Source: Pedobacter yonginensis (GTDB lineage Bacteria > Bacteroidota > Bacteroidia > Sphingobacteriales > Sphingobacteriaceae). Taken from it: a DNA stretch of 64,000 nt. The position numbers and the translations under genes were made by a program. The stretch lies in NCBI RefSeq assembly GCF_003173595.1, contig NZ_QGNZ01000001.1:62001-126000 (forward strand), written 5' to 3'. The notes beneath the pieces were generated by a model that saw nothing but the letters and a program-made list of their open reading frames with translations, was not told where the DNA came from and did not search any database. Below are positions 1 to 64,000 of this stretch, piece after piece; the first letter of the stretch is position 1, and each line of letters opens with the position of its first letter.

Positions 1-30
1 TAGAAAAGAATTAAAATTAAAACTTCACTT

Positions 31-492
31 ATGCTAGAGAAAGGCGCCAGCGCACCAGATTTTGAATTGAACGCAACACCGGATCAGAAGATAAAACTTT
101 CAGATTTTAAAGGGAAGAATATAATTCTAGCTTTTTATCCAGCAGACTGGAGCCCGGTATGTAGCGACCAAATGGCACTTTACAATGAAATGCTGAAATA
201 TTTTGGTAAATACGAAGCCCAGATTTTTGGAATTTCAGTAGATAGTGTTTGGTGTCACTTAGCGTTTACGCAAGATCGGAAACTTCATTTCCCATTGTTG
301 GCAGATTTTGAACCAAAAGGCGAAGTATCAAAAGCCTATGGCGTGTATGATGATGAAGTTGGTGAATGTAAAAGAGCACTTTTTGTAATTGATAGAGAGG
401 GGAAAATTGCTTGGAGCTACCTATCGCCAACAGCCGTTAACCCAGGCGCAGATGGTATTTTAGATGCCTTAGAAGAACTAAACAATAAATAA
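31..492 (+). CDS. Peroxiredoxin (AhpC/TSA, Bcp/AhpE-like)
   Basis: Thiol peroxidase of 153 residues that should reduce hydroperoxides in the cytoplasm. The peroxidatic cysteine is C44 in the family motif PxxxSxxC (P37-A-D-W-S-P-V-C44). A second cysteine, C75 in SVWCHLAF, could act as the resolving cysteine. There is no signal peptide and the length is normal for a 1-Cys or atypical 2-Cys enzyme. A DsbA-like thiol protein follows after 10 bases on the same strand, so the two probably form a redox operon. Assignment to the family is firm; the subfamily (Bcp versus AhpE) is not resolved. Confidence 0.9.
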   Translation: MLEKGASAPDFELNATPDQKIKLSDFKGKNIILAFYPADWSPVCSDQMALYNEMLKYFGKYEAQIFGISVDSVWCHLAFTQDRKLHFPLLADFEPKGEVSKAYGVYDDEVGECKRALFVIDREGKIAWSYLSPTAVNPGADGILDALEELNNK

Positions 493-502
493 ACCGTTTG
501 TT

Positions 503-1021
503 ATGAGTACGTTAAAACCCATAGTTTCCGAAATCGATCACATTCAGGGCAACAAGTCTGCATCAATAGAAATTGTAGAATTTGGAGATTACCAATGTCC
601 GTACTGTGGGGATGCTTACCCAATCGTTAAAGAAATTGAGGAAGCATTTGGAGATCAAATCCAATTTGTGTTTAGACATTTTCCTTTGCAAGAAGCCCAC
701 GAATTTGCATTCAAAGCCGCTTTAGCCGCTGAAGCGGCAGGCATGCAAGGCAAATTTTGGGAAATGCACGATGCCCTCTACGAAAATCAGTACCGCTTGG
801 CAAATGACTTATTTGATGAACTTGCAGAAACTCTTGGCTTAGATTTAGAAAAATTTACCGCTGATGTTAATTCTGATGAAGCAAGAGACAAAGTGGAAAA
901 CGATTTTGAAAGCGGCGTTCGCAGTGGTGTAAATGGCACTCCCTCGTTTTACGTAAACGGAACAAAGTTTGATGGTGGCGCAACAGATTTATATCAAATG
1001 CTTAAAGAGAGTGCCGAATAA
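503..1021 (+). CDS. DsbA-family thioredoxin-fold protein
   Basis: Protein of 172 residues with the active-site motif CPYC in FGDYQCPYCG, near residue 33, and a cis-proline loop near GVNGTPSFYVNG (about residues 142-153). This is the pattern of DsbA/FrnE/DSBA-like oxidoreductases. It has no signal peptide, so it is probably cytoplasmic and works in thiol redox exchange, perhaps with the peroxiredoxin 10 bases upstream. The helical insertion between the motif and the cis-proline is of normal size. The partner substrate is unknown. Confidence 0.88.
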   Translation: MSTLKPIVSEIDHIQGNKSASIEIVEFGDYQCPYCGDAYPIVKEIEEAFGDQIQFVFRHFPLQEAHEFAFKAALAAEAAGMQGKFWEMHDALYENQYRLANDLFDELAETLGLDLEKFTADVNSDEARDKVENDFESGVRSGVNGTPSFYVNGTKFDGGATDLYQMLKESAE

Positions 1022-1150
1022 TTTACCTTAAACACACATTCATTCTCTCAAACTAGAATTTGAGATAAATTGCTCCTAGACCTATTTTTCAAGTTAAAGT
1101 CAAAATTCTAGCTGATTCACAGTCTAAAGACACCAAAAAATGCGAAAAAA

Positions 1151-1264
1151 CCTCATGTACTATGAAATACATGAGGTATCAGATAAGGGTAACCGGAAAA
1201 CTAAAAAACTAATTATGAGTTTTTAGAATTTAACAAAACGGAAATCGCTTCTGGTGTTTTGTTA
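1151..1264. other. Hairpins in the dsbA-like to poxB gap
   Basis: The 397-base gap between 1021 and 1419 holds no gene but has two clear inverted repeats. The first is CCTCATGTA at 1151-1159 against TACATGAGG at 1168-1176, with an A-run on its left side, so it would be a T-tailed terminator only if read on the minus strand. The second is TAACAAAAC at 1231-1239 against GTTTTGTTA at 1256-1264, a perfect 9-base match with a 16-base spacer. Either could be a terminator or a protein site for the downstream oxidase gene. No function is assigned. Confidence 0.45.
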
Positions 1265-1418
1265 TCTCAAAGGTGCGTTTCATTTATGAAGTTTTAGTGA
1301 AGAAAACCTCATTTTCTATTTTGCTATTCCCACTTTGATATTCATCGAAACAATTCTGCCCCTCCTAGTATTTATATTATATCTTCTGGAAAGGAAGTTG
1401 AAATTTAATAATACTTTG

Positions 1419-3155
1419 ATGAGTAAAAATGTTGCAGAGCAATTGGTAGAAATGCTAATTGAAGTTGGTGTAAAAAGAATCTATGCGGTTACGGGCGATA
1501 GCCTGAATTATTTTAACGATGCGGTTAGGCGCAATGGCAAAATAAAATGGATTCATGTTCGGAATGAAGAAGCTGGCGCTTTTGCCGCTGCCGCCGAAGC
1601 AGAATTGGATGGAATTGCCTGTTGTGCTGGTAGTTGTGGGCCAGGACACGTGCACCTAATTAATGGTTTGTACGATGCCCACCGATCTCATGTACCGGTT
1701 ATAGCCATTGCTTCAACCATTCCAACTGGCGAGTTTGGTACAGATTTTTTTCAAGAAACCAATACCATTAAACTTTTCGACGATTGCAGTTACTACAATC
1801 AGGTGGCTACAACGGCAGAACAAGTTCCAAGAATGTTTCAAACTGCGGTTCAACATGCCGTACATAAAAAGGGAGTTGCTGTTTTTGGTTTACCAGGCGA
1901 TGTGGCTCAATTAGATGCTGTTGAAAGCGTAACTTCAATGCAACTCTTCAGGAATAAGCCAGTCATCCGTCCATCAGACGCAGAATTAAACGAACTATCT
2001 GCTTTATTGAATACCGAAAAGAAAATTATGCTTTATTGTGGCATTGGCGCCGCTCATGCCCATGATGAAGTTGTAGAACTTGCGGCAAAACTAAATGCAC
2101 CAATTGGATTTTCTTTTAGAGGGAAAATGAGCATTCAATACAATAATCCATTCGAAGTGGGCATGACAGGGCTTTTGGGGCAACCCTCTGGTTATCACGC
2201 TATGCATGAGGCGGATCTGATCGTGCTGCTGGGTACCGACTTTCCCTATGTCAACTTCATGCCCGATAAAAATAAAATTGTCCAGATTGATGAAAATCCA
2301 GAGCGTTTAGGTCGCAGAGCAAAATTGGCTATGGGCTTATGTGGCGATGTTGCCGATTCCATTAAAGTGCTTTTGCCTTTGTTGGATCAAAAAACAGATG
2401 ATCGATTTCTAAAATCGCAGTTAGAATTTTATAAAAAAGTAAAAGAAAACCAGCAGGTTTACGTAAAGGATCAGGGGACGGAGTATAACATTCAACCCGA
2501 ATTTGTAGCCGAAACCATTAACAGATTGGCTAAACAAGATGCAATATTTACCGTTGATACGGGCATGTGTTGCGTGTGGGGTGCTCGTTTTATAGACGGT
2601 ACCGGCGAACGCAAAATGTTGGGCTCATTTAATCATGGTTCTATGGCAAATGCAATGCCGATGGCCATAGGCGCATCTTTGGCGCATCCGCAAAGACAAG
2701 TGATTGCCCTGTGTGGTGATGGAGGTTTATCCATGTTATTGGGTGATTTAGCCACCATAAAACAATACAATCTGCCCATCAAGCTTATTCTTTTTAACAA
2801 CCGAGCCTTAGGAATGGTAAAGTTAGAGATGGAAGTTGACGGTTTGCCAGATAACGAAACCGATATGGTAAATCCTGATTTTGCGTTGGTTGCACAAGCA
2901 ATGGGATTTAAGGGTTTAACGGTCTCTAAACCCGAGGATGTAGAAACTGCAATTGCTCAGGCTTTCGCTGAAAATGGACCAGTGCTATTGAACATTATGA
3001 CTAACCCAAATGCGTTAGCAATGCCTCCAAAAATTGAATGGGCTCAAGTTAAGGGAATGGCAGAATCTATGACAAAATTAATGTTAGGCGGAAAAATGAC
3101 AGAAGTTTTTGATACCATCAAATCAAACTACAAACATTTGGGTGAGGTGCTATAA
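1419..3155 (+). CDS. poxB: Thiamine-diphosphate enzyme, pyruvate oxidase/dehydrogenase (PoxB-like)
   Basis: Enzyme of 578 residues when started at the ATG at 1419 (MSKNVAEQLVEML). This is the normal start for the family, and E. coli PoxB is of similar size. A TTG-started extension from 1335 adds an unrelated hydrophobic stretch and is rejected. The N-terminal ThDP domain has the conserved glutamate region VRNEEAGAFAAAAEAE; the C-terminal domain has the ThDP/Mg motif GDGG with the downstream NN (ALCGDGG to LFNN). The middle domain matches the FAD/nucleotide-binding family domain. Likely reaction: oxidative decarboxylation of pyruvate to acetate and CO2, feeding electrons to quinone. Related ThDP enzymes with other 2-oxoacid substrates cannot be excluded. 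Confidence 0.85.
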   Translation: MSKNVAEQLVEMLIEVGVKRIYAVTGDSLNYFNDAVRRNGKIKWIHVRNEEAGAFAAAAEAELDGIACCAGSCGPGHVHLINGLYDAHRSHVPVIAIASTIPTGEFGTDFFQETNTIKLFDDCSYYNQVATTAEQVPRMFQTAVQHAVHKKGVAVFGLPGDVAQLDAVESVTSMQLFRNKPVIRPSDAELNELSALLNTEKKIMLYCGIGAAHAHDEVVELAAKLNAPIGFSFRGKMSIQYNNPFEVGMTGLLGQPSGYHAMHEADLIVLLGTDFPYVNFMPDKNKIVQIDENPERLGRRAKLAMGLCGDVADSIKVLLPLLDQKTDDRFLKSQLEFYKKVKENQQVYVKDQGTEYNIQPEFVAETINRLAKQDAIFTVDTGMCCVWGARFIDGTGERKMLGSFNHGSMANAMPMAIGASLAHPQRQVIALCGDGGLSMLLGDLATIKQYNLPIKLILFNNRALGMVKLEMEVDGLPDNETDMVNPDFALVAQAMGFKGLTVSKPEDVETAIAQAFAENGPVLLNIMTNPNALAMPPKIEWAQVKGMAESMTKLMLGGKMTEVFDTIKSNYKHLGEVL

Positions 3156-3207
3156 GCCAAAACTATTAATGGCAAAGGATTGTGCTGCAAAGCACTGATA
3201 GTGATTA

Positions 3208-3892
3208 AGTTGGTCGAGAAATGTTTTCTTGACTGTTGAACTGTGGATTTGTAATCCATCTATTTTTAAAAAATGCGATGCCAGGATATATTACTTGTTT
3301 CGTGGAGACACGAACCAAGGCGGGGATTTTTACCCACCGGATTTCTTCAATCGCTATGCTAAATGTCAAGTTGGTCGAGAAATGTTTTCTCGACCGTTGA
3401 ACCGTGGATTTTTAATCCACATATTTTAACAGAAGCGATAGAAAGATATATTACTTGTTTCGTGGAGACACGAACCAAGGCGGGGATTTTTACCCACCGG
3501 ATTTCTTCAATCGCTATGTTGAATGTCAAGCTGGTCGAGAAATGTTTTCTCGACCGTTGAACTGTGGATTTTTAATCCATCTTTTTTAAAAAATGTGATT
3601 CCAGGATATATTACTTGTTTCGTGGAGACACGAACCAAGGCGGGGATTTTTTATCCATTGAATGTCTTCAATCTTACGTTGGTCGAGAAATGTTTTCGCA
3701 ACCGTTGAATTATAGATTTGTAATCCATCCTTTTTAAAAAATGTGATGCCAGGATATATTACTTGTTTCGTGGGGACACGAACCAAGGCGGGGATTTTTT
3801 ATCCATTGAATGTCTTCAATCTTACGTTGGTCGAGAAATGTTTTCTCGACCATTGAACTGTAGATTTGTAATCCACGTAAGTTTTACCATTT
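3208..3892. repeat. Tandem array of about 4.4 hairpin-rich units (148-160 bp each)
   Basis: Fills the gap between the convergent genes poxB and hppD. Units start at GTTGGTCGAG/GCTGGTCGAG near 3208, 3368, 3530, 3680 and 3827; the last is partial. Each full unit has three inverted repeats in the same order: GGTCGAGAAA-TGT-TTTCTCGACC; GTGGATT-TKT-AATCCAC; and a core hairpin TTCGTG-GAGA-CACGAA (loop GGGA in the fourth unit, both fitting GNRA). The hairpin cores begin at 3295, 3455, 3615 and 3763. Each core is followed by CAAGGCGGGGATTTTT. Some units differ by substitutions in a single arm, e.g. unit 1 has TTCTTGACT. Short open frames here merely repeat with the array and are not treated as genes. 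The same core recurs at 11.9-12.2 kb. Confidence 0.9.
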
Positions 3893-3932
3893 AACCATTA
3901 CAGCGGCATCGCGATTGAATAAGAAACTATAA

Positions 3933-5063
3933 TTATAAGTTGCCCCTTAGTTCCTGTTCACGCTCTAAAGATTCAAATAGGGCCTTAAAATTTCCTGCCC
4001 CAAAACTTTGTGCCCCTTTACGCTGAATAATTTCAAAAAATAAAGTTGGTCTATCTTCAACGGGCTTAGTAAATATTTGAAGCAAATAGCCTTCTTCGTC
4101 ACAATCAACTAAAATACCCAAACTTTCCAGCAACGAAATTTCTTCATCAATTTTTCCAACGCGCTGAGGCACCATGTCATAATAGGCTTCAGGTGGCGCA
4201 CTTAAAAATTCTACCCCGCGAGATTTCAATTCTTTAACCGTTTTAACAATATCTTTTGTAGCAACGGCAATGTGCTGAACACCTTCGCCTTCATAATATT
4301 CTAAATATTCTTCGATCTGCGATTTCTTCTTACCTTCTGCGGGTTCGTTAATCGGGAATTTAGAAAAGCCATTTCCATTGCTCATTACTTTGCTCATCAA
4401 GGCAGAATACTCTGTGTTGATCTGCTTATCATCAAATGAAAGGATATTTACAAAACCCATTACATCTTCATACCATTTCACAGCATCATTCATCCGATTC
4501 CAACCTACATTGCCCACACAATGATCGATGTACAACAAACCCGCATCTGTTGGATTGTAATCACTTACTAATGCTCTATAACCAGGCATAAAAGGACCTG
4601 TGTAATTTTTGCGCTCGATAAACATATGGATGGTTTCGCCGTAGGTGTAAATGCCACTCATTTTCACCTCACCATGTTCATCTGTTAAGGTTTGGGGTTC
4701 CATGTAAGATTTCGCGCCACGTTTGGTTGTTTCTTCATAAGCGCTGTAAGCATCATCTACCCAAAGGGCTAAAACTTTAACCCCATCACCATGTTTTTTA
4801 ACGTGTTCTGAAATGGGATGGTCTGATTTTAAAGCAGTTGTTAAAATTAAACGAATTTTCCCCTGTTGTAAAACATACGACGCACGATCTCTAACGCCAG
4901 TTTCTGGACCAGCATAAGCCAAACTTTGAAAACCAAAAGCCGTTTTATAATAATGTGCAGCCTGTTTCGCATTACCCACGTAAAATTCTATGTAGTCTGT
5001 TCCATTAATTGGCAGAAAATCTTGAGCTTTTGAGATTTTTTCTGCAAATGTTAGTGTTTCCAT
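3933..5063 (-). CDS. hppD: 4-hydroxyphenylpyruvate dioxygenase
   Basis: Fe(II) dioxygenase of 376 residues that converts 4-hydroxyphenylpyruvate to homogentisate in tyrosine degradation. Two vicinal-oxygen-chelate modules are visible. The iron ligands are likely H in YIDHCVGNVG, H in VQHIAVAT and E in LFFEIIQRKG, the last near the C-terminus as expected. I chose the METLTFAEK start at 5063 because the twelve codons before it in the open frame do not look like the family. It lies 71 bases downstream of hmgA on the same strand, so the two are probably co-transcribed. Confidence 0.96.
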   Translation of the reverse strand: METLTFAEKISKAQDFLPINGTDYIEFYVGNAKQAAHYYKTAFGFQSLAYAGPETGVRDRASYVLQQGKIRLILTTALKSDHPISEHVKKHGDGVKVLALWVDDAYSAYEETTKRGAKSYMEPQTLTDEHGEVKMSGIYTYGETIHMFIERKNYTGPFMPGYRALVSDYNPTDAGLLYIDHCVGNVGWNRMNDAVKWYEDVMGFVNILSFDDKQINTEYSALMSKVMSNGNGFSKFPINEPAEGKKKSQIEEYLEYYEGEGVQHIAVATKDIVKTVKELKSRGVEFLSAPPEAYYDMVPQRVGKIDEEISLLESLGILVDCDEEGYLLQIFTKPVEDRPTLFFEIIQRKGAQSFGAGNFKALFESLEREQELRGNL

Positions 5064-5134
5064 TTTTCTATATTTTAGGTTTACTGATCGGGATTCCATC
5101 AGTTGATGATTTTAATAGATTCAATAATAATGTG

Positions 5135-6301
5135 TTATTCAATATTAATTTGCCAACTTTTATGGTAGTTCTCATCTTCAATATCCAACGCATCTTGTGT
5201 AAGCATTAAGGGCTTAAAAGGGTCAATCATTACAGCCAATTCATCAGTTTTTTCTTTTCCGATTGATTTTTCTACCGTACCAGGGTGTGGCCCATGTGGG
5301 ATTCCTCCAGGATGAAGCGTAATTTGTCCTTTAACTACACTTTTGCGACTCATAAAATCACCATCAACATAATATAAAACTTCATCGCTATCCACATTGC
5401 TGTGGTTATATGGCGCAGGAATAGAATCAGGGTGATAATCGTACTTACGTGGAACAAAAGAACAAACTACAAAATTATGACCTTCAAAGGTTTGATGTAC
5501 GGGAGGGGGTTGGTGCAAGCGACCAGTTATGGGTTCAAAATCATGGATGGAGAAGGCGTAGGGATAATGGTAACCATCCCATCCAACATAATCAAAAGGG
5601 TGGGTGCCGTATGTATAAGGATAAATTAGTCCTTGTTTCTTGATTAAGACTTTGAAATCGCCATATTCATCGTGTGTTTGCAGGTTTTCGGGTAATCGCA
5701 AATCACGTTCACAATAGGGGGCGTGCTCCATTAATTGGCCAAATTGGTTCAAATATCTTTTTGGTGGCCTCAGCGGACTAAAGCTTTCAACAATAAAAAG
5801 TCTGTTGTTTTCGGTATCAAATTCCATCTGGTAAATTGTTCCCCTCGGGATAATCAGATAATCGCCATAAGAAAATTTAATCTCCCCGAAACCCGTTTTG
5901 AGTTTTCCTGATCCTTCATGAATAAAAATCATTTCATCTGCCTGACTATTTTTATAAAAATAATCGGTCATCGATTGTTTAGGTGCTGCTAAAACGATAT
6001 GTAAATCGCTATTCACCAGTACTGGTTTTCGGCTTTTTAGGAAATCATCTTCAGGTTTAATCTTAAAGCCAATTAAACTGGTGTGTTTCAAATGTTTCTC
6101 TCTAGCAATTTTGGGCTCAACACTGTAGGGTTCGCCCAAATGCTTAACAATTGTTGGTGGGTGGCAATGATAAACCAATGAATACAAGCTTGAAAAGCCT
6201 TCGGTAGATACCAATTCTTCTGCATAAAGTTTACCATCTGGTTTGCGGAAAACTGTATGACGTTTTGCAGGTATTTGCCCTAATTTATGGTAAATAGGCA
6301 T
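5135..6301 (-). CDS. hmgA: Homogentisate 1,2-dioxygenase
   Basis: Ring-cleaving Fe(II) dioxygenase of 388 residues that turns homogentisate into 4-maleylacetoacetate. It is a cupin-fold protein. The iron-binding region is visible in the C-terminal half around HPGGIPHGPHPGTVEKS, with the upstream EVLYYVDGDF stretch typical of the family. It is somewhat shorter than the proteobacterial and animal enzymes, as is usual in Bacteroidota. It is the upstream gene of the hmgA-hppD pair. No clear TAnnTTTG box was found in its upstream 80 bases. Confidence 0.93.
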   Translation of the reverse strand: MPIYHKLGQIPAKRHTVFRKPDGKLYAEELVSTEGFSSLYSLVYHCHPPTIVKHLGEPYSVEPKIAREKHLKHTSLIGFKIKPEDDFLKSRKPVLVNSDLHIVLAAPKQSMTDYFYKNSQADEMIFIHEGSGKLKTGFGEIKFSYGDYLIIPRGTIYQMEFDTENNRLFIVESFSPLRPPKRYLNQFGQLMEHAPYCERDLRLPENLQTHDEYGDFKVLIKKQGLIYPYTYGTHPFDYVGWDGYHYPYAFSIHDFEPITGRLHQPPPVHQTFEGHNFVVCSFVPRKYDYHPDSIPAPYNHSNVDSDEVLYYVDGDFMSRKSVVKGQITLHPGGIPHGPHPGTVEKSIGKEKTDELAVMIDPFKPLMLTQDALDIEDENYHKSWQINIE

Positions 6302-6384
6302 AACATATTTTAATTACGGTTAGAAAATTCTGAAGAATAAACAATCAAAACGTCAGTGCGTTTCAATTAAAAAGGAAAAGTAGT

Positions 6385-6486
6385 TTATAGAGAATATTGA
6401 GCCATGATGAGCTTGGACAGCATTTTATAGCGACGAGCGGCAATTGCGTCGTTTACTAAATTGATATGTAATGCTTTTAGAATCAT
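6385..6486 (-). CDS. Possible 33-residue peptide upstream of hmgA
   Basis: An ATG-started frame of 33 codons (begins MILKALHINL, ends MAQYSL) lies 83 bases upstream of hmgA in the same direction. It is basic with a coiled or helical look. I see no terminator or alternative hairpin between it and hmgA that would mark it as an attenuating leader. It may be a short gene, a regulatory leader or chance. Conservation in other genomes would decide. Confidence 0.25.
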   Translation of the reverse strand: MILKALHINLVNDAIAARRYKMLSKLIMAQYSL

Positions 6487-6508
6487 GGTTATAACGGCAC
6501 TAAATTAA

Positions 6509-6725
6509 GTATTTTATCGAGAAGATGAAATATTAATTATCAAGAATAGTCAACCAATTTCATTTGATGAGATTGAGGTGCTGATTGTACGACAAAGACT
6601 TGCATACAAAGGAAGCCAAAATTAAATCTAGACCATACTGTTTCAACCACCGTGAGGCTCTTATTTTTTTTGAAAAGCAGGCAGGGGCAGATTGCTATTT
6701 GCATGAACTAGCCAAATATTTTTAA
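6509..6725 (+). pseudogene. Possible decayed small gene in two frames
   Basis: Two overlapping plus-strand frames look protein-like but neither has a good start. The first (6509-6625) reads EDEILIIKNSQPISFDEIEV and the second (6585-6725) reads FNHREALIFFEKQAGADCYL, ending in HELAKYF before TAA at 6723. Joining them by one frameshift around 6575-6590 would give a protein of roughly 65-70 residues. I do not recognise the family. This is the main content of the 490-base gap 6302-6794. Confidence 0.3.
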
Positions 6726-6750
6726 CAACTCATGAATAACTAATTGACAC

Positions 6751-6789
6751 AAAGGAATTGGCCAAATCAATAACAGGCTAATTCCTTTA
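6751..6789. terminator. Hairpin, likely bidirectional terminator
   Basis: AAAGGAATT-g-GC at 6751 pairs with GC-t-AATTCCTTT ending at 6788, followed on the plus strand by a T-rich stretch. It lies just past the stop codon of the minus-strand gene at 6795 and downstream of the decayed plus-strand frame. Confidence 0.6.
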
Positions 6790-6794
6790 TTTAT

Positions 6795-7079
6795 TTAATG
6801 GCTGAAATTAGTAGTTAAGTCATTTCGATCGTATTTATTCTGACTTTCACAATCAATTGTATCTGGAATTACTTTTTTAACCGTAAAGTTTATGATATAT
6901 AAGCTATCAGCAGCCCTTATCGTATCTACGCCATGTAATGTTCTTGGGGTAACTGGTTGATACACTTCCTCATCATTTGATGTTGCAGATGATTTTTTAC
7001 GATCTTTTATCAAAATAACGATAAAAATAATTACGGGTATGGCAAGAAGAGTTGCCCATAAATAAAATTTATTCTTCAT
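6795..7079 (-). CDS. Small membrane-anchored protein, unknown function
   Basis: Protein of 94 residues with one N-terminal membrane segment (about residues 7-25) followed by RKK and a polar domain of about 65 residues, presumably periplasmic. It could equally be an uncleaved signal anchor. I do not recognise the family. It is isolated, with no operon partner on either side. Confidence 0.6.
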   Translation of the reverse strand: MKNKFYLWATLLAIPVIIFIVILIKDRKKSSATSNDEEVYQPVTPRTLHGVDTIRAADSLYIINFTVKKVIPDTIDCESQNKYDRNDLTTNFSH

Positions 7080-7647
7080 TAAAATGTTGCCCTCCCAGTT
7101 CCAAAAAAGGCTTTTTAAGTAAAGAAGCGTGGAACTGTAGTCTTATTCGCTCTTAAGGCCCCGCAAAAAGCCCATGCAACAAAAAAGTTCAGTCCACACG
7201 CTATAGCATGAGGCATTTAAACTTTATTCTTGTTGCTTGTATAATTTTGCGGATTTTAAGAGCAAGAATAAAAGCTAACGCTTCTATATCAATAAATAGT
7301 TTTACTAGATATGAATCATTTCATAATGATATTCAAACTCTAAAGCGGGATTTTTTAAAAATTCTCGATGTAGCAGTTATTGCTAATCGTGCGTAAAACT
7401 AATAATTCTGATCATCATTTAAACAAAAAAAAACAAAAAATCTAAAATTGAACTAAAATTGTAGGTATCACATATAACGCATTCGATATAAATTCATTTC
7501 AATCGAATTGAGATGTAGCTAAATTGGAAACATCTAACTTATCCGACCGTAAAACATTTAGTTCCAATTAGAATGTTTATAATTTGGATAGCCTAAATAA
7601 TAATTTAAAATTATCTTAGTTATATTTGACTATAATTAAGATCATCT
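7080..7647. other. 568-base gap without a convincing gene
   Basis: Contains an imperfect inverted repeat, GCGTGGAACTG at 7127-7137 against CAGTCCACACGC at 7190-7201, enclosing GC-richer sequence than its surroundings. This resembles an extragenic palindromic element. The rest (7400-7640) is strongly AT-rich and probably carries the promoter of the gene at 7648. A 62-codon frame at 7208-7396 is not supported. Confidence 0.4.
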
Positions 7648-8103
7648 ATGAAAATCTTTTTAACGCTCGTACTCACTCTCGGCCTTTTTTTTACTTCATT
7701 GGCACAAAATAAGGCGAAATACAAAATCAAGATTGTAGAAAAAAACGGCAACGTGAGTCGTGGAAATTTTTATGCTGCTGCAGATGATGGCTTAACTATC
7801 ATTAAAACCAGCCACGATACACTTAAGCTGAAGGCCGAAGACATTACCGCAATTTACATTTCTAGAAAAGGGTTAATTGGTCCGATGATGCTCGTTGGAG
7901 GTATCGCTTTTGTAGCCCTTTCTGCCACAAGTAATAATGCGTTAGAATCGGTAGTTGCATTGGTTGTAGGCATTCCCGTGGGTATGTCGGGAGGATTTCT
8001 TATTGGTCAACTCATTTCCAACAAAAAGTATTATAAGAAGCTAGAGGCGAAGGATTTTCCCTTGATAAAATCTAATTTACAACGTTATACACAGATAAAA
8101 TAA
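7648..8103 (+). CDS. Exported hypothetical protein with two membrane segments
   Basis: Protein of 151 residues. It begins with a signal peptide (hydrophobic to about residue 17, then SLAQ). Next comes a short beta-rich domain with a GxVSRGxF-like start, about residues 25-70. Two glycine-rich hydrophobic stretches follow (about 78-95 and 100-125). The first half resembles small Bacteroidota periplasmic domains that follow the phrase 'KxxxGxVxxGxLxxxxDxxL', but I cannot name a family. It stands 68 bases before the fumarylacetoacetase-family gene and may share its transcript. Confidence 0.6.
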   Translation: MKIFLTLVLTLGLFFTSLAQNKAKYKIKIVEKNGNVSRGNFYAAADDGLTIIKTSHDTLKLKAEDITAIYISRKGLIGPMMLVGGIAFVALSATSNNALESVVALVVGIPVGMSGGFLIGQLISNKKYYKKLEAKDFPLIKSNLQRYTQIK

Positions 8104-8170
8104 ATCGTTTGGCTACCCAAATCATAACGGTAAATTATTAGCTTTACCGCGTATTTTAACCAAATTATGT

Positions 8171-9166
8171 ATGAAACTAGTATCCTATAAAACCGAAGAT
8201 AGAGAGCACTTAGGTGTATTTGTTAATGGCCATATCTATAACCTCAATAGTTGTGATAAATTGATTCCAGATAACATGAAGGAATTTTTAGAGGATGCAG
8301 AAGTTTTGATTGACCGCGCCACAAGGATCGATGATCAAATAAAAAGCGGAGCTTTAGAGGCTAAAGAAGAGATTTTCTATGAGATTTTAGCACCTGTTCC
8401 ACATCCAACAAGCTGTAGAGATGGTTATGCATTTAGACAACACGTTGCTGCTGCCCGTCGAAACAGGAAGGTAGATATGATCCCTGAATTTGACCAATAT
8501 CCGATTTTTTATTTTACCAACCACAACGCCATTCAAGGCCCAGGAGAGATTGAATGTATGCCAGATCATTTCGAAAAACTCGACTTTGAATTGGAGATAG
8601 CGGTGGTAATCGGGAAGAAAGGGCGCAACATCAAAGCTTCAGAAGCCGATGCCTACATTGCTGGTTTTACGATTATGAATGACATGAGCGCCCGCACCCT
8701 GCAAATGGAAGAAATGTTATTGAATTTAGGTCCAGCAAAAGGTAAAGATTTCTCAACGGTTATTGGGCCATGGTTGGTTACACCAGATGAATTGGAACAA
8801 TATAAAGTTCCTGCTAAGGAAGGCCATACAGGGAACGCCTACGATTTAAAAATGACTTGTCGGGTTAATGGAATAGAAGTTTCTAAAGGTAATGTTGCAG
8901 ACATGGATTGGACTTTTGCCGAAATTATTGAGCGATGTGCCTATGGTGTAGATATCTTGCCTGGTGATGTAATCGGCTCGGGTACAGTTGGTACGGGCTG
9001 TTTCTTGGAGTTAAATGGTACAGGATTACTAAATAATCCAGATTATAAGGTGCAGTGGCTACAGCCTGGCGATGTTGTAGAGATGGAAATTACTGGCTTG
9101 GGCGCATTAAGCAATACAATCAGAAAAGCAGACACAGATTTTTCTATTCTTGCCTTGAAGAAGTGA
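8171..9166 (+). CDS. Fumarylacetoacetate hydrolase family protein
   Basis: Protein of 331 residues of the FAH fold. The core, about residues 115-330, includes the metal-site region FELEIAVVIGKKGRNI and the segment MNDMSARTLQ. The VIGSGTVGTGCFLE stretch near residue 275 is characteristic. In this context it is the likely fumarylacetoacetase of tyrosine degradation, releasing fumarate and acetoacetate from the product of the HmgA step. It is smaller than animal fumarylacetoacetase, so a different beta-diketone or acylpyruvate substrate is possible. The hmgA-hppD pair is about 2 kb away on the other strand. Confidence 0.88.
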   Translation: MKLVSYKTEDREHLGVFVNGHIYNLNSCDKLIPDNMKEFLEDAEVLIDRATRIDDQIKSGALEAKEEIFYEILAPVPHPTSCRDGYAFRQHVAAARRNRKVDMIPEFDQYPIFYFTNHNAIQGPGEIECMPDHFEKLDFELEIAVVIGKKGRNIKASEADAYIAGFTIMNDMSARTLQMEEMLLNLGPAKGKDFSTVIGPWLVTPDELEQYKVPAKEGHTGNAYDLKMTCRVNGIEVSKGNVADMDWTFAEIIERCAYGVDILPGDVIGSGTVGTGCFLELNGTGLLNNPDYKVQWLQPGDVVEMEITGLGALSNTIRKADTDFSILALKK

Positions 9167-9172
9167 TTAATA

Positions 9173-9203
9173 GGTTGTAAAGTTTAAAAGTTGGAAGGTT
9201 AAA
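9173..9203 (+). repeat. Left octamer repeat flanking the four-helix-bundle gene
   Basis: Reads as four successive 8-base units, GGTTGTAA, AGTTTAAA, AGTTGGAA, GGTTAAAT. The stretch 9182-9200 matches the reverse complement of 9699-9717 at 18 of 19 positions, so the gene between them is bounded by inverted repeats. Confidence 0.7.
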
Positions 9204-9223
9204 TCGAACTCGCTCAATAACCA

Positions 9224-9622
9224 ATGGCAAAAATCGAGAAATTTGAAGATTTAGAGATATGGCAACTTGCGAAACAGCTGGGTTTAGCGGCTTATAGAAT
9301 TTCGGATTTAGAGCCAATGAAATCTGATTTTGGTTTGAAAGATCAGTTCCGTAGAGCCGCCATGTCAATGTCCGATAATGTAGCAGAAGGTTTTGAATAC
9401 AATAACAACCCTGATTTTATAAGATTTTTGACTTATGCAAAGGGCTCATCTGGAGAGTTTAGAAACAAAATAATCATTTTGCATGAAGCTCGAAAACTTT
9501 CTGTTGATGATTATAATTTCCTCTATTCGAAATGTATTGAATTTTCTTCCAAAACAAAGCGCTTTATAGATTACTTAAAAGAATTTGAAAAGAAAAAGAG
9601 GGCTCTAAAGAAAGGCGTTTGA
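9224..9622 (+). CDS. Four-helix-bundle protein (23S rRNA intervening-sequence type)
   Basis: Basic, all-helical protein of 132 residues with the signature opening FEDLEIWQLAKQLGLAAYRI and the conserved FRRAAMSMSDNVAEGFEY segment near residue 45, then RFLTYAKGSSGEFRNK. This is the family first noticed inside 23S rRNA intervening sequences, and it is structurally related to accessory proteins of diversity-generating retroelements. Here it lies in an ordinary intergenic setting inside an aromatic catabolism cluster, bounded by inverted octamer repeats. No reverse transcriptase or rRNA is nearby. Its cellular role is unknown. Confidence 0.9.
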   Translation: MAKIEKFEDLEIWQLAKQLGLAAYRISDLEPMKSDFGLKDQFRRAAMSMSDNVAEGFEYNNNPDFIRFLTYAKGSSGEFRNKIIILHEARKLSVDDYNFLYSKCIEFSSKTKRFIDYLKEFEKKKRALKKGV

Positions 9623-9674
9623 TCATGAGTAACATGAAACAATAATTCGTTACATACGTGAATTGATCACCCAA

Positions 9675-9737
9675 AACATTCCAGCTTTTAAACATCTAAA
9701 CATTCCAACTTTTAAACCCTTTCAACTTTTAACCGCC
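9675..9737 (-). repeat. Right octamer repeat flanking the four-helix-bundle gene
   Basis: Successive 8-base units AACATTCC, AGCTTTTA, AACATCTA, AACATTCC, AACTTTTA, AACCCTTT, CAACTTTT. There are two near-identical 19-base copies at 9675-9693 and 9699-9717; the second is the inverted match of 9182-9200. Confidence 0.75.
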
Positions 9738-9744
9738 CATCTAG

Positions 9745-10629
9745 ATGACACTAAAAACTGAGGATTTATCTCCCATCCAACTACAAGATTATTTGCAATA
9801 TGCCATTGCACCAAGACCAATCTGCTTCGCTTCTACAATTGATGCTGATGGAAATATCAATTTAAGCCCTTTCAGTTTTTTTAATATGTTCAGCACAAAA
9901 CCGCCAATTTGCATTTTTTCTCCGGCAAGGCGGGTGCGAGATAATACAACAAAACATACCTTAGAGAACGTTTTGCAGGTTAAAGAATGTGTGATCAATA
10001 TTGTGAACTACGATATGGTGCAACAGATGAGTTTAGCCAGCACTGAATATCCGAAAGGCATAAATGAATTTGAAAAGGCAGGGTTTACCATGGTAAAATC
10101 TGATATGGTGGGCCCACCCAGAGTAGCTGAAGCACCAGTTCAGTTTGAATGTGTGGTTAATGATGTGATTGCTTTGGGAGAAAATCATGGTGCAGGAAAC
10201 CTCATTTTGGCAGAAATCAAACTGATTCACATTAATGAAGATGTACTGGATCAAGATGGCAAAATAGATCAGAAAAAGCTAGATTTGGTTGCCCGTTTAG
10301 GCGGCGATTGGTATTGTAGGGTAACAGAAAGCAATCTCTTTAAAGTGGCCAAGCCTTTGGCCAAATTGGGTATCGGTGTAGATGCACTACCAAAAAGCGT
10401 TCGCCTTTCGAAAGTGTTAACTGGCAACGATTTAGGTATGCTGGGCAATGTTGAGTTTTTACCCAATGAAGAAGATATCGACTTGGTTAGCCGCCTCCCA
10501 GAAGTTAAAGAAATTTTAGATGCAACCATTGGCGATGCCACAAATAGAGAAAGAGAACTACACGAATTGGCCAAACAACTGCTTAAAGAAGGAAATATTG
10601 AACTTGCTTTAAAGATTGTTTTGCTTTAA
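9745..10629 (+). CDS. Flavin reductase family protein
   Basis: Protein of 294 residues with a flavin-reductase-like (split-barrel) domain in residues 15-190. The phosphate/FMN-binding region lies around APRPICFASTIDADGNINLS and PFSFFNMFSTKPP. The C-terminal 100 residues are helical and end in an ELHELAKQLLKEGN segment not found in the short members. Family members supply reduced FMN or act directly on small substrates. Its place next to the fumarylacetoacetase-family gene suggests an accessory role in aromatic degradation, which is inference only. Confidence 0.82.
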   Translation: MTLKTEDLSPIQLQDYLQYAIAPRPICFASTIDADGNINLSPFSFFNMFSTKPPICIFSPARRVRDNTTKHTLENVLQVKECVINIVNYDMVQQMSLASTEYPKGINEFEKAGFTMVKSDMVGPPRVAEAPVQFECVVNDVIALGENHGAGNLILAEIKLIHINEDVLDQDGKIDQKKLDLVARLGGDWYCRVTESNLFKVAKPLAKLGIGVDALPKSVRLSKVLTGNDLGMLGNVEFLPNEEDIDLVSRLPEVKEILDATIGDATNRERELHELAKQLLKEGNIELALKIVLL

Positions 10630-10653
10630 ATTAGTTGTATTTAAATCTGTTTT

Positions 10654-11259
10654 ATGCACACCAATGTTGGAGTAGATCAATACATTGCCAATTCAGCGGA
10701 ATTTGCAATCCCAATTTTAGAACATTTGCGGCGTTTAGTTCATTTGGCTGATGCCAGAATTGAAGAGAAAATTAAATGGAGTATGCCCTTTTTCGATTTT
10801 GAAGGAACGGTTTGCCACATGGCGGCATTCAAAAATCATTGTGCTTTTGGTTTTTGGAAAGCTTCGCTGATGGAAGACGAATTTAAAATTTTTAAGGAAC
10901 GCCGGGATGGAATGGGTTGGTTAGGGAAGATCAAATCTTTCAAAGATCTTCCTGAAGATGAAATATTAATCGCCTACATTCAGCAAGCTATTGAATTAAA
11001 TGAAAAGGGAATTAAGCTACCCCCTAAAAATAAAATTAAGGAAGCGAAAGAATTTGTTGTTCCAGAATATTTTTTAAAAGCCTTAATGGAAGATCCTGAA
11101 GCGATGGCTACCTTTCAAAATTTTAGCCTTTCTAATAAAAAGGAATATGTTTTTTGGCTAGAGGAAGCTAAAACAGAAGCAACCAGATTAAAACGATTGG
11201 AAACCTCGATAGATTGGCTTGCAGAAGGTAAAACCAGAATGTGGAAATATAAAAAATAA
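10654..11259 (+). CDS. YdeI/OmdA-associated protein with DUF1801 domain
   Basis: Protein of 201 residues. The N-terminal part (about 15-115) is a DUF1801/YdhG-like domain with the phrase IKWSMPFFDFEGTVCHMAAF. The C-terminal part (about 135-200) is the OmdA-like helical region with FVVPEYFLKALMED and FSLSNKKEYVFWLEEAKTE. The family is tied to bacteriocin tolerance in some annotations, but the biochemical role is not established. It follows the flavin-reductase gene by 24 bases and may be in its transcript. Confidence 0.82.
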   Translation: MHTNVGVDQYIANSAEFAIPILEHLRRLVHLADARIEEKIKWSMPFFDFEGTVCHMAAFKNHCAFGFWKASLMEDEFKIFKERRDGMGWLGKIKSFKDLPEDEILIAYIQQAIELNEKGIKLPPKNKIKEAKEFVVPEYFLKALMEDPEAMATFQNFSLSNKKEYVFWLEEAKTEATRLKRLETSIDWLAEGKTRMWKYKK

Positions 11260-11276
11260 CGATTAAAGTATCGTTA
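11257..11276. terminator. Shared hairpin between convergent genes
   Basis: TAACGAT at 11257-11263 pairs with ATCGTTA at 11270-11276 around a 6-base loop. The plus-strand stop codon lies in one arm, and the minus-strand stop codon overlaps the loop. It is short and weak, but well placed as a bidirectional terminator. Confidence 0.45.
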
Positions 11277-11808
11277 CAATTTTCATAAACCGACTTTTGT
11301 AATACTCATTAAATTCGGTTATGGTTACGCCATGCGCCTTGCCTGAGGTAGAATGGATAAACTTAATGCCTTCACTGTCAATAGAATATACAATGCCCAC
11401 ATGGCCAATTCGCCTCACCCGAGGGTTGCTTCCCGTAAAAATCAAAACATCACCAACCTTTGCGTTTTCTAAACTGGTTACTTTACCCGTAGCGCTAAAC
11501 TCTACCGAAGAACGCGGAACTTTAAATCCAAAATTACTAAATACGTAACTTACAAAACCAGAACAATCGAAACCAATTTTTGGATTGCTTGTTGCATAGC
11601 GATAGGGAATACCCAACATGCTTTTAGCAAAATCAATCAGGCTTGTAGAATTTGTAGATGACTCTTTTTGATTTAAATTTGCTGATTTAGGCAAGTTGGC
11701 CGTCAGTTTTTTTACCAGTTCTTGGTATTGTGCAGGAAGAACAGTTTGTGCTTTTCCGGTGCTTGCGAACAAAATCAAAAACGAAAATAGGATTAATGCT
11801 TTCTTCAT
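11263..11808 (-). CDS. NlpC/P60 (C40) cell-wall peptidase
   Basis: Secreted cysteine peptidase of 181 residues. It has a signal peptide of about 20 residues (ending TGKAQ), a short linker and an NlpC/P60 domain from about residue 58. The catalytic cysteine is in GFDCSGFVSYVF, the histidine in IGHVGIVY, and a further histidine is in FIHSTSG. It should cut gamma-D-Glu-diaminopimelate bonds in peptidoglycan stem peptides. There is no SH3 domain, unlike the C40 protein at 17004. Confidence 0.9.
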   Translation of the reverse strand: MKKALILFSFLILFASTGKAQTVLPAQYQELVKKLTANLPKSANLNQKESSTNSTSLIDFAKSMLGIPYRYATSNPKIGFDCSGFVSYVFSNFGFKVPRSSVEFSATGKVTSLENAKVGDVLIFTGSNPRVRRIGHVGIVYSIDSEGIKFIHSTSGKAHGVTITEFNEYYKSRFMKIVTIL

Positions 11809-11818
11809 ACTGGAGCGC

Positions 11819-11826
11819 CAAAGATA
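11819..11826 (-). promoter_or_regulatory. -7 box TATCTTTG of the C40 peptidase gene
   Basis: Exact match to the Bacteroidota -7 consensus TAnnTTTG on the minus strand, 10 bases before the ATG at 11808. The transcript leader would be only a few bases long. Confidence 0.65.
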
Positions 11827-11929
11827 GAAAAAAAAATTAAACTGTTTTAAATGTTGGGTCGCAGCTTAGTCTGAAGTGAAGCTGTATGGTTTATGAAAGT
11901 CATTTTAACGAACAGAATTTGGTTTTTAC

Positions 11930-12250
11930 CCCCAAATTATGCCTTGGTACGGGGTTTCCCAAAACAATATAAAATACTTTTTCATTGTCGTAATTTTGAA
12001 CCACTCTATTATTCCTTGGTTCGTGTCTTCACGAAACAATAGAAAATACTTTTTCATTGTCGTAATTTTGACCCACTCTATTATTCCTTGGTTCGTGTCT
12101 TCACGAAACAATAGAAAATGCTTTTCCAATCTCGTAATTTTGAACCACCTAAGACATATAAGGGCATAAAAGCTGATGCCTTGATTCGTGTCTTCACGAA
12201 ACAATTCAAAATACTTTTCGAGTGTCGTAATTTTGAACCACCTAAGACAA
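11930..12250 (-). repeat. Second hairpin-repeat array, four units of 72-93 bp
   Basis: Read on the minus strand, each unit has GGTTCAAAATTACGA, a variable A/T-rich stretch ending in ATTTTCTATTG or similar, then the core TTGTTTCGTGAAGACACGAA and CCAAGG. Cores lie at 12179-12204, 12086-12111, 12014-12039 and, degenerate, 11942-11967. The core is the same hairpin as in the 3.2-3.9 kb array (TTTCGTGnnGACACGAACCAAGG). In the degenerate unit the stem keeps pairing through a T-A to G-C double change plus a G-T wobble, and loses one pair. A 92-codon open frame across it is not treated as a gene. Confidence 0.88.
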
Positions 12251-12275
12251 TCAGTGTTTTATGATTTTTAAAGAA

Positions 12276-12977
12276 TTATGGCGTAGTTACTGCAACGGGC
12301 AAGATTTTGCCGTTAAAGAATTTACTGCCTGTTTTTGCAAAATCGGCAACGTATTTGCCCATCTCAAAAGCCATAATCGGACTTTGATAACCTGGAAAGG
12401 CAGTTTCTAACATTTCAGTTTGGGCTGAGCCTAAAGCCAAACAATTTACTTTAATGCCTTGATCTGCCAATTCGAAAGCCAAACATTCGGTTAAGGTATG
12501 CAAAGCAGCCTTACTTGATGAATAAGCCGCTAAACCCGGGAATTTAACACTACCTTGAAAACCACCCATGCTGCCGATGTTAACAATGTGTGTACCTGCT
12601 TTCATTAAGGGCAATGTATTTTTAATCATTCGGAAATGCGCGATCACATTGCTTTGCAACATTTCAGCCAAATCCTGTTCGGTAGTTTCTAAAAAAGGCT
12701 TATTAATTAATGCGCCTGCATTATTGATTAAGATGTCTATTGTACCCAAGCGCTCTTGTAAAAAAGGGATTAAGGCAGCGTAATCATCATTTACAATATC
12801 GAATTCTACCGGTAGGAGCGTACAATCTGGATTGATTCCTTTAGCAATTTCTAAAAGTTTACGAAGTTTATCAGCAGAACGGGCAATTGCCACTATTTTA
12901 TTGGCGTTTTGTAAACTAAATTCTAACGCAGTTTCGAAACCAATTCCACTGCTTGCACCGGTAATTACAATATTCAT
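12276..12977 (-). CDS. SDR-family oxidoreductase
   Basis: Classical short-chain dehydrogenase of 233 residues. It has the NAD(P) motif TGASSGIG at residues 6-13, NNAG near residue 89 and the active-site YSSSK near residue 151, with the serine upstream in NIGSMGG. It follows the phenylalanine hydroxylase gene on the same strand after a 134-base gap. Because that hydroxylase needs a tetrahydropterin cofactor, a pterin reductase role (sepiapterin or dihydropteridine reductase type) is possible, but nothing in the sequence proves it. Confidence 0.88.
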   Translation of the reverse strand: MNIVITGASSGIGFETALEFSLQNANKIVAIARSADKLRKLLEIAKGINPDCTLLPVEFDIVNDDYAALIPFLQERLGTIDILINNAGALINKPFLETTEQDLAEMLQSNVIAHFRMIKNTLPLMKAGTHIVNIGSMGGFQGSVKFPGLAAYSSSKAALHTLTECLAFELADQGIKVNCLALGSAQTEMLETAFPGYQSPIMAFEMGKYVADFAKTGSKFFNGKILPVAVTTP

Positions 12978-13111
12978 CTATTTTATTTTTATGGAAGAGG
13001 TATGGTGTACGTTTATCCATTTATACCCCAAATTTCAGATTAGCTTCTTTAAAAAAATTATGTATTGGCTTTTGAGTTGACCTTAATTATAAGCCAAAGT
13101 TAGTAATTACT

Positions 13112-14893
13112 TTAATCTTCCGTAATTAGCTGGCTAACCGGATTTTTAATTACATACAAGCCATCGTTAATCAACTTGGTATGATCTGGTTCTTTCCCTG
13201 CTTTGATTTCAAGGTAAATTAAAATTTCTTTCTCCAGCTGATGGTACTGCTTTTTATGAAATACAAGTTCTAAAATTTCCAAAGCGCAAAGCCAGTCGTT
13301 CCGATAGCTGGTTTTAAGTGCTGCAAAAATTTCTGGGAGTTTATCCATTCCTTCTCCCTTTTCGCGAATGGATCTAACTAATTTATATAGGTTGTGAAGT
13401 CTTAAGGTTTTTTCGTCATAAGCAATGTGATGTGTTTTCTCGTTGCTGATTAAGGTAATCTCCTCATAGGCATCTTTATCGGCAGCACCATTAAAAACAG
13501 AAACAATCTTTTCGCCAACAGCCATATCATAAGTTCCCCATTCGGGCTTGAATAAAATATTGCCGTTGGCCTCTGTTACGCTACAGTCAGAGAAAGAAAT
13601 CATAATCAGTTTACTGCTATTGTTTAAAACACTCATTATTGTTCCAACAACTTTAATTCCACTTTCAAAGAGTAATTCTGTTCGCTTACCCACCTCACAT
13701 CCAGCAGATTTTAAATCCTCATTGGTAAAATCCTCCAAGGCTTTTGTGGCATTTTTTAATTTGCCCACAGGCGATGAAAACCCATCAGCATGATAATTTT
13801 TTCCATGTCCCAGAAGTTCTTTTCCGCCGAAGGCTAGGGCAGAAGGACCAGTGGTTTTAATAAATGTAACCTCATCTTGCGCATCAATACCAATGTCGGT
13901 AAAAACGCCACTAACCTGTAAGCCGGAGCTATAAACGGCCGTTGCCACATTTTTACAGGCAATAGCTTTCATAACACTTTCCGTTCCCCCTTTTCTGAAG
14001 GCCATTGTATCGGCAAATGCTTCCAGCACATCAATCAGATTTTGAAAAGTTTCGGTGACAAAAAGCTGCGGCTGTGGCTTTGTAATGTCGTAAGAGTAGT
14101 TTACCGTATCTATGTTGTACCACAGTTTTTTAACCGTGCTTTGCATGCAGGTAGCACTTTCTCCAATGGATGACAGCAAGCCTGCGCCATAAATTTTTGG
14201 TTCTTCTAAGCTTCCAATTAGGCCATACTCAACCGTCCACCAATGTAACCGACCCAATAGTGCCATTTCTGATGGTTCGCCCATATTGGCATTAATATAT
14301 CTTAATTCCTTTTCGGCTTTTGCAATTTCTCTAACATCGGCATCAGCTGCTTCTTTTAGTATGGAAAGTTTTCTTATGGCTTCGTATAATTCAAAATCTT
14401 TGGCCGAAAACATAGCTTTGGCCCCAATAGAACCAAAATAGCTGAGGTAATTATTGTAATCAGTATCAGCAATGATTGGTGCATGCCCTGCACTTTCGTG
14501 GATAATATCTGGGGCAGGGGTATATTCTATATGGTTAATTTGCCTAATATCGGCAGCAATAACCAAAACCCGATAGGCTTGGTATTCCATAAAAGCTGCG
14601 GGCGGAATAAATCCATCAACCGTTACTGCACCCCAACCAATTTTGCCTAAATTATCGTTCATGGTTTGCAAATCTGGAATGTACTCAATGCTCAATCCTG
14701 CTCTCTGCAAGCCTTTTATATAGGGATAGTAGGCTACGTTTTTAAGGTAACTATAGTTTTGGCGCATCACGTATCGCCATACGGCCTGATCAATAGGTGT
14801 ATATTTTTCGTAATTCTGAGCTACAATAAATTGCTTCAAATGTTTGGGCAATTTTGCTACCTGCGCATTATTAAAATGGTTAAAATCGCTCAT
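13112..14893 (-). CDS. phhA: Aromatic amino acid hydroxylase (phenylalanine 4-monooxygenase) with long C-terminal extension
   Basis: Protein of 593 residues. The catalytic domain spans about residues 30-320. Its iron ligands are H132 and H137 in YTPAPDIIHESAGHAP and E222 in WWTVEYGL, followed by the family phrase YGAGLLSSIGE. It should hydroxylate phenylalanine to tyrosine with a tetrahydropterin, feeding the hppD-hmgA route. Typical proteobacterial PhhA is under 300 residues. The extra 270 residues here are not the animal N-terminal ACT domain and I do not recognise them; they contain a beta-rich part (about 390-470) and a helical tail. The length seems typical of Bacteroidota homologues, from memory. 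Confidence 0.9.
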   Translation of the reverse strand: MSDFNHFNNAQVAKLPKHLKQFIVAQNYEKYTPIDQAVWRYVMRQNYSYLKNVAYYPYIKGLQRAGLSIEYIPDLQTMNDNLGKIGWGAVTVDGFIPPAAFMEYQAYRVLVIAADIRQINHIEYTPAPDIIHESAGHAPIIADTDYNNYLSYFGSIGAKAMFSAKDFELYEAIRKLSILKEAADADVREIAKAEKELRYINANMGEPSEMALLGRLHWWTVEYGLIGSLEEPKIYGAGLLSSIGESATCMQSTVKKLWYNIDTVNYSYDITKPQPQLFVTETFQNLIDVLEAFADTMAFRKGGTESVMKAIACKNVATAVYSSGLQVSGVFTDIGIDAQDEVTFIKTTGPSALAFGGKELLGHGKNYHADGFSSPVGKLKNATKALEDFTNEDLKSAGCEVGKRTELLFESGIKVVGTIMSVLNNSSKLIMISFSDCSVTEANGNILFKPEWGTYDMAVGEKIVSVFNGAADKDAYEEITLISNEKTHHIAYDEKTLRLHNLYKLVRSIREKGEGMDKLPEIFAALKTSYRNDWLCALEILELVFHKKQYHQLEKEILIYLEIKAGKEPDHTKLINDGLYVIKNPVSQLITED

Positions 14894-14963
14894 AGGTATT
14901 ATAGAAAGTTAGTTAAGGGCTAAGTTAGTTGGTTGCTTTTACCTAAGCAAGAAACCACGTGGA

Positions 14964-15091
14964 TAAATTAGGGAATTAGCTAATTAGCAAATTAGAGAAT
15001 GAGATAATTAGCGAATGAGAGAGTGAGGGAATTAGTGAATGAGGGAATGAGAGAATGAGGGAATGAGGGAATGAGGGAATTAGTGAATGAT
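14964..15091 (+). repeat. Octamer tandem repeat, block 1
   Basis: A run of 8-base units with consensus KAGNGAAT: for example TAGAGAAT, GAGATAAT, TAGCGAAT, GAGGGAAT, GAGAGAAT and TAGTGAAT. It lies in the 518-base gap between phhA and the GtrA gene. The first units (TAGCTAAT, TAGCAAAT) match the array at 55.1 kb. Confidence 0.85.
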
Positions 15092-15154
15092 TGACCCACG
15101 GCTAATGAAATGAGGTTTGTAAATAAATTAAATATCACGTAAGCGTTTCATGCA

Positions 15155-15240
15155 GCTACCTGTGTACATAAACCCGATGGGAGCGATAGCCCGAGCTTTT
15201 TCAGCGAGGCTTTAGCGCACAGCGGGACAGCAGGTATGGC
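15155..15240. repeat. GC-rich structured element between the two octamer blocks
   Basis: Outer arms TACCTG at 15157-15162 and CAGGTA at 15231-15236 enclose CCCG/CGGG and AGCC/GGCT pairings. The composition is visibly richer in G and C than the flanks. It looks like an extragenic palindromic (REP-like) element or a structured RNA segment. Only one copy was recognised in this window. Confidence 0.4.
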
Positions 15241-15270
15241 AGAACTACTGAACGGTCATTTCCTGGAAAA

Positions 15271-15376
15271 ATTAGAGAATGAGATAATTAGAGAATGAGC
15301 GAATTAGTGAATGGGAGAATTAGAGAATTAGTGAATGGCAGAATTAGTGAATGAGGGAATTAGCGAATTATGAATG
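15271..15376 (+). repeat. Octamer tandem repeat, block 2
   Basis: The same 8-base family as block 1: TAGAGAAT, GAGATAAT, TAGAGAAT, GAGCGAAT, TAGTGAAT, GGGAGAAT, TAGAGAAT, TAGTGAAT, GGCAGAAT, TAGTGAAT, GAGGGAAT, TAGCGAAT. It begins with the same two units as part of block 1 and ends about 35 bases before the GtrA stop codon. Confidence 0.85.
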
Positions 15377-15411
15377 TGTGGCTGACGGGCTGAGATTTTG
15401 GGAGGTGAAGA

Positions 15412-15915
15412 TTAATGCTTTTTATCTTTCTTTTTATCACCCAATTTTTTTACGCTGAAGGTGAAATAATGTTGGTATAAATAACTGAAACCTGCAATTA
15501 AAACGGTTACAATTACGCGTGATACAGTAGGATAAATATTTAGAATTTCGGAGAAGAACTTAAGTAAAATGGTTGTTAGTAATATATTGATAAAGTTTAA
15601 ATTTAAAAAACGAAGAAGCTGAACCCTACCTTTTACCTGACTATGCGTAAAAATTACATATCTGTTGAGCAAAAAACTGTATGGAATGGCAATTGCAAAG
15701 TCAGCAATTAAAGCAGCCGTATTTCTTTTAATCGTCATGCCCAAAATTTCGGTTTCGCTTTGTAGAAAGATGTATTTATAAGCCAAAGTATAAACAATAA
15801 TGCCCAAGGCGGCAGCGCTTCCCCCCGTGGCTAAGTATCTGAAATTGTGTTGCGAAATAAACTTTTTGAAAGGTGGATAAAAGAAATCTATAAATGCTAA
15901 AATCGCTTGGCGCAT
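15412..15915 (-). CDS. GtrA-family membrane protein
   Basis: Protein of 167 residues with four membrane segments (about 25-45, 65-85, 98-118, 128-148) in the GtrA pattern. It opens with a short cytosolic stretch and RYLATGGSAAALGIIVYTLA, and ends in a lysine-rich tail. GtrA proteins are thought to help move lipid-linked sugars across the inner membrane for cell-surface glycan modification. No glycosyltransferase is next to it. A -7 box TACCTTTG lies at 15939-15946 on the minus strand, 23 bases before the ATG. Confidence 0.85.
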   Translation of the reverse strand: MRQAILAFIDFFYPPFKKFISQHNFRYLATGGSAAALGIIVYTLAYKYIFLQSETEILGMTIKRNTAALIADFAIAIPYSFLLNRYVIFTHSQVKGRVQLLRFLNLNFINILLTTILLKFFSEILNIYPTVSRVIVTVLIAGFSYLYQHYFTFSVKKLGDKKKDKKH

Positions 15916-16004
15916 ATGTTAAATGATGTTGTTTGGCACAAAGGTAGGTTTTTAGAATAAAATTGAGACTTGATTTTTTGGCTCAACGCCAAACTTGCTT
16001 TTTG

Positions 16005-16694
16005 TTACCGATTATTTGTATGAAATATGGGTTGCGAAACGAAATCGATTACTGTGCAGTAATTATAAGAGGGGTGGGGTTGAATGCTGACGCCCACCGT
16101 GTTGAGTTTATTTTTTTGATCGATAATGTTAAACCGATGGCCAAGTGATGGTACGCCGCAATCTAACAACAAGTGGCAAACAATATCAAGGCTTTTGGAG
16201 TAACCAAAATCAATATTTTCGCTCATCGATTTGTTGGGGAAGTATTTAGATAATCTTTTGGAAAATTGATCTCCGTTGCTACTTTCATGACTTGCTAAAT
16301 TATTTCTATTCAAATCAACAGCGTGGCCTTTACTTAAGGCAGTTAGTTTGTCGTCAGGAAAAAATAAGGGTAAATTTTTAACGCCCTGTAAGTGTTTAAG
16401 TAGTGAGGTGTAATATGAATTTGTGCGGGTAATTTTGAGTTCGTCGTAATTTCGGTATTGCTTTACGTTGGCGTTGTATTGGTTGATGTAATCTTCTAAA
16501 AAGGTGTAATAAAATTTTTGCCCGTCTAAACGGATTAAATTCATGTAAAGAATTACCCCTTTTTCTTCCTCGCTTAAATAACTCACGGCGCCAGCGGTGT
16601 TTGCCTTTCTAATTTCGGCATCCGTCCATTGCTGCGATTTAGAAATTGAGGCAAAAAATAAAATAAAGATGCCTGTTAAAATAAAGCGATACAT
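16005..16694 (-). CDS. Secreted CAP/SCP-domain protein
   Basis: Protein of 229 residues with a signal peptide of about 20 residues (ending SKSQ) and a CAP (cysteine-rich secretory protein/PR-1) fold. Visible marks are LSKGHAVDLNRNNLASHES (the conserved HxxxM-like helix), the SENIDFGY phrase near residue 160, and GHRFNIIDQKNKLNTVGV (the GHxxNI... phrase). Function is unknown; bacterial CAP proteins are usually envelope-associated. Confidence 0.78.
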   Translation of the reverse strand: MYRFILTGIFILFFASISKSQQWTDAEIRKANTAGAVSYLSEEEKGVILYMNLIRLDGQKFYYTFLEDYINQYNANVKQYRNYDELKITRTNSYYTSLLKHLQGVKNLPLFFPDDKLTALSKGHAVDLNRNNLASHESSNGDQFSKRLSKYFPNKSMSENIDFGYSKSLDIVCHLLLDCGVPSLGHRFNIIDQKNKLNTVGVSIQPHPSYNYCTVIDFVSQPIFHTNNR

Positions 16695-16806
16695 ACGTGT
16701 GTTTCTTGGATAACGCCAATTGAAAGTATTTATTTTTAGTAGGCTAGTTTAAACTTATCCTTTAACGAAATATTTCAAAAATCTTAAGGAACAAGACTAA
16801 ATGGGG

Positions 16807-16918
16807 TAAAGACCAAAGGAGAAAGGTGAAAGACTAAAGATTCGAAAGGAACCATAAAGAAACAAAAGAAACAGAAGTTTTGGTGCTTCTGCTTTGGTCT
16901 TTCACCACTCACCTTTAT
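16807..16918. repeat. Inverted heptamer blocks and hairpin
   Basis: This fills much of the 309-base gap upstream of the SH3/C40 gene. Left block: AAAGACC, AAAGGAG, AAAGGTG, AAAGACT, AAAGATT. The right block carries the same 7-base words inverted (CTTTGGTCTTT, CACCTTT). AAAGACCAAAG at 16808-16818 is a perfect inverted match to 16892-16902. Inside them CAGAAG at 16872-16877 pairs with CTTCTG at 16886-16891. The rest of the gap shows nothing recognisable. Confidence 0.6.
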
Positions 16919-17003
16919 TGTGAAAATGTATAGTAAGCAATTAGTTACATCATTAAAACCCGATTAAAGGGTATATGTGCTAATTTCAGCCTAATTTTAA
17001 GTA

Positions 17004-18197
17004 ATGAAAAAGCTAGGCGTTTTATTTAATATTTTACTAATTTCTTTTGCTCTACAGGCGCAGATTGACACCACCGCATTTAAGCAAATCTCAAAACAGA
17101 TACAAACCATATATGCGCCAGATAAACGGGCTATATATTTTAATATTCAATTTAAAGGCGATACTGTTTTAGCCGAAAGCACATCCGAATTGGTTTTGAG
17201 CCAGTGGAATGAAAAAGCGAAAAATGTGAGGGGACTAAAGGTAAGTGCTTCTTTACCAGATAAATCCTTGAATGGAATGGAGTATGGTTTGGCTAATTTA
17301 TCGGTTTGCAACAACAGGTCTATGCCTCAAAATTCGGCAGAAATGATGACGCAAATGCTTTTGGGTACGCCCGTGCAGGTGTTAAAGAAACAGGGTGGCT
17401 TTTATTTGGTTCGGACGCCTGACAACTATCTATCTTGGACGGATGCAACCGCTGTAAGCCTAATGAGTAGAAAAGCTTGGGAAGATTGGAAAGAGGCAAA
17501 TAGAATTATTTTTACCGAAGATTTTGGCCATGCGCTTAGCACAACTCACGTAAATTCGGAGCGGGTTTCTGATTTGGTGAAAGGAAATATTTTGGAGGTA
17601 ATTGGTGCTGATCGGCGTTTTTATAAAGTTGTTTTTCCAGATAAACGCGTAGGATTTGTTAAAAAAAACGAAGCTAAACGATTTGCAGATTGGCTGAAAA
17701 CTCCGAATCCAGATGCTGAATTGGTTTTGAAAACGGCAAAAACCTTAATTGGAGTACCCTATTTATGGGGTGGAACATCTGTTAAAGGGGTAGATTGCAG
17801 TGGCTTTACCAAAACCAGTTATTTTTTAAATGGAATTGTAATCCCGAGAGACGCTTCTCAACAAGCTTTAGTTGGGGAAGATGTAGAGGTGTTGGAAAAT
17901 GATTCCATCAGCATCTCGAAATGTTTAAAAAACTTGAAGCCGGGCGATTTATTATTTTTTGCAGCAGCTAAACTCCGTGGTGTAAAGGGTGGAAGGGTAA
18001 CACATACCGCCATTTATATGGGCGATGGCACATTTATACAGGCAGCAGGGATGGTGAGAATTAATAGCTTAAAACCAGATGCAATTAATTTTGATGAACG
18101 TGAAAGCAAAACCTTAGTAAGCGCAAAGCGATATTTAAACCAAATTGGCCAAGCAGAAATTTCGAGAGTTGATCAACACAAGTGGTATGTAAATTGA
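17004..18197 (+). CDS. SH3-domain and NlpC/P60 cell-wall peptidase
   Basis: Secreted protein of 397 residues. It has a signal peptide (hydrophobic to about residue 19, then LQAQ), two SH3-like modules in about residues 85-235 and a C-terminal NlpC/P60 domain from about 245. The catalytic cysteine is in GVDCSGFTK and the histidine in VTHTAIYMGDG. The architecture matches the dipeptidyl-peptidase VI/YkfC type that trims peptidoglycan-derived peptides. It ends in a shared hairpin with the convergent SDR gene. Confidence 0.9.
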   Translation: MKKLGVLFNILLISFALQAQIDTTAFKQISKQIQTIYAPDKRAIYFNIQFKGDTVLAESTSELVLSQWNEKAKNVRGLKVSASLPDKSLNGMEYGLANLSVCNNRSMPQNSAEMMTQMLLGTPVQVLKKQGGFYLVRTPDNYLSWTDATAVSLMSRKAWEDWKEANRIIFTEDFGHALSTTHVNSERVSDLVKGNILEVIGADRRFYKVVFPDKRVGFVKKNEAKRFADWLKTPNPDAELVLKTAKTLIGVPYLWGGTSVKGVDCSGFTKTSYFLNGIVIPRDASQQALVGEDVEVLENDSISISKCLKNLKPGDLLFFAAAKLRGVKGGRVTHTAIYMGDGTFIQAAGMVRINSLKPDAINFDERESKTLVSAKRYLNQIGQAEISRVDQHKWYVN

Positions 18198-18202
18198 CAT
18201 GA

Positions 18203-18250
18203 ATATTTGAGCTTGTCGAGAACTCAATTGCATCCCGACAAGCTCAATAT
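18203..18250. terminator. Strong hairpin between convergent genes
   Basis: GAGCTTGTCG (within 18203-18218) pairs perfectly with CGACAAGCTC (within 18236-18250), and the stem extends through ATATT/AATAT with one bulge. It sits between the stop codons of the C40 gene (plus) and the SDR gene (minus), so it probably ends both transcripts. The words AGCTTGTCGA and CGACAAGCT are common in intergenic palindromes. Confidence 0.75.
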
Positions 18251-18261
18251 GAATTGAAATT

Positions 18262-19026
18262 TTAGATGAACATTCCGCCAGATGCTTCAATGCGCTGAGC
18301 ATTAATCCATCTTGCATCTTCCGTACATAAAAAGGCAACAACGCCACCAATGTCATCTGGCAAACCCACGCGTCCTAATGCAGTTTGAGAAGCAATCACG
18401 GCATTTAGCTGAGCATTATCTCTAACGGCTCCACCACCGAAATCGGTTTCAATGGCGCCCGGGGCAACAATGTTCGATTTGATTCCTCTTGATCCCAATT
18501 CTTTAGCCTGATATTTGGTTAAAGTTTCCATAGCGCCTTTCATGGATGCATAAGCTGCGTAACCTGGCAAAGCAAAGCGAGCGAGTCCAGAAGAAACGTT
18601 AATAATGCCACCGCCATCGTTAAGCAAGGCCAATGCTTTTTGAGTCAGGAAAAAAGCTCCTTTTAAATGGGTATTTACTAAAGTGTCGAATTGTTCTTCA
18701 GTTGTTTCTGCAAATGAAGCGTGAACCCCAATTCCAGCGTTATTGATTAAAAAATCAAATTTCTCTGCATTAAAAACTGACTCCAAAGTTGCTTTAACTT
18801 CGCTAAAAAAATGGTCGAAACTTTTGGTGTCGGCAACATTGAGTTGAAGTGCAGCAGCTTTTACACCCATTTTTGTAATTTCCTGAACCGTTTGCGCTGC
18901 ATCTTCTTTTTTCGATTGATAAGTAATGATGACATCAATCCCTTTTGAGGCAATTTTTAGTGCCGCATTTTTTCCTAGTCCTCGGCTTCCGCCAGTAATT
19001 AGGGCAATTTTATTTTGTGTTTCCAT
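18262..19026 (-). CDS. SDR-family oxidoreductase
   Basis: Short-chain dehydrogenase of 254 residues. It has ITGGSRGLGKN at residues 9-19, NNAG near residue 96 and an active-site YASMK near residue 160, with the serine in INVSSGLA. It is of the FabG-like type and the substrate is unknown. The AraC-type regulator gene lies 86 bases upstream on the same strand, so the pair is probably co-regulated. Confidence 0.88.
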   Translation of the reverse strand: METQNKIALITGGSRGLGKNAALKIASKGIDVIITYQSKKEDAAQTVQEITKMGVKAAALQLNVADTKSFDHFFSEVKATLESVFNAEKFDFLINNAGIGVHASFAETTEEQFDTLVNTHLKGAFFLTQKALALLNDGGGIINVSSGLARFALPGYAAYASMKGAMETLTKYQAKELGSRGIKSNIVAPGAIETDFGGGAVRDNAQLNAVIASQTALGRVGLPDDIGGVVAFLCTEDARWINAQRIEASGGMFI

Positions 19027-19112
19027 TTTCTTTTAATTGATTAAACAAAAGTACTGCGAAAATGGGTTGAAAAATGGTGATGGCTTAAGTAAAAATGGTG
19101 AGTAGTTAAGTT

Positions 19113-19520
19113 TTATGTGGTGATTGGTTCCGTTTGTTGTGCCAAGGCCTCAAAATAAGCCTCTCGGTATTGCTTAGGGGTTTGACCCGCAAAGTGTTTA
19201 AAGAATTTGGTGAAATTAGATGGATCGTAAGTTAATGTTCGTGCAATTTCGGAGATGGGCATATTCCCTTTTTTCAACATCGATTTTGAAATTTCCATCA
19301 ACCGTTCTTCAAAAAAGAAACATGGCGAATGGCCAGTTGCCGCCTTAATGGTATTGCTTAAATGGGTTGGGTGAACATGAATTAAATCTGCAAAATCTCT
19401 AACCTCGAACATTTCCGTGGCACGACCAGAAATTACATCATCTAAATGCTTATCCAGCTCTTTTAAATAATCTGCTGCTATTTCGTGCCTGCGGGCAAAG
19501 AATTTCTGAGGAATGTTCAT
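19113..19520 (-). CDS. AraC-type helix-turn-helix regulator, DNA-binding domain only
   Basis: Protein of 135 residues, almost all of it an AraC C-terminal DNA-binding domain. The first helix-turn-helix lies around FADLIHVHPTHLSNTIKAAT and the second around ISEIARTLTYDPSNFTKFFK, followed by the QTPKQYRE signature. There is no N-terminal sensing domain, so it may respond through a partner, by abundance, or to a ligand bound at the short N-terminus. The likely target is the SDR gene directly downstream. Confidence 0.88.
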   Translation of the reverse strand: MNIPQKFFARRHEIAADYLKELDKHLDDVISGRATEMFEVRDFADLIHVHPTHLSNTIKAATGHSPCFFFEERLMEISKSMLKKGNMPISEIARTLTYDPSNFTKFFKHFAGQTPKQYREAYFEALAQQTEPITT

Positions 19521-19642
19521 CTTGATGATTTTGAGGTTTGAACAAATATAAAACTCAAAGCATCTATTCTCAAATTTGCTTAATCCAATTGAGTTATTTT
19601 GACTATTAAATTATTTCATTTTTTATCGTTATTGACTAAAAC

Positions 19643-20281
19643 TTACTCAACAGCACGCTCAAAAAGTTCCTTTGCTTTGATAAATGTAGCAGTGGTTTTA
19701 ATTTCAGGGAACGTTTTTAAGTACAGGTCTGGCGCTTGGCATGTATAGATCTTTAGTCCATCATTCCGGGTTATTGCAAAATAATAGGTGCTTGCATCTA
19801 CAACTTGAAACCTGCGAATTCGATGGGCAACGATTACAACTGAATCCTTATTTAAAAAATCCTCCGATTGAATTTTTGGTTTGATTTCTCTTATGTTTAA
19901 TGAATCGTTTTGAATTGACCAAAAATCGATGGCGGTTAAATCATCCATCAACTTTAGCGCCTTTTTGCTTTCGAAAGATGCAATTTTGATTTTTGGCTTG
20001 GTAGATGGATTACTACGATCATCTGGAACTTGCAGTATTATTTTTTTCCAAGTTTTATTTTTTAAAGCCAGCACTTCAATGGTTGTAACATTTCCAATAT
20101 TCCATCCTCCCTCAACATAAAAGGCAATGGTAAAATCGTATTTATTTTTCAAATACTCGTATGGTTTAGCATAGCTGTCTTGAAATTCAAGTCGGTGCAC
20201 CGTTTTTTCGAGAACTTGAGCATTTGCGGTTATTAAATTAAGGGAAAGGAAAAGGATAGTTAGTTTTGCTAAGTTCTTCAT
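19643..20281 (-). CDS. Exported hypothetical protein
   Basis: Protein of 212 residues with a signal peptide (about residues 1-21, TANAQ) and no other membrane segment. The mature part is mixed alpha/beta, with several lysine-rich segments and no motif I can name. A terminator-like hairpin at 20324-20344 ends the upstream glycyl-tRNA synthetase transcript, so this gene probably has its own promoter. Confidence 0.6.
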   Translation of the reverse strand: MKNLAKLTILFLSLNLITANAQVLEKTVHRLEFQDSYAKPYEYLKNKYDFTIAFYVEGGWNIGNVTTIEVLALKNKTWKKIILQVPDDRSNPSTKPKIKIASFESKKALKLMDDLTAIDFWSIQNDSLNIREIKPKIQSEDFLNKDSVVIVAHRIRRFQVVDASTYYFAITRNDGLKIYTCQAPDLYLKTFPEIKTTATFIKAKELFERAVE

Positions 20282-20315
20282 ATTAATTTAGATGAAATGT
20301 AACAGTCTATTCCAT

Positions 20316-20344
20316 AAAAAAAACCACGAGTATCTTACTCGTGG
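20316..20344 (-). terminator. Intrinsic terminator of glycyl-tRNA synthetase
   Basis: Perfect 9-base stem CCACGAGTA at 20324-20332 with TACTCGTGG at 20336-20344 around a 3-base loop. On the minus strand it is followed by an uninterrupted T-run of eight bases. This is a textbook intrinsic terminator for the gene ending at 20380. Confidence 0.92.
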
Positions 20345-20379
20345 CTTAATTTTACAAAAACCAGATGGATTACCAAGCT

Positions 20380-22023
20380 TTAAGCCAAAAGTGTTTTCCA
20401 GCTTACAGCCTTACCCACAATATCGGCTAAATCAGCAATGGCTACACGTTCTTGTTCCATGCTGTCGCGGTGGCGAATGGTAACCGTGTTGTCTTCTAAA
20501 CTTTGGTGGTCGATGGTGATACAGAAAGGCGTACCTACCGCATCTTGACGGCGATAACGTTTTCCAATTGCATCTTTTTCTTCGTAAATACAGTTGAAAT
20601 CGAATTTTAGGGTGTCCATAATTTCGCGTGCTTTTTCTGGTAAACCATCTTTTTTGGTCAATGGGAAAATAGCCACTTTGTATGGAGCCAAAGCAGGGTG
20701 CAAACGTAGCAAAGTACGACTGTCTTGTTTATCTTCGGTACTTAAATCTTGCTCTTCAAAGGCGTTAATCATCGTTAACAAAAACATACGGTCTAAACCA
20801 ATTGATGTTTCAATAACGTAAGGCACATAGTTTCCGTAAGGTTTACCTTCTTCGTTTAAATCGTTATCAAAATATTGCATTTTCTTGCCAGAAAATTCTT
20901 GATGTTGCGTTAAATCGAAATCTGTTCTGCTGTGAATGCCTTCTACCTCTTTGAAGCCGAAAGGGAATTCAAATTCAATATCGGTTGCTGCATTGGCATA
21001 GTGCGCCAATTTCACATGGTCATGATAGCGGTATTTTTCTGGCGAAGTGCCCAAAGCCTTATGCCATTTTAAACGTGCTTCTTTCCAATATTCAAACCAT
21101 TTCTTGTCTTCACCTGGGCGAACAAAAAATTGCATTTCCATTTGTTCGAACTCGCGCATCCGCATAATGAATTGGCGGGCAATTACCTCATTTCTAAAGG
21201 CTTTACCAATTTGCGCAATACCGAAAGGAATTTTCATTCTTCCCGATTTTTGTACGTTCAAAAAGTTTACGAAAATACCTTGTGCCGTTTCAGGGCGCAG
21301 ATAAACTTCATCGCTACCCTCTGCCATTGCACCGAATTGCGTACTAAACATCAAGTTAAACTGACGTACGTCCGTCCAGTTTGAGGTTTTAGAAATCGGG
21401 CAAATAACTTTATAGTCAACAATTAAATCTTTTAACTGTGCTAAGTTTTCTGATTTGAGTGCAAGGTTCATTTCCACCTCAAGGGTTAAGCCTTTTTTAA
21501 CAAATCTCCAACTTGCTTCATCAACAAATGGATATTTTTCGCTATCCAAAATTCCCGTTTCATCTTTAAAACTTGGAATCCAGCTTGCTTGCCCTTCATC
21601 ACTAAGCCCCAATATTTCTTGTTGAAATTCTTCAAATTTGGCTTTATTCTCTGCACTAAAGTTTGCCAACTCAGAATATAATTCATCAATTTTATTTTCC
21701 AGTAATTGATCAGCGCGATAACGTTTCTTCGAATCCTTATTGTCAATCATCGGGTCATTAAAACCATCCACGTGTCCGCTGGCTTTCCAAACTTTCGGGT
21801 GCATAAAAATTGCAGAATCAATGCCCACAATATTTTCATGCATCTGCACCATGGCTTTCCACCAGTAGGTTTTAATGTTATTCTTCAATTCGGCACCCAG
21901 TTGGCCATAATCGTAAACGGCACTTAAGCCATCATATATTTCGCTGCTTTGGAATACAAAACCATATTCTTTAGCGTGTGAGATTACATTTTTAAATTGT
22001 TCGTCGTTATTCTTTTGAGCCAT
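20380..22023 (-). CDS. glyQS: Glycine-tRNA ligase (homodimeric type)
   Basis: Class II aminoacyl-tRNA synthetase of 547 residues of the single-chain alpha2 type. The N-terminus carries the motif-1 area YDYGQLGAELKNNIKTYWW. The central part has the glycyl-specific segment VYLRPETAQGIFVNF and motif 2, GKAFRNEV. Motif 3 is in the region ETSIGLDRMFL. The C-terminal anticodon-binding domain begins near LAPYKVAIFPL. It charges tRNA-Gly. The -7 box TATCTTTG at 22032-22039 is only 8 bases before the ATG. Confidence 0.97.
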   Translation of the reverse strand: MAQKNNDEQFKNVISHAKEYGFVFQSSEIYDGLSAVYDYGQLGAELKNNIKTYWWKAMVQMHENIVGIDSAIFMHPKVWKASGHVDGFNDPMIDNKDSKKRYRADQLLENKIDELYSELANFSAENKAKFEEFQQEILGLSDEGQASWIPSFKDETGILDSEKYPFVDEASWRFVKKGLTLEVEMNLALKSENLAQLKDLIVDYKVICPISKTSNWTDVRQFNLMFSTQFGAMAEGSDEVYLRPETAQGIFVNFLNVQKSGRMKIPFGIAQIGKAFRNEVIARQFIMRMREFEQMEMQFFVRPGEDKKWFEYWKEARLKWHKALGTSPEKYRYHDHVKLAHYANAATDIEFEFPFGFKEVEGIHSRTDFDLTQHQEFSGKKMQYFDNDLNEEGKPYGNYVPYVIETSIGLDRMFLLTMINAFEEQDLSTEDKQDSRTLLRLHPALAPYKVAIFPLTKKDGLPEKAREIMDTLKFDFNCIYEEKDAIGKRYRRQDAVGTPFCITIDHQSLEDNTVTIRHRDSMEQERVAIADLADIVGKAVSWKTLLA

Positions 22024-22031
22024 AATGCTGG

Positions 22032-22039
22032 CAAAGATA
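22032..22039 (-). promoter_or_regulatory. -7 box TATCTTTG of glyQS
   Basis: Exact TAnnTTTG match on the minus strand with 8 bases between its G and the ATG at 22023, implying a very short leader. Confidence 0.65.
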
Positions 22040-22187
22040 ATAAATAAGGTAAAAGGTTTAGGCTGTGATGTTCAGGAATGTGGAATTTAAAGTATCATAT
22101 GCGATAATTGTTTAAAATGGCGTCGATGAAGGTTTAGTGCCTATGGCTTCGAATTGCATTTTGAAGCTGATGTGTTCTATTTTTTTC

Positions 22188-22195
22188 TATTTTTG
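22188..22195 (+). promoter_or_regulatory. -7 box TATTTTTG of the GDPD gene
   Basis: Exact TAnnTTTG match whose G is followed by only four bases before the ATG at 22200. With the usual distance to the transcription start the mRNA would begin at or next to the start codon. Confidence 0.65.
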
Positions 22196-22199
22196 AATC

Positions 22200-23120
22200 A
22201 TGAAATTTTATCAATTTCTTTTTCTGGGTTTGTTGGCCATTTTTGCATCATGCAAGCCCGAAGAAAAAGTTCATCACTATATTAAGTTTAACAAAACTGC
22301 CGATTTATACCAATTCTTAAAATGGTCTGCCGAAAATCGTTTTCCATTAATTAGTGCCCATCGTGGTGGCCCAATGCCAGGTTTTCCCGAAAATTGTATT
22401 GAAACTTTTAATAATGCCACCACCTATAATCCCCTAATTATCGAATTTGATATTGCTTATAGCAAAGATTCTGTACTGGTTATTATGCATGATGATAAAC
22501 TCGATAGAACTTCTACAGGTAAGGGTGCGATAGGCAATTACACTTATGAAGAATTAACGACTTTTAATTTAAAAGATAATGATGGTAAGGTAACGGATTA
22601 TAAAATCCCTACGTTAGACAGCGTTTTAAGCTGGAGTAAGGGCAAAGTCCTTCTGACTATCGATCTTAAAAGAGGGGTTTCTTATGCCAAAGTGATTCAA
22701 AAAGTTAGGCAATACAAAGTAGAAAGTAATTCCATCATCATCACTTATAATGCAAATCAAGCTAGAGAAGTCCACCAATTGGCGCCCGAGTTGATGATTT
22801 CGGCCTCCGTTCAACAAAAATCAGATTTGAAAAGATTAAATGCCCTTGGCATTCCGAACAATAGAATTGTGGCTTTTGTAGGCGTTAGTGCATCGGAGAA
22901 GGAATTTTATCAATATCTTCATAATAAAGGGATTACAACCATTTTAGGTACAATGGGCAACATCGATAAAAGTGCTTTAACGAAGCCAGCCAAGTTGGTT
23001 TATTATCATTTGGTCAATAACGGGGCAGATATTTTATCGAGCGATAATTTACCACAAGCTTCCGAGCAATTGAATAAATTTCGATATAATAAGAAGCTGA
23101 GTTCTGAATTCGTTAATTAA
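22200..23120 (+). CDS. Glycerophosphodiester phosphodiesterase family lipoprotein
   Basis: Protein of 306 residues with a lipoprotein signal (hydrophobic stretch ending in IFASC, C19). The GDPD domain starts at about residue 48: SAHRGGPMPGFPENCIETF carries the catalytic HR and an ExxxxF metal region, and EFDIAYSKD plus VIMHDDKLDRTSTG give the second histidine and metal acids. It should release sn-glycerol 3-phosphate from deacylated phospholipids in the periplasm or at the outer membrane. Confidence 0.9.
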   Translation: MKFYQFLFLGLLAIFASCKPEEKVHHYIKFNKTADLYQFLKWSAENRFPLISAHRGGPMPGFPENCIETFNNATTYNPLIIEFDIAYSKDSVLVIMHDDKLDRTSTGKGAIGNYTYEELTTFNLKDNDGKVTDYKIPTLDSVLSWSKGKVLLTIDLKRGVSYAKVIQKVRQYKVESNSIIITYNANQAREVHQLAPELMISASVQQKSDLKRLNALGIPNNRIVAFVGVSASEKEFYQYLHNKGITTILGTMGNIDKSALTKPAKLVYYHLVNNGADILSSDNLPQASEQLNKFRYNKKLSSEFVN

Positions 23121-23159
23121 ATAGTTTTGCTCCAGCCAGTTCATCAATAAATCCAAAAC

Positions 23160-23867
23160 ATGAGTATTTCAGTTAAAAATCTTTCTAAACATTACGACAA
23201 ACAAAAGGCGGTAGATGCAATCAGTTTTGAAGCCAAACCTGGTCGTATATTAGGTTTTTTAGGTCCGAATGGTGCGGGGAAATCCACCACAATGCGCATG
23301 TTAACAGGCTACCTAGATCCTACTTTGGGCGAAGCGGAGATTTGTGGAAGAATTATCTCAACCCAGGCTATTGAGGCTAAAAAGCATATTGGCTACCTAC
23401 CAGAAAATACACCGCTTTATTTAGATATGTATGTGAAGGAGTTTTTGAATTTTGTTGGTGATGCGTATCAATTATCCAATCTATCGGCCAGAGTAGAAGA
23501 GGTAATTAAACAGGTGGGCCTAACGCCAGAGCAGCATAAAAAAATCGGAATGCTTTCTAAAGGCTATCGCCAACGGGTAGGTTTGGCACAGGCTATTATT
23601 CACAATCCTGATGTTTTAATTTTGGATGAGCCTACATCGGGCTTAGATCCCAATCAATTGGTTGATATTCGAGCGTTGATTAAAGAACTTGGAAAAAATA
23701 AAACAGTGGTAATTTCGACGCACATTATGCAAGAGGTTGAAGCCATTTGCGATGACATCATCATTATTAGCAAAGGAAAAATTGTGGCGAATGATACTTT
23801 GGAAGGAATAAAAAATACACACCAAAACAGTTCGTTAGAAGATATTTTCAGAAAACTCACCGCTTAG
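23160..23867 (+). CDS. gldA: Gliding-motility ABC transporter ATPase GldA
   Basis: ABC ATPase of 235 residues. It has Walker A GPNGAGKST near residue 37, signature LSKGYRQRVG near 133 and Walker B VLILDEPTSGLDP near 153. Its place before gldF and gldG identifies it as the GldA subunit of the GldAFG transporter required for gliding in Flavobacterium. Gliding itself is not proven for this organism, since the secretion-motor genes gldKLMN are not in the window. The next gene starts 4 bases after its stop. Confidence 0.92.
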   Translation: MSISVKNLSKHYDKQKAVDAISFEAKPGRILGFLGPNGAGKSTTMRMLTGYLDPTLGEAEICGRIISTQAIEAKKHIGYLPENTPLYLDMYVKEFLNFVGDAYQLSNLSARVEEVIKQVGLTPEQHKKIGMLSKGYRQRVGLAQAIIHNPDVLILDEPTSGLDPNQLVDIRALIKELGKNKTVVISTHIMQEVEAICDDIIIISKGKIVANDTLEGIKNTHQNSSLEDIFRKLTA

Positions 23868-23871
23868 AAAT

Positions 23872-24411
23872 ATGAATCAGATCAAGTTTGTTTTAGTGCT
23901 GTTTATTTTTTCAGTTTCCATAAAAGTCCAAGCTCAAAATAATAGCTCGATTGGTGTCGGGGCTGAAATAGGTTTGCCTTCTGGAAATTTTACTTCGTTA
24001 AGTGGTATCGGCTTAGGCGCCTCATTAAAAGCCAATTTACCCATTTCGCAAAGCTTTGCCATAACCTTAAATGGTGGCATTATGAATTTCTTTGGCAAGC
24101 GTAATCAAATTATAAATATTAAAGACCTTACTTATTTACCAGCGAAGGCAGGTTTGAAATATCAATTAGGGGAAGGTTTTTATGCAGAAGGACAAATTGG
24201 GGCAGGCTTACCCTTAAACGAGGGGCAAAAGGCGCTTTTTATTTGGTCGCCTGGAATTGGAAATATATTTCGTATAGGAGGAAAAAATAAATTGGATTTG
24301 GGAATTAGGTATGAATCTTGGATGGGGAAGAATGATAACCAAATTATTTTAAACCGCACAAGCAGTAAAGGTTTTGTAGGTATTCGATTTGCCTATCTTT
24401 TCGGTTTATAA
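23872..24411 (+). CDS. Exported beta-barrel-like protein between gldA and gldF
   Basis: Protein of 179 residues with a signal peptide (to about residue 21, KVQAQ). It then has alternating glycine-rich beta strands (VGAEIGLPSGNFTS, LGASLKANLPIS) and a terminal aromatic strand ending GIRFAYLFGL. This is the layout of a small outer-membrane beta barrel. It starts 4 bases after gldA, so it is translationally coupled to it, which breaks the gldA-gldF-gldG order. Function unknown. Confidence 0.75.
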   Translation: MNQIKFVLVLFIFSVSIKVQAQNNSSIGVGAEIGLPSGNFTSLSGIGLGASLKANLPISQSFAITLNGGIMNFFGKRNQIINIKDLTYLPAKAGLKYQLGEGFYAEGQIGAGLPLNEGQKALFIWSPGIGNIFRIGGKNKLDLGIRYESWMGKNDNQIILNRTSSKGFVGIRFAYLFGL

Positions 24412-24485
24412 ATGAATAGAAACCGAACTTAGATTTTGACGATGTTTGATGGAATATTTATTTAACTTCGGAGTTTTAATAGCAT

Positions 24486-25211
24486 ATGTACGCAGTTTTT
24501 AAACGCGAATTATTTAGTTTCTTAAGTTCGATGGTTGCTTACATCACCATTGGGATATTTTTATTGGTTTCGAGCCTATTGCTTTGGTTTTTTCCAGATA
24601 CCTCACTGCTTGAGTATGGCTACGCAGAATTGAGTGGTTTTTTTAGCTTAGTGCCTTATCTTTTTATGTTTCTGATTCCGGCCATTACCATGCGTTCATT
24701 TGCTGAAGAAAGGAGAGAGGGTACCTACGAATTATTGGTAACCAAGCCCATAACGCTTTGGCAAATCATCGCAGCTAAGTATTTAGCAAGTTTGGTTTTA
24801 GTGTTATTTGCGCTTATGCCAACACTGGTTTATTGGTACTCCATTTCTAAATTGGGTTTTCCAGAGGGGAATGTCGATTCTGGAGCGGTAATTGGCTCAT
24901 ACTTAGGGCTATTTCTTTTAGGTTCGGCCTTTACATCTATAGGAATATTTGCGTCTGCACTCACCAAAAATCAGGTAATTGCCTTCGTCGTTTCAGCAGG
25001 CTTATGTGCCTTTGCATTTTTAGGCTTCGATTTTACAAGTCAGTTAATTGCGCTTCAAAAAATAGAAACTTTAGTTGTTGCCTTCGGAATTAACGAACAT
25101 TACATTTCGATAAGCAGAGGCGTGTTAGATACCAGAGACCTCTTGTATTTCATCACCTTCTCTGCTGTTTTTTTATGGTGTACCAGGTTAATCATGGGGG
25201 GGAAGAAATGA
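24486..25211 (+). CDS. gldF: Gliding-motility ABC transporter permease GldF
   Basis: ABC-2-type permease of 241 residues with six membrane segments. Visible is the conserved segment after the first two helices, MRSFAEERREGTYELLVTKP, typical of GldF/NosY-like permeases. Its stop codon overlaps the start of gldG in an ATGA arrangement (25208-25211), showing translational coupling. It works with GldA and GldG. Confidence 0.92.
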   Translation: MYAVFKRELFSFLSSMVAYITIGIFLLVSSLLLWFFPDTSLLEYGYAELSGFFSLVPYLFMFLIPAITMRSFAEERREGTYELLVTKPITLWQIIAAKYLASLVLVLFALMPTLVYWYSISKLGFPEGNVDSGAVIGSYLGLFLLGSAFTSIGIFASALTKNQVIAFVVSAGLCAFAFLGFDFTSQLIALQKIETLVVAFGINEHYISISRGVLDTRDLLYFITFSAVFLWCTRLIMGGKK

Positions 25212-26893
25212 TGAAAAAGCAGCCCAAATGGATTAATTTGACATTGGTTTTGGCCGTGTTAATCGCTTTGAATTTAGCCGGACAATTTTTTTACCACCGT
25301 TTTGATTTTACAGCAGATAAGCGTTTTTCTTTAAGCGATAAAACGAAAACCATCCTGCAAAGGAACGACAAACCAATTATCATAACGGTATTTTTAGACG
25401 GACAATTACCACCTGCATTTAAACGTTTACAAGCTGCGGTTAAAGATTTGCTGGCTGATTATAGGGCCTATTCAAAAGCTGAAATCAAAGTGGTTTTCGT
25501 TGATCCAATTGCAGGCTTAAATCAGGCCGATCAAGACACCGTCATTAATAATCTGTATCAGCAAGGTATTGAAGCCACAAACATCAGCGTGAAAACCGAA
25601 TCAGGCTTAACGCAAAAATTGGTGTTTCCAATGGCCATGATGGAAAGTGGTGGCAAACAACTTCCTATAAAGTTATTTCAAAATTTAGAGGCTGGAGCAG
25701 GTTACGAAGACAATTTTAATCGGTCTATCGAAAACCTCGAATATACATTTACCTCCAGCTTGAAAAAAATTATCAGTGGCGAAAATCCGAGGATTGGTTT
25801 TACAGAATCGAATGGGGAATTATCTGATTTACAGCTTTATGATGCTCGATTTATCCTTTCTAGCAGTTACGAAGTTGGTCGCGTGGATTTGAATACCATA
25901 GAGAAGGATGGTTTAGATAAGATTAAACTGCTCATTATAGCCAAACCCAAAAAACCTTTCACTGAAACCGAAAAGTATAAAATTAACTACTTTGTTATGA
26001 ATGGTGGGCGAGTGGTATGGACGATCGATCAAGTGCATGCAGAGTTGGATAGCCTAAAGGGTAGAAATGGGCAAATGGTATCCAACAATAATTTAAATTT
26101 GGATGACATGCTCTTTATGTATGGCGCCCGTATAAATTACAATGTAATCGCCGATCGAAATTGTGTTGATATTCCAGTCTCAACAGGCCGTGTGGCTGGC
26201 CAAAGCCAGATGCAATTGGTGCCATGGCTTTATTATCCAATTTTATTGCCAGATACTGTACACAGCGTGGTAAAAAAACTGGATGACATAAAATCAGAAT
26301 TCCCAAGCACGGTTGATACCATTGGAGTTAAAAATGTAAAAAAATCTTACATCTTAACCACTTCAGCCTTCAATAAAGTATTTAATGTACCAAAACTGTT
26401 TACCTTACAAATGGTTGCTGAAGAACCCGATCCAAAAACCTTTCAAAATCCGCCACAAAATGTTGGATTGATGCTAGAGGGAAGTTTCCCATCTGTATTT
26501 CAAGGGCGACCGTTGCCTGCTGGAATAAAGGAGCCTTTTACACTGGCTTCAAGCAGCAAACCCACAAAAATGATTGTTATTGGCGATGGAGATTTATTTA
26601 AAAACCAAATTGCCGAAAAAGATGGTTCGCCCTTTCCTTTAGGGTTCGACCGTTTTACACAACGCACTTATGGAAATAAAGCGCTATTATTGAACATTGT
26701 AGATTACTTTACCGATGAAGATAACCTCATCGACCTGCGCAATAAGGAAGTTAAAATAAGATTGCTGGATAAGGCAAAGTTGAAGATCGAGAAAACAAAA
26801 TGGCAATTCGTAAATATTGTAGCGCCTATGCTATTGTTAATATTCTTCGCAATTTTTCAACATTATTACCGCAAGTACAAGTACGCTAAATAA
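25208..26893 (+). CDS. gldG: Gliding-motility ABC transporter substrate-binding protein GldG
   Basis: Protein of 561 residues with an N-terminal membrane segment (about 8-26), a long periplasmic domain of the GldG/DUF4350-like type (phrases FDFTADKRFSLSDKT and IGFTESNGELSD), and a second membrane segment near the C-terminus (about 537-553). I take the ATG at 25208, which overlaps the gldF stop; the next codon is also ATG. Upstream codons in the open frame lie inside gldF and are rejected. Confidence 0.92.
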   Translation: MMKKQPKWINLTLVLAVLIALNLAGQFFYHRFDFTADKRFSLSDKTKTILQRNDKPIIITVFLDGQLPPAFKRLQAAVKDLLADYRAYSKAEIKVVFVDPIAGLNQADQDTVINNLYQQGIEATNISVKTESGLTQKLVFPMAMMESGGKQLPIKLFQNLEAGAGYEDNFNRSIENLEYTFTSSLKKIISGENPRIGFTESNGELSDLQLYDARFILSSSYEVGRVDLNTIEKDGLDKIKLLIIAKPKKPFTETEKYKINYFVMNGGRVVWTIDQVHAELDSLKGRNGQMVSNNNLNLDDMLFMYGARINYNVIADRNCVDIPVSTGRVAGQSQMQLVPWLYYPILLPDTVHSVVKKLDDIKSEFPSTVDTIGVKNVKKSYILTTSAFNKVFNVPKLFTLQMVAEEPDPKTFQNPPQNVGLMLEGSFPSVFQGRPLPAGIKEPFTLASSSKPTKMIVIGDGDLFKNQIAEKDGSPFPLGFDRFTQRTYGNKALLLNIVDYFTDEDNLIDLRNKEVKIRLLDKAKLKIEKTKWQFVNIVAPMLLLIFFAIFQHYYRKYKYAK

Positions 26894-26899
26894 TTTTTC

Positions 26900-26907
26900 T
26901 ATTTTTG
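26900..26907 (+). promoter_or_regulatory. -7 box TATTTTTG of dnaN
   Basis: Exact TAnnTTTG match, 19 bases before the dnaN start, so dnaN probably has its own promoter and is not just read through from gldG. Confidence 0.6.
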
Positions 26908-26926
26908 AAGAAGACTAATTGATATC

Positions 26927-28051
26927 ATGAGATTTATTGTATCCACATCAACTTTATTAAAACACCTACAAACTGTTAATGGTGCATCTAGCAGCAGCAC
27001 AGTTTTGCCTATACTTGAAAACTTTTTATTCGAGATTAAAGAAGGTAACTTAACTATTTCTGCTACCGATTTACAAACCAGCATGACCACCTCCTTGGCT
27101 GTAGAATCAAAAGAAGAGGGTAAAGTAGCTGTTCCATCCAAAATCTTATTAGATACTTTAAAAACTTTACCAGATCAACCAATTGCCTTTAATATTGATG
27201 ATGCTACATTTGCAATAGAAATTAGTGCTGGTGATGGTAAATATAAATTGAGTGGAGAAAATGGAGACGATTTTCCTAAAATTCCAGTGGTAGAAAATGC
27301 CTCATCGGTAAATCTACCTGCTTCAGTATTAACCGAAGCCATTACAAAAACAATATTTGCAGTAAGCAACGATGAGCTACGCCCTGCTATGACAGGCGTT
27401 TACTGCCAGTTATCCCCTCAGCACATCACTTTTGTAGCAACAGATGCACACAAATTGGTGCGTTACCGCCGTATGGATAGCAAAGCAGATAAGGCAACAT
27501 CTTTCATCCTGCCTAAAAAAGCATTAACACTTTTAAAAGCAGCTTTGCCATCAACAGATATCAATGTTTCAGTAGATTACAATGCAACAAGCGCTTTCTT
27601 CAAATTTGAGAACATCAACTTGGTGTGCCGTTTAATAGACGAACGCTATCCAGATTATGAGGCAGTAATTCCAACCAACAATCCAAATAAGTTGGTTATC
27701 GATAGAGGATTGTTTTTAAATACCTTACGTCGTGTTGTCATTTTCGCAAATAAAACCACCCATCAGGTACGATTAAAGATAAACGGAAGTGAATTGAATA
27801 TTTCATCAGAAGATTTAGATTTTGCAAATGAAGCTCATGAGCGTTTAAGCTGTCAGTACGATGGTGAAGACCTTGAAATTGGCTTTAATGCAAGATTTTT
27901 GATAGAAATGCTGACTAATTTGAGTGGCGATGAAGTGACCCTAGAATTATCTACTCCAAATAGAGCAGGGCTTTTAATCCCTCAAACCAATGATGAAAAC
28001 GAAGATGTGTTAATGTTGGTAATGCCAGTGATGTTAAATAACAGTTATTAA
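26927..28051 (+). CDS. dnaN: DNA polymerase III sliding clamp (beta subunit)
   Basis: Clamp of 374 residues made of three similar domains of about 120 residues, with the family start MRFIVSTSTLLKHLQTVNG and the C-terminal phrase VLMLVMPVMLNN. It tethers the replicative polymerase to DNA. It is not beside dnaA or an obvious origin here; it follows gldG by 33 bases. A strong terminator lies right after it. Confidence 0.97.
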   Translation: MRFIVSTSTLLKHLQTVNGASSSSTVLPILENFLFEIKEGNLTISATDLQTSMTTSLAVESKEEGKVAVPSKILLDTLKTLPDQPIAFNIDDATFAIEISAGDGKYKLSGENGDDFPKIPVVENASSVNLPASVLTEAITKTIFAVSNDELRPAMTGVYCQLSPQHITFVATDAHKLVRYRRMDSKADKATSFILPKKALTLLKAALPSTDINVSVDYNATSAFFKFENINLVCRLIDERYPDYEAVIPTNNPNKLVIDRGLFLNTLRRVVIFANKTTHQVRLKINGSELNISSEDLDFANEAHERLSCQYDGEDLEIGFNARFLIEMLTNLSGDEVTLELSTPNRAGLLIPQTNDENEDVLMLVMPVMLNNSY

Positions 28052-28083
28052 TCTGTATATTTTCATTAAAAACATAGGAAATG

Positions 28084-28109
28084 GCTTGGTTTTTGACCAA
28101 GCTTTTTTT
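28084..28109 (+). terminator. Intrinsic terminator after dnaN
   Basis: GCTTGGT at 28084-28090 pairs with ACCAAGC at 28096-28102 around a 5-base loop, followed by seven T (28103-28109). Confidence 0.92.
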
Positions 28110-28133
28110 GTAAACTGCCAAATACAACTTCCT

Positions 28134-28817
28134 ATGAAAATCTTTACTAATCTCTCAATCGCTTTCAACACGCTGTTTTTATTGATCATCTGCTCTTTCA
28201 CTTTGGTTTCGTGCAAAAAGCATGATCCTGATGTCGTTGTAAATGGAGCATCGAAAGTTAAAATGATCAATGCTGTTCAAACTGAATTCAATCAGGAAGT
28301 TTATTTTGATGGTGTGAAAGTAACAGCAGCGGCTCTGTCTTTTGGAGAAAGTAGCGATTATTTAAAAGTCAGCTCTGGATCTAGAAACGTTTCATTTAAG
28401 GGAACAAATAACGTTTCCACGCAAGCGCTGATAAACTTTACCCCATCCATCACATACACCACATTTTTGGTTAGCGATAGAAACGGAAATCGGGAGGTGG
28501 TAAGTTATGAGGATAATTTAAGCAACACAGAAACAGGAAAAGCAAAAATTAAACTCATTAATTTAACGCCTAATTTTGCAACGGGTATTAATGTAACCGT
28601 TCAAGGCGGAACACAGTTTGTTAACGGTTTACAATACAAAGAGGCGTCGAATTATTTTAATGTAGATGCTGGAATGAATTTGAGATTTAACGTTGTAGGT
28701 TCTGGAAGTATTAAAACCATTGATGGAACCCTCTTGGAAGCGGGTAAAATTTATACCATTTGGTTCAGTGGAGTTACTGCCGCGACTTTAGAAAATCACA
28801 TCGTGGTAGATAATTAA
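28134..28817 (+). CDS. DUF4397 lipoprotein
   Basis: Lipoprotein of 227 residues when started at the ATG at 28134 (MKIFTNLSIAF). The longer open frame starts inside the dnaN terminator and is rejected. The signal ends in FTLVSC (C near residue 27). The mature part is beta-rich with two DUF4397-like repeats, marked by AKVRxxNA-type openings (SKVKMINAVQ and AKIKLINLTP). These surface lipoproteins are common in Sphingobacteriales; role unknown. A paralogue follows. Confidence 0.8.
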   Translation: MKIFTNLSIAFNTLFLLIICSFTLVSCKKHDPDVVVNGASKVKMINAVQTEFNQEVYFDGVKVTAAALSFGESSDYLKVSSGSRNVSFKGTNNVSTQALINFTPSITYTTFLVSDRNGNREVVSYEDNLSNTETGKAKIKLINLTPNFATGINVTVQGGTQFVNGLQYKEASNYFNVDAGMNLRFNVVGSGSIKTIDGTLLEAGKIYTIWFSGVTAATLENHIVVDN

Positions 28818-28876
28818 TTATTCTAAACTAAAATCCTTCTGCTATCTTTACGTTTTAATGGTATAGCAATTTCTAT

Positions 28877-29581
28877 ATGAAGCATTCAAAATTTTTATTA
28901 CCCATAATCTTATTTGTTTTCTTTGGATCGTTACTATTGAGTTCCTGTATCAAAAATAACAGCAACATTGCTGGGGATGCTAAAATTATTTTCGCTAATT
29001 ATGTGAGTACAGGCTTATCTAAAGATTTCTATTTAGATAGTATAAAATATGGCGCAGGTGTGTCTTATGGATCGAGTTCGGCTTACGTAGTGGTTCCGGT
29101 AAACACCTTTTTGCCCGATGGGCAGACGTATAAATTTGCTGTCAAAGATTTTAATACCAACTCAACATTAAACGGAGCCTTAAGTCAACTGGTGAAAATT
29201 GGCAAGAATTACACTGTTTTTTATACGAAGAACAAAAGTAATCCGGCTGATTCTCTGTTACTTATCCACGAAGATGATTTAAGCCTAGATCCAAACAGAA
29301 CACGATTGTTTATCATCAACCTGGGGTACACCTTGGGATCAAAAGTGGTGATTAGAGATAGTTTAAATACTTTCAACAAAACCTTAGATTATGGTGAAAT
29401 GACAGATTATATCCCTGTAAGGTTTGGTGGCAAAAATAAGATTTATGTTAATTTAGTCGATTCGGCTAATGTGGTTGACACTCTAAGAGCCAATAGTTTT
29501 TCGGTTAATAAGGTGGTTACCATCGTACTTGATGGTAATAGAGATGGCAAGTTGCTGGAACGACTTATCGCTAATAATTAA
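28877..29581 (+). CDS. DUF4397-like lipoprotein, paralogue of the preceding gene
   Basis: Lipoprotein of 234 residues with a signal ending in LLSSC (C near residue 24) and the same layout as its upstream neighbour: an AKIIFANYVSTG opening, then a second module starting TRLFIINLGYT. Identity to the neighbour is low by eye, so the duplication is old. A near-consensus -7 box TATCTTTA lies at 28843-28850. Confidence 0.75.
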   Translation: MKHSKFLLPIILFVFFGSLLLSSCIKNNSNIAGDAKIIFANYVSTGLSKDFYLDSIKYGAGVSYGSSSAYVVVPVNTFLPDGQTYKFAVKDFNTNSTLNGALSQLVKIGKNYTVFYTKNKSNPADSLLLIHEDDLSLDPNRTRLFIINLGYTLGSKVVIRDSLNTFNKTLDYGEMTDYIPVRFGGKNKIYVNLVDSANVVDTLRANSFSVNKVVTIVLDGNRDGKLLERLIANN

Positions 29582-29629
29582 AATTAACATTAATATCTTC
29601 AATTAGTCTATTAATCATTTTCATATTCC

Positions 29630-29637
29630 TATTTTTG
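29630..29637 (+). promoter_or_regulatory. -7 box TATTTTTG of the DedA gene
   Basis: Exact TAnnTTTG match 16 bases before the TTG at 29654. It supports that TTG as the real start because no other in-frame start is near. Confidence 0.6.
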
Positions 29638-29653
29638 CCCAAAATCATACACA

Positions 29654-30337
29654 TTGGAATTACTACAACAGCTTTTAGATTTTATTCTTCATATAGACGT
29701 TCATTTAGCAGAAATTGTTAATGAATATCAAACCTGGACTTACCTCATTTTATTCTTAATTATTTTTGCAGAGACTGGTTTTGTGGTTACTCCATTTCTT
29801 CCCGGCGATTCTTTATTGTTTGCGATGGGTGCATTAATTGCTGGTGAGCATGAAACCGGTTTAAATATTTGGTTTATGCTAATTATCTTGATGGTTGCTG
29901 CAATTTTAGGTAATACGGTTAATTACAAACTGGGCAGTGTGTTAGGCGCTGGTGTTTTTAAAGAGAATAATAAAATTTTGAAGTTAAAATACTACCATCA
30001 ATCGCACGAATTTTTTGAGAAACACGGTGGAAAAGCGATTATGCTAAGTCGTTTTCTTCCAATTTTCAGAACTATCGCTCCATTTGTGGCGGGTATAGCT
30101 AAAATGCCATTCGGACGTTTTACTTATTACAACATCATTGGTGGTGTGACTTGGATTTTTGCCTTGTTGATGGGCGGCTTTTTGTTGGGTCAGATTCCAG
30201 TTATCAAAAACAATTTTGAATTGGTAATCATCTTCATTGCCGTTGTTACCTTTGTGCCAGCGGTTTGGGCAGCTATAAAAAGCAGAATGAAGCCCAAAAA
30301 GATTGAAGAGATGATAGAGGGTGAGGATTCAAAATAA
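29654..30337 (+). CDS. DedA-family membrane protein, TTG start
   Basis: Polytopic protein of 227 residues of the DedA/SNARE-associated family. Marks are ETGFVVTPFLPGDSLLF near residue 41 and the family motif FxRxxPxxR, here SRFLPIFRTIAPFVAG, near residue 137. DedA proteins are polyprenyl-phosphate or phospholipid transporters/flippases of the inner membrane. The TTG start is chosen because the encoded MELLQQLLDFILHID is a normal family start, there is no in-frame ATG before the conserved region, and a promoter box lies just upstream. Confidence 0.9.
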   Translation: MELLQQLLDFILHIDVHLAEIVNEYQTWTYLILFLIIFAETGFVVTPFLPGDSLLFAMGALIAGEHETGLNIWFMLIILMVAAILGNTVNYKLGSVLGAGVFKENNKILKLKYYHQSHEFFEKHGGKAIMLSRFLPIFRTIAPFVAGIAKMPFGRFTYYNIIGGVTWIFALLMGGFLLGQIPVIKNNFELVIIFIAVVTFVPAVWAAIKSRMKPKKIEEMIEGEDSK

Positions 30338-30339
30338 AC

Positions 30340-31296
30340 CTAAATTTCCCTGCCAATAAGCCTTCCTTTTTCTAGTTTTTGATTTAAATCACTTTCGTCA
30401 TCCTGTTCATCTGGTTGAAGATCAGTTTTAATTAAGTTTTTAAGTGTGGGCTGTCCGGCATCAACCCATGCAGAATACCAGTAAGAACCAATTTCTAAAA
30501 TTGCCGAACGCATTTGCCTTTCAACCATCTTATTAAGCGCATCATGGTAGGCCTTGGAGTATGCTAAGGAATATTGCTTAAGCACAGTATTGTTCCGTTC
30601 AGAAAAACTATACTTTTCATCTGAAGGGAATGAGCCACTTAACTTTGCCTCAAAAGTTAGTACGGTATCTACTAAGGAATGGGTGTGTTTGAGTATTTTC
30701 CAAGCCTCTTTCAGCGGATTTTCGATATAAATCGCTTTGCCTACCAAAAAACTATAATTGGTATGAAATAATTCTGGCAAGCGACTTTCCCAAAAAGCAT
30801 GGATGCCAACCTGATTGGTTAATTGCCCATTATGATTAGCTGTGGTGTGCAAAGGAACATGAGCATCGCCAATATAGTGTCCCAAATCTGCCGAATACTT
30901 CAATATCTTGATGGAATCCCTTGTTTTAAAAGCTTTTACCAAATTGAAGTAAGTTCTTTGAATTTGCCAAGGCACAATACCATTCTCATTCAATTTCTTT
31001 TGCGAATACTTATTCAGGGCATCATTCCACCGCTCCGGGATACTGTCTATATCCTTTTCGTAATTTTCTACATCAAGGTAGTGCCGTGGTGCCTCAAGTG
31101 TATCTGCATATCTTCGTTTATCTGGGTCAACGGCATGTTCGGTAATGTACTTGATGTTCTTTTTATAAAAGCCAATCATGCCATTCGGCAAAGTAAAAAT
31201 TGCCAGTTTATTGATGTGTTGATGGGCAAAGAAGCCCCAAGAAGTGCAGAGAAATAAAGGGATGATTAACGCCATTAATATCGTTAATCGTTTCAT
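30340..31296 (-). CDS. Zinc-dependent phospholipase C / S1-P1 nuclease-fold protein
   Basis: Exported protein of 318 residues. It has a signal peptide of about 19 residues and then W-GFFAHQHINKLA, where the mature N-terminal tryptophan and first histidine are typical zinc ligands. Further ligands sit in LGHYIGDAHVPLHTT (HxxxD...H) and GIHAFWE (HxxxE). This pattern is that of the trinuclear-zinc phospholipase C/S1-P1 nuclease superfamily. Whether it acts on lipid or nucleic acid cannot be told. The C-terminus is unusually acidic (DEQDDESD). Confidence 0.85.
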   Translation of the reverse strand: MKRLTILMALIIPLFLCTSWGFFAHQHINKLAIFTLPNGMIGFYKKNIKYITEHAVDPDKRRYADTLEAPRHYLDVENYEKDIDSIPERWNDALNKYSQKKLNENGIVPWQIQRTYFNLVKAFKTRDSIKILKYSADLGHYIGDAHVPLHTTANHNGQLTNQVGIHAFWESRLPELFHTNYSFLVGKAIYIENPLKEAWKILKHTHSLVDTVLTFEAKLSGSFPSDEKYSFSERNNTVLKQYSLAYSKAYHDALNKMVERQMRSAILEIGSYWYSAWVDAGQPTLKNLIKTDLQPDEQDDESDLNQKLEKGRLIGREI

Positions 31297-31363
31297 TGAG
31301 GGCTGGTATTGAGTATTTTATGAGGGCTAGCAATGCCCAGTTCCAAAGCGTGTGCTATACGTT

Positions 31364-31816
31364 TTATACGCCAAATTGGGTTAAATGGTGGTCTAAATGC
31401 TTATAAAACATATTGTTCCATTCGTTTGCAGTCAGTTTTCCAAAAGAATGTGATTCTTTTCCATCAAAATAACTTTCGCCCAATTGTTGTGTTTGGGTTA
31501 GGTGATTAATTAAGCGCGTTTTTTCTTTCTCAAATTCTTTTTCATCGGTAATAATAAATTGCGGAGCAGTTTTGCTATTTTTTGGAAAAGGTTGTTCGCC
31601 CACAACTTTGCTTTTAACAAAGCTTTTTAGAATAAACTTCAACAATGCATTTGGCTTCGGATGAATATCATCATAAACCATTTCGTAGGTAACGTTGCAA
31701 TGTGCCAGCATTTGAGCTACACTCATTTTTCCCCAAAGCGGAGGGGTGGTGGAGCTTAGTTTGTTAATTCTTTCAATAACCTCGTTGGTTACTGAAGGTT
31801 GGAAAATTCTCTTCAT
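31364..31816 (-). CDS. DUF1569 (DinB-like) protein
   Basis: Cytosolic helical protein of 150 residues. Phrases such as WGKMSVAQMLAHCNVTYEMV and YKHLDHHLTQFGV carry the spaced histidines of DinB-like metal sites. DUF1569 members are of unknown function and may be thiol-dependent transferases like other DinB-superfamily proteins. Confidence 0.8.
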   Translation of the reverse strand: MKRIFQPSVTNEVIERINKLSSTTPPLWGKMSVAQMLAHCNVTYEMVYDDIHPKPNALLKFILKSFVKSKVVGEQPFPKNSKTAPQFIITDEKEFEKEKTRLINHLTQTQQLGESYFDGKESHSFGKLTANEWNNMFYKHLDHHLTQFGV

Positions 31817-31921
31817 CTTGAGTTTGATTTAGTTTGTTTGATTGATTTTTGGATGTAAAATTATAAAATTGTTAGACAATAACTATTTGAGTTTTTCTAA
31901 ATTCACGCTAAATTAATTTTT

Positions 31922-32362
31922 ATGGAAATATCTTGCCCAGTATCGGCCGAACGTGTAAATGAGCATGTTGTAAGAATCATTGCTTTTATGGTTGCCTTGA
32001 CTGCAATTTTTTCTATCTTTTTTGATAGTTATTTTCCAATCGTGTTGCTCACATTTGATTTCGCTCTTAGAGCTTTTACCACTGGGAAATTTAGTCCATT
32101 GAAGTTTGTTGCAATACAGGTATCTAAGGCCTTAAATTTAAAGCCGAAAATGACAGATTTAGCACCCAAAAAGTTTGCTGCAACTATGGGCTTTGTTTTT
32201 TGTCTGCTCATTGTAGCCACCTTTATGTTAAGTCTGAATACGGTTTCCTTAATTCTCACCTCGATGCTGACCATTTTCGCCTTGCTGGAAAGTGTATTTG
32301 CGATTTGTTTAGGCTGTTACGTGTATTCTATTTTACAGATCCTTAAAAAAAATAATAGCTAG
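31922..32362 (+). CDS. DUF4395 membrane protein
   Basis: Protein of 146 residues with four membrane segments, two near residues 18-55 and two near 85-140. It has the family opening CPVSAERVNEHVVRIIA and a conserved cysteine near the C-terminal end (AICLGCYVY). DUF4395 proteins are often found near thioredoxin-like proteins, but none is adjacent here. Confidence 0.82.
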   Translation: MEISCPVSAERVNEHVVRIIAFMVALTAIFSIFFDSYFPIVLLTFDFALRAFTTGKFSPLKFVAIQVSKALNLKPKMTDLAPKKFAATMGFVFCLLIVATFMLSLNTVSLILTSMLTIFALLESVFAICLGCYVYSILQILKKNNS

Positions 32363-32406
32363 GTGCTGGACAATGTTTTGTAAGACGCAGAGACATTTAT
32401 GATAAT

Positions 32407-33438
32407 TTATCTGCTTAAAGCCGCTCTAACTTTTGGTGCAATTTGAGTTCCAAATATTTCTATTGATTTCATCATGGCTGAATGTGATGGGCCACCAACG
32501 TCCATGTGAGCAGAAAAACGGGTTAGCCCAAACATATCCTCCATTGCTAGAATTTTGTCGATGGATTCATTAGAATCACCAATTATTAAGGCGCCATTTT
32601 TACCTCTTCCAGCTTCAAATTGGTTAAGCTGATAGGGTGGCCAGCCTCTTGAGCGACCAACTCTGTTCATTTGTGCAGAATACAATGGATAGTAATAATC
32701 TGCAATTTCTTGGCTGTTTTCGCCAAATAATGAATGCATATGCACGCCCACCTCAAACTTATTCATATCATGCCCATAAGCTTGGTACACATCCTTGTAA
32801 TAATCAAAGAGTGGCTTAAACTGCAGGGGTTGCCCCCCGATGATGGCAAACATTACCGGGAGCCCAAGTCGCCCAGCACGTTCTACAGATTCTGGTGTTC
32901 CACCAATTGCAACCCAAATTTTTAAATGATTATTAACTGCACGTGGCAGGATTTCTTGATTGACAAGCTCTGGTCTGAATTTACCTTTCCAACTAATTTT
33001 GGGGCTATTATTTATTTTCAAAAGTAAGGCTAACTTTTCTTCGTAGAGCTCGTCATAATCTTGGAGGTTAAAGCCAAAAAGCGGGAACGATTCAATAAAG
33101 CTTCCACGCCCAGCAATCAGTTCTGCTCGTCCATTTGATAACAAATCTATTGTAGCAAAGCTTTGATATAATTTTACCGGGTCAGACGAACTTAATACAG
33201 AAACGGCGCTGCTTAACTTGATGTTTTTGGTTACAGTTGAGGCGGCTGCTAGAATGATTTCTGGGGCAGAAACTGCATAGTCTGGTCGATGATGTTCGCC
33301 AATCCCATAAAAATCTAAGCCAACTTCATCCATCAGCTTAATTTCTTCAATAATTTCTTGAAGTCTTTGTTGAGCAGGTTGAACTTCACCATTTGCACTG
33401 ATTTGCAAATCTCCAAACATGCCGATCCCTAATTCCAT
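32407..33438 (-). CDS. LLM-class flavin-dependent oxidoreductase
   Basis: Luciferase-like TIM-barrel monooxygenase of 343 residues. It starts MELGIGMFGDLQ and has IGEHHRPDYAVSAPEIILAA, the usual first-third phrase, and ELIAGRGSFIESFPLFG in the middle. It needs reduced FMN (F420 less likely in this phylum). Substrate unknown, and no flavin reductase partner is adjacent. Confidence 0.88.
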   Translation of the reverse strand: MELGIGMFGDLQISANGEVQPAQQRLQEIIEEIKLMDEVGLDFYGIGEHHRPDYAVSAPEIILAAASTVTKNIKLSSAVSVLSSSDPVKLYQSFATIDLLSNGRAELIAGRGSFIESFPLFGFNLQDYDELYEEKLALLLKINNSPKISWKGKFRPELVNQEILPRAVNNHLKIWVAIGGTPESVERAGRLGLPVMFAIIGGQPLQFKPLFDYYKDVYQAYGHDMNKFEVGVHMHSLFGENSQEIADYYYPLYSAQMNRVGRSRGWPPYQLNQFEAGRGKNGALIIGDSNESIDKILAMEDMFGLTRFSAHMDVGGPSHSAMMKSIEIFGTQIAPKVRAALSR

Positions 33439-33636
33439 AGTGTTAAATTTTTTTGATAAAGTTAATCGCTTAGTGCTGAGGAAATTTTGATGTATGGTAA
33501 GAAAAGGCGGAGCAAATCCGACTGATGAATGTTGATTATGTTAGCCATTAATAAGAGAAATCTTTAGCAATATTTTGTAAGGTCACACCCTAATACCCTT
33601 CATATTTGGCCATAGTTACATGTCCTCTACATAGCA

Positions 33637-35493
33637 TCAATCTATCTTCTTACCTTTCATGGCGGTAGAAATAGCTGCATCCATAACACGCTCAGCAAAT
33701 GGTCGTGTAAATTCATTCAGATCGTCAGCTTTCTTCAAAATTGTATCTTTTTCTTGAGCGGCTAGTGCCGTTTTTAAGCCTTCAATATGAACCTTAGTTT
33801 CCGAAATTTCTACTTCGGTTAGGTGTTCAGCATGTTTTTCGATGAAACGTTCGGCGGTGTACAGTAATTGTTCACCTTCACTGCGTGCTTCGATTAGCAT
33901 GCGTTGTTCTACATCGCTTTTAGCATGAGTGATGCTATCAATGAGCATTTTTTCAACGGTATCGTCACTCAAGCCATAGCTTGGGGTGATTTCGATTTCT
34001 TGTTTCACGCCAGAACGAAGTTCTATGGCTTGAACCGTTAAAATGCCATCGGCATTTAGTAGGAAGTTAATATCTACCTTTGGCAAGCCCGCTGGCATCG
34101 CCGGAATTCCTTTTAAATCAAATTCAGCAAGTTTACGGTTCTCTTTCACTAAATCACGTTCGCCTTGATAAACAGAAATTTTCATGTTAATCTGACCATC
34201 AAGAGAGGTGGTATATTGTCGGCCAGCTTTGGTAGGTACTTTACTATTTCTGGCAATAATCACATCCATAAGTCCGCCCATAGTTTCAATGCCAAGAGAA
34301 AGTGGGGTAACATCCAACAGCAAAATATCAGAACGATTTCCAGCCAAAACATCGGCTTGGATGGCTGCACCGAGCGCTACCACTTCATCGGGATTGATAT
34401 TATCCTGAGGCATTTTACCAAAGAAATTTTCTACAGCTTGTTTTACAAAAGGCGTGCGGGTAGATCCGCCAACAAGTATCACTTCATCAATATCTTTTAC
34501 GGTTAAACCAGCATCCACTAAAGCATTTTTACAGGCTGTTATGGTTTCCTGTACTTTTTCTGAAATGAGTTGTTCGAAGGTTTGTTTATCAATGGTGCAC
34601 CAAATTTCTCCAACTTGTTCATTAAACAAGTTTTGCGTCGATAAAGCTTTTTTTGCCGATTCTGCCTTCAGGCGTAAGGTTTGCATCAAAATATTATCTT
34701 CAGCCACCATTGTAAAGCTTAAGCTGTTCTTTTCTATCCAATAATTAAGAATTGCACGGTCGAAATCATCTCCACCCAAATAGGTATTGCCATTTGTAGC
34801 TAAAACTTCGAAAATTCCATTTTGAATTTGAAGTATCGATACATCGAAAGTTCCACCTCCTAAATCGTAAACGGCAATGGTTTTTTGTTGCGTAGGGTCT
34901 AAGCCGATGCCATAGGCCAAACTGGCTGCGGTTGGCTCGTTTACAATGCGCATTACATCTAAGCCCGCAAGTTTTCCGGCATCTCGTGTTGCCTGTCGTT
35001 GACTATCGTTAAAATAAGCAGGTACCGTAATCACCGCCCGGTTAACAGGTGTTTTCAACGCATGTTCTGCTCTTGCTTTTAGTTCTTTTAAAATTTCGGC
35101 AGAAAGTTCGATTGGTGTGTAAAAGCGATTCCCGGCTTGGATTTTCACCAGTGAGTCAGTATCGTCATCAATTATTTTGTATGAAAAAATTTCTTTATGC
35201 TCGGCAACGTCTTTGTACGATCGACCTAATAATCGTTTTACGGAAAAAATGGTATTTGCAGGATCTGTGGTCAAGAATTCTTTGGCCTCATTTCCAACAA
35301 TTGCATCACTCTGTTGATTAAAATAAACCACAGAAGGCACCAAAATGCCTTTTCCGGCATCATTAATAACTTGAGGGTTTTTCTCTGGGTTGATGAAAGC
35401 GACCAGACTATTAGTAGTCCCTAAATCTATCCCAACAATAATTTCTTCTTTTTGTAATGAACCTGTGGCCAGATTGATCGATATTTTTGCCAT
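33637..35493 (-). CDS. hscA: Fe-S cluster assembly chaperone HscA (Hsp70 family)
   Basis: Hsp70 protein of 618 residues. The ATPase domain begins [15 protein letters not shown] near residue 19 and includes [13 protein letters not shown] and [13 protein letters not shown]. The substrate domain has [16 protein letters not shown]. Length, the extra N-terminal segment before the first ATPase strand and the phrase KGIPAMPAG point to HscA, not DnaK. HscA releases Fe-S clusters from IscU with HscB; neither is adjacent here. The -7 box TATTTTTG at 35499-35506 lies 5 bases before the ATG. Confidence 0.85.
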
Positions 35494-35810
35494 AGGAGCA
35501 AAAATATGCTTTTTTAGTAAAGGTTATGTCATTCGTTTGTTAGCAAGAAAATATCGATAGACAAATGTTTTTTTAGGCTAAAAAGGATAACAATTGAATT
35601 TTTGTTAAAGAATTAAAAAATGATGGGCTTTTTTCAAAATACATTAAAATTTTAACTTATTTTTTAGTTGAATTTTTAATTTATCAATGAAAACAGTTTT
35701 TTTAACGTTTTTCTCTTTTTTTCTGGTTCGAAAACCTCTGGAATTTCCTTTTGTACAACTTTAAGCTCTAAATTTTACTTATATTGCTTATTAAACTTAC
35801 AAAATTATAT
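35494..35810. other. 317-base AT-rich gap between divergent genes
   Basis: Carries the hscA -7 box (minus strand, 35499-35506). Nearer 35810 it carries an AT-rich presumed promoter of the TonB receptor with only a partial -7 match (TATATTG at 35780). No riboswitch, operator or small gene was recognised. Confidence 0.4.
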
Positions 35811-38543
35811 ATGAATAAAAGATTACTCTACATTTTATTGGGTATTTTCCTTAGCCCAGTAGCCCTTTTTGCTCAAATTAGCATAAAAGGTAAAGTTGCT
35901 AATTCCAATGGAGAGGCAATTATTGCTGCATCAATTAAAGAAAAAAATAGCAATAAAGCCACACTTTCAGATCAAAATGGAGATTTTAAAATCTCTGTAG
36001 CGGAAAAAGCAATTTTAATCGTTAGTGCAATTGGTTACGAAAAAACGGAAGTGGCGGTAACAACAAGTCCGATGACGATAACCTTAGCTGAAAACACGCA
36101 AAATTTAGGAGACTTTGTGGTGGTTGGAACGCGTGGTAAAGGTCGTTCGTCTATTTTAACACCAGTTCCAGTTGATGTAATTAAAATCAATTCGGTTAAC
36201 TTACCTACCGCGAAGATGGATTTAACTTCTATTTTAAATTCAGCTTCTCCTTCTTTTAATTTTAATAAGCAAAGTGGGTCGGATGGTGCAGATCAGATTG
36301 ATTTAGCCACGCTGAGAGGTTTAGGACCTGATCAAACATTGGTATTGGTAAATGGAAAACGTAGGCATCAAACGGCTTTTGTTGCGGTTTTTGGAACAAG
36401 AGGCCGAGGCAATTCGGGAACCGATTTAAATGCAATCCCAGAATCATCCATAGATCGGGTTGAGATTTTGCGCGATGGTGCATCGGCTCAATATGGTTCG
36501 GACGCAATTGCAGGCGTTATCAACCTAATCCTAAAAAAAGATGTGGGTGTTTTAAGCGTAAATACTGGCTATTCAGGTTATTATGACCCAAGAAATAACA
36601 CTTATTATGCAAAAGAACTTGGGCAGTATCGCCATGGTGGAGCGATTGATGGGAACGCATTTTCTTTGGGCACAAATTATGGCCTTGCTTTAGGGAAAAA
36701 TAATGGTTTCATTAACTTTTCGGGCAACTTCTTTGCCAATGGGAAAACGTTCAGACAAAACCTAAACACAGATTTAAGTACAAAAGATGGTTTGCCGATT
36801 AATACGGTAAGAAGATCTACAGGTGATGGATCTGTAACTTCTGGTGGTTTAATGTATAATATGGAACTTCCAATTGCCAACACAAAAACGGTGATTTACT
36901 CATTTGGTGGCGGAAACATTAAGGCTTCTGATGCTTATGCCTACACACGAAACCTGTCAGAAAGACCAGAGCGTTTCCCTAATGGAGTTGCAGGTAACCC
37001 GATACTACAATCTACCATTGATGGAGAAACTTATTATGATCCAATTATTCAAACCAAAATTCAGGATTTATCTTTTGCAGCAGGTGTAAGGGGTGTTTGG
37101 GGCAAGGATTGGAATTGGGATTTAAGCAATACACTCGGTCGTAACAATTTTCATTTTTATGGCGATCAAACTTTTAATGCTTCGCTTGGTGCGGGCAAAA
37201 CACATTTTGATGATGGTGGTTTTTCTTTTCTACAAAACACAGTTAACTTCAATTTAAGCAAGGCGATTCCTGATGTTGCATCGGGATTAAACTTGGCTTT
37301 TGGTTTAGAGCACCGATACGAAAATTATAAAATTTATGCCGGTGAAAAAGATTCTTACGCCAATTACGATTTAAATAAAGCGACTGGTGCACAAGGTTTT
37401 CCAGGCTATCAGCCTAGTGATGAGGTTAATGCGAGCAGATCAAACGTTGCGGCTTATGCAGATGCCGAACTTGATGCTACCGATAGGTGGTTATTAGGCG
37501 TAGCGATTAGAGCAGAAAATTATAATGATTTTGGATTTACAAGCAATTACAAATTTGCTACACGATATAAGTTAACGAGTAATTTTAATGTACGTGGATC
37601 GATTAGCACAGGTTTCCGTGCCCCATCTTTGCAGCAAATTAATTTTAGCAACACATTCACCAATGTACAAGGGGGGAATGTATTCGAAGTTAAAATTGCG
37701 CCAAATTATAGTCCGATTACAAAGGCAGCCGGAATTCCAGAATTAAAACAGGAGAGATCTCTTAATGCAAGTTTAGGTTTGTCTTGGAAACCAGCGCCAG
37801 AAGTTACCATAACCTTAGATGGTTACCGCATAAAAATTAAAGATCGGGTAGTGCTTTCTGGTCAATTTGATGACAATATTCCAGCACTAAATCCGATTCT
37901 GAATCAGTTAAATGTATCTCAGGCACAATTTTTTGCAAACGCGGTAACCACCACAAACTATGGTTTAGACTTGGTTGTAGATTACACGAAAAGATTTGAT
38001 AATAAAAGCATCAAGGTATTGTTTACAGGAAATTTTAATCATTTAAATATTAATAAAATTAATATTCCAAGTGCTTTAGATGGTTCTTATGAAAATCAGC
38101 AATCATTCTTCAGCGATAGAGAACAAGCGTACATCAAAGCTTCCGCACCCCCTGTTAAATTGGGCTTAAACTTAGATTATGGTTTTGGAAATTGGATGGT
38201 TGGAACGCATTTCTTGTATTATGGTAAGATTTCGATTTTGGGTTACGGCTACGCAAATACCTACCCGCCATTGGTTGAATTAGATAACTCCACAACAACC
38301 GTTTTGGAACAATTTAATTACTCTGGTAAAATGGTTACCGATATTTACGGTTCTTATAAAATTTCAAAAAGATTAACTGTATTCTTTGGTGCAGATAATG
38401 TTTTCAACATCCATCCAGATTATGGATATGTTCCGGGAGCTAAGCTTTCCGCTTACGACGGTGAAACCGGTGGGGCATGGGATGCTGTACAAATGGGCTT
38501 TAACGGGCGTAAACTTTTTACAAAGTTGGCTTTCAGCTTTTAG
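35811..38543 (+). CDS. TonB-dependent receptor
   Basis: Outer-membrane receptor of 910 residues from the ATG at 35811. It has a signal peptide to about residue 21 (ALFAQ), a carboxypeptidase-regulatory-like domain (about 22-100), a plug domain (about 110-225, with LRGLGPDQTLVLVNGKRRH and EILRDGASAQYGSDAIAGVI) and a 22-strand barrel ending in LFTKLAFSF. No SusD partner or sigma/anti-sigma pair is adjacent, so a glycan-uptake role is less likely; metal-chelate or another small ligand is possible. The TTG-started nine-residue extension is rejected because the signal peptide follows it. Confidence 0.93.
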   Translation: MNKRLLYILLGIFLSPVALFAQISIKGKVANSNGEAIIAASIKEKNSNKATLSDQNGDFKISVAEKAILIVSAIGYEKTEVAVTTSPMTITLAENTQNLGDFVVVGTRGKGRSSILTPVPVDVIKINSVNLPTAKMDLTSILNSASPSFNFNKQSGSDGADQIDLATLRGLGPDQTLVLVNGKRRHQTAFVAVFGTRGRGNSGTDLNAIPESSIDRVEILRDGASAQYGSDAIAGVINLILKKDVGVLSVNTGYSGYYDPRNNTYYAKELGQYRHGGAIDGNAFSLGTNYGLALGKNNGFINFSGNFFANGKTFRQNLNTDLSTKDGLPINTVRRSTGDGSVTSGGLMYNMELPIANTKTVIYSFGGGNIKASDAYAYTRNLSERPERFPNGVAGNPILQSTIDGETYYDPIIQTKIQDLSFAAGVRGVWGKDWNWDLSNTLGRNNFHFYGDQTFNASLGAGKTHFDDGGFSFLQNTVNFNLSKAIPDVASGLNLAFGLEHRYENYKIYAGEKDSYANYDLNKATGAQGFPGYQPSDEVNASRSNVAAYADAELDATDRWLLGVAIRAENYNDFGFTSNYKFATRYKLTSNFNVRGSISTGFRAPSLQQINFSNTFTNVQGGNVFEVKIAPNYSPITKAAGIPELKQERSLNASLGLSWKPAPEVTITLDGYRIKIKDRVVLSGQFDDNIPALNPILNQLNVSQAQFFANAVTTTNYGLDLVVDYTKRFDNKSIKVLFTGNFNHLNINKINIPSALDGSYENQQSFFSDREQAYIKASAPPVKLGLNLDYGFGNWMVGTHFLYYGKISILGYGYANTYPPLVELDNSTTTVLEQFNYSGKMVTDIYGSYKISKRLTVFFGADNVFNIHPDYGYVPGAKLSAYDGETGGAWDAVQMGFNGRKLFTKLAFSF

Positions 38544-38560
38544 ATGAAATAAGCACAACC

Positions 38561-38599
38561 AAAAGGGAGACTTGATTTTTTCAGCGTCTCCCTTTTTTT
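38561..38599 (+). terminator. Intrinsic terminator after the TonB receptor
   Basis: AAAGGGAGAC (38562-38571) pairs with GTCTCCC plus following T (38586-38595), with a 14-base loop and a run of seven T (38593-38599). Confidence 0.9.
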
Positions 38600-38633
38600 A
38601 TGCTTTGAGCTAAGAATGAGCGCTATAATGAAA

Positions 38634-39863
38634 TTATTTTTTATTTTTTTCTTGAATCCATAAAGAGAAGTATTTGGTGCTTTGTGTAGTGTGGTGATTT
38701 AAAATTTGACCGAAAAAATTGTTTTGTCTGTGCACAGATAAATCTATACTTTCAACATGGTTGATAAATGGTTGCGCAAATTTTTCTTTGGAATAGCGCT
38801 CATTCAGGATTTTGATGCCGTTTTGTTGCGCTTTTTGCCATAATGCTTTATCCTGATATAATTTTACCGTACCATCAACAAATCGATCTAAATCATCTTC
38901 AATAATCCCATTCCAGTTTAAGTCGCCTCTCATGGCTTCAGCGCCCATGGATGTTGTTGCAGAAGGGGTTCCAACGTGTATGGCATCAATAAACTTTCCT
39001 TTAAGTCCCGCTCCGAATTGTATTGGGGCAATCAAAATTTTGTGTTTTGAGAGCGTTTCTCTAGCATCTTTAGCACGGCCTTTTATGTTGAAGTTTTCCC
39101 TTTCATTGGCTAGCTGCAATACTTTTGGCGATACATAGGCACCATAAATGTTTAAGCTTACGTTGGGAAGTTTTGTACGCAAGGCAGGCCAAACTGTCGA
39201 TTTAAGCAATTGAACGGTGTCCCAATTTGGTTCGTGGATAAAGTTTCCAATAAATGCTAAGCCTGCTCGATCTTCAAAAGAAACCCAATTTTGAGTAGTT
39301 TCTGTGGTAATTGCCGATTCTAAAAAAGGCAAATAATAAATCAAGGAAGCATCTATTTTAAATTGTTCGGTCAAAATTTTCATTTCTTCTTCCGAAATGA
39401 TAAGCGATAAATCACAACGAAGAATAGATGCAAGCTCTCTTTTTGCCGTGTCTGAGAATAGTTCTATAGATTTTTGTTGCTTCTTGCTTTTCTGTCTTGC
39501 TTGGCGTAGAAAATGTAAGTCTTCCGTATCTAAAATTAAAAGCGCTTCCGGGCATTCATTTTTCACTCGCCAACCATATTGTTCTTCAATCATAAATCGA
39601 TCGAACAATACGATGGATGGATGGAGCGTGCTTAAAAATGAATCAAAGCTTTCATCATTGAGTTTAATTTCTTGCTCTGTTACGACTGTGTTGGAAAAAT
39701 CGTAGCTAAAATCGCTTTTTGATGCGGCTGTGGCAAAAGTAATTTCATATCCTCTGTCCAAAAATAAATCAATTAGTTGAATCATTCTGGTGCCTGCAGC
39801 GGAGGAGGTCGGTTCTGGCCAAACCAATCCAATAACCAATAATTTTTTTGAATCCTTTTTCAC
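38634..39863 (-). CDS. GT-B-fold glycosyltransferase
   Basis: Protein of 409 residues. The N-terminal Rossmann half contains LVWPEPTSSAAGTRMIQLID (glycine-rich loop and the usual acceptor-side helix). The C-terminal half has LAFIGNFIHEPNWDT and the donor-site phrase APIQFGAGLKGKFIDAI with a following GTPSATTS. It belongs to the GT4/GT1-like group. Donor and acceptor are unknown, and there is no polysaccharide cluster around it. Confidence 0.82.
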   Translation of the reverse strand: MKKDSKKLLVIGLVWPEPTSSAAGTRMIQLIDLFLDRGYEITFATAASKSDFSYDFSNTVVTEQEIKLNDESFDSFLSTLHPSIVLFDRFMIEEQYGWRVKNECPEALLILDTEDLHFLRQARQKSKKQQKSIELFSDTAKRELASILRCDLSLIISEEEMKILTEQFKIDASLIYYLPFLESAITTETTQNWVSFEDRAGLAFIGNFIHEPNWDTVQLLKSTVWPALRTKLPNVSLNIYGAYVSPKVLQLANERENFNIKGRAKDARETLSKHKILIAPIQFGAGLKGKFIDAIHVGTPSATTSMGAEAMRGDLNWNGIIEDDLDRFVDGTVKLYQDKALWQKAQQNGIKILNERYSKEKFAQPFINHVESIDLSVHRQNNFFGQILNHHTTQSTKYFSLWIQEKNKK

Positions 39864-40018
39864 TTCTCTGCAAAATAAGCGCTTTTTTTGTTTTTGGGCT
39901 TATAAAAGTGATTTTGATTGTTGGCAACGCTTTAATCTGCTTGAACAATAAAATAAATCCCTTTTTTAATTGTAGAAGGCTATTGATTTTTAATCTATCT
40001 CTATCTGCAAGAAATTCT

Positions 40019-40026
40019 TAATTTTG
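40019..40026 (+). promoter_or_regulatory. -7 box TAATTTTG of miaE
   Basis: Exact TAnnTTTG match 19 bases before the miaE ATG. Confidence 0.6.
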
Positions 40027-40045
40027 CGATTTAATTACCAAACCA

Positions 40046-40627
40046 ATGCTAGGATTAAAATTGTTGACAGACCCGCGCTGGGCAAATATTGCCGAATCTA
40101 ATTTAGAAGAGATTTTGTCTGATCATGCTTGGTGCGAACAAAAGGCCGCAACAAACGCCATAACTTTGATTACTCAAAATTCTGAACACCAAGATTTGGT
40201 GGAAGAATTAACTGCAATCGCCATTGAAGAAATGCAACATTTTCAAATGGTTATAAACATTATTAAACAAAGGGGATATACCTTAACTAGAGAGCGTAAG
40301 GATGATTATGTTGGGCAATTGGTTAAGTTTAGTAAGAAAGACGGAAGTAGAAATCAATCTTTTATTGACCGACTTTTATTTGCAGCTATGATTGAAGCCC
40401 GAAGCTGCGAGCGTTTTAGGGTATTATCACAAAATATTCAAGATAAAGAGTTGGCCAAGTTTTACCACGAATTAATGGTTTCTGAAGCTGGTCATTATAC
40501 CACTTTTTTAAACTTTGCCAGAAAATATACCGTTGATGTTGATGTAGAGAAACGTTGGAAAGAGTGGTTAGATTTTGAAAGCGAACTGATACAGCGTTAT
40601 GGCAATAAAGAAGCCATCCATGGCTAA
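40046..40627 (+). CDS. miaE: tRNA 2-methylthio-N6-isopentenyladenosine hydroxylase MiaE
   Basis: Non-haem di-iron hydroxylase of 193 residues, ferritin-like. Metal ligands are visible as EEMQH (near residue 62-66) and EAGHY (near 153-157), with E near residue 112 in MIEARSCERF. It hydroxylates the isopentenyl side chain of ms2i6A-37 in tRNAs reading UNN codons. A single-gene unit with its own promoter box. Confidence 0.9.
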   Translation: MLGLKLLTDPRWANIAESNLEEILSDHAWCEQKAATNAITLITQNSEHQDLVEELTAIAIEEMQHFQMVINIIKQRGYTLTRERKDDYVGQLVKFSKKDGSRNQSFIDRLLFAAMIEARSCERFRVLSQNIQDKELAKFYHELMVSEAGHYTTFLNFARKYTVDVDVEKRWKEWLDFESELIQRYGNKEAIHG

Positions 40628-40656
40628 ATTCTTTCAATGTTCCGATTTTTATTTCT

Positions 40657-41748
40657 TCAACTTTTAGAAATTATTTCGTTTTCGTGAATATTCCAAAGCC
40701 AAATTACAATATCCTGGTAGCTGTCTGTTCCTTTTTTCTGGTTGTTCAATTTTAAAAAGCGATCGAAAGCAGCATCCATATATCCAAACATATCCCCGTT
40801 GTATTTACGCCAAAATTCTTTCTCGATTTTGAAATCGGCCAAAACTTCTGGTAATAATTTATCGTGAAGGGGTTTGTAATCATCGGGCGATTTCATTCTG
40901 ATTTCGAATAAAATATACCTCAGCATTTCGTAATTGGCAGAATAACGATAATAAATATTGAGACTGTTGCTTGCGGTTAAGTAGCCTAAAAGATTTGCTT
41001 CATCTTCATAAGCTATTCCCAGTTGGTGGGCAATTTCGTGGCAGGTAACATACGGACGAACAAAGTCGGGTAAGTTCATGTTGATATTGGCCTCACCACT
41101 TAATGGTGCATAGTAGCCCTCAATACCTACTTTACTTATTAACCAACTGTTTAATACAGGTTTAACGCAAGGGTTTGCATACTTGAATACTAGATTTTGA
41201 TTTTCTTTAATCTGGTATGCTGATGCTGACAAAGATTCCAGCTCCTGAATGGTATAAATTGGTGTTTTACCTGCCCTAATCACTTGTGCTTTAAGATCAT
41301 TTGTCTTTTTTACAAAGTAATTAGCCAACATCGCCAATTCTTTAGTATTATATTTTTTATTTCCAATTCCAAGTTCTTCACTTACGCTCGGCCGGCGATA
41401 ATTTAAACCCCAAAACAATTTGAAAATGATGTTCAGAATTAAAAAGAAATTTAAAATTTGAAGCGGAAGGGTAATTCTATCTGATTTTTGTAGTTGTTTT
41501 CGTTTAAGTTTTTGAAAAAATCTGAAAATATTATAAAGTACGAAGGAGACGAGTAGCACATAAATTACATCGCCGATTGCAAAAGGAAAGATAGATGAAA
41601 CCCACCTCAAGCTGGCAGAAACAAGCGGATACACGCTAGATGAATAGTATTTTTGAACGAGGCTTGGAGATAAGCCAAATAGAAAAATTAGAATGGATAC
41701 ACCAGCTAAAATAATAGATTTACTTAAAGGTGTACGGGTTATCATCAA
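40657..41748 (-). CDS. DUF3810 membrane metallopeptidase-like protein
   Basis: Protein of 363 residues with three membrane segments in the first 120 residues and a soluble domain. The domain has the zinc-peptidase-like motif HEIAHQ (HExxH) near residue 235 and a downstream acid-rich helix EDEANLLGYL that could supply the third ligand. DUF3810 is common in Bacteroidota and its substrate is unknown. The toxin gene starts its reading one base upstream (41749), so the three genes 42197-40657 probably form one transcript. Confidence 0.85.
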   Translation of the reverse strand: MMITRTPLSKSIILAGVSILIFLFGLSPSLVQKYYSSSVYPLVSASLRWVSSIFPFAIGDVIYVLLVSFVLYNIFRFFQKLKRKQLQKSDRITLPLQILNFFLILNIIFKLFWGLNYRRPSVSEELGIGNKKYNTKELAMLANYFVKKTNDLKAQVIRAGKTPIYTIQELESLSASAYQIKENQNLVFKYANPCVKPVLNSWLISKVGIEGYYAPLSGEANINMNLPDFVRPYVTCHEIAHQLGIAYEDEANLLGYLTASNSLNIYYRYSANYEMLRYILFEIRMKSPDDYKPLHDKLLPEVLADFKIEKEFWRKYNGDMFGYMDAAFDRFLKLNNQKKGTDSYQDIVIWLWNIHENEIISKS

Positions 41749-42009
41749 TTAGTTATAGTGACCTCTTAGAGAATAAATATTTAAAACATCATCTACCACA
41801 TCGTAAATAATTCTATGTTCTTCATTTATTCTTCTTGACCAATACCCAGTAAGTTCATGCTTTAGCTGTTCTGGTTTCCCAATCCCTTCAAATGGATTTT
41901 CTTGAATTGCTTTAATCAATTGTTCGATTTTTTTCTGAATGGGTTTGTTGCCTGATTTTTTCCAATAACTTAAATGCTCAACTGCTTTTGGTGAAAATAT
42001 TATTTCCAT
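41749..42009 (-). CDS. YoeB/Txe-type mRNA-interferase toxin
   Basis: Basic protein of 86 residues with the full YoeB-like signature: GIGKPEQLKHELTGYWSRRI, then NEEHRIIYDV and a C-terminal RGHYN corresponding to the catalytic His-Tyr end. It should cut mRNA at translating ribosomes. Its first 10 bases overlap the antitoxin gene, as is common for such pairs. Confidence 0.93.
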   Translation of the reverse strand: MEIIFSPKAVEHLSYWKKSGNKPIQKKIEQLIKAIQENPFEGIGKPEQLKHELTGYWSRRINEEHRIIYDVVDDVLNIYSLRGHYN

Positions 42010-42197
42010 AAATCATCAACAGCAATTTTTACGCCCTTGCCATTTTTGATATCTTCTTTTGATTGCAAAACAGCGTCTACAAAATCCGGATTATACTGGC
42101 TTTCTTCCGTTTCGAAATCAATTTCTAAGACCTTCATCACAGCTTTTAAAGCGGTGGCTTGTTCTTTGTTTTTTGGATGAGCGATTAAAGTTTCCAT
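42000..42197 (-). CDS. Antitoxin partner of the YoeB-type toxin (DUF2683-like)
   Basis: Protein of 65 residues starting METLIAHPKNKEQATALKAV, with an acidic C-terminal half. This is the layout of small Bacteroidota antitoxins paired with YoeB/RelE-like toxins: a short DNA-binding strand-helix part and a flexible toxin-binding tail. It lies upstream of and overlaps the toxin by 10 bases. Confidence 0.85.
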   Translation of the reverse strand: METLIAHPKNKEQATALKAVMKVLEIDFETEESQYNPDFVDAVLQSKEDIKNGKGVKIAVDDLWK

Positions 42198-42230
42198 ACT
42201 GCTAATACTTAAATAACAAATATAACAAAT

Positions 42231-43565
42231 CTATCTTGCAAAAGTAAGTCGCTTGCCAATCTGATCTGTTGTGAATTTGCCATTTTGATAAGCTAGATTC
42301 CCTGAAACAAATGTGTGCGTAATGCTCGATTGAAAAGTATCACCTTCAAAGGGCGACCAACCACATTTATAAAAAACATTAAGCTTGGTTACTTTAAAGG
42401 GATCGTTTAAATTCACTAAAACCAAGTCTGCCCAATATCCTTCACGAATAAATCCTCTTTTTTCAACGTTAAAACAAGTTGCCACGTTATGGGCAGTTTT
42501 CTCGACGATTTTTTCTAAGGATATCTTTCCCTGCAAATGCATTTCTAACAAGGCAGGTAAGGCATGCTGTACTAAGGGGCCACCAGATGGAGCTTTGCTA
42601 TAAGACTGTTGCTTTTCTGCTAAAGTGTGCGGTGCATGATCGGTAGCTATTACATCAATGTGATTATCCAATACGGCTTGCAATATCCCATTTTGATCTT
42701 CTTCGGTTTTTACCGCTGGATTCCACTTAATGAAATTTCCTTTCGTTGCATAATCTTGATCGTTAAACCACAAATGATGCACACAGGCTTCAGCCGTAAT
42801 TTTTTTATCTTTTAATGGAAGGGTATTGTCGAATAAGGCAATTTCTCTGGCTGTTGAGATGTGTAAAATGTGCAGGCGAGTTTGATATTGTTTGGCTAAT
42901 TCAACAGCTAAAGATGATGATTTGTAACAGGCTTCAGCACTTCTAATTAAGGGGTGCATATCTATCGTCAAATCGTCGCCATAGTTTGCTTTAAATTTCG
43001 CTAAGTTCTCCCTGATGGTTTGTTCATCTTCGCAATGCGTGGCGACCAATATTGGTGCCTTGCTAAAAATATTTTCCAGTGTTTTTTCATTGTCAACCAA
43101 CATGTTACCAGTGGATGATCCCATAAAAACCTTTATTCCGCAAACATTTCTGGAGTCTGTTTTCAACACTTCCTCCAAATTATCGTTGCTGGCACCCATG
43201 TAAAAAGAATAATTGGCTAAAGATGTTTCTGCAGCAATGGCATATTTATCTGCCAATAGTTTCTGCGTTAAGGTATTTGGAACGGTATTGGGCATTTCCA
43301 TAAAAGAGGTAATACCGCCTACCACAGCAGCCATACTTTCGGTAAAAATATCACCTTTATCGGTTAATCCAGGTTCGCGAAAATGAACTTGATCATCAAT
43401 CATTCCAGGTAAAAGGTATTGTCCATCACCATTAATTTCTTGAGCTTCGGGAGCAGATAGATTTTGGCCAATTTTAAAAATCAAACCATCTTTAATTAAA
43501 ACATCAGCAACCGTTTTTTGCCCTTCATTAACGATTGTAGCCCCTTTTATCAGATATGTGTTCAT
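42231..43565 (-). CDS. pyrC: Dihydroorotase with altered first metal histidine
   Basis: Amidohydrolase of 444 residues. The dihydroorotase phrases are GMIDDQVHFREPGL (residues 54-67), FMEMPNTVPNT, the carbamylated-lysine region GIKVFMGSSTGNM, histidines in ATHCEDE and HILHIS, and the catalytic aspartate in VIATDHAPHT. The usual HxH of the first strand reads QVH (Q59-V-H61), so one metal histidine is replaced by glutamine. I recall the same QVH in other Bacteroidota dihydroorotases, so this may be a lineage feature. It closes dihydroorotate in pyrimidine synthesis. The -7 box TACCTTTG is at 43571-43578, 5 bases before the ATG. Confidence 0.88.
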   Translation of the reverse strand: MNTYLIKGATIVNEGQKTVADVLIKDGLIFKIGQNLSAPEAQEINGDGQYLLPGMIDDQVHFREPGLTDKGDIFTESMAAVVGGITSFMEMPNTVPNTLTQKLLADKYAIAAETSLANYSFYMGASNDNLEEVLKTDSRNVCGIKVFMGSSTGNMLVDNEKTLENIFSKAPILVATHCEDEQTIRENLAKFKANYGDDLTIDMHPLIRSAEACYKSSSLAVELAKQYQTRLHILHISTAREIALFDNTLPLKDKKITAEACVHHLWFNDQDYATKGNFIKWNPAVKTEEDQNGILQAVLDNHIDVIATDHAPHTLAEKQQSYSKAPSGGPLVQHALPALLEMHLQGKISLEKIVEKTAHNVATCFNVEKRGFIREGYWADLVLVNLNDPFKVTKLNVFYKCGWSPFEGDTFQSSITHTFVSGNLAYQNGKFTTDQIGKRLTFAR

Positions 43566-43570
43566 GGTTT

Positions 43571-43578
43571 CAAAGGTA
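43571..43578 (-). promoter_or_regulatory. -7 box TACCTTTG of pyrC
   Basis: Exact TAnnTTTG match on the minus strand with five bases before the ATG at 43565. Confidence 0.65.
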
Positions 43579-43589
43579 GTAAATTAGTG

Positions 43590-43812
43590 TGGAGTAGGAG
43601 GTATTGGGATGGAAGTATTGAGTAGAAAGTTGGAGGTATGGAGTAGCAGGTATGGAGTATTGAGTATTAGGTATCAGGTGTTAAGTATTAGGTATTAAGT
43701 ATCAGGTATGAAGTATCAAGTATTAGGTATCAAGTATTAGGTATTAAGTATGAAGTATTAAGTATCAAGTATGAAGTAGCGAGTATTAAATATTGAGTAA
43801 TAGGTAATGAGA
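43590..43812 (+). repeat. Heptamer tandem repeat between pyrC and the DEAD-box gene
   Basis: About 30 units of 7 bases with consensus RAGTATN (AAGTATC, AAGTATT, AGGTATC, AAGTATG, GAGTATT and similar). The run is cleanest at 43672-43790 and degenerate at both ends. It is part of the 396-base gap 43566-43961; the rest of the gap holds the two promoters and nothing else recognised. Confidence 0.88.
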
Positions 43813-43947
43813 ATGTATATTGATTGCCAAGAGTTGAGTTTTAAGGGAATTTTGTTTGCGTGGGTTTAATATAATTGTTGGGTGTGATGGATTGTACAAT
43901 TGCAGTTAAGCCTCTACCTACATCTGCAAACCTTCAACCTTAATCAC

Positions 43948-43955
43948 TATCTTTG
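43948..43955 (+). promoter_or_regulatory. -7 box TATCTTTG of the DEAD-box helicase gene
   Basis: Exact TAnnTTTG match with six bases between its G and the ATG at 43962. It also argues against the upstream TTG at 43953, which lies inside the box. Confidence 0.7.
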
Positions 43956-43961
43956 TGCGCT

Positions 43962-45308
43962 ATGGCAAAATCGTTTGAAGAATTTAAGTTAAATAGGCAA
44001 ATATTAAATGCAGTTGCCGATGCAGGTTATACTGTAGCCACTCCAATTCAGGAAAAGGCAATTGCGCCTGTACTTTCTGGGCAGGATATTTTTGGAATCG
44101 CAGAAACCGGAACAGGTAAAACTGCCGCCTTTGTATTGCCAATTTTAATGCAATTAAAATACGCACAGGGCGATAACCCAAGAGCATTAATTCTATCTCC
44201 AACGCGAGAACTGGCCATGCAAATTGCAGAACAGGTTAAACTATTCTCTACCTATACCGATTTACGATCACTGGTAATTTTTGGCGGAATTGGTCCTAAA
44301 ACCCAAAAAGAGCAGATTTCCAAAGGCATTGATATTTTGATTGCAACACCTGGCAGATTCCTTGATTTATATTTGGCAGGGGATATTAATACACAAAGCC
44401 TTAAATTTTTGGTTTTAGATGAGGCCGATAAAATGATGGATATGGGCTTTATTGGTTCCATCCATAGAATTTTGGAAGTGGTGCCTCGTAAACGTCAAAA
44501 TCTGCTTTTTTCTGCTACCATGAGCGATTTGGTGCAAAAGATAGCTGGAGATTTTCTAAATAATCCATTGGTAATTGAAGCCTCTGCGCAGGCTACCCCA
44601 GCAGCAAATGTTACACAGGCATTGTATTATGTGCCAAATTTTAAAACGAAAATCAATCTGCTTCAACATTTACTGAAGAACGATGAAACCTTTAATCGTT
44701 TAATTATCTTTTGTAAAACCAAAACCGTTTCGGATAATATCTATAGTTTTATTGAAAGAAGATATGGTGCTGAAAACGTTAGGGTTATACACGCAAATAA
44801 AGGTCAAAACACTCGAATAAACTCTATTAATAGTTTTAAAGAGGGTAGTATTAGAGTTCTGGTTGCTACAGATGTGGCTAGTAGGGGCATAGATGTTAGT
44901 GATGTTAGCCACGTCATTAATTTCGATGTACCGATTATCATTGAAGATTATGTGCACAGGATTGGTAGAACAGGCCGGGCTTTTTCTAAAGGTGATGCAA
45001 TTACCTTCGCTACCGATGCCGAAAAATACTACATCCGTAAAATTGAAAAGTTAATTCGACAGTATATTCCCGTTGTGGAAATACCAGAAGGTGTTTTTAT
45101 TGATGAAACGCCTTACGAAGAACGCCAATATATTGCCAAAGAGATTGATTTGCAGAAACGTAAAGAAGATCCCGATTTTAAAGGGGCTTTCCACGAGAAA
45201 AAACATGCGGCCTCGATAGAGAAAAAGGAGCGGGAAAAAGCGAAGGCTAAAGCCGGAAAAGAAATAAAGCGATTTAAGAAAGGTAAGAAATTCGATAAGA
45301 AAAAATAA
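43962..45308 (+). CDS. DEAD-box RNA helicase
   Basis: Helicase of 448 residues with the Q motif (ATPIQEKAI), Walker A AETGTGKTAAF, DEAD in VLDEADK, SAT in FSATM, and the C-domain motifs VATDVASRGID and HRIGRTGR. A lysine-rich tail of about 50 residues (ends KRFKKGKKFDKKK) should aid RNA binding. It is of the RhlE type by eye. It probably acts in cold adaptation, ribosome assembly or RNA decay. Its stop codon TAA shares one base with the next ATG. Confidence 0.93.
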   Translation: MAKSFEEFKLNRQILNAVADAGYTVATPIQEKAIAPVLSGQDIFGIAETGTGKTAAFVLPILMQLKYAQGDNPRALILSPTRELAMQIAEQVKLFSTYTDLRSLVIFGGIGPKTQKEQISKGIDILIATPGRFLDLYLAGDINTQSLKFLVLDEADKMMDMGFIGSIHRILEVVPRKRQNLLFSATMSDLVQKIAGDFLNNPLVIEASAQATPAANVTQALYYVPNFKTKINLLQHLLKNDETFNRLIIFCKTKTVSDNIYSFIERRYGAENVRVIHANKGQNTRINSINSFKEGSIRVLVATDVASRGIDVSDVSHVINFDVPIIIEDYVHRIGRTGRAFSKGDAITFATDAEKYYIRKIEKLIRQYIPVVEIPEGVFIDETPYEERQYIAKEIDLQKRKEDPDFKGAFHEKKHAASIEKKEREKAKAKAGKEIKRFKKGKKFDKKK

Positions 45309-45577
45309 TGAAATTCAGGATTACCCCCTTAAATATCATCACCTCGATTGCCTTTGCATTTTTAGCGGTAAGTATCTTCCAAACAAAACCTGCTGGTAAA
45401 CCCTTTGATATGGGGGCATTTTACAAACTTATCCTAGTTTGCCTGATTGTGGTAACCTTTATAACCGATTTAATTTTCCGCTTCAGTTTTAAAAATTTAA
45501 AGCGAATATGGGTTGTTGAGCTTGTATTTATTTTAATTGCTGCAATCTTGATGCTAATATTACAAAAAGTTGCCTAA
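45308..45577 (+). CDS. Small membrane protein coupled to the helicase gene
   Basis: Protein of 89 residues with three hydrophobic segments (about 8-24, 37-57, 66-86). Its ATG overlaps the helicase stop codon by one base (TAATG), so it is translationally coupled. Family not recognised. Confidence 0.7.
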   Translation: MKFRITPLNIITSIAFAFLAVSIFQTKPAGKPFDMGAFYKLILVCLIVVTFITDLIFRFSFKNLKRIWVVELVFILIAAILMLILQKVA

Positions 45578-45665
45578 CTCAAAGTTGATTTAATTTTAAA
45601 ATTAAGCATCTTTGCAACCTTAAAAGGGGTAGATAACCACCCATATCTGCGAAATCTATTTTACA

Positions 45666-46001
45666 ATGAGAAAAGAAAAAATTACAATCACCGTTGAGCT
45701 TGACGATCAAAATAACCCAGAAAACTTACTTTGGGAAAGTACAGATGCAGGTAACACAGACAAAGTACCTGTTAAAGCCATGATTTTGGCCTTATGGGAT
45801 CATAACTACAAAAACTCTATGCGTTTGGATCTTTGGACGAAGGATATGCCAGTTGATGAAATGAAACGTTTCTTCTACGAAACGCTACAAACCATGGGCG
45901 ATACTTTTTTGAAGGCAACCAACGAGAAATTAATTGTAGAAGATCTTCGCGATTATTGTGCCCACTTTGCTGATAAAATGGGGATTATTGAAGGGCAATA
46001 G
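45666..46001 (+). CDS. gldC: Gliding-motility protein GldC
   Basis: Cytosolic protein of 111 residues with the family layout: ITITVELDDQNNPENLLWES at the start, KAMILALWDHNYKNSMRLDL in the middle and FADKMGIIE at the end. GldC is needed for full gliding in Flavobacterium, with an unknown mechanism. A near-consensus -7 box CATCTTTG lies at 45607-45614. Confidence 0.92.
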   Translation: MRKEKITITVELDDQNNPENLLWESTDAGNTDKVPVKAMILALWDHNYKNSMRLDLWTKDMPVDEMKRFFYETLQTMGDTFLKATNEKLIVEDLRDYCAHFADKMGIIEGQ

Positions 46002-46054
46002 GTTTCATTTGCCTTTCTAATCCTGTTTTGTAAAATCTAAATCCGTAAAATCAA

Positions 46055-46453
46055 ATGTTAGTTCTAAATAAATTTTATGCCTGGTTGGGTGTTCTTTTGT
46101 GCGTAATAGCAGGGTTTTGCCCCATGCTTAAAGTTCCGATAAAAGGCAACTGGAATTTGTATCAATCTGATGCTCGCTTGTTTTTGATTACCTATGCACT
46201 CATCGCCATAGGCGTGCTTTTTCTATTTATCAGAAAAGTTGGTGCGTTTAGGTTTATGAGTTTTGTGATGGCTATTTGGTATGTTTTAGCCGTGGTTGCC
46301 GTTTACTTTACAGCCCATAATTATACGAAATATGGTTTTGCAAATAAACTAATCGGTAAAGTTGTTCACTTTCAATGGGGTTGGATTGTGCTCCTAGTTG
46401 GTGTTTTATTTATGCTTTTCAGCACAAAACGCGGACAGAAAATTACATCATAA
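46055..46453 (+). CDS. Small polytopic membrane protein
   Basis: Protein of 132 residues with four predicted membrane segments (about 10-25, 43-60, 68-87, 107-125). No family recognised. It ends two bases before the convergent lipocalin gene. Confidence 0.7.
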
Positions 46454-46454
46454 G

Positions 46455-46958
46455 CTAGCCTTTAAATTGCGAAGTAAGTTTGCTTACTTCGTAACCTTTG
46501 GCTTTGCATCTCGCCACAATTTCATCGTGCGTTTTCTTCGGAAGGCTATGGCTACGACTCATGATGAAAAGGAATTTATGGTCTGGATGGCCCACTACCA
46601 CGTACGAATAGTCATCGGCAAGTTCAATGATCCAATAATCAATCTTTATCGGCCAAATGAATTGAGCTTGTAATTCTCCGTTGTTTCCTTCTTCTGACGG
46701 GAACATTTTCGAGCTTCTAGAATAAACTTTCTCGTCGCCCGGCTTTTTATAGGTGGTGAGTACATCATAAAAGCCATCTTTGTTTAAAGTATATTTTGTT
46801 GTGGTTTCTCTGCTTCCTTTGTCAAAAATAGTTGGAATGGAATATAACGAATACCATGTTCCGGCGTACTTTTTTAAATCTAAATGGGATATGGGCGCAT
46901 TTTTTTCCACAGGCAAGTAGCTTAATAACACAAACAGAATGGCGCAAATCGTTTTCAT
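46455..46958 (-). CDS. Lipocalin-family protein (Blc-like)
   Basis: Exported protein of 167 residues with a signal peptide to about residue 18. The first lipocalin motif is KKYAGTWYSLYSIP (GxW) at about 29-42, and the end-of-barrel phrase is YSYVVVGHPDHKFLFIMSRS. It matches bacterial lipocalin Blc, which binds lysophospholipids, but the lipobox cysteine is absent (signal ends near YLPVEKNA), so it may be soluble in the periplasm. Confidence 0.85.
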   Translation of the reverse strand: MKTICAILFVLLSYLPVEKNAPISHLDLKKYAGTWYSLYSIPTIFDKGSRETTTKYTLNKDGFYDVLTTYKKPGDEKVYSRSSKMFPSEEGNNGELQAQFIWPIKIDYWIIELADDYSYVVVGHPDHKFLFIMSRSHSLPKKTHDEIVARCKAKGYEVSKLTSQFKG

Positions 46959-47008
46959 AACATCAATTGGGTTTGATATAATTTACGATGCGATTAAATA
47001 AATAGTTT

Positions 47009-48073
47009 TTAAAATTGGTTTTTTGCTTTCCAGATCAAACCATCAAGAACGTAATGGGTAGCTTGAGGCAATGCTAGGAGTGGAACAACTATGGATAATA
47101 ATTCTTCTGCCGTTAATCTTGGTAATGCTGAAAATGGCTTAAAAACTGTTGGATGCTCTTTCCAGATAAAACCGTCCCAAAGCCCTTCTTCTAAATAGGC
47201 AAAAGCGATGAGAATAATAATGAAATAAAACAGGCCTAGATTGCCAAAGCATATTTTGGCGAATTTGGATTTTAGTGTATTGTTTTTAAGCTTCTTTTTT
47301 TCGAAAAACCAAATTAGGGCCATATATGGAATCCCGTGAGAGACTACGTTTAATGTTGTAAAGGCCATATCTCCATTGAAGTAAACGATGCCAAAATACC
47401 AAGACAGAAATGTCCCCACGATAACCAGGTTTCTAGGGATATTAAATCTTTTCTCCATCATTATTAACTTCAATTCCTTTAATACGTAGATAAGGATTAT
47501 TGAAACATATACATAAACTGACACTTTAAGCAGGCTTTCATTTTCATAGCTTACGAAATCACCATCGATAAACCAATTAAAATTTCTGATGCCACTAAGA
47601 TGCCAGTAAATCAAAGGATAAACCGTTGCCGTATAAATAGCTATTTTATCTATCGTGGCGAATAGCCAGGACTGTCGTTCTGCTCGGGAATACAGGCGCA
47701 TAAATCCATATTGCTGCCTTATGAAGTGGTAAACTGCTAAATATGCCAATACACGCCAAAACCACAACCCATTAAATTGATAAATGATTACCCCAACTGT
47801 GTAGCATATTATTGGAGTGAAGATCAGCAATGACTTTTGCTTTTTTAGATTCTCACTATTGAAATACGTTCTGTATAAGGTACTATAAACATGGACAACA
47901 TCTATAAAAACAATCAAAATTACCCAATAGGCTAGTGGAAAATCCTTTGAGTTTTGAAATTTATCAGGGAAAACAAATACGATGAAGAGGGACAAAAACG
48001 GAGGCAATAGGATGAAAATAACATCACTTAACGCAGAATTTAACCAAGGCTGTCTTTCTTTAACCATTTGCAT
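47009..48073 (-). CDS. Polytopic membrane protein of the polyamine-linked operon
   Basis: Protein of 354 residues with eight or nine hydrophobic segments. Histidines sit in membrane-border positions (VVHVYSTLYR, YHFIRQQYGFMR, VVSHGIPYMALIWF, ALPQATHYVLDGLIWK), suggesting a metal or haem site. The last phrase HYVLDGLIWK recalls membrane desaturase/oxygenase-like proteins, but I cannot assign a family. Its start overlaps the end of the FAD enzyme gene by 14 bases, showing coupling; it is the last gene of the operon. Confidence 0.7.
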   Translation of the reverse strand: MQMVKERQPWLNSALSDVIFILLPPFLSLFIVFVFPDKFQNSKDFPLAYWVILIVFIDVVHVYSTLYRTYFNSENLKKQKSLLIFTPIICYTVGVIIYQFNGLWFWRVLAYLAVYHFIRQQYGFMRLYSRAERQSWLFATIDKIAIYTATVYPLIYWHLSGIRNFNWFIDGDFVSYENESLLKVSVYVYVSIILIYVLKELKLIMMEKRFNIPRNLVIVGTFLSWYFGIVYFNGDMAFTTLNVVSHGIPYMALIWFFEKKKLKNNTLKSKFAKICFGNLGLFYFIIILIAFAYLEEGLWDGFIWKEHPTVFKPFSALPRLTAEELLSIVVPLLALPQATHYVLDGLIWKAKNQF

Positions 48074-49718
48074 TTAGAACCTGTTTCGCTGCGTTTATAC
48101 CTTGATGGAAAGCCTCCTCGAAAATAGAAATGCCGCTTAAATCGCTGTGTGCGAAAAAAACTTTGTCTTCAAGTGAAGTTCTTGCCTTTTCTAGATTTTC
48201 ACTCCAAATGAAGTCTTTTCCTGGCGCAATCATACCATGACCCCATACCCAAAAATCTATTTTTTCGATTGATTGGGTGATGCCAGGATGTATAATTTCC
48301 AATTCGGGAATTACAATGTCAAGCCATTGCTCATAATTTCTAGAATATGCGGCTAGCCTTGCTACTGCTGGTTCAAAATCGCACAACGGTAGATAGTAAG
48401 TAAGTACCTTTTTATCATCAGACATTTCCAGATGTTGTTGCGCTGAATTTACATAGCCAACCGATGGAGTATCATAGGCTACGTTATCCCAGCAAAGGCC
48501 CCTCCCTTTTGATTGTGGTAATCGATTAAGGGTAATATTTGCAATTAACCATGGCGAGTAATTGAATGGAGAATAATCTATTGGTCTATGCAAATTTTTT
48601 ATTAAGCGATTATTTACGAATTGAGGCGATGCTAGAATTATGCTTTTGGCTTCAATTTTTTCAGTAATGTTAGATAAAGCGTTAAAAACTGTTGCTACGA
48701 TGTTTCCATTTGTAGCGTAATTTATTTCGCAACAAACCGTAGATGTTTTAATGTGTTTGCTAAGCTTTTGGGCGAGTTGCTTCATTAGCCAACCGTTTCC
48801 TTCGGGCCAAGTTAAAACAGCATTCTGCTCTGCATTAACAGCTGTTCCTCTCCTAGATGAAAAATAATGCAATCCGGCCCATGCAGATATTTTATCCAAT
48901 TGTTGGCCATAATCATCCTTACACGCATAGTTTAAATACCAAAGCAAGTATTTTGAAGTATATCCCTGTTCTTGTAGATACTTTTTAAATGTTATTTTGT
49001 CTAAATCCCTGTAATGTTGGTCAGTAGAAGATGAACTGATTGGGATATTAAATACAAACTTTCCATCGCTGCCTTTTGTGTTTTTTAGCTTGGTTGCCAA
49101 TGCTAAAAAATCTTTAATTTGTTGCTTGTCTTTATCCGGCAGGCCAAAATCTGGTATTAAGCCATCTTGCCACTCCCCATTTATAAGTAATCTCTCTTCT
49201 GGATCAAAAGTTAAAAAATAGTCGTTGTAATAGGGTATTTCATTTTCGAAATGCGTAATTACATTAGTTTCTTTCAGAAAATCGATTAACAATTCATCCT
49301 CGTTGTTAGCAACTGTAATATAATGAGCGCCTAATGGATAGGAAGAAACTTGGTTCGTCCCGAAATGTGAATTTCCACCTGGGTGTTTTTCCAATTCAAT
49401 TATTTCGAAATCTTCTTCTCCACTTTTTTGAAGCCACCTTGCTGCTGATAGCCCTGAAATGCCACTTCCAATAATTAAGGTTTTCACTTGCCTAACAACA
49501 GTTGGATCTGGCAAGTTGCTTTTATCCCTTAAAAGATGGCCAACTTTTGAGTTAGGGCCTGATAAGTTTCCTGTAATGTCATACTTGGATTTAATTTTCC
49601 TTAAACAGCCATTTATGATAATTCCCCCTGTAATTAACCCGACTCTTAATAAAAAAGAACGTCTTTTTAGATAGGTGGTTAAACTGCCTTTATAAAACGT
49701 TTGCCCACTCATCCTCAA
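48060..49718 (-). CDS. FAD-dependent amine-oxidase-like lipoprotein, probable Tat export
   Basis: Protein of 552 residues. The N-terminus has a twin-arginine pattern KRRSFLLRVG (R19-R20), a hydrophobic stretch and a lipobox-like IINGC (C38). The FAD-binding Rossmann motif is GSGISG at residues 84-89, followed by the acidic strand end ELEKHPGGN (about 108-116), as in flavin amine oxidases and protoporphyrinogen-oxidase-like enzymes. The C-terminal phrase VFFAHSDLSGISIFEEAFHQG with a glycine-rich turn completes the FAD site. It overlaps the spermidine-synthase-like gene by 29 bases and the next gene by 14. Polyamine oxidation outside the inner membrane is a reasonable guess, not shown. Confidence 0.82.
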   Translation of the reverse strand: MRMSGQTFYKGSLTTYLKRRSFLLRVGLITGGIIINGCLRKIKSKYDITGNLSGPNSKVGHLLRDKSNLPDPTVVRQVKTLIIGSGISGLSAARWLQKSGEEDFEIIELEKHPGGNSHFGTNQVSSYPLGAHYITVANNEDELLIDFLKETNVITHFENEIPYYNDYFLTFDPEERLLINGEWQDGLIPDFGLPDKDKQQIKDFLALATKLKNTKGSDGKFVFNIPISSSSTDQHYRDLDKITFKKYLQEQGYTSKYLLWYLNYACKDDYGQQLDKISAWAGLHYFSSRRGTAVNAEQNAVLTWPEGNGWLMKQLAQKLSKHIKTSTVCCEINYATNGNIVATVFNALSNITEKIEAKSIILASPQFVNNRLIKNLHRPIDYSPFNYSPWLIANITLNRLPQSKGRGLCWDNVAYDTPSVGYVNSAQQHLEMSDDKKVLTYYLPLCDFEPAVARLAAYSRNYEQWLDIVIPELEIIHPGITQSIEKIDFWVWGHGMIAPGKDFIWSENLEKARTSLEDKVFFAHSDLSGISIFEEAFHQGINAAKQVLNANG

Positions 49719-51201
49719 AGTATTTAACCAAAATTTGATTGTTTAATTTGTTAATCTGTGTTTCTACTTTACTCATATCCTTCGGAAAGAAAAGCATTAA
49801 GTTTACGCTCTCCCTTGATACAAATTTTAACCCTGGCAGGTACTGTTGAGGTTTTTTATATGGGTTATCGGGCTCAGTAGCTAAGATATAACCCCACTCT
49901 CCGAAAGATGGCACGTAATTATGATAGGGAATCGTTTTTAATCCAACACTTTCTAATGTTTTATTAACTGTCCAAAAAGATTTCGGTGCAACATAAGGTG
50001 AGGTTGATTGAACCACCATCAATCCCTTCGGTGCAAGAATGTTTTTAACCAATTTGTAGAATGAATTTGTGTATAATTTTCCCACTGCGTAATTTGATGG
50101 GTCTGGGAAATCAATTACAATAAAATCGAACTTTGTATGCTGTGCCTTAATCCAACTAAAGGCATCAGCATTTATAACTTTTACTTTTGGCGATAAAAGT
50201 GAGTTTTTGTTAATATCTAAAAGCATCTTGTTAGATTTAAAAAGGCTTGTCATTCCCTTATCTAAATCTACCAAGGTTACAGCGTTTACATTAGGGTATT
50301 TAAGAATTTCTCTTACAGCTAAACCATCGCCGCCACCCATTACTAAAACATGCTTTGCAAACGGTAAAGCCTGGAGTCCTGGATGTATTAATGCCTCGTG
50401 ATATCGATATTCATCGTCGGAACTAAATTGCAAGTTACCATTTAAAAAAAGTCTTAAAACCCTGTTTCTCTTTGTTAAAATTATGCGCTGATAGGGCGTG
50501 CTTTTTGAGTAAATAATGGTATCACTATAGGTTTGACGCTCTGAAAGACTTGTTATTAAATCGGCATTAACAAAGCCAATTAACAAGGCCATTAAGCTCA
50601 AAATTGAAGCGCTTTGTAAGTATTTAGAAGCTTTAATCTCTTTTTTGAAACTGAGACAAACAATTAAGGCTACAACAACATTGAGCATGCCAAACATAAA
50701 TGCTGTTTTAACTAAGCCTAAACGTGGAATCAACAATAGGGGGAAGATTAGTGAGGCGAGCAATGCACCGATGTAATCGAAAGTAAAAACCTTTGAAACC
50801 AAATCTTTAAATTCATACCGGTCTTTCAGGATTCGCATTAATAGAGGGATTTCTAAGCCGACCAAAATTCCCGTAAGACTTACAAATCCGTAAAGTACCA
50901 TCCGAAAGGAGGCAATGCTTTCAAAAACCAAAAACAAAATCGTTGCGCTGAAGCCTCCCACCAAACCCACTAATATTTCAATCTGTATGAACCATGAAAG
51001 TATATTTTTTTCAAAATATTTGGAAATCCAAGAGCCTATACCCATCGAAAAAAGGTACACGCCAATTATGGTTGAAAATTGGGTAACCGAATCACCCAAT
51101 AAATAACTGGCCAGTGTGCCCGCAATTAGCTCGTAAATTAAACCACAAGTTGCAACAACAAATACAGAAATTAATAAAAGTGCTGGAAGCTTTCTATTCA
51201 T
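49690..51201 (-). CDS. Membrane-fused spermidine-synthase-like aminopropyltransferase
   Basis: Protein of 503 residues. Residues 1-215 hold seven or so membrane segments. Residues 225-500 form a spermidine-synthase-type Rossmann domain with YQRIILTKRN, RYHEALIHP (267-274), MGGGDGLAVREIL (AdoMet-type loop, 288-300), an acidic VDLDKG, NADAF, and the catalytic-region IDFPDPSN (D364, D367). It would transfer aminopropyl from decarboxylated AdoMet, whose maker SpeD is encoded at the head of the operon. Its start lies 2 bases after the DUF350 gene stop. Confidence 0.88.
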   Translation of the reverse strand: MNRKLPALLLISVFVVATCGLIYELIAGTLASYLLGDSVTQFSTIIGVYLFSMGIGSWISKYFEKNILSWFIQIEILVGLVGGFSATILFLVFESIASFRMVLYGFVSLTGILVGLEIPLLMRILKDRYEFKDLVSKVFTFDYIGALLASLIFPLLLIPRLGLVKTAFMFGMLNVVVALIVCLSFKKEIKASKYLQSASILSLMALLIGFVNADLITSLSERQTYSDTIIYSKSTPYQRIILTKRNRVLRLFLNGNLQFSSDDEYRYHEALIHPGLQALPFAKHVLVMGGGDGLAVREILKYPNVNAVTLVDLDKGMTSLFKSNKMLLDINKNSLLSPKVKVINADAFSWIKAQHTKFDFIVIDFPDPSNYAVGKLYTNSFYKLVKNILAPKGLMVVQSTSPYVAPKSFWTVNKTLESVGLKTIPYHNYVPSFGEWGYILATEPDNPYKKPQQYLPGLKFVSRESVNLMLFFPKDMSKVETQINKLNNQILVKYFEDEWANVL

Positions 51202-51202
51202 G

Positions 51203-51427
51203 CTAACTGTGTATGGCAGAGCTAATAATAATAGCTATAGCGATAATAAATGCAGCAAAAACCACAGCTAGGGCCATGTTTTGCTTTTCTAAAATTTGTT
51301 TCCAAAGGTTTTCGGGGGTAATTTTTTCTATAATCCAGAAAGCCAGAAACAGTACCGCAATTCCTAAGGTGGAATATACCAAGGATGCAATGATGTACTT
51401 AATGTTAATTAGTTCATTTAAACTCAT
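51203..51427 (-). CDS. DUF350 membrane protein
   Basis: Protein of 74 residues with two membrane helices (about 11-31 and 50-72) and a short loop. The pattern matches DUF350 (the YjfL type), where the paired helices are repeated in longer members; this one has a single repeat. DUF350 genes are often next to DUF4178 and polyamine genes, as here. Molecular role unknown, possibly an ion or small-molecule channel. Confidence 0.82.
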   Translation of the reverse strand: MSLNELINIKYIIASLVYSTLGIAVLFLAFWIIEKITPENLWKQILEKQNMALAVVFAAFIIAIAIIISSAIHS

Positions 51428-51436
51428 ATGCTTTTT

Positions 51437-51610
51437 TTATTTGTGATAAAATCTATTTATGTGGCCAGAGTTACTTTTGTTTCCTGTAAACTCCGTGTTT
51501 TTTTCTACATCATCTTTATAAAATGCCAGGCCTTTTAAACCGCTATAACTATAAAAGGCAATAAGTATACAAATGGCTAATGCGTAATATTTAATCAGTT
51601 TTATATTCAT
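51437..51610 (-). CDS. 57-residue membrane-anchored peptide in the polyamine-linked operon
   Basis: ATG at 51608-51610, stop TAA at 51437-51439. It encodes MNIKLIKYYALAICILIAFY and a polar tail ending NRFYHK. One N-terminal membrane helix is followed by about 35 polar residues. The frame exactly fills the space between the DUF4178 gene (ending 51611, abutting) and the DUF350 gene (starting 51427, 9 bases away), which is strong positional support. Family not recognised. Confidence 0.72.
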   Translation of the reverse strand: MNIKLIKYYALAICILIAFYSYSGLKGLAFYKDDVEKNTEFTGNKSNSGHINRFYHK

Positions 51611-52924
51611 TTAATCTTCATTTACAAATGGTGAGTAGTCACTGTTATCCCATCTTCGCTTTTCGAAATTTCTCATCATGTACCAACAAACTGCTGGGTA
51701 AAGGCATAGTAGTAAGATGGTAATCAATGTATTACGCCACATTGTTACGTTGGCTGTGGCTTTTATGTATAGATTATTGCTATTGATATCGCCAGAGGAT
51801 GGGTAAACATTTAAATGGTATGTTCCTTTGGGAATATCTGATAAAAGAAGTGATTCTCTTGTTGATCCTTCGCTCCAACCCTCACCACCTTCATAGCCAT
51901 GATAATATTCGATGCTTTTGCTCACTTCCCAAGTTCTGTTATCCTTTTCGTTAACTAAAACGATGGTTGTTTCCAGCCAATTATTATCTACTGTCGTCGC
52001 GATTTCAAAAGCCACATTAGACGATTCGTCGTCTATAGTAAAGGAAGGCGTAATAAATGACTTGTAATCATTAACATCCTGTCTTTCATCGTGGCTGATT
52101 AGGAAATCGTTATTTAAAAGTTCCTTCTCAGGTTTTACTAGCCCGATTAAAAGGTGGATGATTAAAACAAGAACGATTGCAATCGCGGTTATTTGCAAAG
52201 CTGATTTGAATCTGTCGTATGCAATAGATGGCTGATTAGCACCAATTCCAATCCTTTCTGTTAAAATAATCTCATCAATCCCAAATGCATCTGCAATGGC
52301 CTTTGGCTCAAGATATTCGCCTATATAGTAATCTTTATTTCTGTAATTTGCAGATGTTTCGGCAACAACCATAAATGGAGGTGCTATGTATTCTTGTGCT
52401 TTAATTTTTTCATTCACAACATCCCAGTCAACTTCCCCCACCATAGCCGTAACAATTGGGGTATATTTGTTAAAGAGCCTGTATTCTATGTTCTTATAAT
52501 AAACAGATGGTGCTTGCACTGTGGGCTCTTCATAGTCTATTAGGAAGTCTTTGCCGCCAATCAAGTTCCAATGGCCGTCAAATTCTGATAAAGTAATGTA
52601 GCCTCTATCTTTACTCGTTAAAATGTATTCCCGCCAACAATAATCTGATCCCGCCTCCTTTTTTTCAAGATAAGCAATTAATTTAAAGTTAACATTATGA
52701 AAAGTAGCGGTACTACCAATCTTTAATACAGGCTTTTGTTCTGGTTTAACAAGCTGCCTGTTTAAACGAGAATAGTTGTTTGCAATAATGTGGAGATAAG
52801 AAAAGCACGAACCACATACCACATATTCGCTTTTTGATGGATCAAGAAGTGTTATGGTTTGTTTGCATACAGCACAATCAATAGTCTCTGATTGTGATGA
52901 AAATGATTTGATTGGTTCTTCCAT
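51611..52924 (-). CDS. DUF4178 protein with zinc ribbon and two membrane helices
   Basis: Protein of 437 residues. A four-cysteine zinc ribbon (C17, C20, C37, C40) is at the N-terminus. It is followed by DUF4178-type beta-rich modules, with repeated openings such as VLKIGSTATFHNVNFKLIAY and SVYYKNIEYRLFNKYTP. A membrane helix lies at about 242-263, then an extracytosolic beta-sandwich (about 270-400) and a second helix at about 402-424. Its start codon overlaps the speD stop codon. The family is unknown, but its pairing with SpeD and DUF350 is recurrent in bacteria as far as I recall. Confidence 0.85.
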   Translation of the reverse strand: MEEPIKSFSSQSETIDCAVCKQTITLLDPSKSEYVVCGSCFSYLHIIANNYSRLNRQLVKPEQKPVLKIGSTATFHNVNFKLIAYLEKKEAGSDYCWREYILTSKDRGYITLSEFDGHWNLIGGKDFLIDYEEPTVQAPSVYYKNIEYRLFNKYTPIVTAMVGEVDWDVVNEKIKAQEYIAPPFMVVAETSANYRNKDYYIGEYLEPKAIADAFGIDEIILTERIGIGANQPSIAYDRFKSALQITAIAIVLVLIIHLLIGLVKPEKELLNNDFLISHDERQDVNDYKSFITPSFTIDDESSNVAFEIATTVDNNWLETTIVLVNEKDNRTWEVSKSIEYYHGYEGGEGWSEGSTRESLLLSDIPKGTYHLNVYPSSGDINSNNLYIKATANVTMWRNTLITILLLCLYPAVCWYMMRNFEKRRWDNSDYSPFVNED

Positions 52925-53277
52925 TAACGAACAATCTCAGTTTTCTTAATTTCCTTACCCTCAAAAAAATGTAAAACAGCCTCATATATCTGTTTTACTT
53001 TTTCACTATTGTCTTTTTGGTAGTTTGATAAGAAAACGTCAAATGTGGCTAATTTAAATTCGGGCCAGGTATGGATTGATAAATGTGATTCAGTTAAACA
53101 AATTACGGCTGTAAAGCCACCACCAGCAAAATTATGATAAACCTCACCAACTTTTTCCAAACCATTATCAATGATTAAATTGTTGAAGAGTGTCTTGCAA
53201 TCATTAAAAGAAGAAAGTTGTTCGTTACAATCAGAAGTGAACTCTGATAAAATGTGTAACCCCGGATTATAGTTCAT
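52924..53277 (-). CDS. speD: S-adenosylmethionine decarboxylase proenzyme, with Ser in place of the catalytic Cys
   Basis: Protein of 117 residues from the ATG at 53275-53277 (MNYNPGLHILSEF, the normal family start). A longer frame from 53337 adds 20 unrelated residues. The self-cleavage site is E63-S64 in TESHLSIHTWPE, where S64 should become the pyruvoyl group, and the processing histidine is H69. The position of the usual catalytic Cys in the phrase DVFTCG reads DVFLSN, so it is Ser84 (codon TCA). The product, decarboxylated AdoMet, would supply the aminopropyltransferase in the same operon. A -7 box TAATTTTG at 53296-53303 (minus) suggests this is the first gene of the operon. Confidence 0.88.
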   Translation of the reverse strand: MNYNPGLHILSEFTSDCNEQLSSFNDCKTLFNNLIIDNGLEKVGEVYHNFAGGGFTAVICLTESHLSIHTWPEFKLATFDVFLSNYQKDNSEKVKQIYEAVLHFFEGKEIKKTEIVR

Positions 53278-53295
53278 TTGAGCGTTTTGTAAACT

Positions 53296-53303
53296 CAAAA
53301 TTA
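53296..53303 (-). promoter_or_regulatory. -7 box TAATTTTG of the speD operon
   Basis: Exact TAnnTTTG match on the minus strand, 18 bases before the speD ATG at 53277. It lies inside the 60 extra bases of the longer frame, so it supports the shorter start. No good -33 TTG was found. Confidence 0.5.
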
Positions 53304-53348
53304 TAAATTTTTTTAAACCATAAAAGATTTGGAACAATAAATTTATCG

Positions 53349-53732
53349 TTAATCAGCTACAAAGTAATCGTCATCCTCGCTTTCTAATGGAATGTACAAT
53401 CTTTCCCATTCATCACCTTCTAATAGCTCCCAACTATGGCCAGGGCCCATTGTATCATCGGCGATTAATATGATGCCAGGTTCTATGATAAAGGTATTGC
53501 CATTGCTTACTGTAAATTTCAGTTTGCCTTTTAAAGTAATTACGTACTGCCTGCGGGGAGCAGGATGTTGGCTATTTTGTAGAGAAACATCTGTTTGCGC
53601 AAAAAAGTAGTTGGCGTTGATGTGTTGTTTAATGGGTAGTCGTCCGATTTCAAAATCGCATTTTTCCGCTTCAACATTAATTAAACGGATGGCTCTTAAA
53701 TAATTTTTGGCTTCGGCTTGATTGCTATTCAT
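53349..53732 (-). CDS. Cupin-domain protein
   Basis: Small cytosolic beta-barrel protein of 127 residues. The cupin region is residues 45-115 with the phrases VITLKGKLKFTVSNG and FIIEPGIILIADD. The usual metal histidines are largely absent, so it may bind a ligand without metal. It lies on the same strand before speD but the speD promoter box separates them, so membership of the operon is uncertain. Confidence 0.78.
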   Translation of the reverse strand: MNSNQAEAKNYLRAIRLINVEAEKCDFEIGRLPIKQHINANYFFAQTDVSLQNSQHPAPRRQYVITLKGKLKFTVSNGNTFIIEPGIILIADDTMGPGHSWELLEGDEWERLYIPLESEDDDYFVAD

Positions 53733-53757
53733 TACTTTTAATCGGGTATCGGCGGGT

Positions 53758-54237
53758 TTAAAATTTTAATTCGGCTTGCCCTTTTTGGGCAACATCACGT
53801 TCATGTTGTAACAGCCATTGCTTGCGCCATAAGCCACCGGCATAGCCAACTAATTTTCCGTTGCTGCCAATTACGCGGTGGCAGGGGATAACAATAGCGA
53901 TACTGTTTTTGCCGTTTGCGGAAGCAATTGCTCTGATGGCTAGAGGATTATGTTCAGAAAATTTCGCATAGGATGTAGTTTCTCCGTAGGGAATTCTAGT
54001 TAAGTTTTGCCATACCCCTTGCTGGAAATCAGTTCCTTTTTGTTTTATTGGGAAATTAAATTCTTGTAAAGTTCCTGCGAAGTAGCCATTCAGTTGGTCT
54101 GCAACATTTTTGGTTAAGGCACTTTCTGTTAAATCTTCGATATTCTTCTCTGTAAAAGTAACTTCAGTTACAAAATCATCATCAGCTAAGATGGTTAACT
54201 TGCCAAGGGGTGTTTCTAAAACGGAAGCATAGGTCAT
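53758..54237 (-). CDS. ogt: Methylated-DNA-protein cysteine methyltransferase
   Basis: Protein of 159 residues with the alkyl-acceptor motif IPCHRVIG near residue 122 and the upstream helix-turn-helix (FQQGVWQNLTRIPYGETTSY). It removes O6-methylguanine damage by self-methylation. Alone, with no Ada domain. It ends 25 bases before the cupin gene on the same strand. Confidence 0.95.
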   Translation of the reverse strand: MTYASVLETPLGKLTILADDDFVTEVTFTEKNIEDLTESALTKNVADQLNGYFAGTLQEFNFPIKQKGTDFQQGVWQNLTRIPYGETTSYAKFSEHNPLAIRAIASANGKNSIAIVIPCHRVIGSNGKLVGYAGGLWRKQWLLQHERDVAQKGQAELKF

Positions 54238-54405
54238 ACGGTAAAAGCTATTGTATAATGAGGTTACAAGAAAAACAAATTTTAGTTACCCATGAAACTA
54301 TTTTATTAAAGAAGCTCTTCTGCATTACGATTAACCTATACCGAGAACTTTGTGCAAAATTACAACAATCCAACAAATTACACTCGCATTATTTATCAAT
54401 AAAAG

Positions 54406-54413
54406 TATCTTTG
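54406..54413 (+). promoter_or_regulatory. -7 box TATCTTTG of ccmB
   Basis: Exact TAnnTTTG match with five bases between its G and the ATG at 54419. Confidence 0.7.
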
Positions 54414-54418
54414 CGGTT

Positions 54419-55090
54419 ATGCAACTGGCCAAAGAGGTTAAATATTTAATCCAGAAAGAAGTCGTTTTAGAATGGCGTTCAAAATACACCATAAACGGTG
54501 TTTTGCTTTATGTTGTATCTACAATTTTTACCTGTTACTTGTCTTTTGTTAGTCTTGGAAAGGATGATAAATTAGTTTGGAACGCTTTATTTTGGATCAT
54601 CATGCTATTTGCTTCTATCAATGGCGTTTCTAAAAGTTTTTTACAGGAAACTAAGGGTCAGCAATTGTATAGTTATATTTTAGCTAGCCCAGCTGCGGTT
54701 TTAATTTCCAAAACGGTTTATAACATCTTATTAATGTTAGTGTTAACTACTGTAGCACTTGGGTTTTATACCTTGGTTTTTAATGATTATTCTCCACCCG
54801 ATTTACTATTGTATTATGTGGCGGTAATTATTGGGAGCATTAGTTTTTCAACGGTATTTACGATGGTTTCGGCAATAGCCAGTAAGGCTGGAAATGGTGG
54901 CATGTTAATGGCGATTTTAAGTTTCCCGATTATCATTCCTGTATTGATATTACTGATTAAGTTAGCAAAAAATGCAGTTGATGGTTTACCTTGGGAAAAT
55001 AGTTATGATGAGATTGCCATGCTTTTAGTGGTTAATGTAATCACCGTTGCAACCTCTTTATTGTTATTTCCATACCTTTGGAGAGATTGA
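54419..55090 (+). CDS. ccmB: Haem exporter permease CcmB
   Basis: Protein of 223 residues, six membrane segments, from the ATG at 54419 (MQLAKEVKYLIQKEVVLEWR). The longer open frame begins inside the promoter region and is rejected. CcmB is the ABC permease that, with CcmA and CcmC, loads haem onto CcmE. No ccmA lies in the window. Promoter box 54406-54413. Confidence 0.88.
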   Translation: MQLAKEVKYLIQKEVVLEWRSKYTINGVLLYVVSTIFTCYLSFVSLGKDDKLVWNALFWIIMLFASINGVSKSFLQETKGQQLYSYILASPAAVLISKTVYNILLMLVLTTVALGFYTLVFNDYSPPDLLLYYVAVIIGSISFSTVFTMVSAIASKAGNGGMLMAILSFPIIIPVLILLIKLAKNAVDGLPWENSYDEIAMLLVVNVITVATSLLLFPYLWRD

Positions 55091-55209
55091 TTTGATGGGT
55101 TAATGAGCTAAGTCAATTAGCTAATGCGTTAATTAGCTGATTAGCTAATGGGTTAATGAGCTAATGGGTTAATTAGCTAATCAGCTAATGAGTTAATTAG
55201 CTAATTGTT
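55091..55209 (+). repeat. Octamer tandem repeat between ccmB and ccmC
   Basis: About 13 units of 8 bases, mainly TAGCTAAT, GGGTTAAT, GAGCTAAT and GAGTTAAT. The unit belongs to the same KAGnnAAT family as the arrays at 14.96-15.38 kb. It starts straight after the ccmB stop and separates two genes that otherwise read as one operon. Confidence 0.88.
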
Positions 55210-55230
55210 AAATTGAATAACTATATATGT

Positions 55231-55893
55231 ATGAATAAAACTTGGTGGAAAATTTTGGCTTCGGTATTGGTTATTTACACTGCTATTGCGGGTTTGCTTC
55301 TTGGTGTACCACACCTCGCCATTTTAAATGAAACAATCAGAAATTTATATTTCCATGTTCCAATGTGGTTTGCCATGATTGTATTGTTTTCAATTTCTGT
55401 TTTTTATAGTGTAAAATCGCTAAGTACAAAAAGTGAAATAGATGACATTAAAGCCGTTGAAAGTGTAAACGCTGGAATCATATTCGGGATTTTAGGTTTA
55501 ATTACAGGCGCCTTTTGGGCCAAATATACTTGGGGACAGTTTTGGAGTTTCGATCCTAAACAGAATTTTGCTGCCATTTCGATATTGCTGTACTTCGCTT
55601 ATTTAATTCTTCGCAATGCGATAGATGAAGAACAGAAAAGAGCCAAAATATCAGCCATTTACAATATTTTCGCCTTCCCGATGATGGTTGTTTTACTCTT
55701 TGTATTGCCACGATTGAAAGATTCTCTACATCCAGGAAATGGTGGAAATCCTGGCTTTAACAGCTACGATTTAGATAGCCGTATGCGAATGGTTTTCTAC
55801 CCTGCATGCCTGGGCTGGATTTTAATTGGCTATTGGGTGTACACCATCCGTTTCAGAATACGTTCACTAGAAGTTAAACAGCAACAAAACTAA
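55231..55893 (+). CDS. ccmC: Cytochrome c maturation protein CcmC
   Basis: Protein of 220 residues with six membrane segments. The tryptophan-rich haem-handling motif TWGQFWSFDPKQNFAAIS is near residue 100, and histidines sit in LYFHVPMWF and near LHPGNGG. It presents haem to CcmE. I take the ATG at 55231; the TTG at 55213 lies in the repeat border and is less likely. Confidence 0.92.
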   Translation: MNKTWWKILASVLVIYTAIAGLLLGVPHLAILNETIRNLYFHVPMWFAMIVLFSISVFYSVKSLSTKSEIDDIKAVESVNAGIIFGILGLITGAFWAKYTWGQFWSFDPKQNFAAISILLYFAYLILRNAIDEEQKRAKISAIYNIFAFPMMVVLLFVLPRLKDSLHPGNGGNPGFNSYDLDSRMRMVFYPACLGWILIGYWVYTIRFRIRSLEVKQQQN

Positions 55894-55973
55894 AATTAAG
55901 TTTAGCTAAATTGATTTTACGAAGATTAAAATATCAAATCAAACTGCTTCATTATCTTTATACATAACATCAG

Positions 55974-56192
55974 ATGAAAAAAATACTTCTCTCTTTAATA
56001 TTCACAATGGTAGCGATGCAACTATTTGCGCAAGATAATGGCGTTGAAATGGCCGATGCTTTACGAAGTAATGGCAAAATTTACGTTGTGGTGGTTTGTA
56101 TAGTTATAATTCTGCTTGGTTTAATCGCTTATCTGTTCTCATTGGATAAAAGATTAAAAAAAATAGAAAAAGAAAACTTACCTAAAACCTAA
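55974..56192 (+). CDS. ccmD: CcmD-like small membrane protein
   Basis: Protein of 72 residues with a signal-like N-terminus (to FAQ, about residue 20), a membrane helix (about 36-56) and a lysine-rich tail (DKRLKKIEKE). The layout and position directly after ccmC fit the Bacteroidota CcmD family, which holds haem-CcmE release. A near-consensus -7 box TATCTTTA is at 55953-55960. Confidence 0.8.
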   Translation: MKKILLSLIFTMVAMQLFAQDNGVEMADALRSNGKIYVVVVCIVIILLGLIAYLFSLDKRLKKIEKENLPKT

Positions 56193-56325
56193 GTTTAAAC
56201 CGTTTAAAGCTATTTTAATCTCTAAAATCTATTGGTGTCGGCTTTACACTAAGTGTTTTTTCATTTGGATATATGCAGATTTTTTAGGCAATTTTGTGGC
56301 ATACTTAATTCATAAAAAATAAATA

Positions 56326-57747
56326 ATGGCTAATCTAGCAGACGAGAACAAGTTTTTTGCAGATGTATGCAAGAACTTTGACAGTGCGGCTCAATTCACC
56401 AACCACCCCGAAGGTTTATTGAACCAGATTAAAGCGTGTAACAGTGTGTATCGTTTCCAATTTCCAATCCGCCGTGGAAACGGTTTTGAAGTAATAGATG
56501 CTTGGCGTGTAGAACACTCGCATCACATGAGTCCGACAAAAGGCGGTATTCGTTACAGTGAAATGGTAAATGAAGATGAAGTTATGGCATTAGCAGCCTT
56601 AATGACATACAAATGTGCCATCGTAAATGTTCCCTTTGGTGGTGCTAAAGGTGGAATCAAAATTAACACCAAACAATATAGCGTTGCTGAGTTAGAAACC
56701 ATCACTCGCCGTTATACTACAGAATTAATTAAGAAAAATTTTATCGGTCCTGGTATTGATGTTCCTGCTCCAGATTATGGTTCTGGTGAGCGCGAAATGA
56801 GTTGGATTGCAGATACTTACATGACGATGAACCCTGGTCAGTTAGATGCCTTAGGTTGTGTAACAGGCAAGCCAATTGCATTACATGGTATCCGTGGACG
56901 CAAGGAAGCTACTGGGCGTGGTGTTGCTTATGCCGTACGCGAGTGTGTAGATGTTGCTGAAGATATGGCTAAAATTGGTTTGAAAGCTGGTTTGGGCGAT
57001 AAAAGAGTTATTGTACAAGGTTTAGGTAACGTGGGTTATCATTCTGCTAAATTCTTATCTGAGTTTGGCGCAACAATAGTTGGTCTTTGTGAGTATGAAG
57101 GTGCAATTTACAACCCAAATGGCTTAAATGTGGATGAGGTTTTTGCGCACCGTAAAAACACAGGTTCGATATTAGGTTTTCCTGGTGCTCAAGATTTTAA
57201 AAATTCGATGGAAGGTTTGGAGCAGGATTGTGATATCATTGTTCCAGCAGCGCTTGAAAATCAATTTACCGAACACAACATTCGCAACATTAAAGCAAAA
57301 ATTATTGCTGAAGGGGCCAACGGACCAACTACGCCAGAGGCAGAAGCAATTTTTACCGAAATGGGTGGAATCATTATTCCAGATATGTACTGTAACGCAG
57401 GTGGTGTTACGGTTTCTTATTTTGAATGGTTGAAAAACCTTTCTCACGTAGCATTTGGCCGTATGGAAAACCGTTACGCCGCCAATTCAAATGCGAATTT
57501 AATTGCAACATTGGAAAACCTAACGGGTAAAACCATTCTTCCAGAACACCGCTTAATGATTGTTAAAGGAGCTTCGGAAATGGAGTTGGTAAACTCAGGT
57601 TTAGAAGATACCATGATTCATTCTTACCACGAAATTCGTGAAACCAGAATGAATAAACCCGCCACACAAACACTAAGGACTGCTGCTTTTGTAAATTCTA
57701 TCGACAAAATTGCTGTTTCTTATATGAATTTGGGCGTTTGGCCTTAG
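56326..57747 (+). CDS. gdhA: Glu/Leu/Phe/Val dehydrogenase (glutamate dehydrogenase)
   Basis: Protein of 473 residues. The N-terminal domain has the substrate loop PFGGAKGGIKI, with the catalytic lysine region GGIRYSEM to TYKCAI. The C-terminal Rossmann domain has VQGLGNVGYHSAKFL and ends near ANGPTTPEA and GGVTVSYFEW. It should interconvert glutamate and 2-oxoglutarate. It interrupts the two groups of ccm genes and ends in a strong terminator. Confidence 0.94.
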   Translation: MANLADENKFFADVCKNFDSAAQFTNHPEGLLNQIKACNSVYRFQFPIRRGNGFEVIDAWRVEHSHHMSPTKGGIRYSEMVNEDEVMALAALMTYKCAIVNVPFGGAKGGIKINTKQYSVAELETITRRYTTELIKKNFIGPGIDVPAPDYGSGEREMSWIADTYMTMNPGQLDALGCVTGKPIALHGIRGRKEATGRGVAYAVRECVDVAEDMAKIGLKAGLGDKRVIVQGLGNVGYHSAKFLSEFGATIVGLCEYEGAIYNPNGLNVDEVFAHRKNTGSILGFPGAQDFKNSMEGLEQDCDIIVPAALENQFTEHNIRNIKAKIIAEGANGPTTPEAEAIFTEMGGIIIPDMYCNAGGVTVSYFEWLKNLSHVAFGRMENRYAANSNANLIATLENLTGKTILPEHRLMIVKGASEMELVNSGLEDTMIHSYHEIRETRMNKPATQTLRTAAFVNSIDKIAVSYMNLGVWP

Positions 57748-57774
57748 TAAGCTGAAAATTGAAAAACTAGGCTT

Positions 57775-57810
57775 AAAATCCTTGCAGATGTACATTTGCA
57801 GGGATTTTTT
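57775..57810 (+). terminator. Intrinsic terminator after glutamate dehydrogenase
   Basis: AAAATCC at 57775 pairs with GGATTTT ending at 57808, through TGCA/TGCA and ATG/CAT with two mismatched positions, then T-run to 57810. A long, well-formed stem. Confidence 0.92.
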
Positions 57811-57843
57811 GTTCGATGTCATCGTGTCCACGTGGTTGATTTA

Positions 57844-58148
57844 CAGACCATAAACCATAAACGCGACAGAAGTAACGGCCCCATTTTTTCACGAGGGCTA
57901 CAGCGTATGGCGGGGCTTCATCGGCCAAGTATTCCTGCCCGTTCGTTTCCAGAATAAGAAATAAAGATAGTTTTTTATTTTGGCCGATGCGGACAGATAA
58001 ATGAGGTGGCAGACCGTAAACCATAAACACGACAGAAGCGGCAGCCCCGTTTTTTCACGAGGGCTACAGCGTATGGCGGGGCTTCATCGGCCAAGCATTC
58101 CTGCCCCTTCGTTTCGAGAATAAGAGATAAATTGTTTTTGTCAATGCG
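57844..58148. repeat. Two direct copies of a roughly 140-bp GC-rich element
   Basis: Copy 1 is 57844-57992 and copy 2 is 58010-58148. The most conserved part, CACGAGGGCTACAGCGTATGG and what follows to CCTGCCC, is nearly identical. Each copy has a stem formed by GCCCC and GGGGC flanking a 30-base loop. The copies fill most of the 428-base gap 57748-58175 next to the terminator. Open frames across them share the words ADEAPPYAVALVKK because the DNA repeats, not because of a gene. Confidence 0.82.
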
Positions 58149-58175
58149 GCTACCTACCAATTCGTTCCGAATTAC

Positions 58176-59582
58176 TTATTTAAGGTTGGGAGGAATTACT
58201 TTTAAATTCAAATTTGGGTTCGAAAAACTGCCTAATCCACCTTCAGCTAAATTCAAGATTTGGATTAATGCATTTGCATTCTCGTTTGTGAAAGTCAATT
58301 CCGAGTTTACCTTGATCTTACCCTTTTCTTCAGCCCTCGCTCGAATTTCTACTATTTTGAATATGTTTAACTTACTTTTTAATAAATTAAATGGCTGTTG
58401 GTTAATTAGTTTAGTGAAATCTAGTTTGAAATAAAAGAAATCATTTGATGCTTCCTTTTTAACCGTTAAGCTTTTTGTTTTGAGGGTGCTCAATTGTATG
58501 TGGCCCTGGTTGGCTTTAAAGTAAAACGAAAACAAAGGTATTAAAGGTGCCTGGAGTTTGCCTGTGGCTGAATTTAGAAAACCATATTTTTCTAGATAAT
58601 TGGTAGTTGCTACCTCATCGGCATCCATATTAATGGCAAAATTGGGTACCATATTGTCTTGCAGAATCTTTTTTTCTACGCGCTCAAAATTATCATTGTA
58701 TTCGTAACCCACTACCGTATCAACCTGTTTGATAGCGTTTAGCCATTCCACGTCGATATAGTCTTTATAAAAATTTTTTAATAGGCTGGGAGAAAGGGTA
58801 GGCGCACTTCCTTTTTGAGCGCCATCTTTTAAATCCGCTTTGTATTTGGCATTTACCCAAAGGCTCATGGTACTTTCTGGGCTCAAAATGCGGTGCATGG
58901 GCTTTAATGCGGGCTCAATTGCTGTACTTGTAAATTCACTACCAAACTCAATCTTACCATCTGCAAAGTTCATTTTACTTATACTTTCCTTGTTTTGAAA
59001 ACTAACATGATCGGAAAGGTTGGTGAGTTGAGCAAAAGCACTTGTTCCAACTTTTACCCCATTCTTAGAATTTAAAACATCTGTTAAGTCATTTATTGTG
59101 ACATCTTTTCTTGGTGCAAAAGCTAAGGCAACGGCTTCACCATTGAAGCGTATAGACAGTGTAGAATCTCCTGATAGAAAATAACTAGCCGACTTTTTGC
59201 TTAGTTTTTTAGAAACTTCCTTTTCTACAAAGTGCTTAAATGTAACTGAGTCGCTTATTTTGAAGGTAGTAAAGAAGGTAGTTTTATCTTTTCCGTTAAG
59301 GCTATAGAGGTAAATGCTTGCTGGTATATCAAGCCCAGTTTTTAAATCGGTAATGTTTTGTTTAAGTTTTTTTTCATTCGATGCATCATATTCTTTCGAA
59401 TGTTTCAGATAACTTATTGCCAACGTTTTTAATAATTCATCAACATTAATTTTGATTACCGCAGTGGTATTGGATGGGATTAAAATGCGGTTCGCCTGGA
59501 TCTGTCGGTATTTAAAATAAGCAAAATAGGCAATCAGCAACAACATGATTAGTGTTGCTGATGCAATTAAGAATTTCTTCAT
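58176..59582 (-). CDS. DUF4836-like membrane-anchored protein
   Basis: Protein of 468 residues with an N-terminal membrane helix (about 3-24). The rest is a large extracytosolic beta-rich domain with no motif beyond repeated TxxTFK-type strands. The pattern of polar edges and the adjacent DUF4836 gene suggest a distant paralogue of the same Bacteroidota family. Function unknown. Confidence 0.65.
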   Translation of the reverse strand: MKKFLIASATLIMLLLIAYFAYFKYRQIQANRILIPSNTTAVIKINVDELLKTLAISYLKHSKEYDASNEKKLKQNITDLKTGLDIPASIYLYSLNGKDKTTFFTTFKISDSVTFKHFVEKEVSKKLSKKSASYFLSGDSTLSIRFNGEAVALAFAPRKDVTINDLTDVLNSKNGVKVGTSAFAQLTNLSDHVSFQNKESISKMNFADGKIEFGSEFTSTAIEPALKPMHRILSPESTMSLWVNAKYKADLKDGAQKGSAPTLSPSLLKNFYKDYIDVEWLNAIKQVDTVVGYEYNDNFERVEKKILQDNMVPNFAINMDADEVATTNYLEKYGFLNSATGKLQAPLIPLFSFYFKANQGHIQLSTLKTKSLTVKKEASNDFFYFKLDFTKLINQQPFNLLKSKLNIFKIVEIRARAEEKGKIKVNSELTFTNENANALIQILNLAEGGLGSFSNPNLNLKVIPPNLK

Positions 59583-59650
59583 TAGATTTTGTTATAGAAC
59601 TATTTTACCGCGGAAAAGCCGCTAGATAACAGCATTTCCGTGGTTAATGT

Positions 59651-61726
59651 TTACTTAGACGCGTTTTCAATTAGGGAGAACAAATACTTTAAGGCATTTT
59701 CGTGTCCATTTGGAATTTCTGCACTAATTTCTCCAGAAACCACATTTCCTTTTATTGGGTTTGATTTAATGTAAAGATTGCCCATTTTGCTTAGCGTGCT
59801 GTTCAGCTTCTGTGCATTTTCGGCACCACCTAATTCTTCATCTGGAATTTTTCCGACCAAGTTTTTTGAATTGAAGAGCATGGTAAAGTTATTGTTGGCT
59901 AATAAGCTTTTGTGTTGTTTACTAATGGCACCTTGAAATTGATTGTTGCTAATGCGCTGCATTTCGTCAAAAGCACTCCCGAAAAATACAATGCCATCCT
60001 TAACCATAAAGTAAATATCAATTGGGCTTTTCTTCTCTTCAATTTTATAGATATTCTGATTCACAGATACACGATTTTTATTAATTCCGTATTTGATAAG
60101 CTTGTTTATCAATCTGTTATCCTCGGAAGAGAACATGAAAATAAAGTCTGGCAGCGTTTCTTTTTTGGTTTTGGTTACCTCTGTTTGGTTATAATCTTCA
60201 TCGTAATCGTAAGTGGTATAGGTTACATCTTTTGTAGTTAAGCCATTTACTACAAATAAGGCATCGCCTTTAATTACTTTGCTCACCGCTTCTTCATCCA
60301 ATAGCAATGTCAATAAATCTGCTCCCAAATCCATTTCATCATCCATTTTGGTGCCTAAAATAGGCCCGTAAGCTTGCTTTAAAAGTTTGGGAAATTCTTC
60401 TAAATATGCCTTGGTATCAATTGAATAACTCATAAAGCCAATTGCCTTTTCGCTATCTACATATTTCAAAAAGTCTTTATTTAACTTTCTGTTCATTATT
60501 TTTTTATAGGAATCTACCTGTTCTTGAGCCAATTCCAAGCCTGTAGATATGCGGAAACTGGTTTGATCCATAAAAAGCTTAGCCGTTAAGCTTCCATAAC
60601 CTTTCATGATATTGGCTTTACCGTAAGTCCCAAATTCTGGGGCGATGGAACTGTATGCGTTTTGTAAACTCGATACCCAAAGCTCAGCGATGGCTTTGTC
60701 ATCTAAACTTGATGCATAAGATTTATTACTGGAAATGGACTCGTATTCGGTGTTAAAGATTTTATCAGCCTGGGCATTGATCCAAATTATGGCCAATCGT
60801 TTTTTCTTTGCTTCCTGTTCAGCTCGTTTGTTTTGATAATCAAGATACTCATCGTAGCTGCCAGTGCTTTCGCCAACTGAATCGGTTGTGTAAGTTTCCA
60901 TCTCAATTGGCAGTTTTGCAACGGTATCAGCTTCATAATTATCTATTTCTACTTCTTTTGGCTGTACTGGTTTTTTCTTGTATGTTGCTTTTTTTGCTGT
61001 GTTCTTCTTGGCTTTTTTCTTCTTAGATGGCTTTGCGGCAACAGCATGGTGTTTCTTTTTGATTTGCGTACTGTTTTTCTTCTGTATTTTTAGAGGTTGC
61101 TCTGTTATGGTCACTACATCGGGTATTGCAGGGTAATCCTCAGCAGAATAGGTAGAATCGACTACAGCAGAATCTGTAACTGCCTCTTCGCTGTAGCTAT
61201 TTTGATAGCGGATATCTTTAATTCCATACTGTGCAGATTTTGCAGAATCGGCAAAAAATGAACTCCTTATGCTTCCGGCAACAAAATAGAGTGTATTATC
61301 ATTCCATCTCATTAAACCTGTACTGTCTGGCAATACCATTGTTTTTATACCGTTAACGGTATTGATTTTCTCGTTTTTGTTGTTAATCAAGCCTTCAAAT
61401 TTTGAAGCATCTTGAAGCGGAATTAAAAAGCAATTGTAGGTAATGCTATCGTTCACCTGATTGAAATAGTACATGTTTTTATTCAGGTTAATCCCGAAGT
61501 CTTCAATGCTGGTGAATTCTTTTTCCAAAGATTTTGAAGTTTGCGTTAATAACTTTTTGCCTAAAAAGGATTCATTAAAATCTTTAACAAACATTAATTT
61601 AAAAACATTATCGCCTTTAATGGTGGCTACTGCGAAAGCATCAGCAGGAATTTTTTTCACCAAATCTTGCGCATGAGCAAGATTGAAAATAAAAATTAGG
61701 GAGATCGCAATTAGAATTTTTTTCAT
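59651..61726 (-). CDS. DUF4836 exported protein with lysine-rich linker
   Basis: Protein of 691 residues from the ATG at 61726 (MKKILIAISLIFIFNLAHAQ, a good signal peptide); the 16-residue upstream extension is rejected. The N-terminal and C-terminal parts are DUF4836-like. Between them lies a disordered linker (about residues 195-290) with repeated KK/KKKK tracts such as AAKPSKKKKAKKNTAKKATY. Coupled by position to the lipoprotein gene upstream and the membrane protein downstream. Function unknown. Confidence 0.78.
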   Translation of the reverse strand: MKKILIAISLIFIFNLAHAQDLVKKIPADAFAVATIKGDNVFKLMFVKDFNESFLGKKLLTQTSKSLEKEFTSIEDFGINLNKNMYYFNQVNDSITYNCFLIPLQDASKFEGLINNKNEKINTVNGIKTMVLPDSTGLMRWNDNTLYFVAGSIRSSFFADSAKSAQYGIKDIRYQNSYSEEAVTDSAVVDSTYSAEDYPAIPDVVTITEQPLKIQKKNSTQIKKKHHAVAAKPSKKKKAKKNTAKKATYKKKPVQPKEVEIDNYEADTVAKLPIEMETYTTDSVGESTGSYDEYLDYQNKRAEQEAKKKRLAIIWINAQADKIFNTEYESISSNKSYASSLDDKAIAELWVSSLQNAYSSIAPEFGTYGKANIMKGYGSLTAKLFMDQTSFRISTGLELAQEQVDSYKKIMNRKLNKDFLKYVDSEKAIGFMSYSIDTKAYLEEFPKLLKQAYGPILGTKMDDEMDLGADLLTLLLDEEAVSKVIKGDALFVVNGLTTKDVTYTTYDYDEDYNQTEVTKTKKETLPDFIFMFSSEDNRLINKLIKYGINKNRVSVNQNIYKIEEKKSPIDIYFMVKDGIVFFGSAFDEMQRISNNQFQGAISKQHKSLLANNNFTMLFNSKNLVGKIPDEELGGAENAQKLNSTLSKMGNLYIKSNPIKGNVVSGEISAEIPNGHENALKYLFSLIENASK

Positions 61727-61777
61727 TATTGATAAATTTAAGGTGATGAAGTTTTGCTCAACGGCAGTCTTCATTAA

Positions 61778-62458
61778 TTATTTACTGAGTTGTATTTGGT
61801 TGGAAACATTCACTTTTCCATTGATTAAATCGATGATGCTACTTTTAAGCATCACTGCTTTTTTAGATTTAGATAGGTTTGATGCAGGATTGCTAGTTGT
61901 AATTACAGGCGATTCAAATCGATATATGCTGGTGTAGGTTGCGTTATTAAAAACTGCTTTATCTTGATTTTTAAGCTTGTTGAACTCTGTTTTTGCGGTA
62001 CTCACCGCTTGGTATTTTCTGCTGAACGTTTTACTTATTTTATTGTAACTGTATGATGAGCTGTTTGTTCCCTTGATTTTTTGCCGAGCTAAAATGTTTT
62101 TCGTGATGTTATTAATGTTTGATACGTCTTTAAATGAGAATGTTATCGTTGCAACATAGTTATTAAAATCGCTGGTGCTTTTTACATTGGAAATGCCTTC
62201 TGATTTTTTAAGATAGGCAACGGCTTCATTTAATTCTTGTTGCAATTTTGCTTTACTCGGCACTTTGTAACCTTGAATGCTATCCAGCAGCATGACCGAT
62301 GCAAGCTTCGTTCTACTCTGGCTCAAGTTTATGGTTAAGGCTACGTCTCCAGTGCCATCGTTTTTAAGGGAAATTTCCTCAATAACCTGAAAGCATGAGC
62401 TGAGCAGCAGAATAATAAAAACAGGAAGAAAGGCGGCATAAAAACGTTTAAGCCTCAT
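61778..62458 (-). CDS. Lipoprotein of unknown function
   Basis: Protein of 226 residues with a lipoprotein signal (ILLLSSC, C22) and a beta-rich mature part containing EEISLKNDGTGDVALTINLS. First gene of the minus-strand trio 62458-58176, whose members all seem exported. Confidence 0.7.
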   Translation of the reverse strand: MRLKRFYAAFLPVFIILLLSSCFQVIEEISLKNDGTGDVALTINLSQSRTKLASVMLLDSIQGYKVPSKAKLQQELNEAVAYLKKSEGISNVKSTSDFNNYVATITFSFKDVSNINNITKNILARQKIKGTNSSSYSYNKISKTFSRKYQAVSTAKTEFNKLKNQDKAVFNNATYTSIYRFESPVITTSNPASNLSKSKKAVMLKSSIIDLINGKVNVSNQIQLSK

Positions 62459-62672
62459 AGTCGTAAAATTAGGTGCCGGAATGTATTGTTGTAAAGGGAA
62501 ATCTGATTTTCAAAAATAATAAATTATGACTAATATTTATGTGAAGCGATGGTTTTTCTTAGAACCATTACAAATAGCTACCAATCAGCTTTTAATTTGC
62601 ATTAAACTATCAGCTAATTGTCAATATAAAGACAAGATAAATGTAAAAGAACCGCCACTAAGCCTATTTTTC

Positions 62673-62680
62673 TATCTTTG
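62673..62680 (+). promoter_or_regulatory. -7 box TATCTTTG of ccmE
   Basis: Exact TAnnTTTG match, 26 bases before the ccmE ATG. Confidence 0.65.
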
Positions 62681-62706
62681 TTACCAGCTTTTACAACAAT
62701 ATCAAA

Positions 62707-63138
62707 ATGAAAAAAAGTGCCATCATTGGATTGATTACAATCGCGATTTCTGTAGGGATTTTATTCAGCTTAAATGCGAATACGGATACTTATTCAAATT
62801 TTAAACAAGCTTCTGCATCTGAAAAGGAAGAGCATGTTATGGGTTATTGGGAAAAATCAAAGGGTACTTATTATGATGCGGTAAAAGATGCCAATCATTT
62901 TTCTTTCCATATGAAAGATGAAAAAGGCGAGATTCGTGAAGTGGTGTATAGTGGTACAAAACCTCAAGATTTTGAAAAATCTGAAAAATTGGTTCTTATT
63001 GGAAAAATGAATAAGGATAAATTTTACGCCTCAAAAATTCTAATGAAATGCCCTTCAAAATATAATAATAACCTGGTTGAAGTAAATAAAAACGGCACGG
63101 TTGAAGAAGTAGGCAAAGAAGGCGAGAAAAAAATATAA
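62707..63138 (+). CDS. ccmE: Haem chaperone CcmE, CxxxY type
   Basis: Protein of 143 residues with an N-terminal membrane anchor (about 4-22) and the OB-fold domain of CcmE. The canonical haem-binding HxxxY reads CPSKY here (C115, Y119), a CxxxY variant. CcmE receives haem from CcmC and delivers it to CcmF. It lies 7 bases upstream of ccmF, with its own -7 box at 62673-62680. Confidence 0.88.
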   Translation: MKKSAIIGLITIAISVGILFSLNANTDTYSNFKQASASEKEEHVMGYWEKSKGTYYDAVKDANHFSFHMKDEKGEIREVVYSGTKPQDFEKSEKLVLIGKMNKDKFYASKILMKCPSKYNNNLVEVNKNGTVEEVGKEGEKKI

Positions 63139-63145
63139 AAATTTA

Positions 63146-64000
63146 ATGGATATTCAATTTGTAGGCGAAAACCTGTTGCCGGGTCAAATCGGGCAGTTTT
63201 TTATTGTGTTGGCGTTTTGTGCATCGTTACTTTCAACAGTAGCGTATTTTTATGCCAGTCGCGATAAAAATTTAGAAGATAAATCTTGGCGAAACCTAGG
63301 CAGAATTGGATTTCTAATCAATTGGGCCAGCATTATTGGTATCGGCGCCATTTTATTTTATTTAATTTTAGGTCATTACTTCGAATATTATTACGTTCAG
63401 TCGCACTCCTCCAAACAGCTTCCTGTTTATTATATTATTTCTGCATTTTGGGAAGGGCAGGAGGGCAGTTTCTGGCTTTGGGCTTTTTGGCAGTCGTTTT
63501 TAGGCGGTCTTTTAATTTGGAAGGCCAAAACGTGGGAACGTCCGGTAATGACGGTCGTTGCATTTTCTCAAGTGTTTTTAACCTCGATGATGTTGGGTGT
63601 CGAAATCTTCGGCGAGCGCATCGGGAGTTCTCCCTTTATCTTGTTGAGAGATGCGATTGATTTGAAGGCACAGGCACCTGTTGTGTTCGCAAACCCAGAA
63701 AATTATAAAAATTACCTCAAATTTATTACCGATGGTAAAGGCTTAAATCCACTTTTGCAAAATTATTGGATGGTTATTCACCCACCTACCTTGTTTTTAG
63801 GTTTTGCGAGTATGGTGGTTCCTTTTGCCTATGGTATTGCTGGTTTATGGCAAAAAAGATATAAAGAATGGATTAAACCTGCTATGCCGTGGACGCTTTT
63901 TGCGGTAATGGTTTTAGGAACGGGTATCATCATGGGCTCTTTCTGGGCTTATGAGGCCTTAAACTTCGGTGGTTTCTGGGCATGGGATCCTGTAGAAAAT
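63146..64000 (+). CDS. ccmF: Cytochrome c haem lyase subunit CcmF (cut by the window end)
   Basis: Open from the ATG at 63146 to the last base, 285 codons so far. Membrane segments and the haem-handling motif FGGFWAWDPVEN, reached at the very end, identify CcmF, which attaches haem to apocytochrome. Earlier, WEGQEGSFWLWAFWQ is the family phrase. The C-terminal half lies beyond the window. Confidence 0.93.
   Translation, partial: MDIQFVGENLLPGQIGQFFIVLAFCASLLSTVAYFYASRDKNLEDKSWRNLGRIGFLINWASIIGIGAILFYLILGHYFEYYYVQSHSSKQLPVYYIISAFWEGQEGSFWLWAFWQSFLGGLLIWKAKTWERPVMTVVAFSQVFLTSMMLGVEIFGERIGSSPFILLRDAIDLKAQAPVVFANPENYKNYLKFITDGKGLNPLLQNYWMVIHPPTLFLGFASMVVPFAYGIAGLWQKRYKEWIKPAMPWTLFAVMVLGTGIIMGSFWAYEALNFGGFWAWDPVEN

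What the first reader, a model, noticed from the sequence alone, without database searches (positions are those of the whole stretch)
47009..53277. Seven-gene membrane polyamine operon: SpeD, DUF4178, small peptide, DUF350, fused aminopropyltransferase, Tat FAD lipoprotein, polytopic protein
The genes are on one strand and abut or overlap (speD/DUF4178 share a base, DUF350 to synthase 1-base gap, synthase/FAD enzyme 29 bases, FAD enzyme/last gene 14 bases), so they act together. SpeD makes decarboxylated AdoMet and the fused enzyme has the GGGDG aminopropyltransferase site behind seven membrane segments, so product would be made at the membrane. An exported FAD enzyme of the amine-oxidase fold and a zinc-ribbon DUF4178 protein complete a pathway that could make, modify and oxidise a polyamine or an aminopropylated lipid or peptide at the cell surface. 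I know of recurrent DUF350/DUF4178/SpeD neighbourhoods in bacteria, but not of this full set with the oxidase. The product is unknown.
Basis: partly seen in the sequence, partly recalled or inferred. Interest (0 to 1): 0.75.

Follow-up and report, generated by a model that had tools for sequence, protein, structure and literature searches.

The report
Lysine-tipped membrane peptide and its modifiers
A bacterial operon pairs a membrane enzyme that is predicted to transfer aminopropyl groups with a tiny membrane-anchored peptide that ends in lysine, and the enzyme likely builds a polyamine tail on that lysine, which would answer what this enzyme family works on.

Summary
The seven genes are there as described, and the two "extra" genes (FAD enzyme, polytopic protein) are conserved members: in 395 genomes of the phylum all 15 FAD homologues and all 11 true orthologues of the last gene lie in such an operon. 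It is membrane-anchored; its body drifts but its end does not: 31 of 31 operon copies end Tyr-His-Lys-stop, 101 of 101 database relatives end His-Lys. The rule reaches further. Of 55 loci of the 7-helix aminopropyltransferase read in four phyla, 52 encode an anchored partner (small peptide or lipoprotein) ending in lysine (FYHK, SHK, GGK, FGK, SGK and others), against 6-16% of other ORFs. Two of the three exceptions stand beside an ATP-grasp ligase and end Gly-Gly, as do E. coli YgiB and YjfM, neighbours of peptide-spermidine ligases: the tail fits the enzyme. My reading: SpeD makes dcAdoMet, the transferase (catalytic domain predicted outside) aminopropylates the C-terminal lysine, the exported FAD enzyme oxidises the product. 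The core operon and "aminopropylation of other substrates" are in print; seven paper searches listed nothing on a lysine tail. The chemistry is untested.

The parts
52924..53277 (-). speD, class 1b AdoMet decarboxylase homologue, 117 aa from the ATG matching relatives (frame open to 53337 with a TTG start)
   Evidence: PF02675 71 bits; pyruvoyl-type ESHLSIHTWPE kept, active-site Cys replaced by Ser; only SpeD found in the genome
51611..52924 (-). zinc-ribbon + DUF4178-type protein with two hydrophobic segments, 437 aa
   Evidence: 13 of 15 alignment members hit PF13785; C17 C20 C37 C40 invariant; in one frame with the K-tail in relatives L106 and L093
51437..51610 (-). 57-residue membrane-anchored peptide ending FYHK-stop; proposed acceptor
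   Evidence: 31 of 31 operon copies end YHK; 101 of 101 database relatives end HK
51437..51451 (-). codons of the FYHK C-terminus and stop; Lys57 is the proposed aminopropylation site
   Evidence: amino acids fixed while codons vary synonymously
51203..51427 (-). short DUF350 membrane protein, 74 aa
   Evidence: PF03994 56 bits; present in 14 of 22 scan loci
49690..51201 (-). 7-helix membrane domain fused to aminopropyltransferase domain, 503 aa
   Evidence: PRK03612 681 bits, Spermine_synth 129 bits; GGGDG, D364 and D367 invariant; 7 helices and positive-inside charge pattern
48060..49718 (-). FAD enzyme of the amine-oxidase fold with twin-arginine signal and lipobox cysteine, up to 552 aa
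   Evidence: PF01593 43 bits; R19, C38 invariant; 15 of 15 homologues in 395 genomes are beside the transferase
47009..48073 (-). polytopic membrane protein, 354 aa, six invariant histidines, no known family
   Evidence: 11 of 11 orthologues in 395 genomes in the full operon; relatives in 7 of 20 Acidobacteriota loci

Best explanation
The operon encodes a small membrane-anchored peptide that ends in Tyr-His-Lys together with the enzymes that likely modify it: SpeD is predicted to make decarboxylated AdoMet, the seven-helix aminopropyltransferase would move its aminopropyl group onto the side-chain amine of that last lysine, and the exported FAD enzyme would then oxidise the new amine at the outer face of the membrane. 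Shown by sequence: gene set and order, hydrophobic anchor, invariant C-terminal lysine, amine-oxidase fold and export motif of the FAD enzyme. Predicted: the catalytic domain of the transferase lies outside the cytoplasm, so decarboxylated AdoMet would have to cross the membrane, perhaps through the seven-helix domain or DUF350. Inferred: the acceptor, the order of steps, the FAD reaction. The DUF4178 protein would hold or sense the peptide (the two are one frame in two relatives) and the histidine-rich last protein would finish the product. The result would be a polyamine-tipped surface peptide, which sister systems may reach with a different enzyme, the ATP-grasp peptide-spermidine ligase acting on a C-terminal glycine.
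For: Fixed tail: 31 of 31 YHK-stop with synonymous codon variation; 101 of 101 HK. Rule across the transferase family: 52 of 55 loci read have an anchored partner ending in Lys, background 88 of 547, 8 of 143 and 4 of 66. Where an ATP-grasp ligase is present the partner ends GG (L099, L100; E. coli YgiB, YjfM). HK is kept in operons without FAD and last gene (L094, L095). DUF4178 and K-tail in one frame (L106, L093). Only SpeD and only aminopropyltransferase over cut-off in the genome. Topology: 51 of 54 transferases have 7 helices, in 51 of 51 K+R lie on the side that puts the catalytic domain out. FAD and peptide homologues are tied to the transferase in 395 genomes.
Against: No chemistry seen. 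Partner loci are related, not independent, and partners were picked by position and by eye. Three of 55 lack a K-tail partner (L099, L100, L143). The 101 relatives had to share 5-residue words with the query. SpeD was not found within about 5 kb of the transferase in 11 of 20 Acidobacteriota loci nor beside some lipoprotein-type ones. This clade's SpeD has Ser for the active-site Cys, so its activity is open. An outside catalytic domain needs export of decarboxylated AdoMet, for which nothing is shown; the charge bias of the peptide itself is weak. The transferase model was too poor to test the acceptor site. FAD and last gene are missing from some operons, so their steps are guesses.
Confidence: 0.57

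Rival explanations
1. The operon makes a free or lipid-linked polyamine for the envelope; the small peptide is only an accessory subunit of the transferase or DUF350 complex, and its tail a docking motif.
For: The transferase keeps the GGGDG site and Asp pair of polyamine-making relatives. A short invariant C-terminus can also be a docking motif.
Against: The lysine end is shared by partners with otherwise unlike tails and sizes (49-aa peptides to 240-aa or larger lipoproteins), and gives way to Gly-Gly where the enzyme is an ATP-grasp ligase; a docking motif would not need to end in the acceptor group of each enzyme.
Confidence: 0.17
2. The tail is not modified; the positively charged lysine end senses or binds anionic lipids or a released polyamine and reports envelope stress, as proposed in general terms for PspA-linked relatives.
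For: Related operons carry PspA-type genes and have been proposed to monitor polyamines (PMC11237479, passages).
Against: Charge alone would allow arginine or several lysines; I saw lysine at the last position in 52 of 55 loci, and Gly-Gly in the ligase type.
Confidence: 0.13
3. The C-terminal carboxylate or the neighbouring histidine, not the lysine side chain, is the acceptor.
For: His precedes Lys in one group of tails; aminopropylation of a non-amine group in the peptide antibiotic microcin C is recalled.
Against: Many tails have Gly, Ser or Val before the lysine and no His there (GGK, FGK, SGK, RVK); only the lysine is common to all 52.
Confidence: 0.06

Closest known systems
SpeD / membrane-fused spermidine-synthase-like / DUF350 / DUF4178 operons (Li et al. 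2019, recalled and seen only as a citation; PMC11237479, passages read)
   Same: Same core genes; 'aminopropylation of other substrates' already suggested there
   Different: Window operon lacks the PspA/CesT-Tir pair, has a 57-aa peptide in place of the lipoprotein, and adds the FAD enzyme and a new polytopic protein; the C-terminal lysine rule is not in the passages read and the word lysine does not occur in the text
E. coli YgiB/YgiC and YjfM/YjfC peptide-spermidine ligase systems
   Same: DUF350 and PspA-type neighbours in the yjf operon; an envelope protein with a conserved-type tail beside a polyamine-attaching enzyme
   Different: Ligase is ATP-grasp and the partner ends Gly-Gly, not Lys
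Prodigiosin oxidoreductase PigB (NF053556)
   Same: FAD enzyme residues 273-548 match at 45.7 bits
   Different: Far below the family cut-off of 850 bits; a distant relative only
Deoxyhypusine/hypusine and silaffin lysine-polyamine modifications (recalled)
   Same: Polyamine carried on a lysine side chain of a protein
   Different: Different enzymes, internal lysines, eukaryotic or archaeal proteins

Membership tests
SpeD / 7TM-aminopropyltransferase / DUF350 / DUF4178 operons | 7-helix domain fused to spermine-synthase domain | tested here: met
SpeD / 7TM-aminopropyltransferase / DUF350 / DUF4178 operons | DUF350 and DUF4178 genes in the operon | tested here: met
   DUF350 directly; DUF4178 through 13 of 15 relatives, not the window protein itself
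SpeD / 7TM-aminopropyltransferase / DUF350 / DUF4178 operons | PspA and CesT/Tir pair (PMC11237479, second group) | tested here: not met
   No such Pfam match among the ten ORFs scanned at 46055-53732
ATP-grasp peptide-spermidine ligase system | GSP_synth ATP-grasp ligase gene | tested here: not met
   None among the ten ORFs scanned; present in L100
ATP-grasp peptide-spermidine ligase system | Partner protein ending in glycine | tested here: not met
   Peptide ends FYHK
Spermidine synthase | GGGDG and catalytic Asp pair | tested here: met
Spermidine synthase | Makes spermidine from putrescine | not testable with these tools
   Needs assay; fusion relatives reported not to replace it (Li 2019, recalled)
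Class 1b AdoMet decarboxylase | Pyruvoyl-forming serine motif | tested here: met
   ESHLSIHTWPE aligned to 1tlu/1vr7
Class 1b AdoMet decarboxylase | Active-site cysteine | tested here: not met
   Ser at that column in the window and close relatives; Cys in L049-L055 and L093-L095
Ribosomally made, enzyme-modified peptide (RiPP-like) | Short precursor with a conserved core encoded beside its modifying enzymes | tested here: met
Ribosomally made, enzyme-modified peptide (RiPP-like) | Modified residue in the product | not testable with these tools
   Needs mass spectrometry
Known membrane enzyme family (last protein) | Match to a family model or solved fold | tested here: inconclusive

The most novel reading that the evidence does not exclude
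The 7-helix-fused aminopropyltransferases as a whole are protein-modifying enzymes: they build a polyamine on the C-terminal lysine of a dedicated envelope-anchored peptide or lipoprotein, at the outer face of the membrane, using exported decarboxylated AdoMet. With the ATP-grasp ligases that cap a C-terminal glycine they form two convergent routes to polyamine-tipped surface proteins, a new class of bacterial C-terminal protein modification; in the version seen here the new amine is then oxidised by the exported FAD enzyme and finished by a new histidine-rich membrane enzyme.
Probability: 0.48. Interest if true: 0.93.

Novelty: new variant of a known kind. Interest (0 to 1): 0.8.

Why it matters
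What the membrane-fused spermidine-synthase-like enzymes of bacteria act on has been open since they were reported not to replace spermidine synthase (Li 2019, recalled). The lysine-tail rule names a candidate acceptor and residue, predicts the mass change (+57.058 Da per aminopropyl), and explains why DUF350-containing cassettes travel with either a transferase or an ATP-grasp ligase. If right, bacteria carry covalent polyamines on envelope-anchored proteins.

Full report
What is there. The seven minus-strand ORFs are as described: speD, a zinc-ribbon DUF4178-type protein, a 57-residue peptide, DUF350, a 7-helix membrane protein fused to an aminopropyltransferase domain (here APT), a twin-arginine/lipobox FAD enzyme, and a 354-residue polytopic protein. 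Families. The window's DUF4178-type protein misses PF13785 but 13 of 15 alignment members hit it. The genome has one SpeD match, and one aminopropyltransferase over the family cut-off (a second, 21-bit match lies below it).

The set is a real unit. A genome scan with the FAD protein gave 23 loci. In L002-L023, APT, FAD, last gene, peptide and DUF4178-type gene are found in 22 of 22 (some cut by contig ends), speD in 21 (L016 starts inside the operon), DUF350 in 14 and not in eight (L015-L021, L023). The 23rd, L024, is a contig end with part of the FAD gene. In 395 genomes of the window's phylum: APT in 29 at E 1e-60 or better; FAD in 15 at 1e-50, all 15 beside an APT (0-0.7 kb); last gene in 20, of which 11 are true orthologues, all 11 in the full operon (window, L046-L055), eight are distant relatives elsewhere and one (G363) is a decayed fragment. 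The peptide model matches 15 genomes, 14 in the operon and one (G033, 31 positions inside a longer frame, no APT match) that I take as chance; it misses the peptides of G002, G291 and G378, found by eye. In Acidobacteriota a 36-39% homologue of the last gene follows the FAD gene in 7 of 20 loci read; in Novosphingobium FAD gene and speD follow the APT.

The overlooked gene. In 31 operon copies (window, L002-L023, L048-L055) the peptide ends FYHK-stop (28) or YYHK-stop (3), with codons varying synonymously. In an alignment of 28 of them mean column identity is 42% and only four columns are invariant: G27, Y55, H56, K57. Of 101 database relatives all end HK: 63 FYHK, 36 YYHK, 1 YHHK, 1 YQHK; candidates there had to share 5-residue words with the query, and some come from genomes already counted.

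The rule beyond this operon. I read the partner at 55 APT loci: all 29 in the phylum sample, 20 of 38 positive Acidobacteriota genomes (38 of 199 searched), and 6 of 13 plasmid records (Gemmatirosa, Novosphingobium, Burkholderia, Tritonibacter, Ensifer, Alteromonas). Partners end in lysine in 52 (27, 19 and 6): FYHK/YYHK, SHK, YQHK, YHHK, HYHK, and elsewhere RSGGFGK, SGSFGK, GGSGGK, LRGGK, GGK, SGK, RHGK, RVK, ESGK. Each has a hydrophobic stretch (best 17-residue mean 1.1-2.6 in the 51, a few weak; window), several a lipobox. Partners were taken by position (anchored ORF next to DUF350, APT or the DUF4178-type gene) and by eye. Exceptions: L143, no partner found; L099 and L100, below. Background of a C-terminal lysine among ORFs of 150 aa or more: 88 of 547 in the phylum sample's loci, 8 of 143 in Acidobacteriota, 4 of 66 in plasmids (these counts include some of the lipoprotein partners). 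The loci are related, so I give no p-value.

The telling exceptions. In L099 and L100 the APT is divergent from speD, an ATP-grasp ligase (GSP_synth 256 bits in L100) and a partner ending RSYGG. E. coli YgiB ends SMGG and YjfM HWGG; RefSeq names their neighbours YgiC and YjfC peptide-spermidine ligases, after Pederick 2023 (title in the reference lists of PMC12568646 and PMC10948618; paper not read). An amide-forming ligase goes with a glycine carboxylate, an amine-alkylating transferase with a lysine amine.

Variants. Operons with neither FAD nor last gene keep HK (L094 NYQHK, L095 SYHHK); with FAD only: L093 SGSHK, L096 RYYHK, L097/L098 NHYHK. In Acidobacteriota loci with the last gene the tail is GGK or SGK, so the FYH part is not tied to that gene. 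Lipoprotein-type operons (L103-L110, L160, L161, L120) lack both. Thus the lysine goes with the APT; FAD enzyme and last protein are later additions.

Mechanism. SpeD is predicted to make dcAdoMet, with the reserve that its active-site Cys is Ser in this clade and that in 11 of 20 Acidobacteriota loci no SpeD was found within about 5 kb. APT keeps GGGDG and the Asp pair. Hydropathy finds 7 helices in 51 of 54 APTs and in 51 of 51 the K+R-rich loops are those on the N-terminal side, which puts the catalytic domain outside (the three 6-helix counts point the same way). The FAD enzyme's signal also points outside, as does a lipobox on partners; for the peptide itself the charge bias is weak. DUF4178 and the K-tail share one frame in L106 (Pfam 52.7 bits) and L093 (29.3 bits; hhalign E 2e-7 to the family; an internal start cannot be excluded), so DUF4178 likely holds the peptide. 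That the FAD enzyme oxidises aminopropyl-lysine and that the last protein, with six invariant histidines in 43 sequences, is a metal enzyme are guesses from fold and residues.

What is known. [quoted passage not shown] 'Lysine' does not occur in its main text. Seven paper searches listed nothing on a lysine tail. So: a known operon kind, a new variant with two more genes, and a new, testable claim about its substrate.

Noticed in passing
window 52924-53277; L002-L023, L046-L048, L096 versus L049-L055, L093-L095: SpeD of the window's clade has Ser (DVFLSN) where AdoMet decarboxylases have the active-site Cys; the others listed keep Cys (DVYLCN type)..
   Followed up: partly
L015-L021, L023: DUF350 is not found between peptide and transferase in eight of 22 loci although the rest of the operon is kept.
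   Followed up: no
L056 (G363) 9848-10170: A same-family genome keeps only a decayed fragment of the last gene; no other operon gene was found in the 20 kb around it.
   Followed up: no
L057-L064: A distant family (20-24% identical) of the last protein lies outside such operons in other families of the phylum and keeps similar His motifs by eye.
   Followed up: partly
L049-L055, peptide gene: These peptides carry an extra Cys-Asp-Cys right after the membrane segment, a possible metal or disulphide site.
   Followed up: no
window 46455-46958 (-): A Blc-type lipocalin gene follows the operon 50 bases downstream on the same strand and is found there in eight of 22 scan loci (L002-L009; only fragments in L005).
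   Followed up: no
window 49690-51201, residues 278-420: PADLOC model mad2 matches the transferase's nucleotide-binding region at 60 bits; probably a shared fold.
   Followed up: no
G474:C53 (L143 and 30176-31489): One Acidobacteriota contig has two transferase genes about 5 kb apart on opposite strands; no peptide was found near the first.
   Followed up: no
L099, L100: Both a transferase and a GSP_synth ligase stand back to back beside one Gly-Gly-ending partner; the transferase may extend an amine placed there by the ligase.
   Followed up: partly
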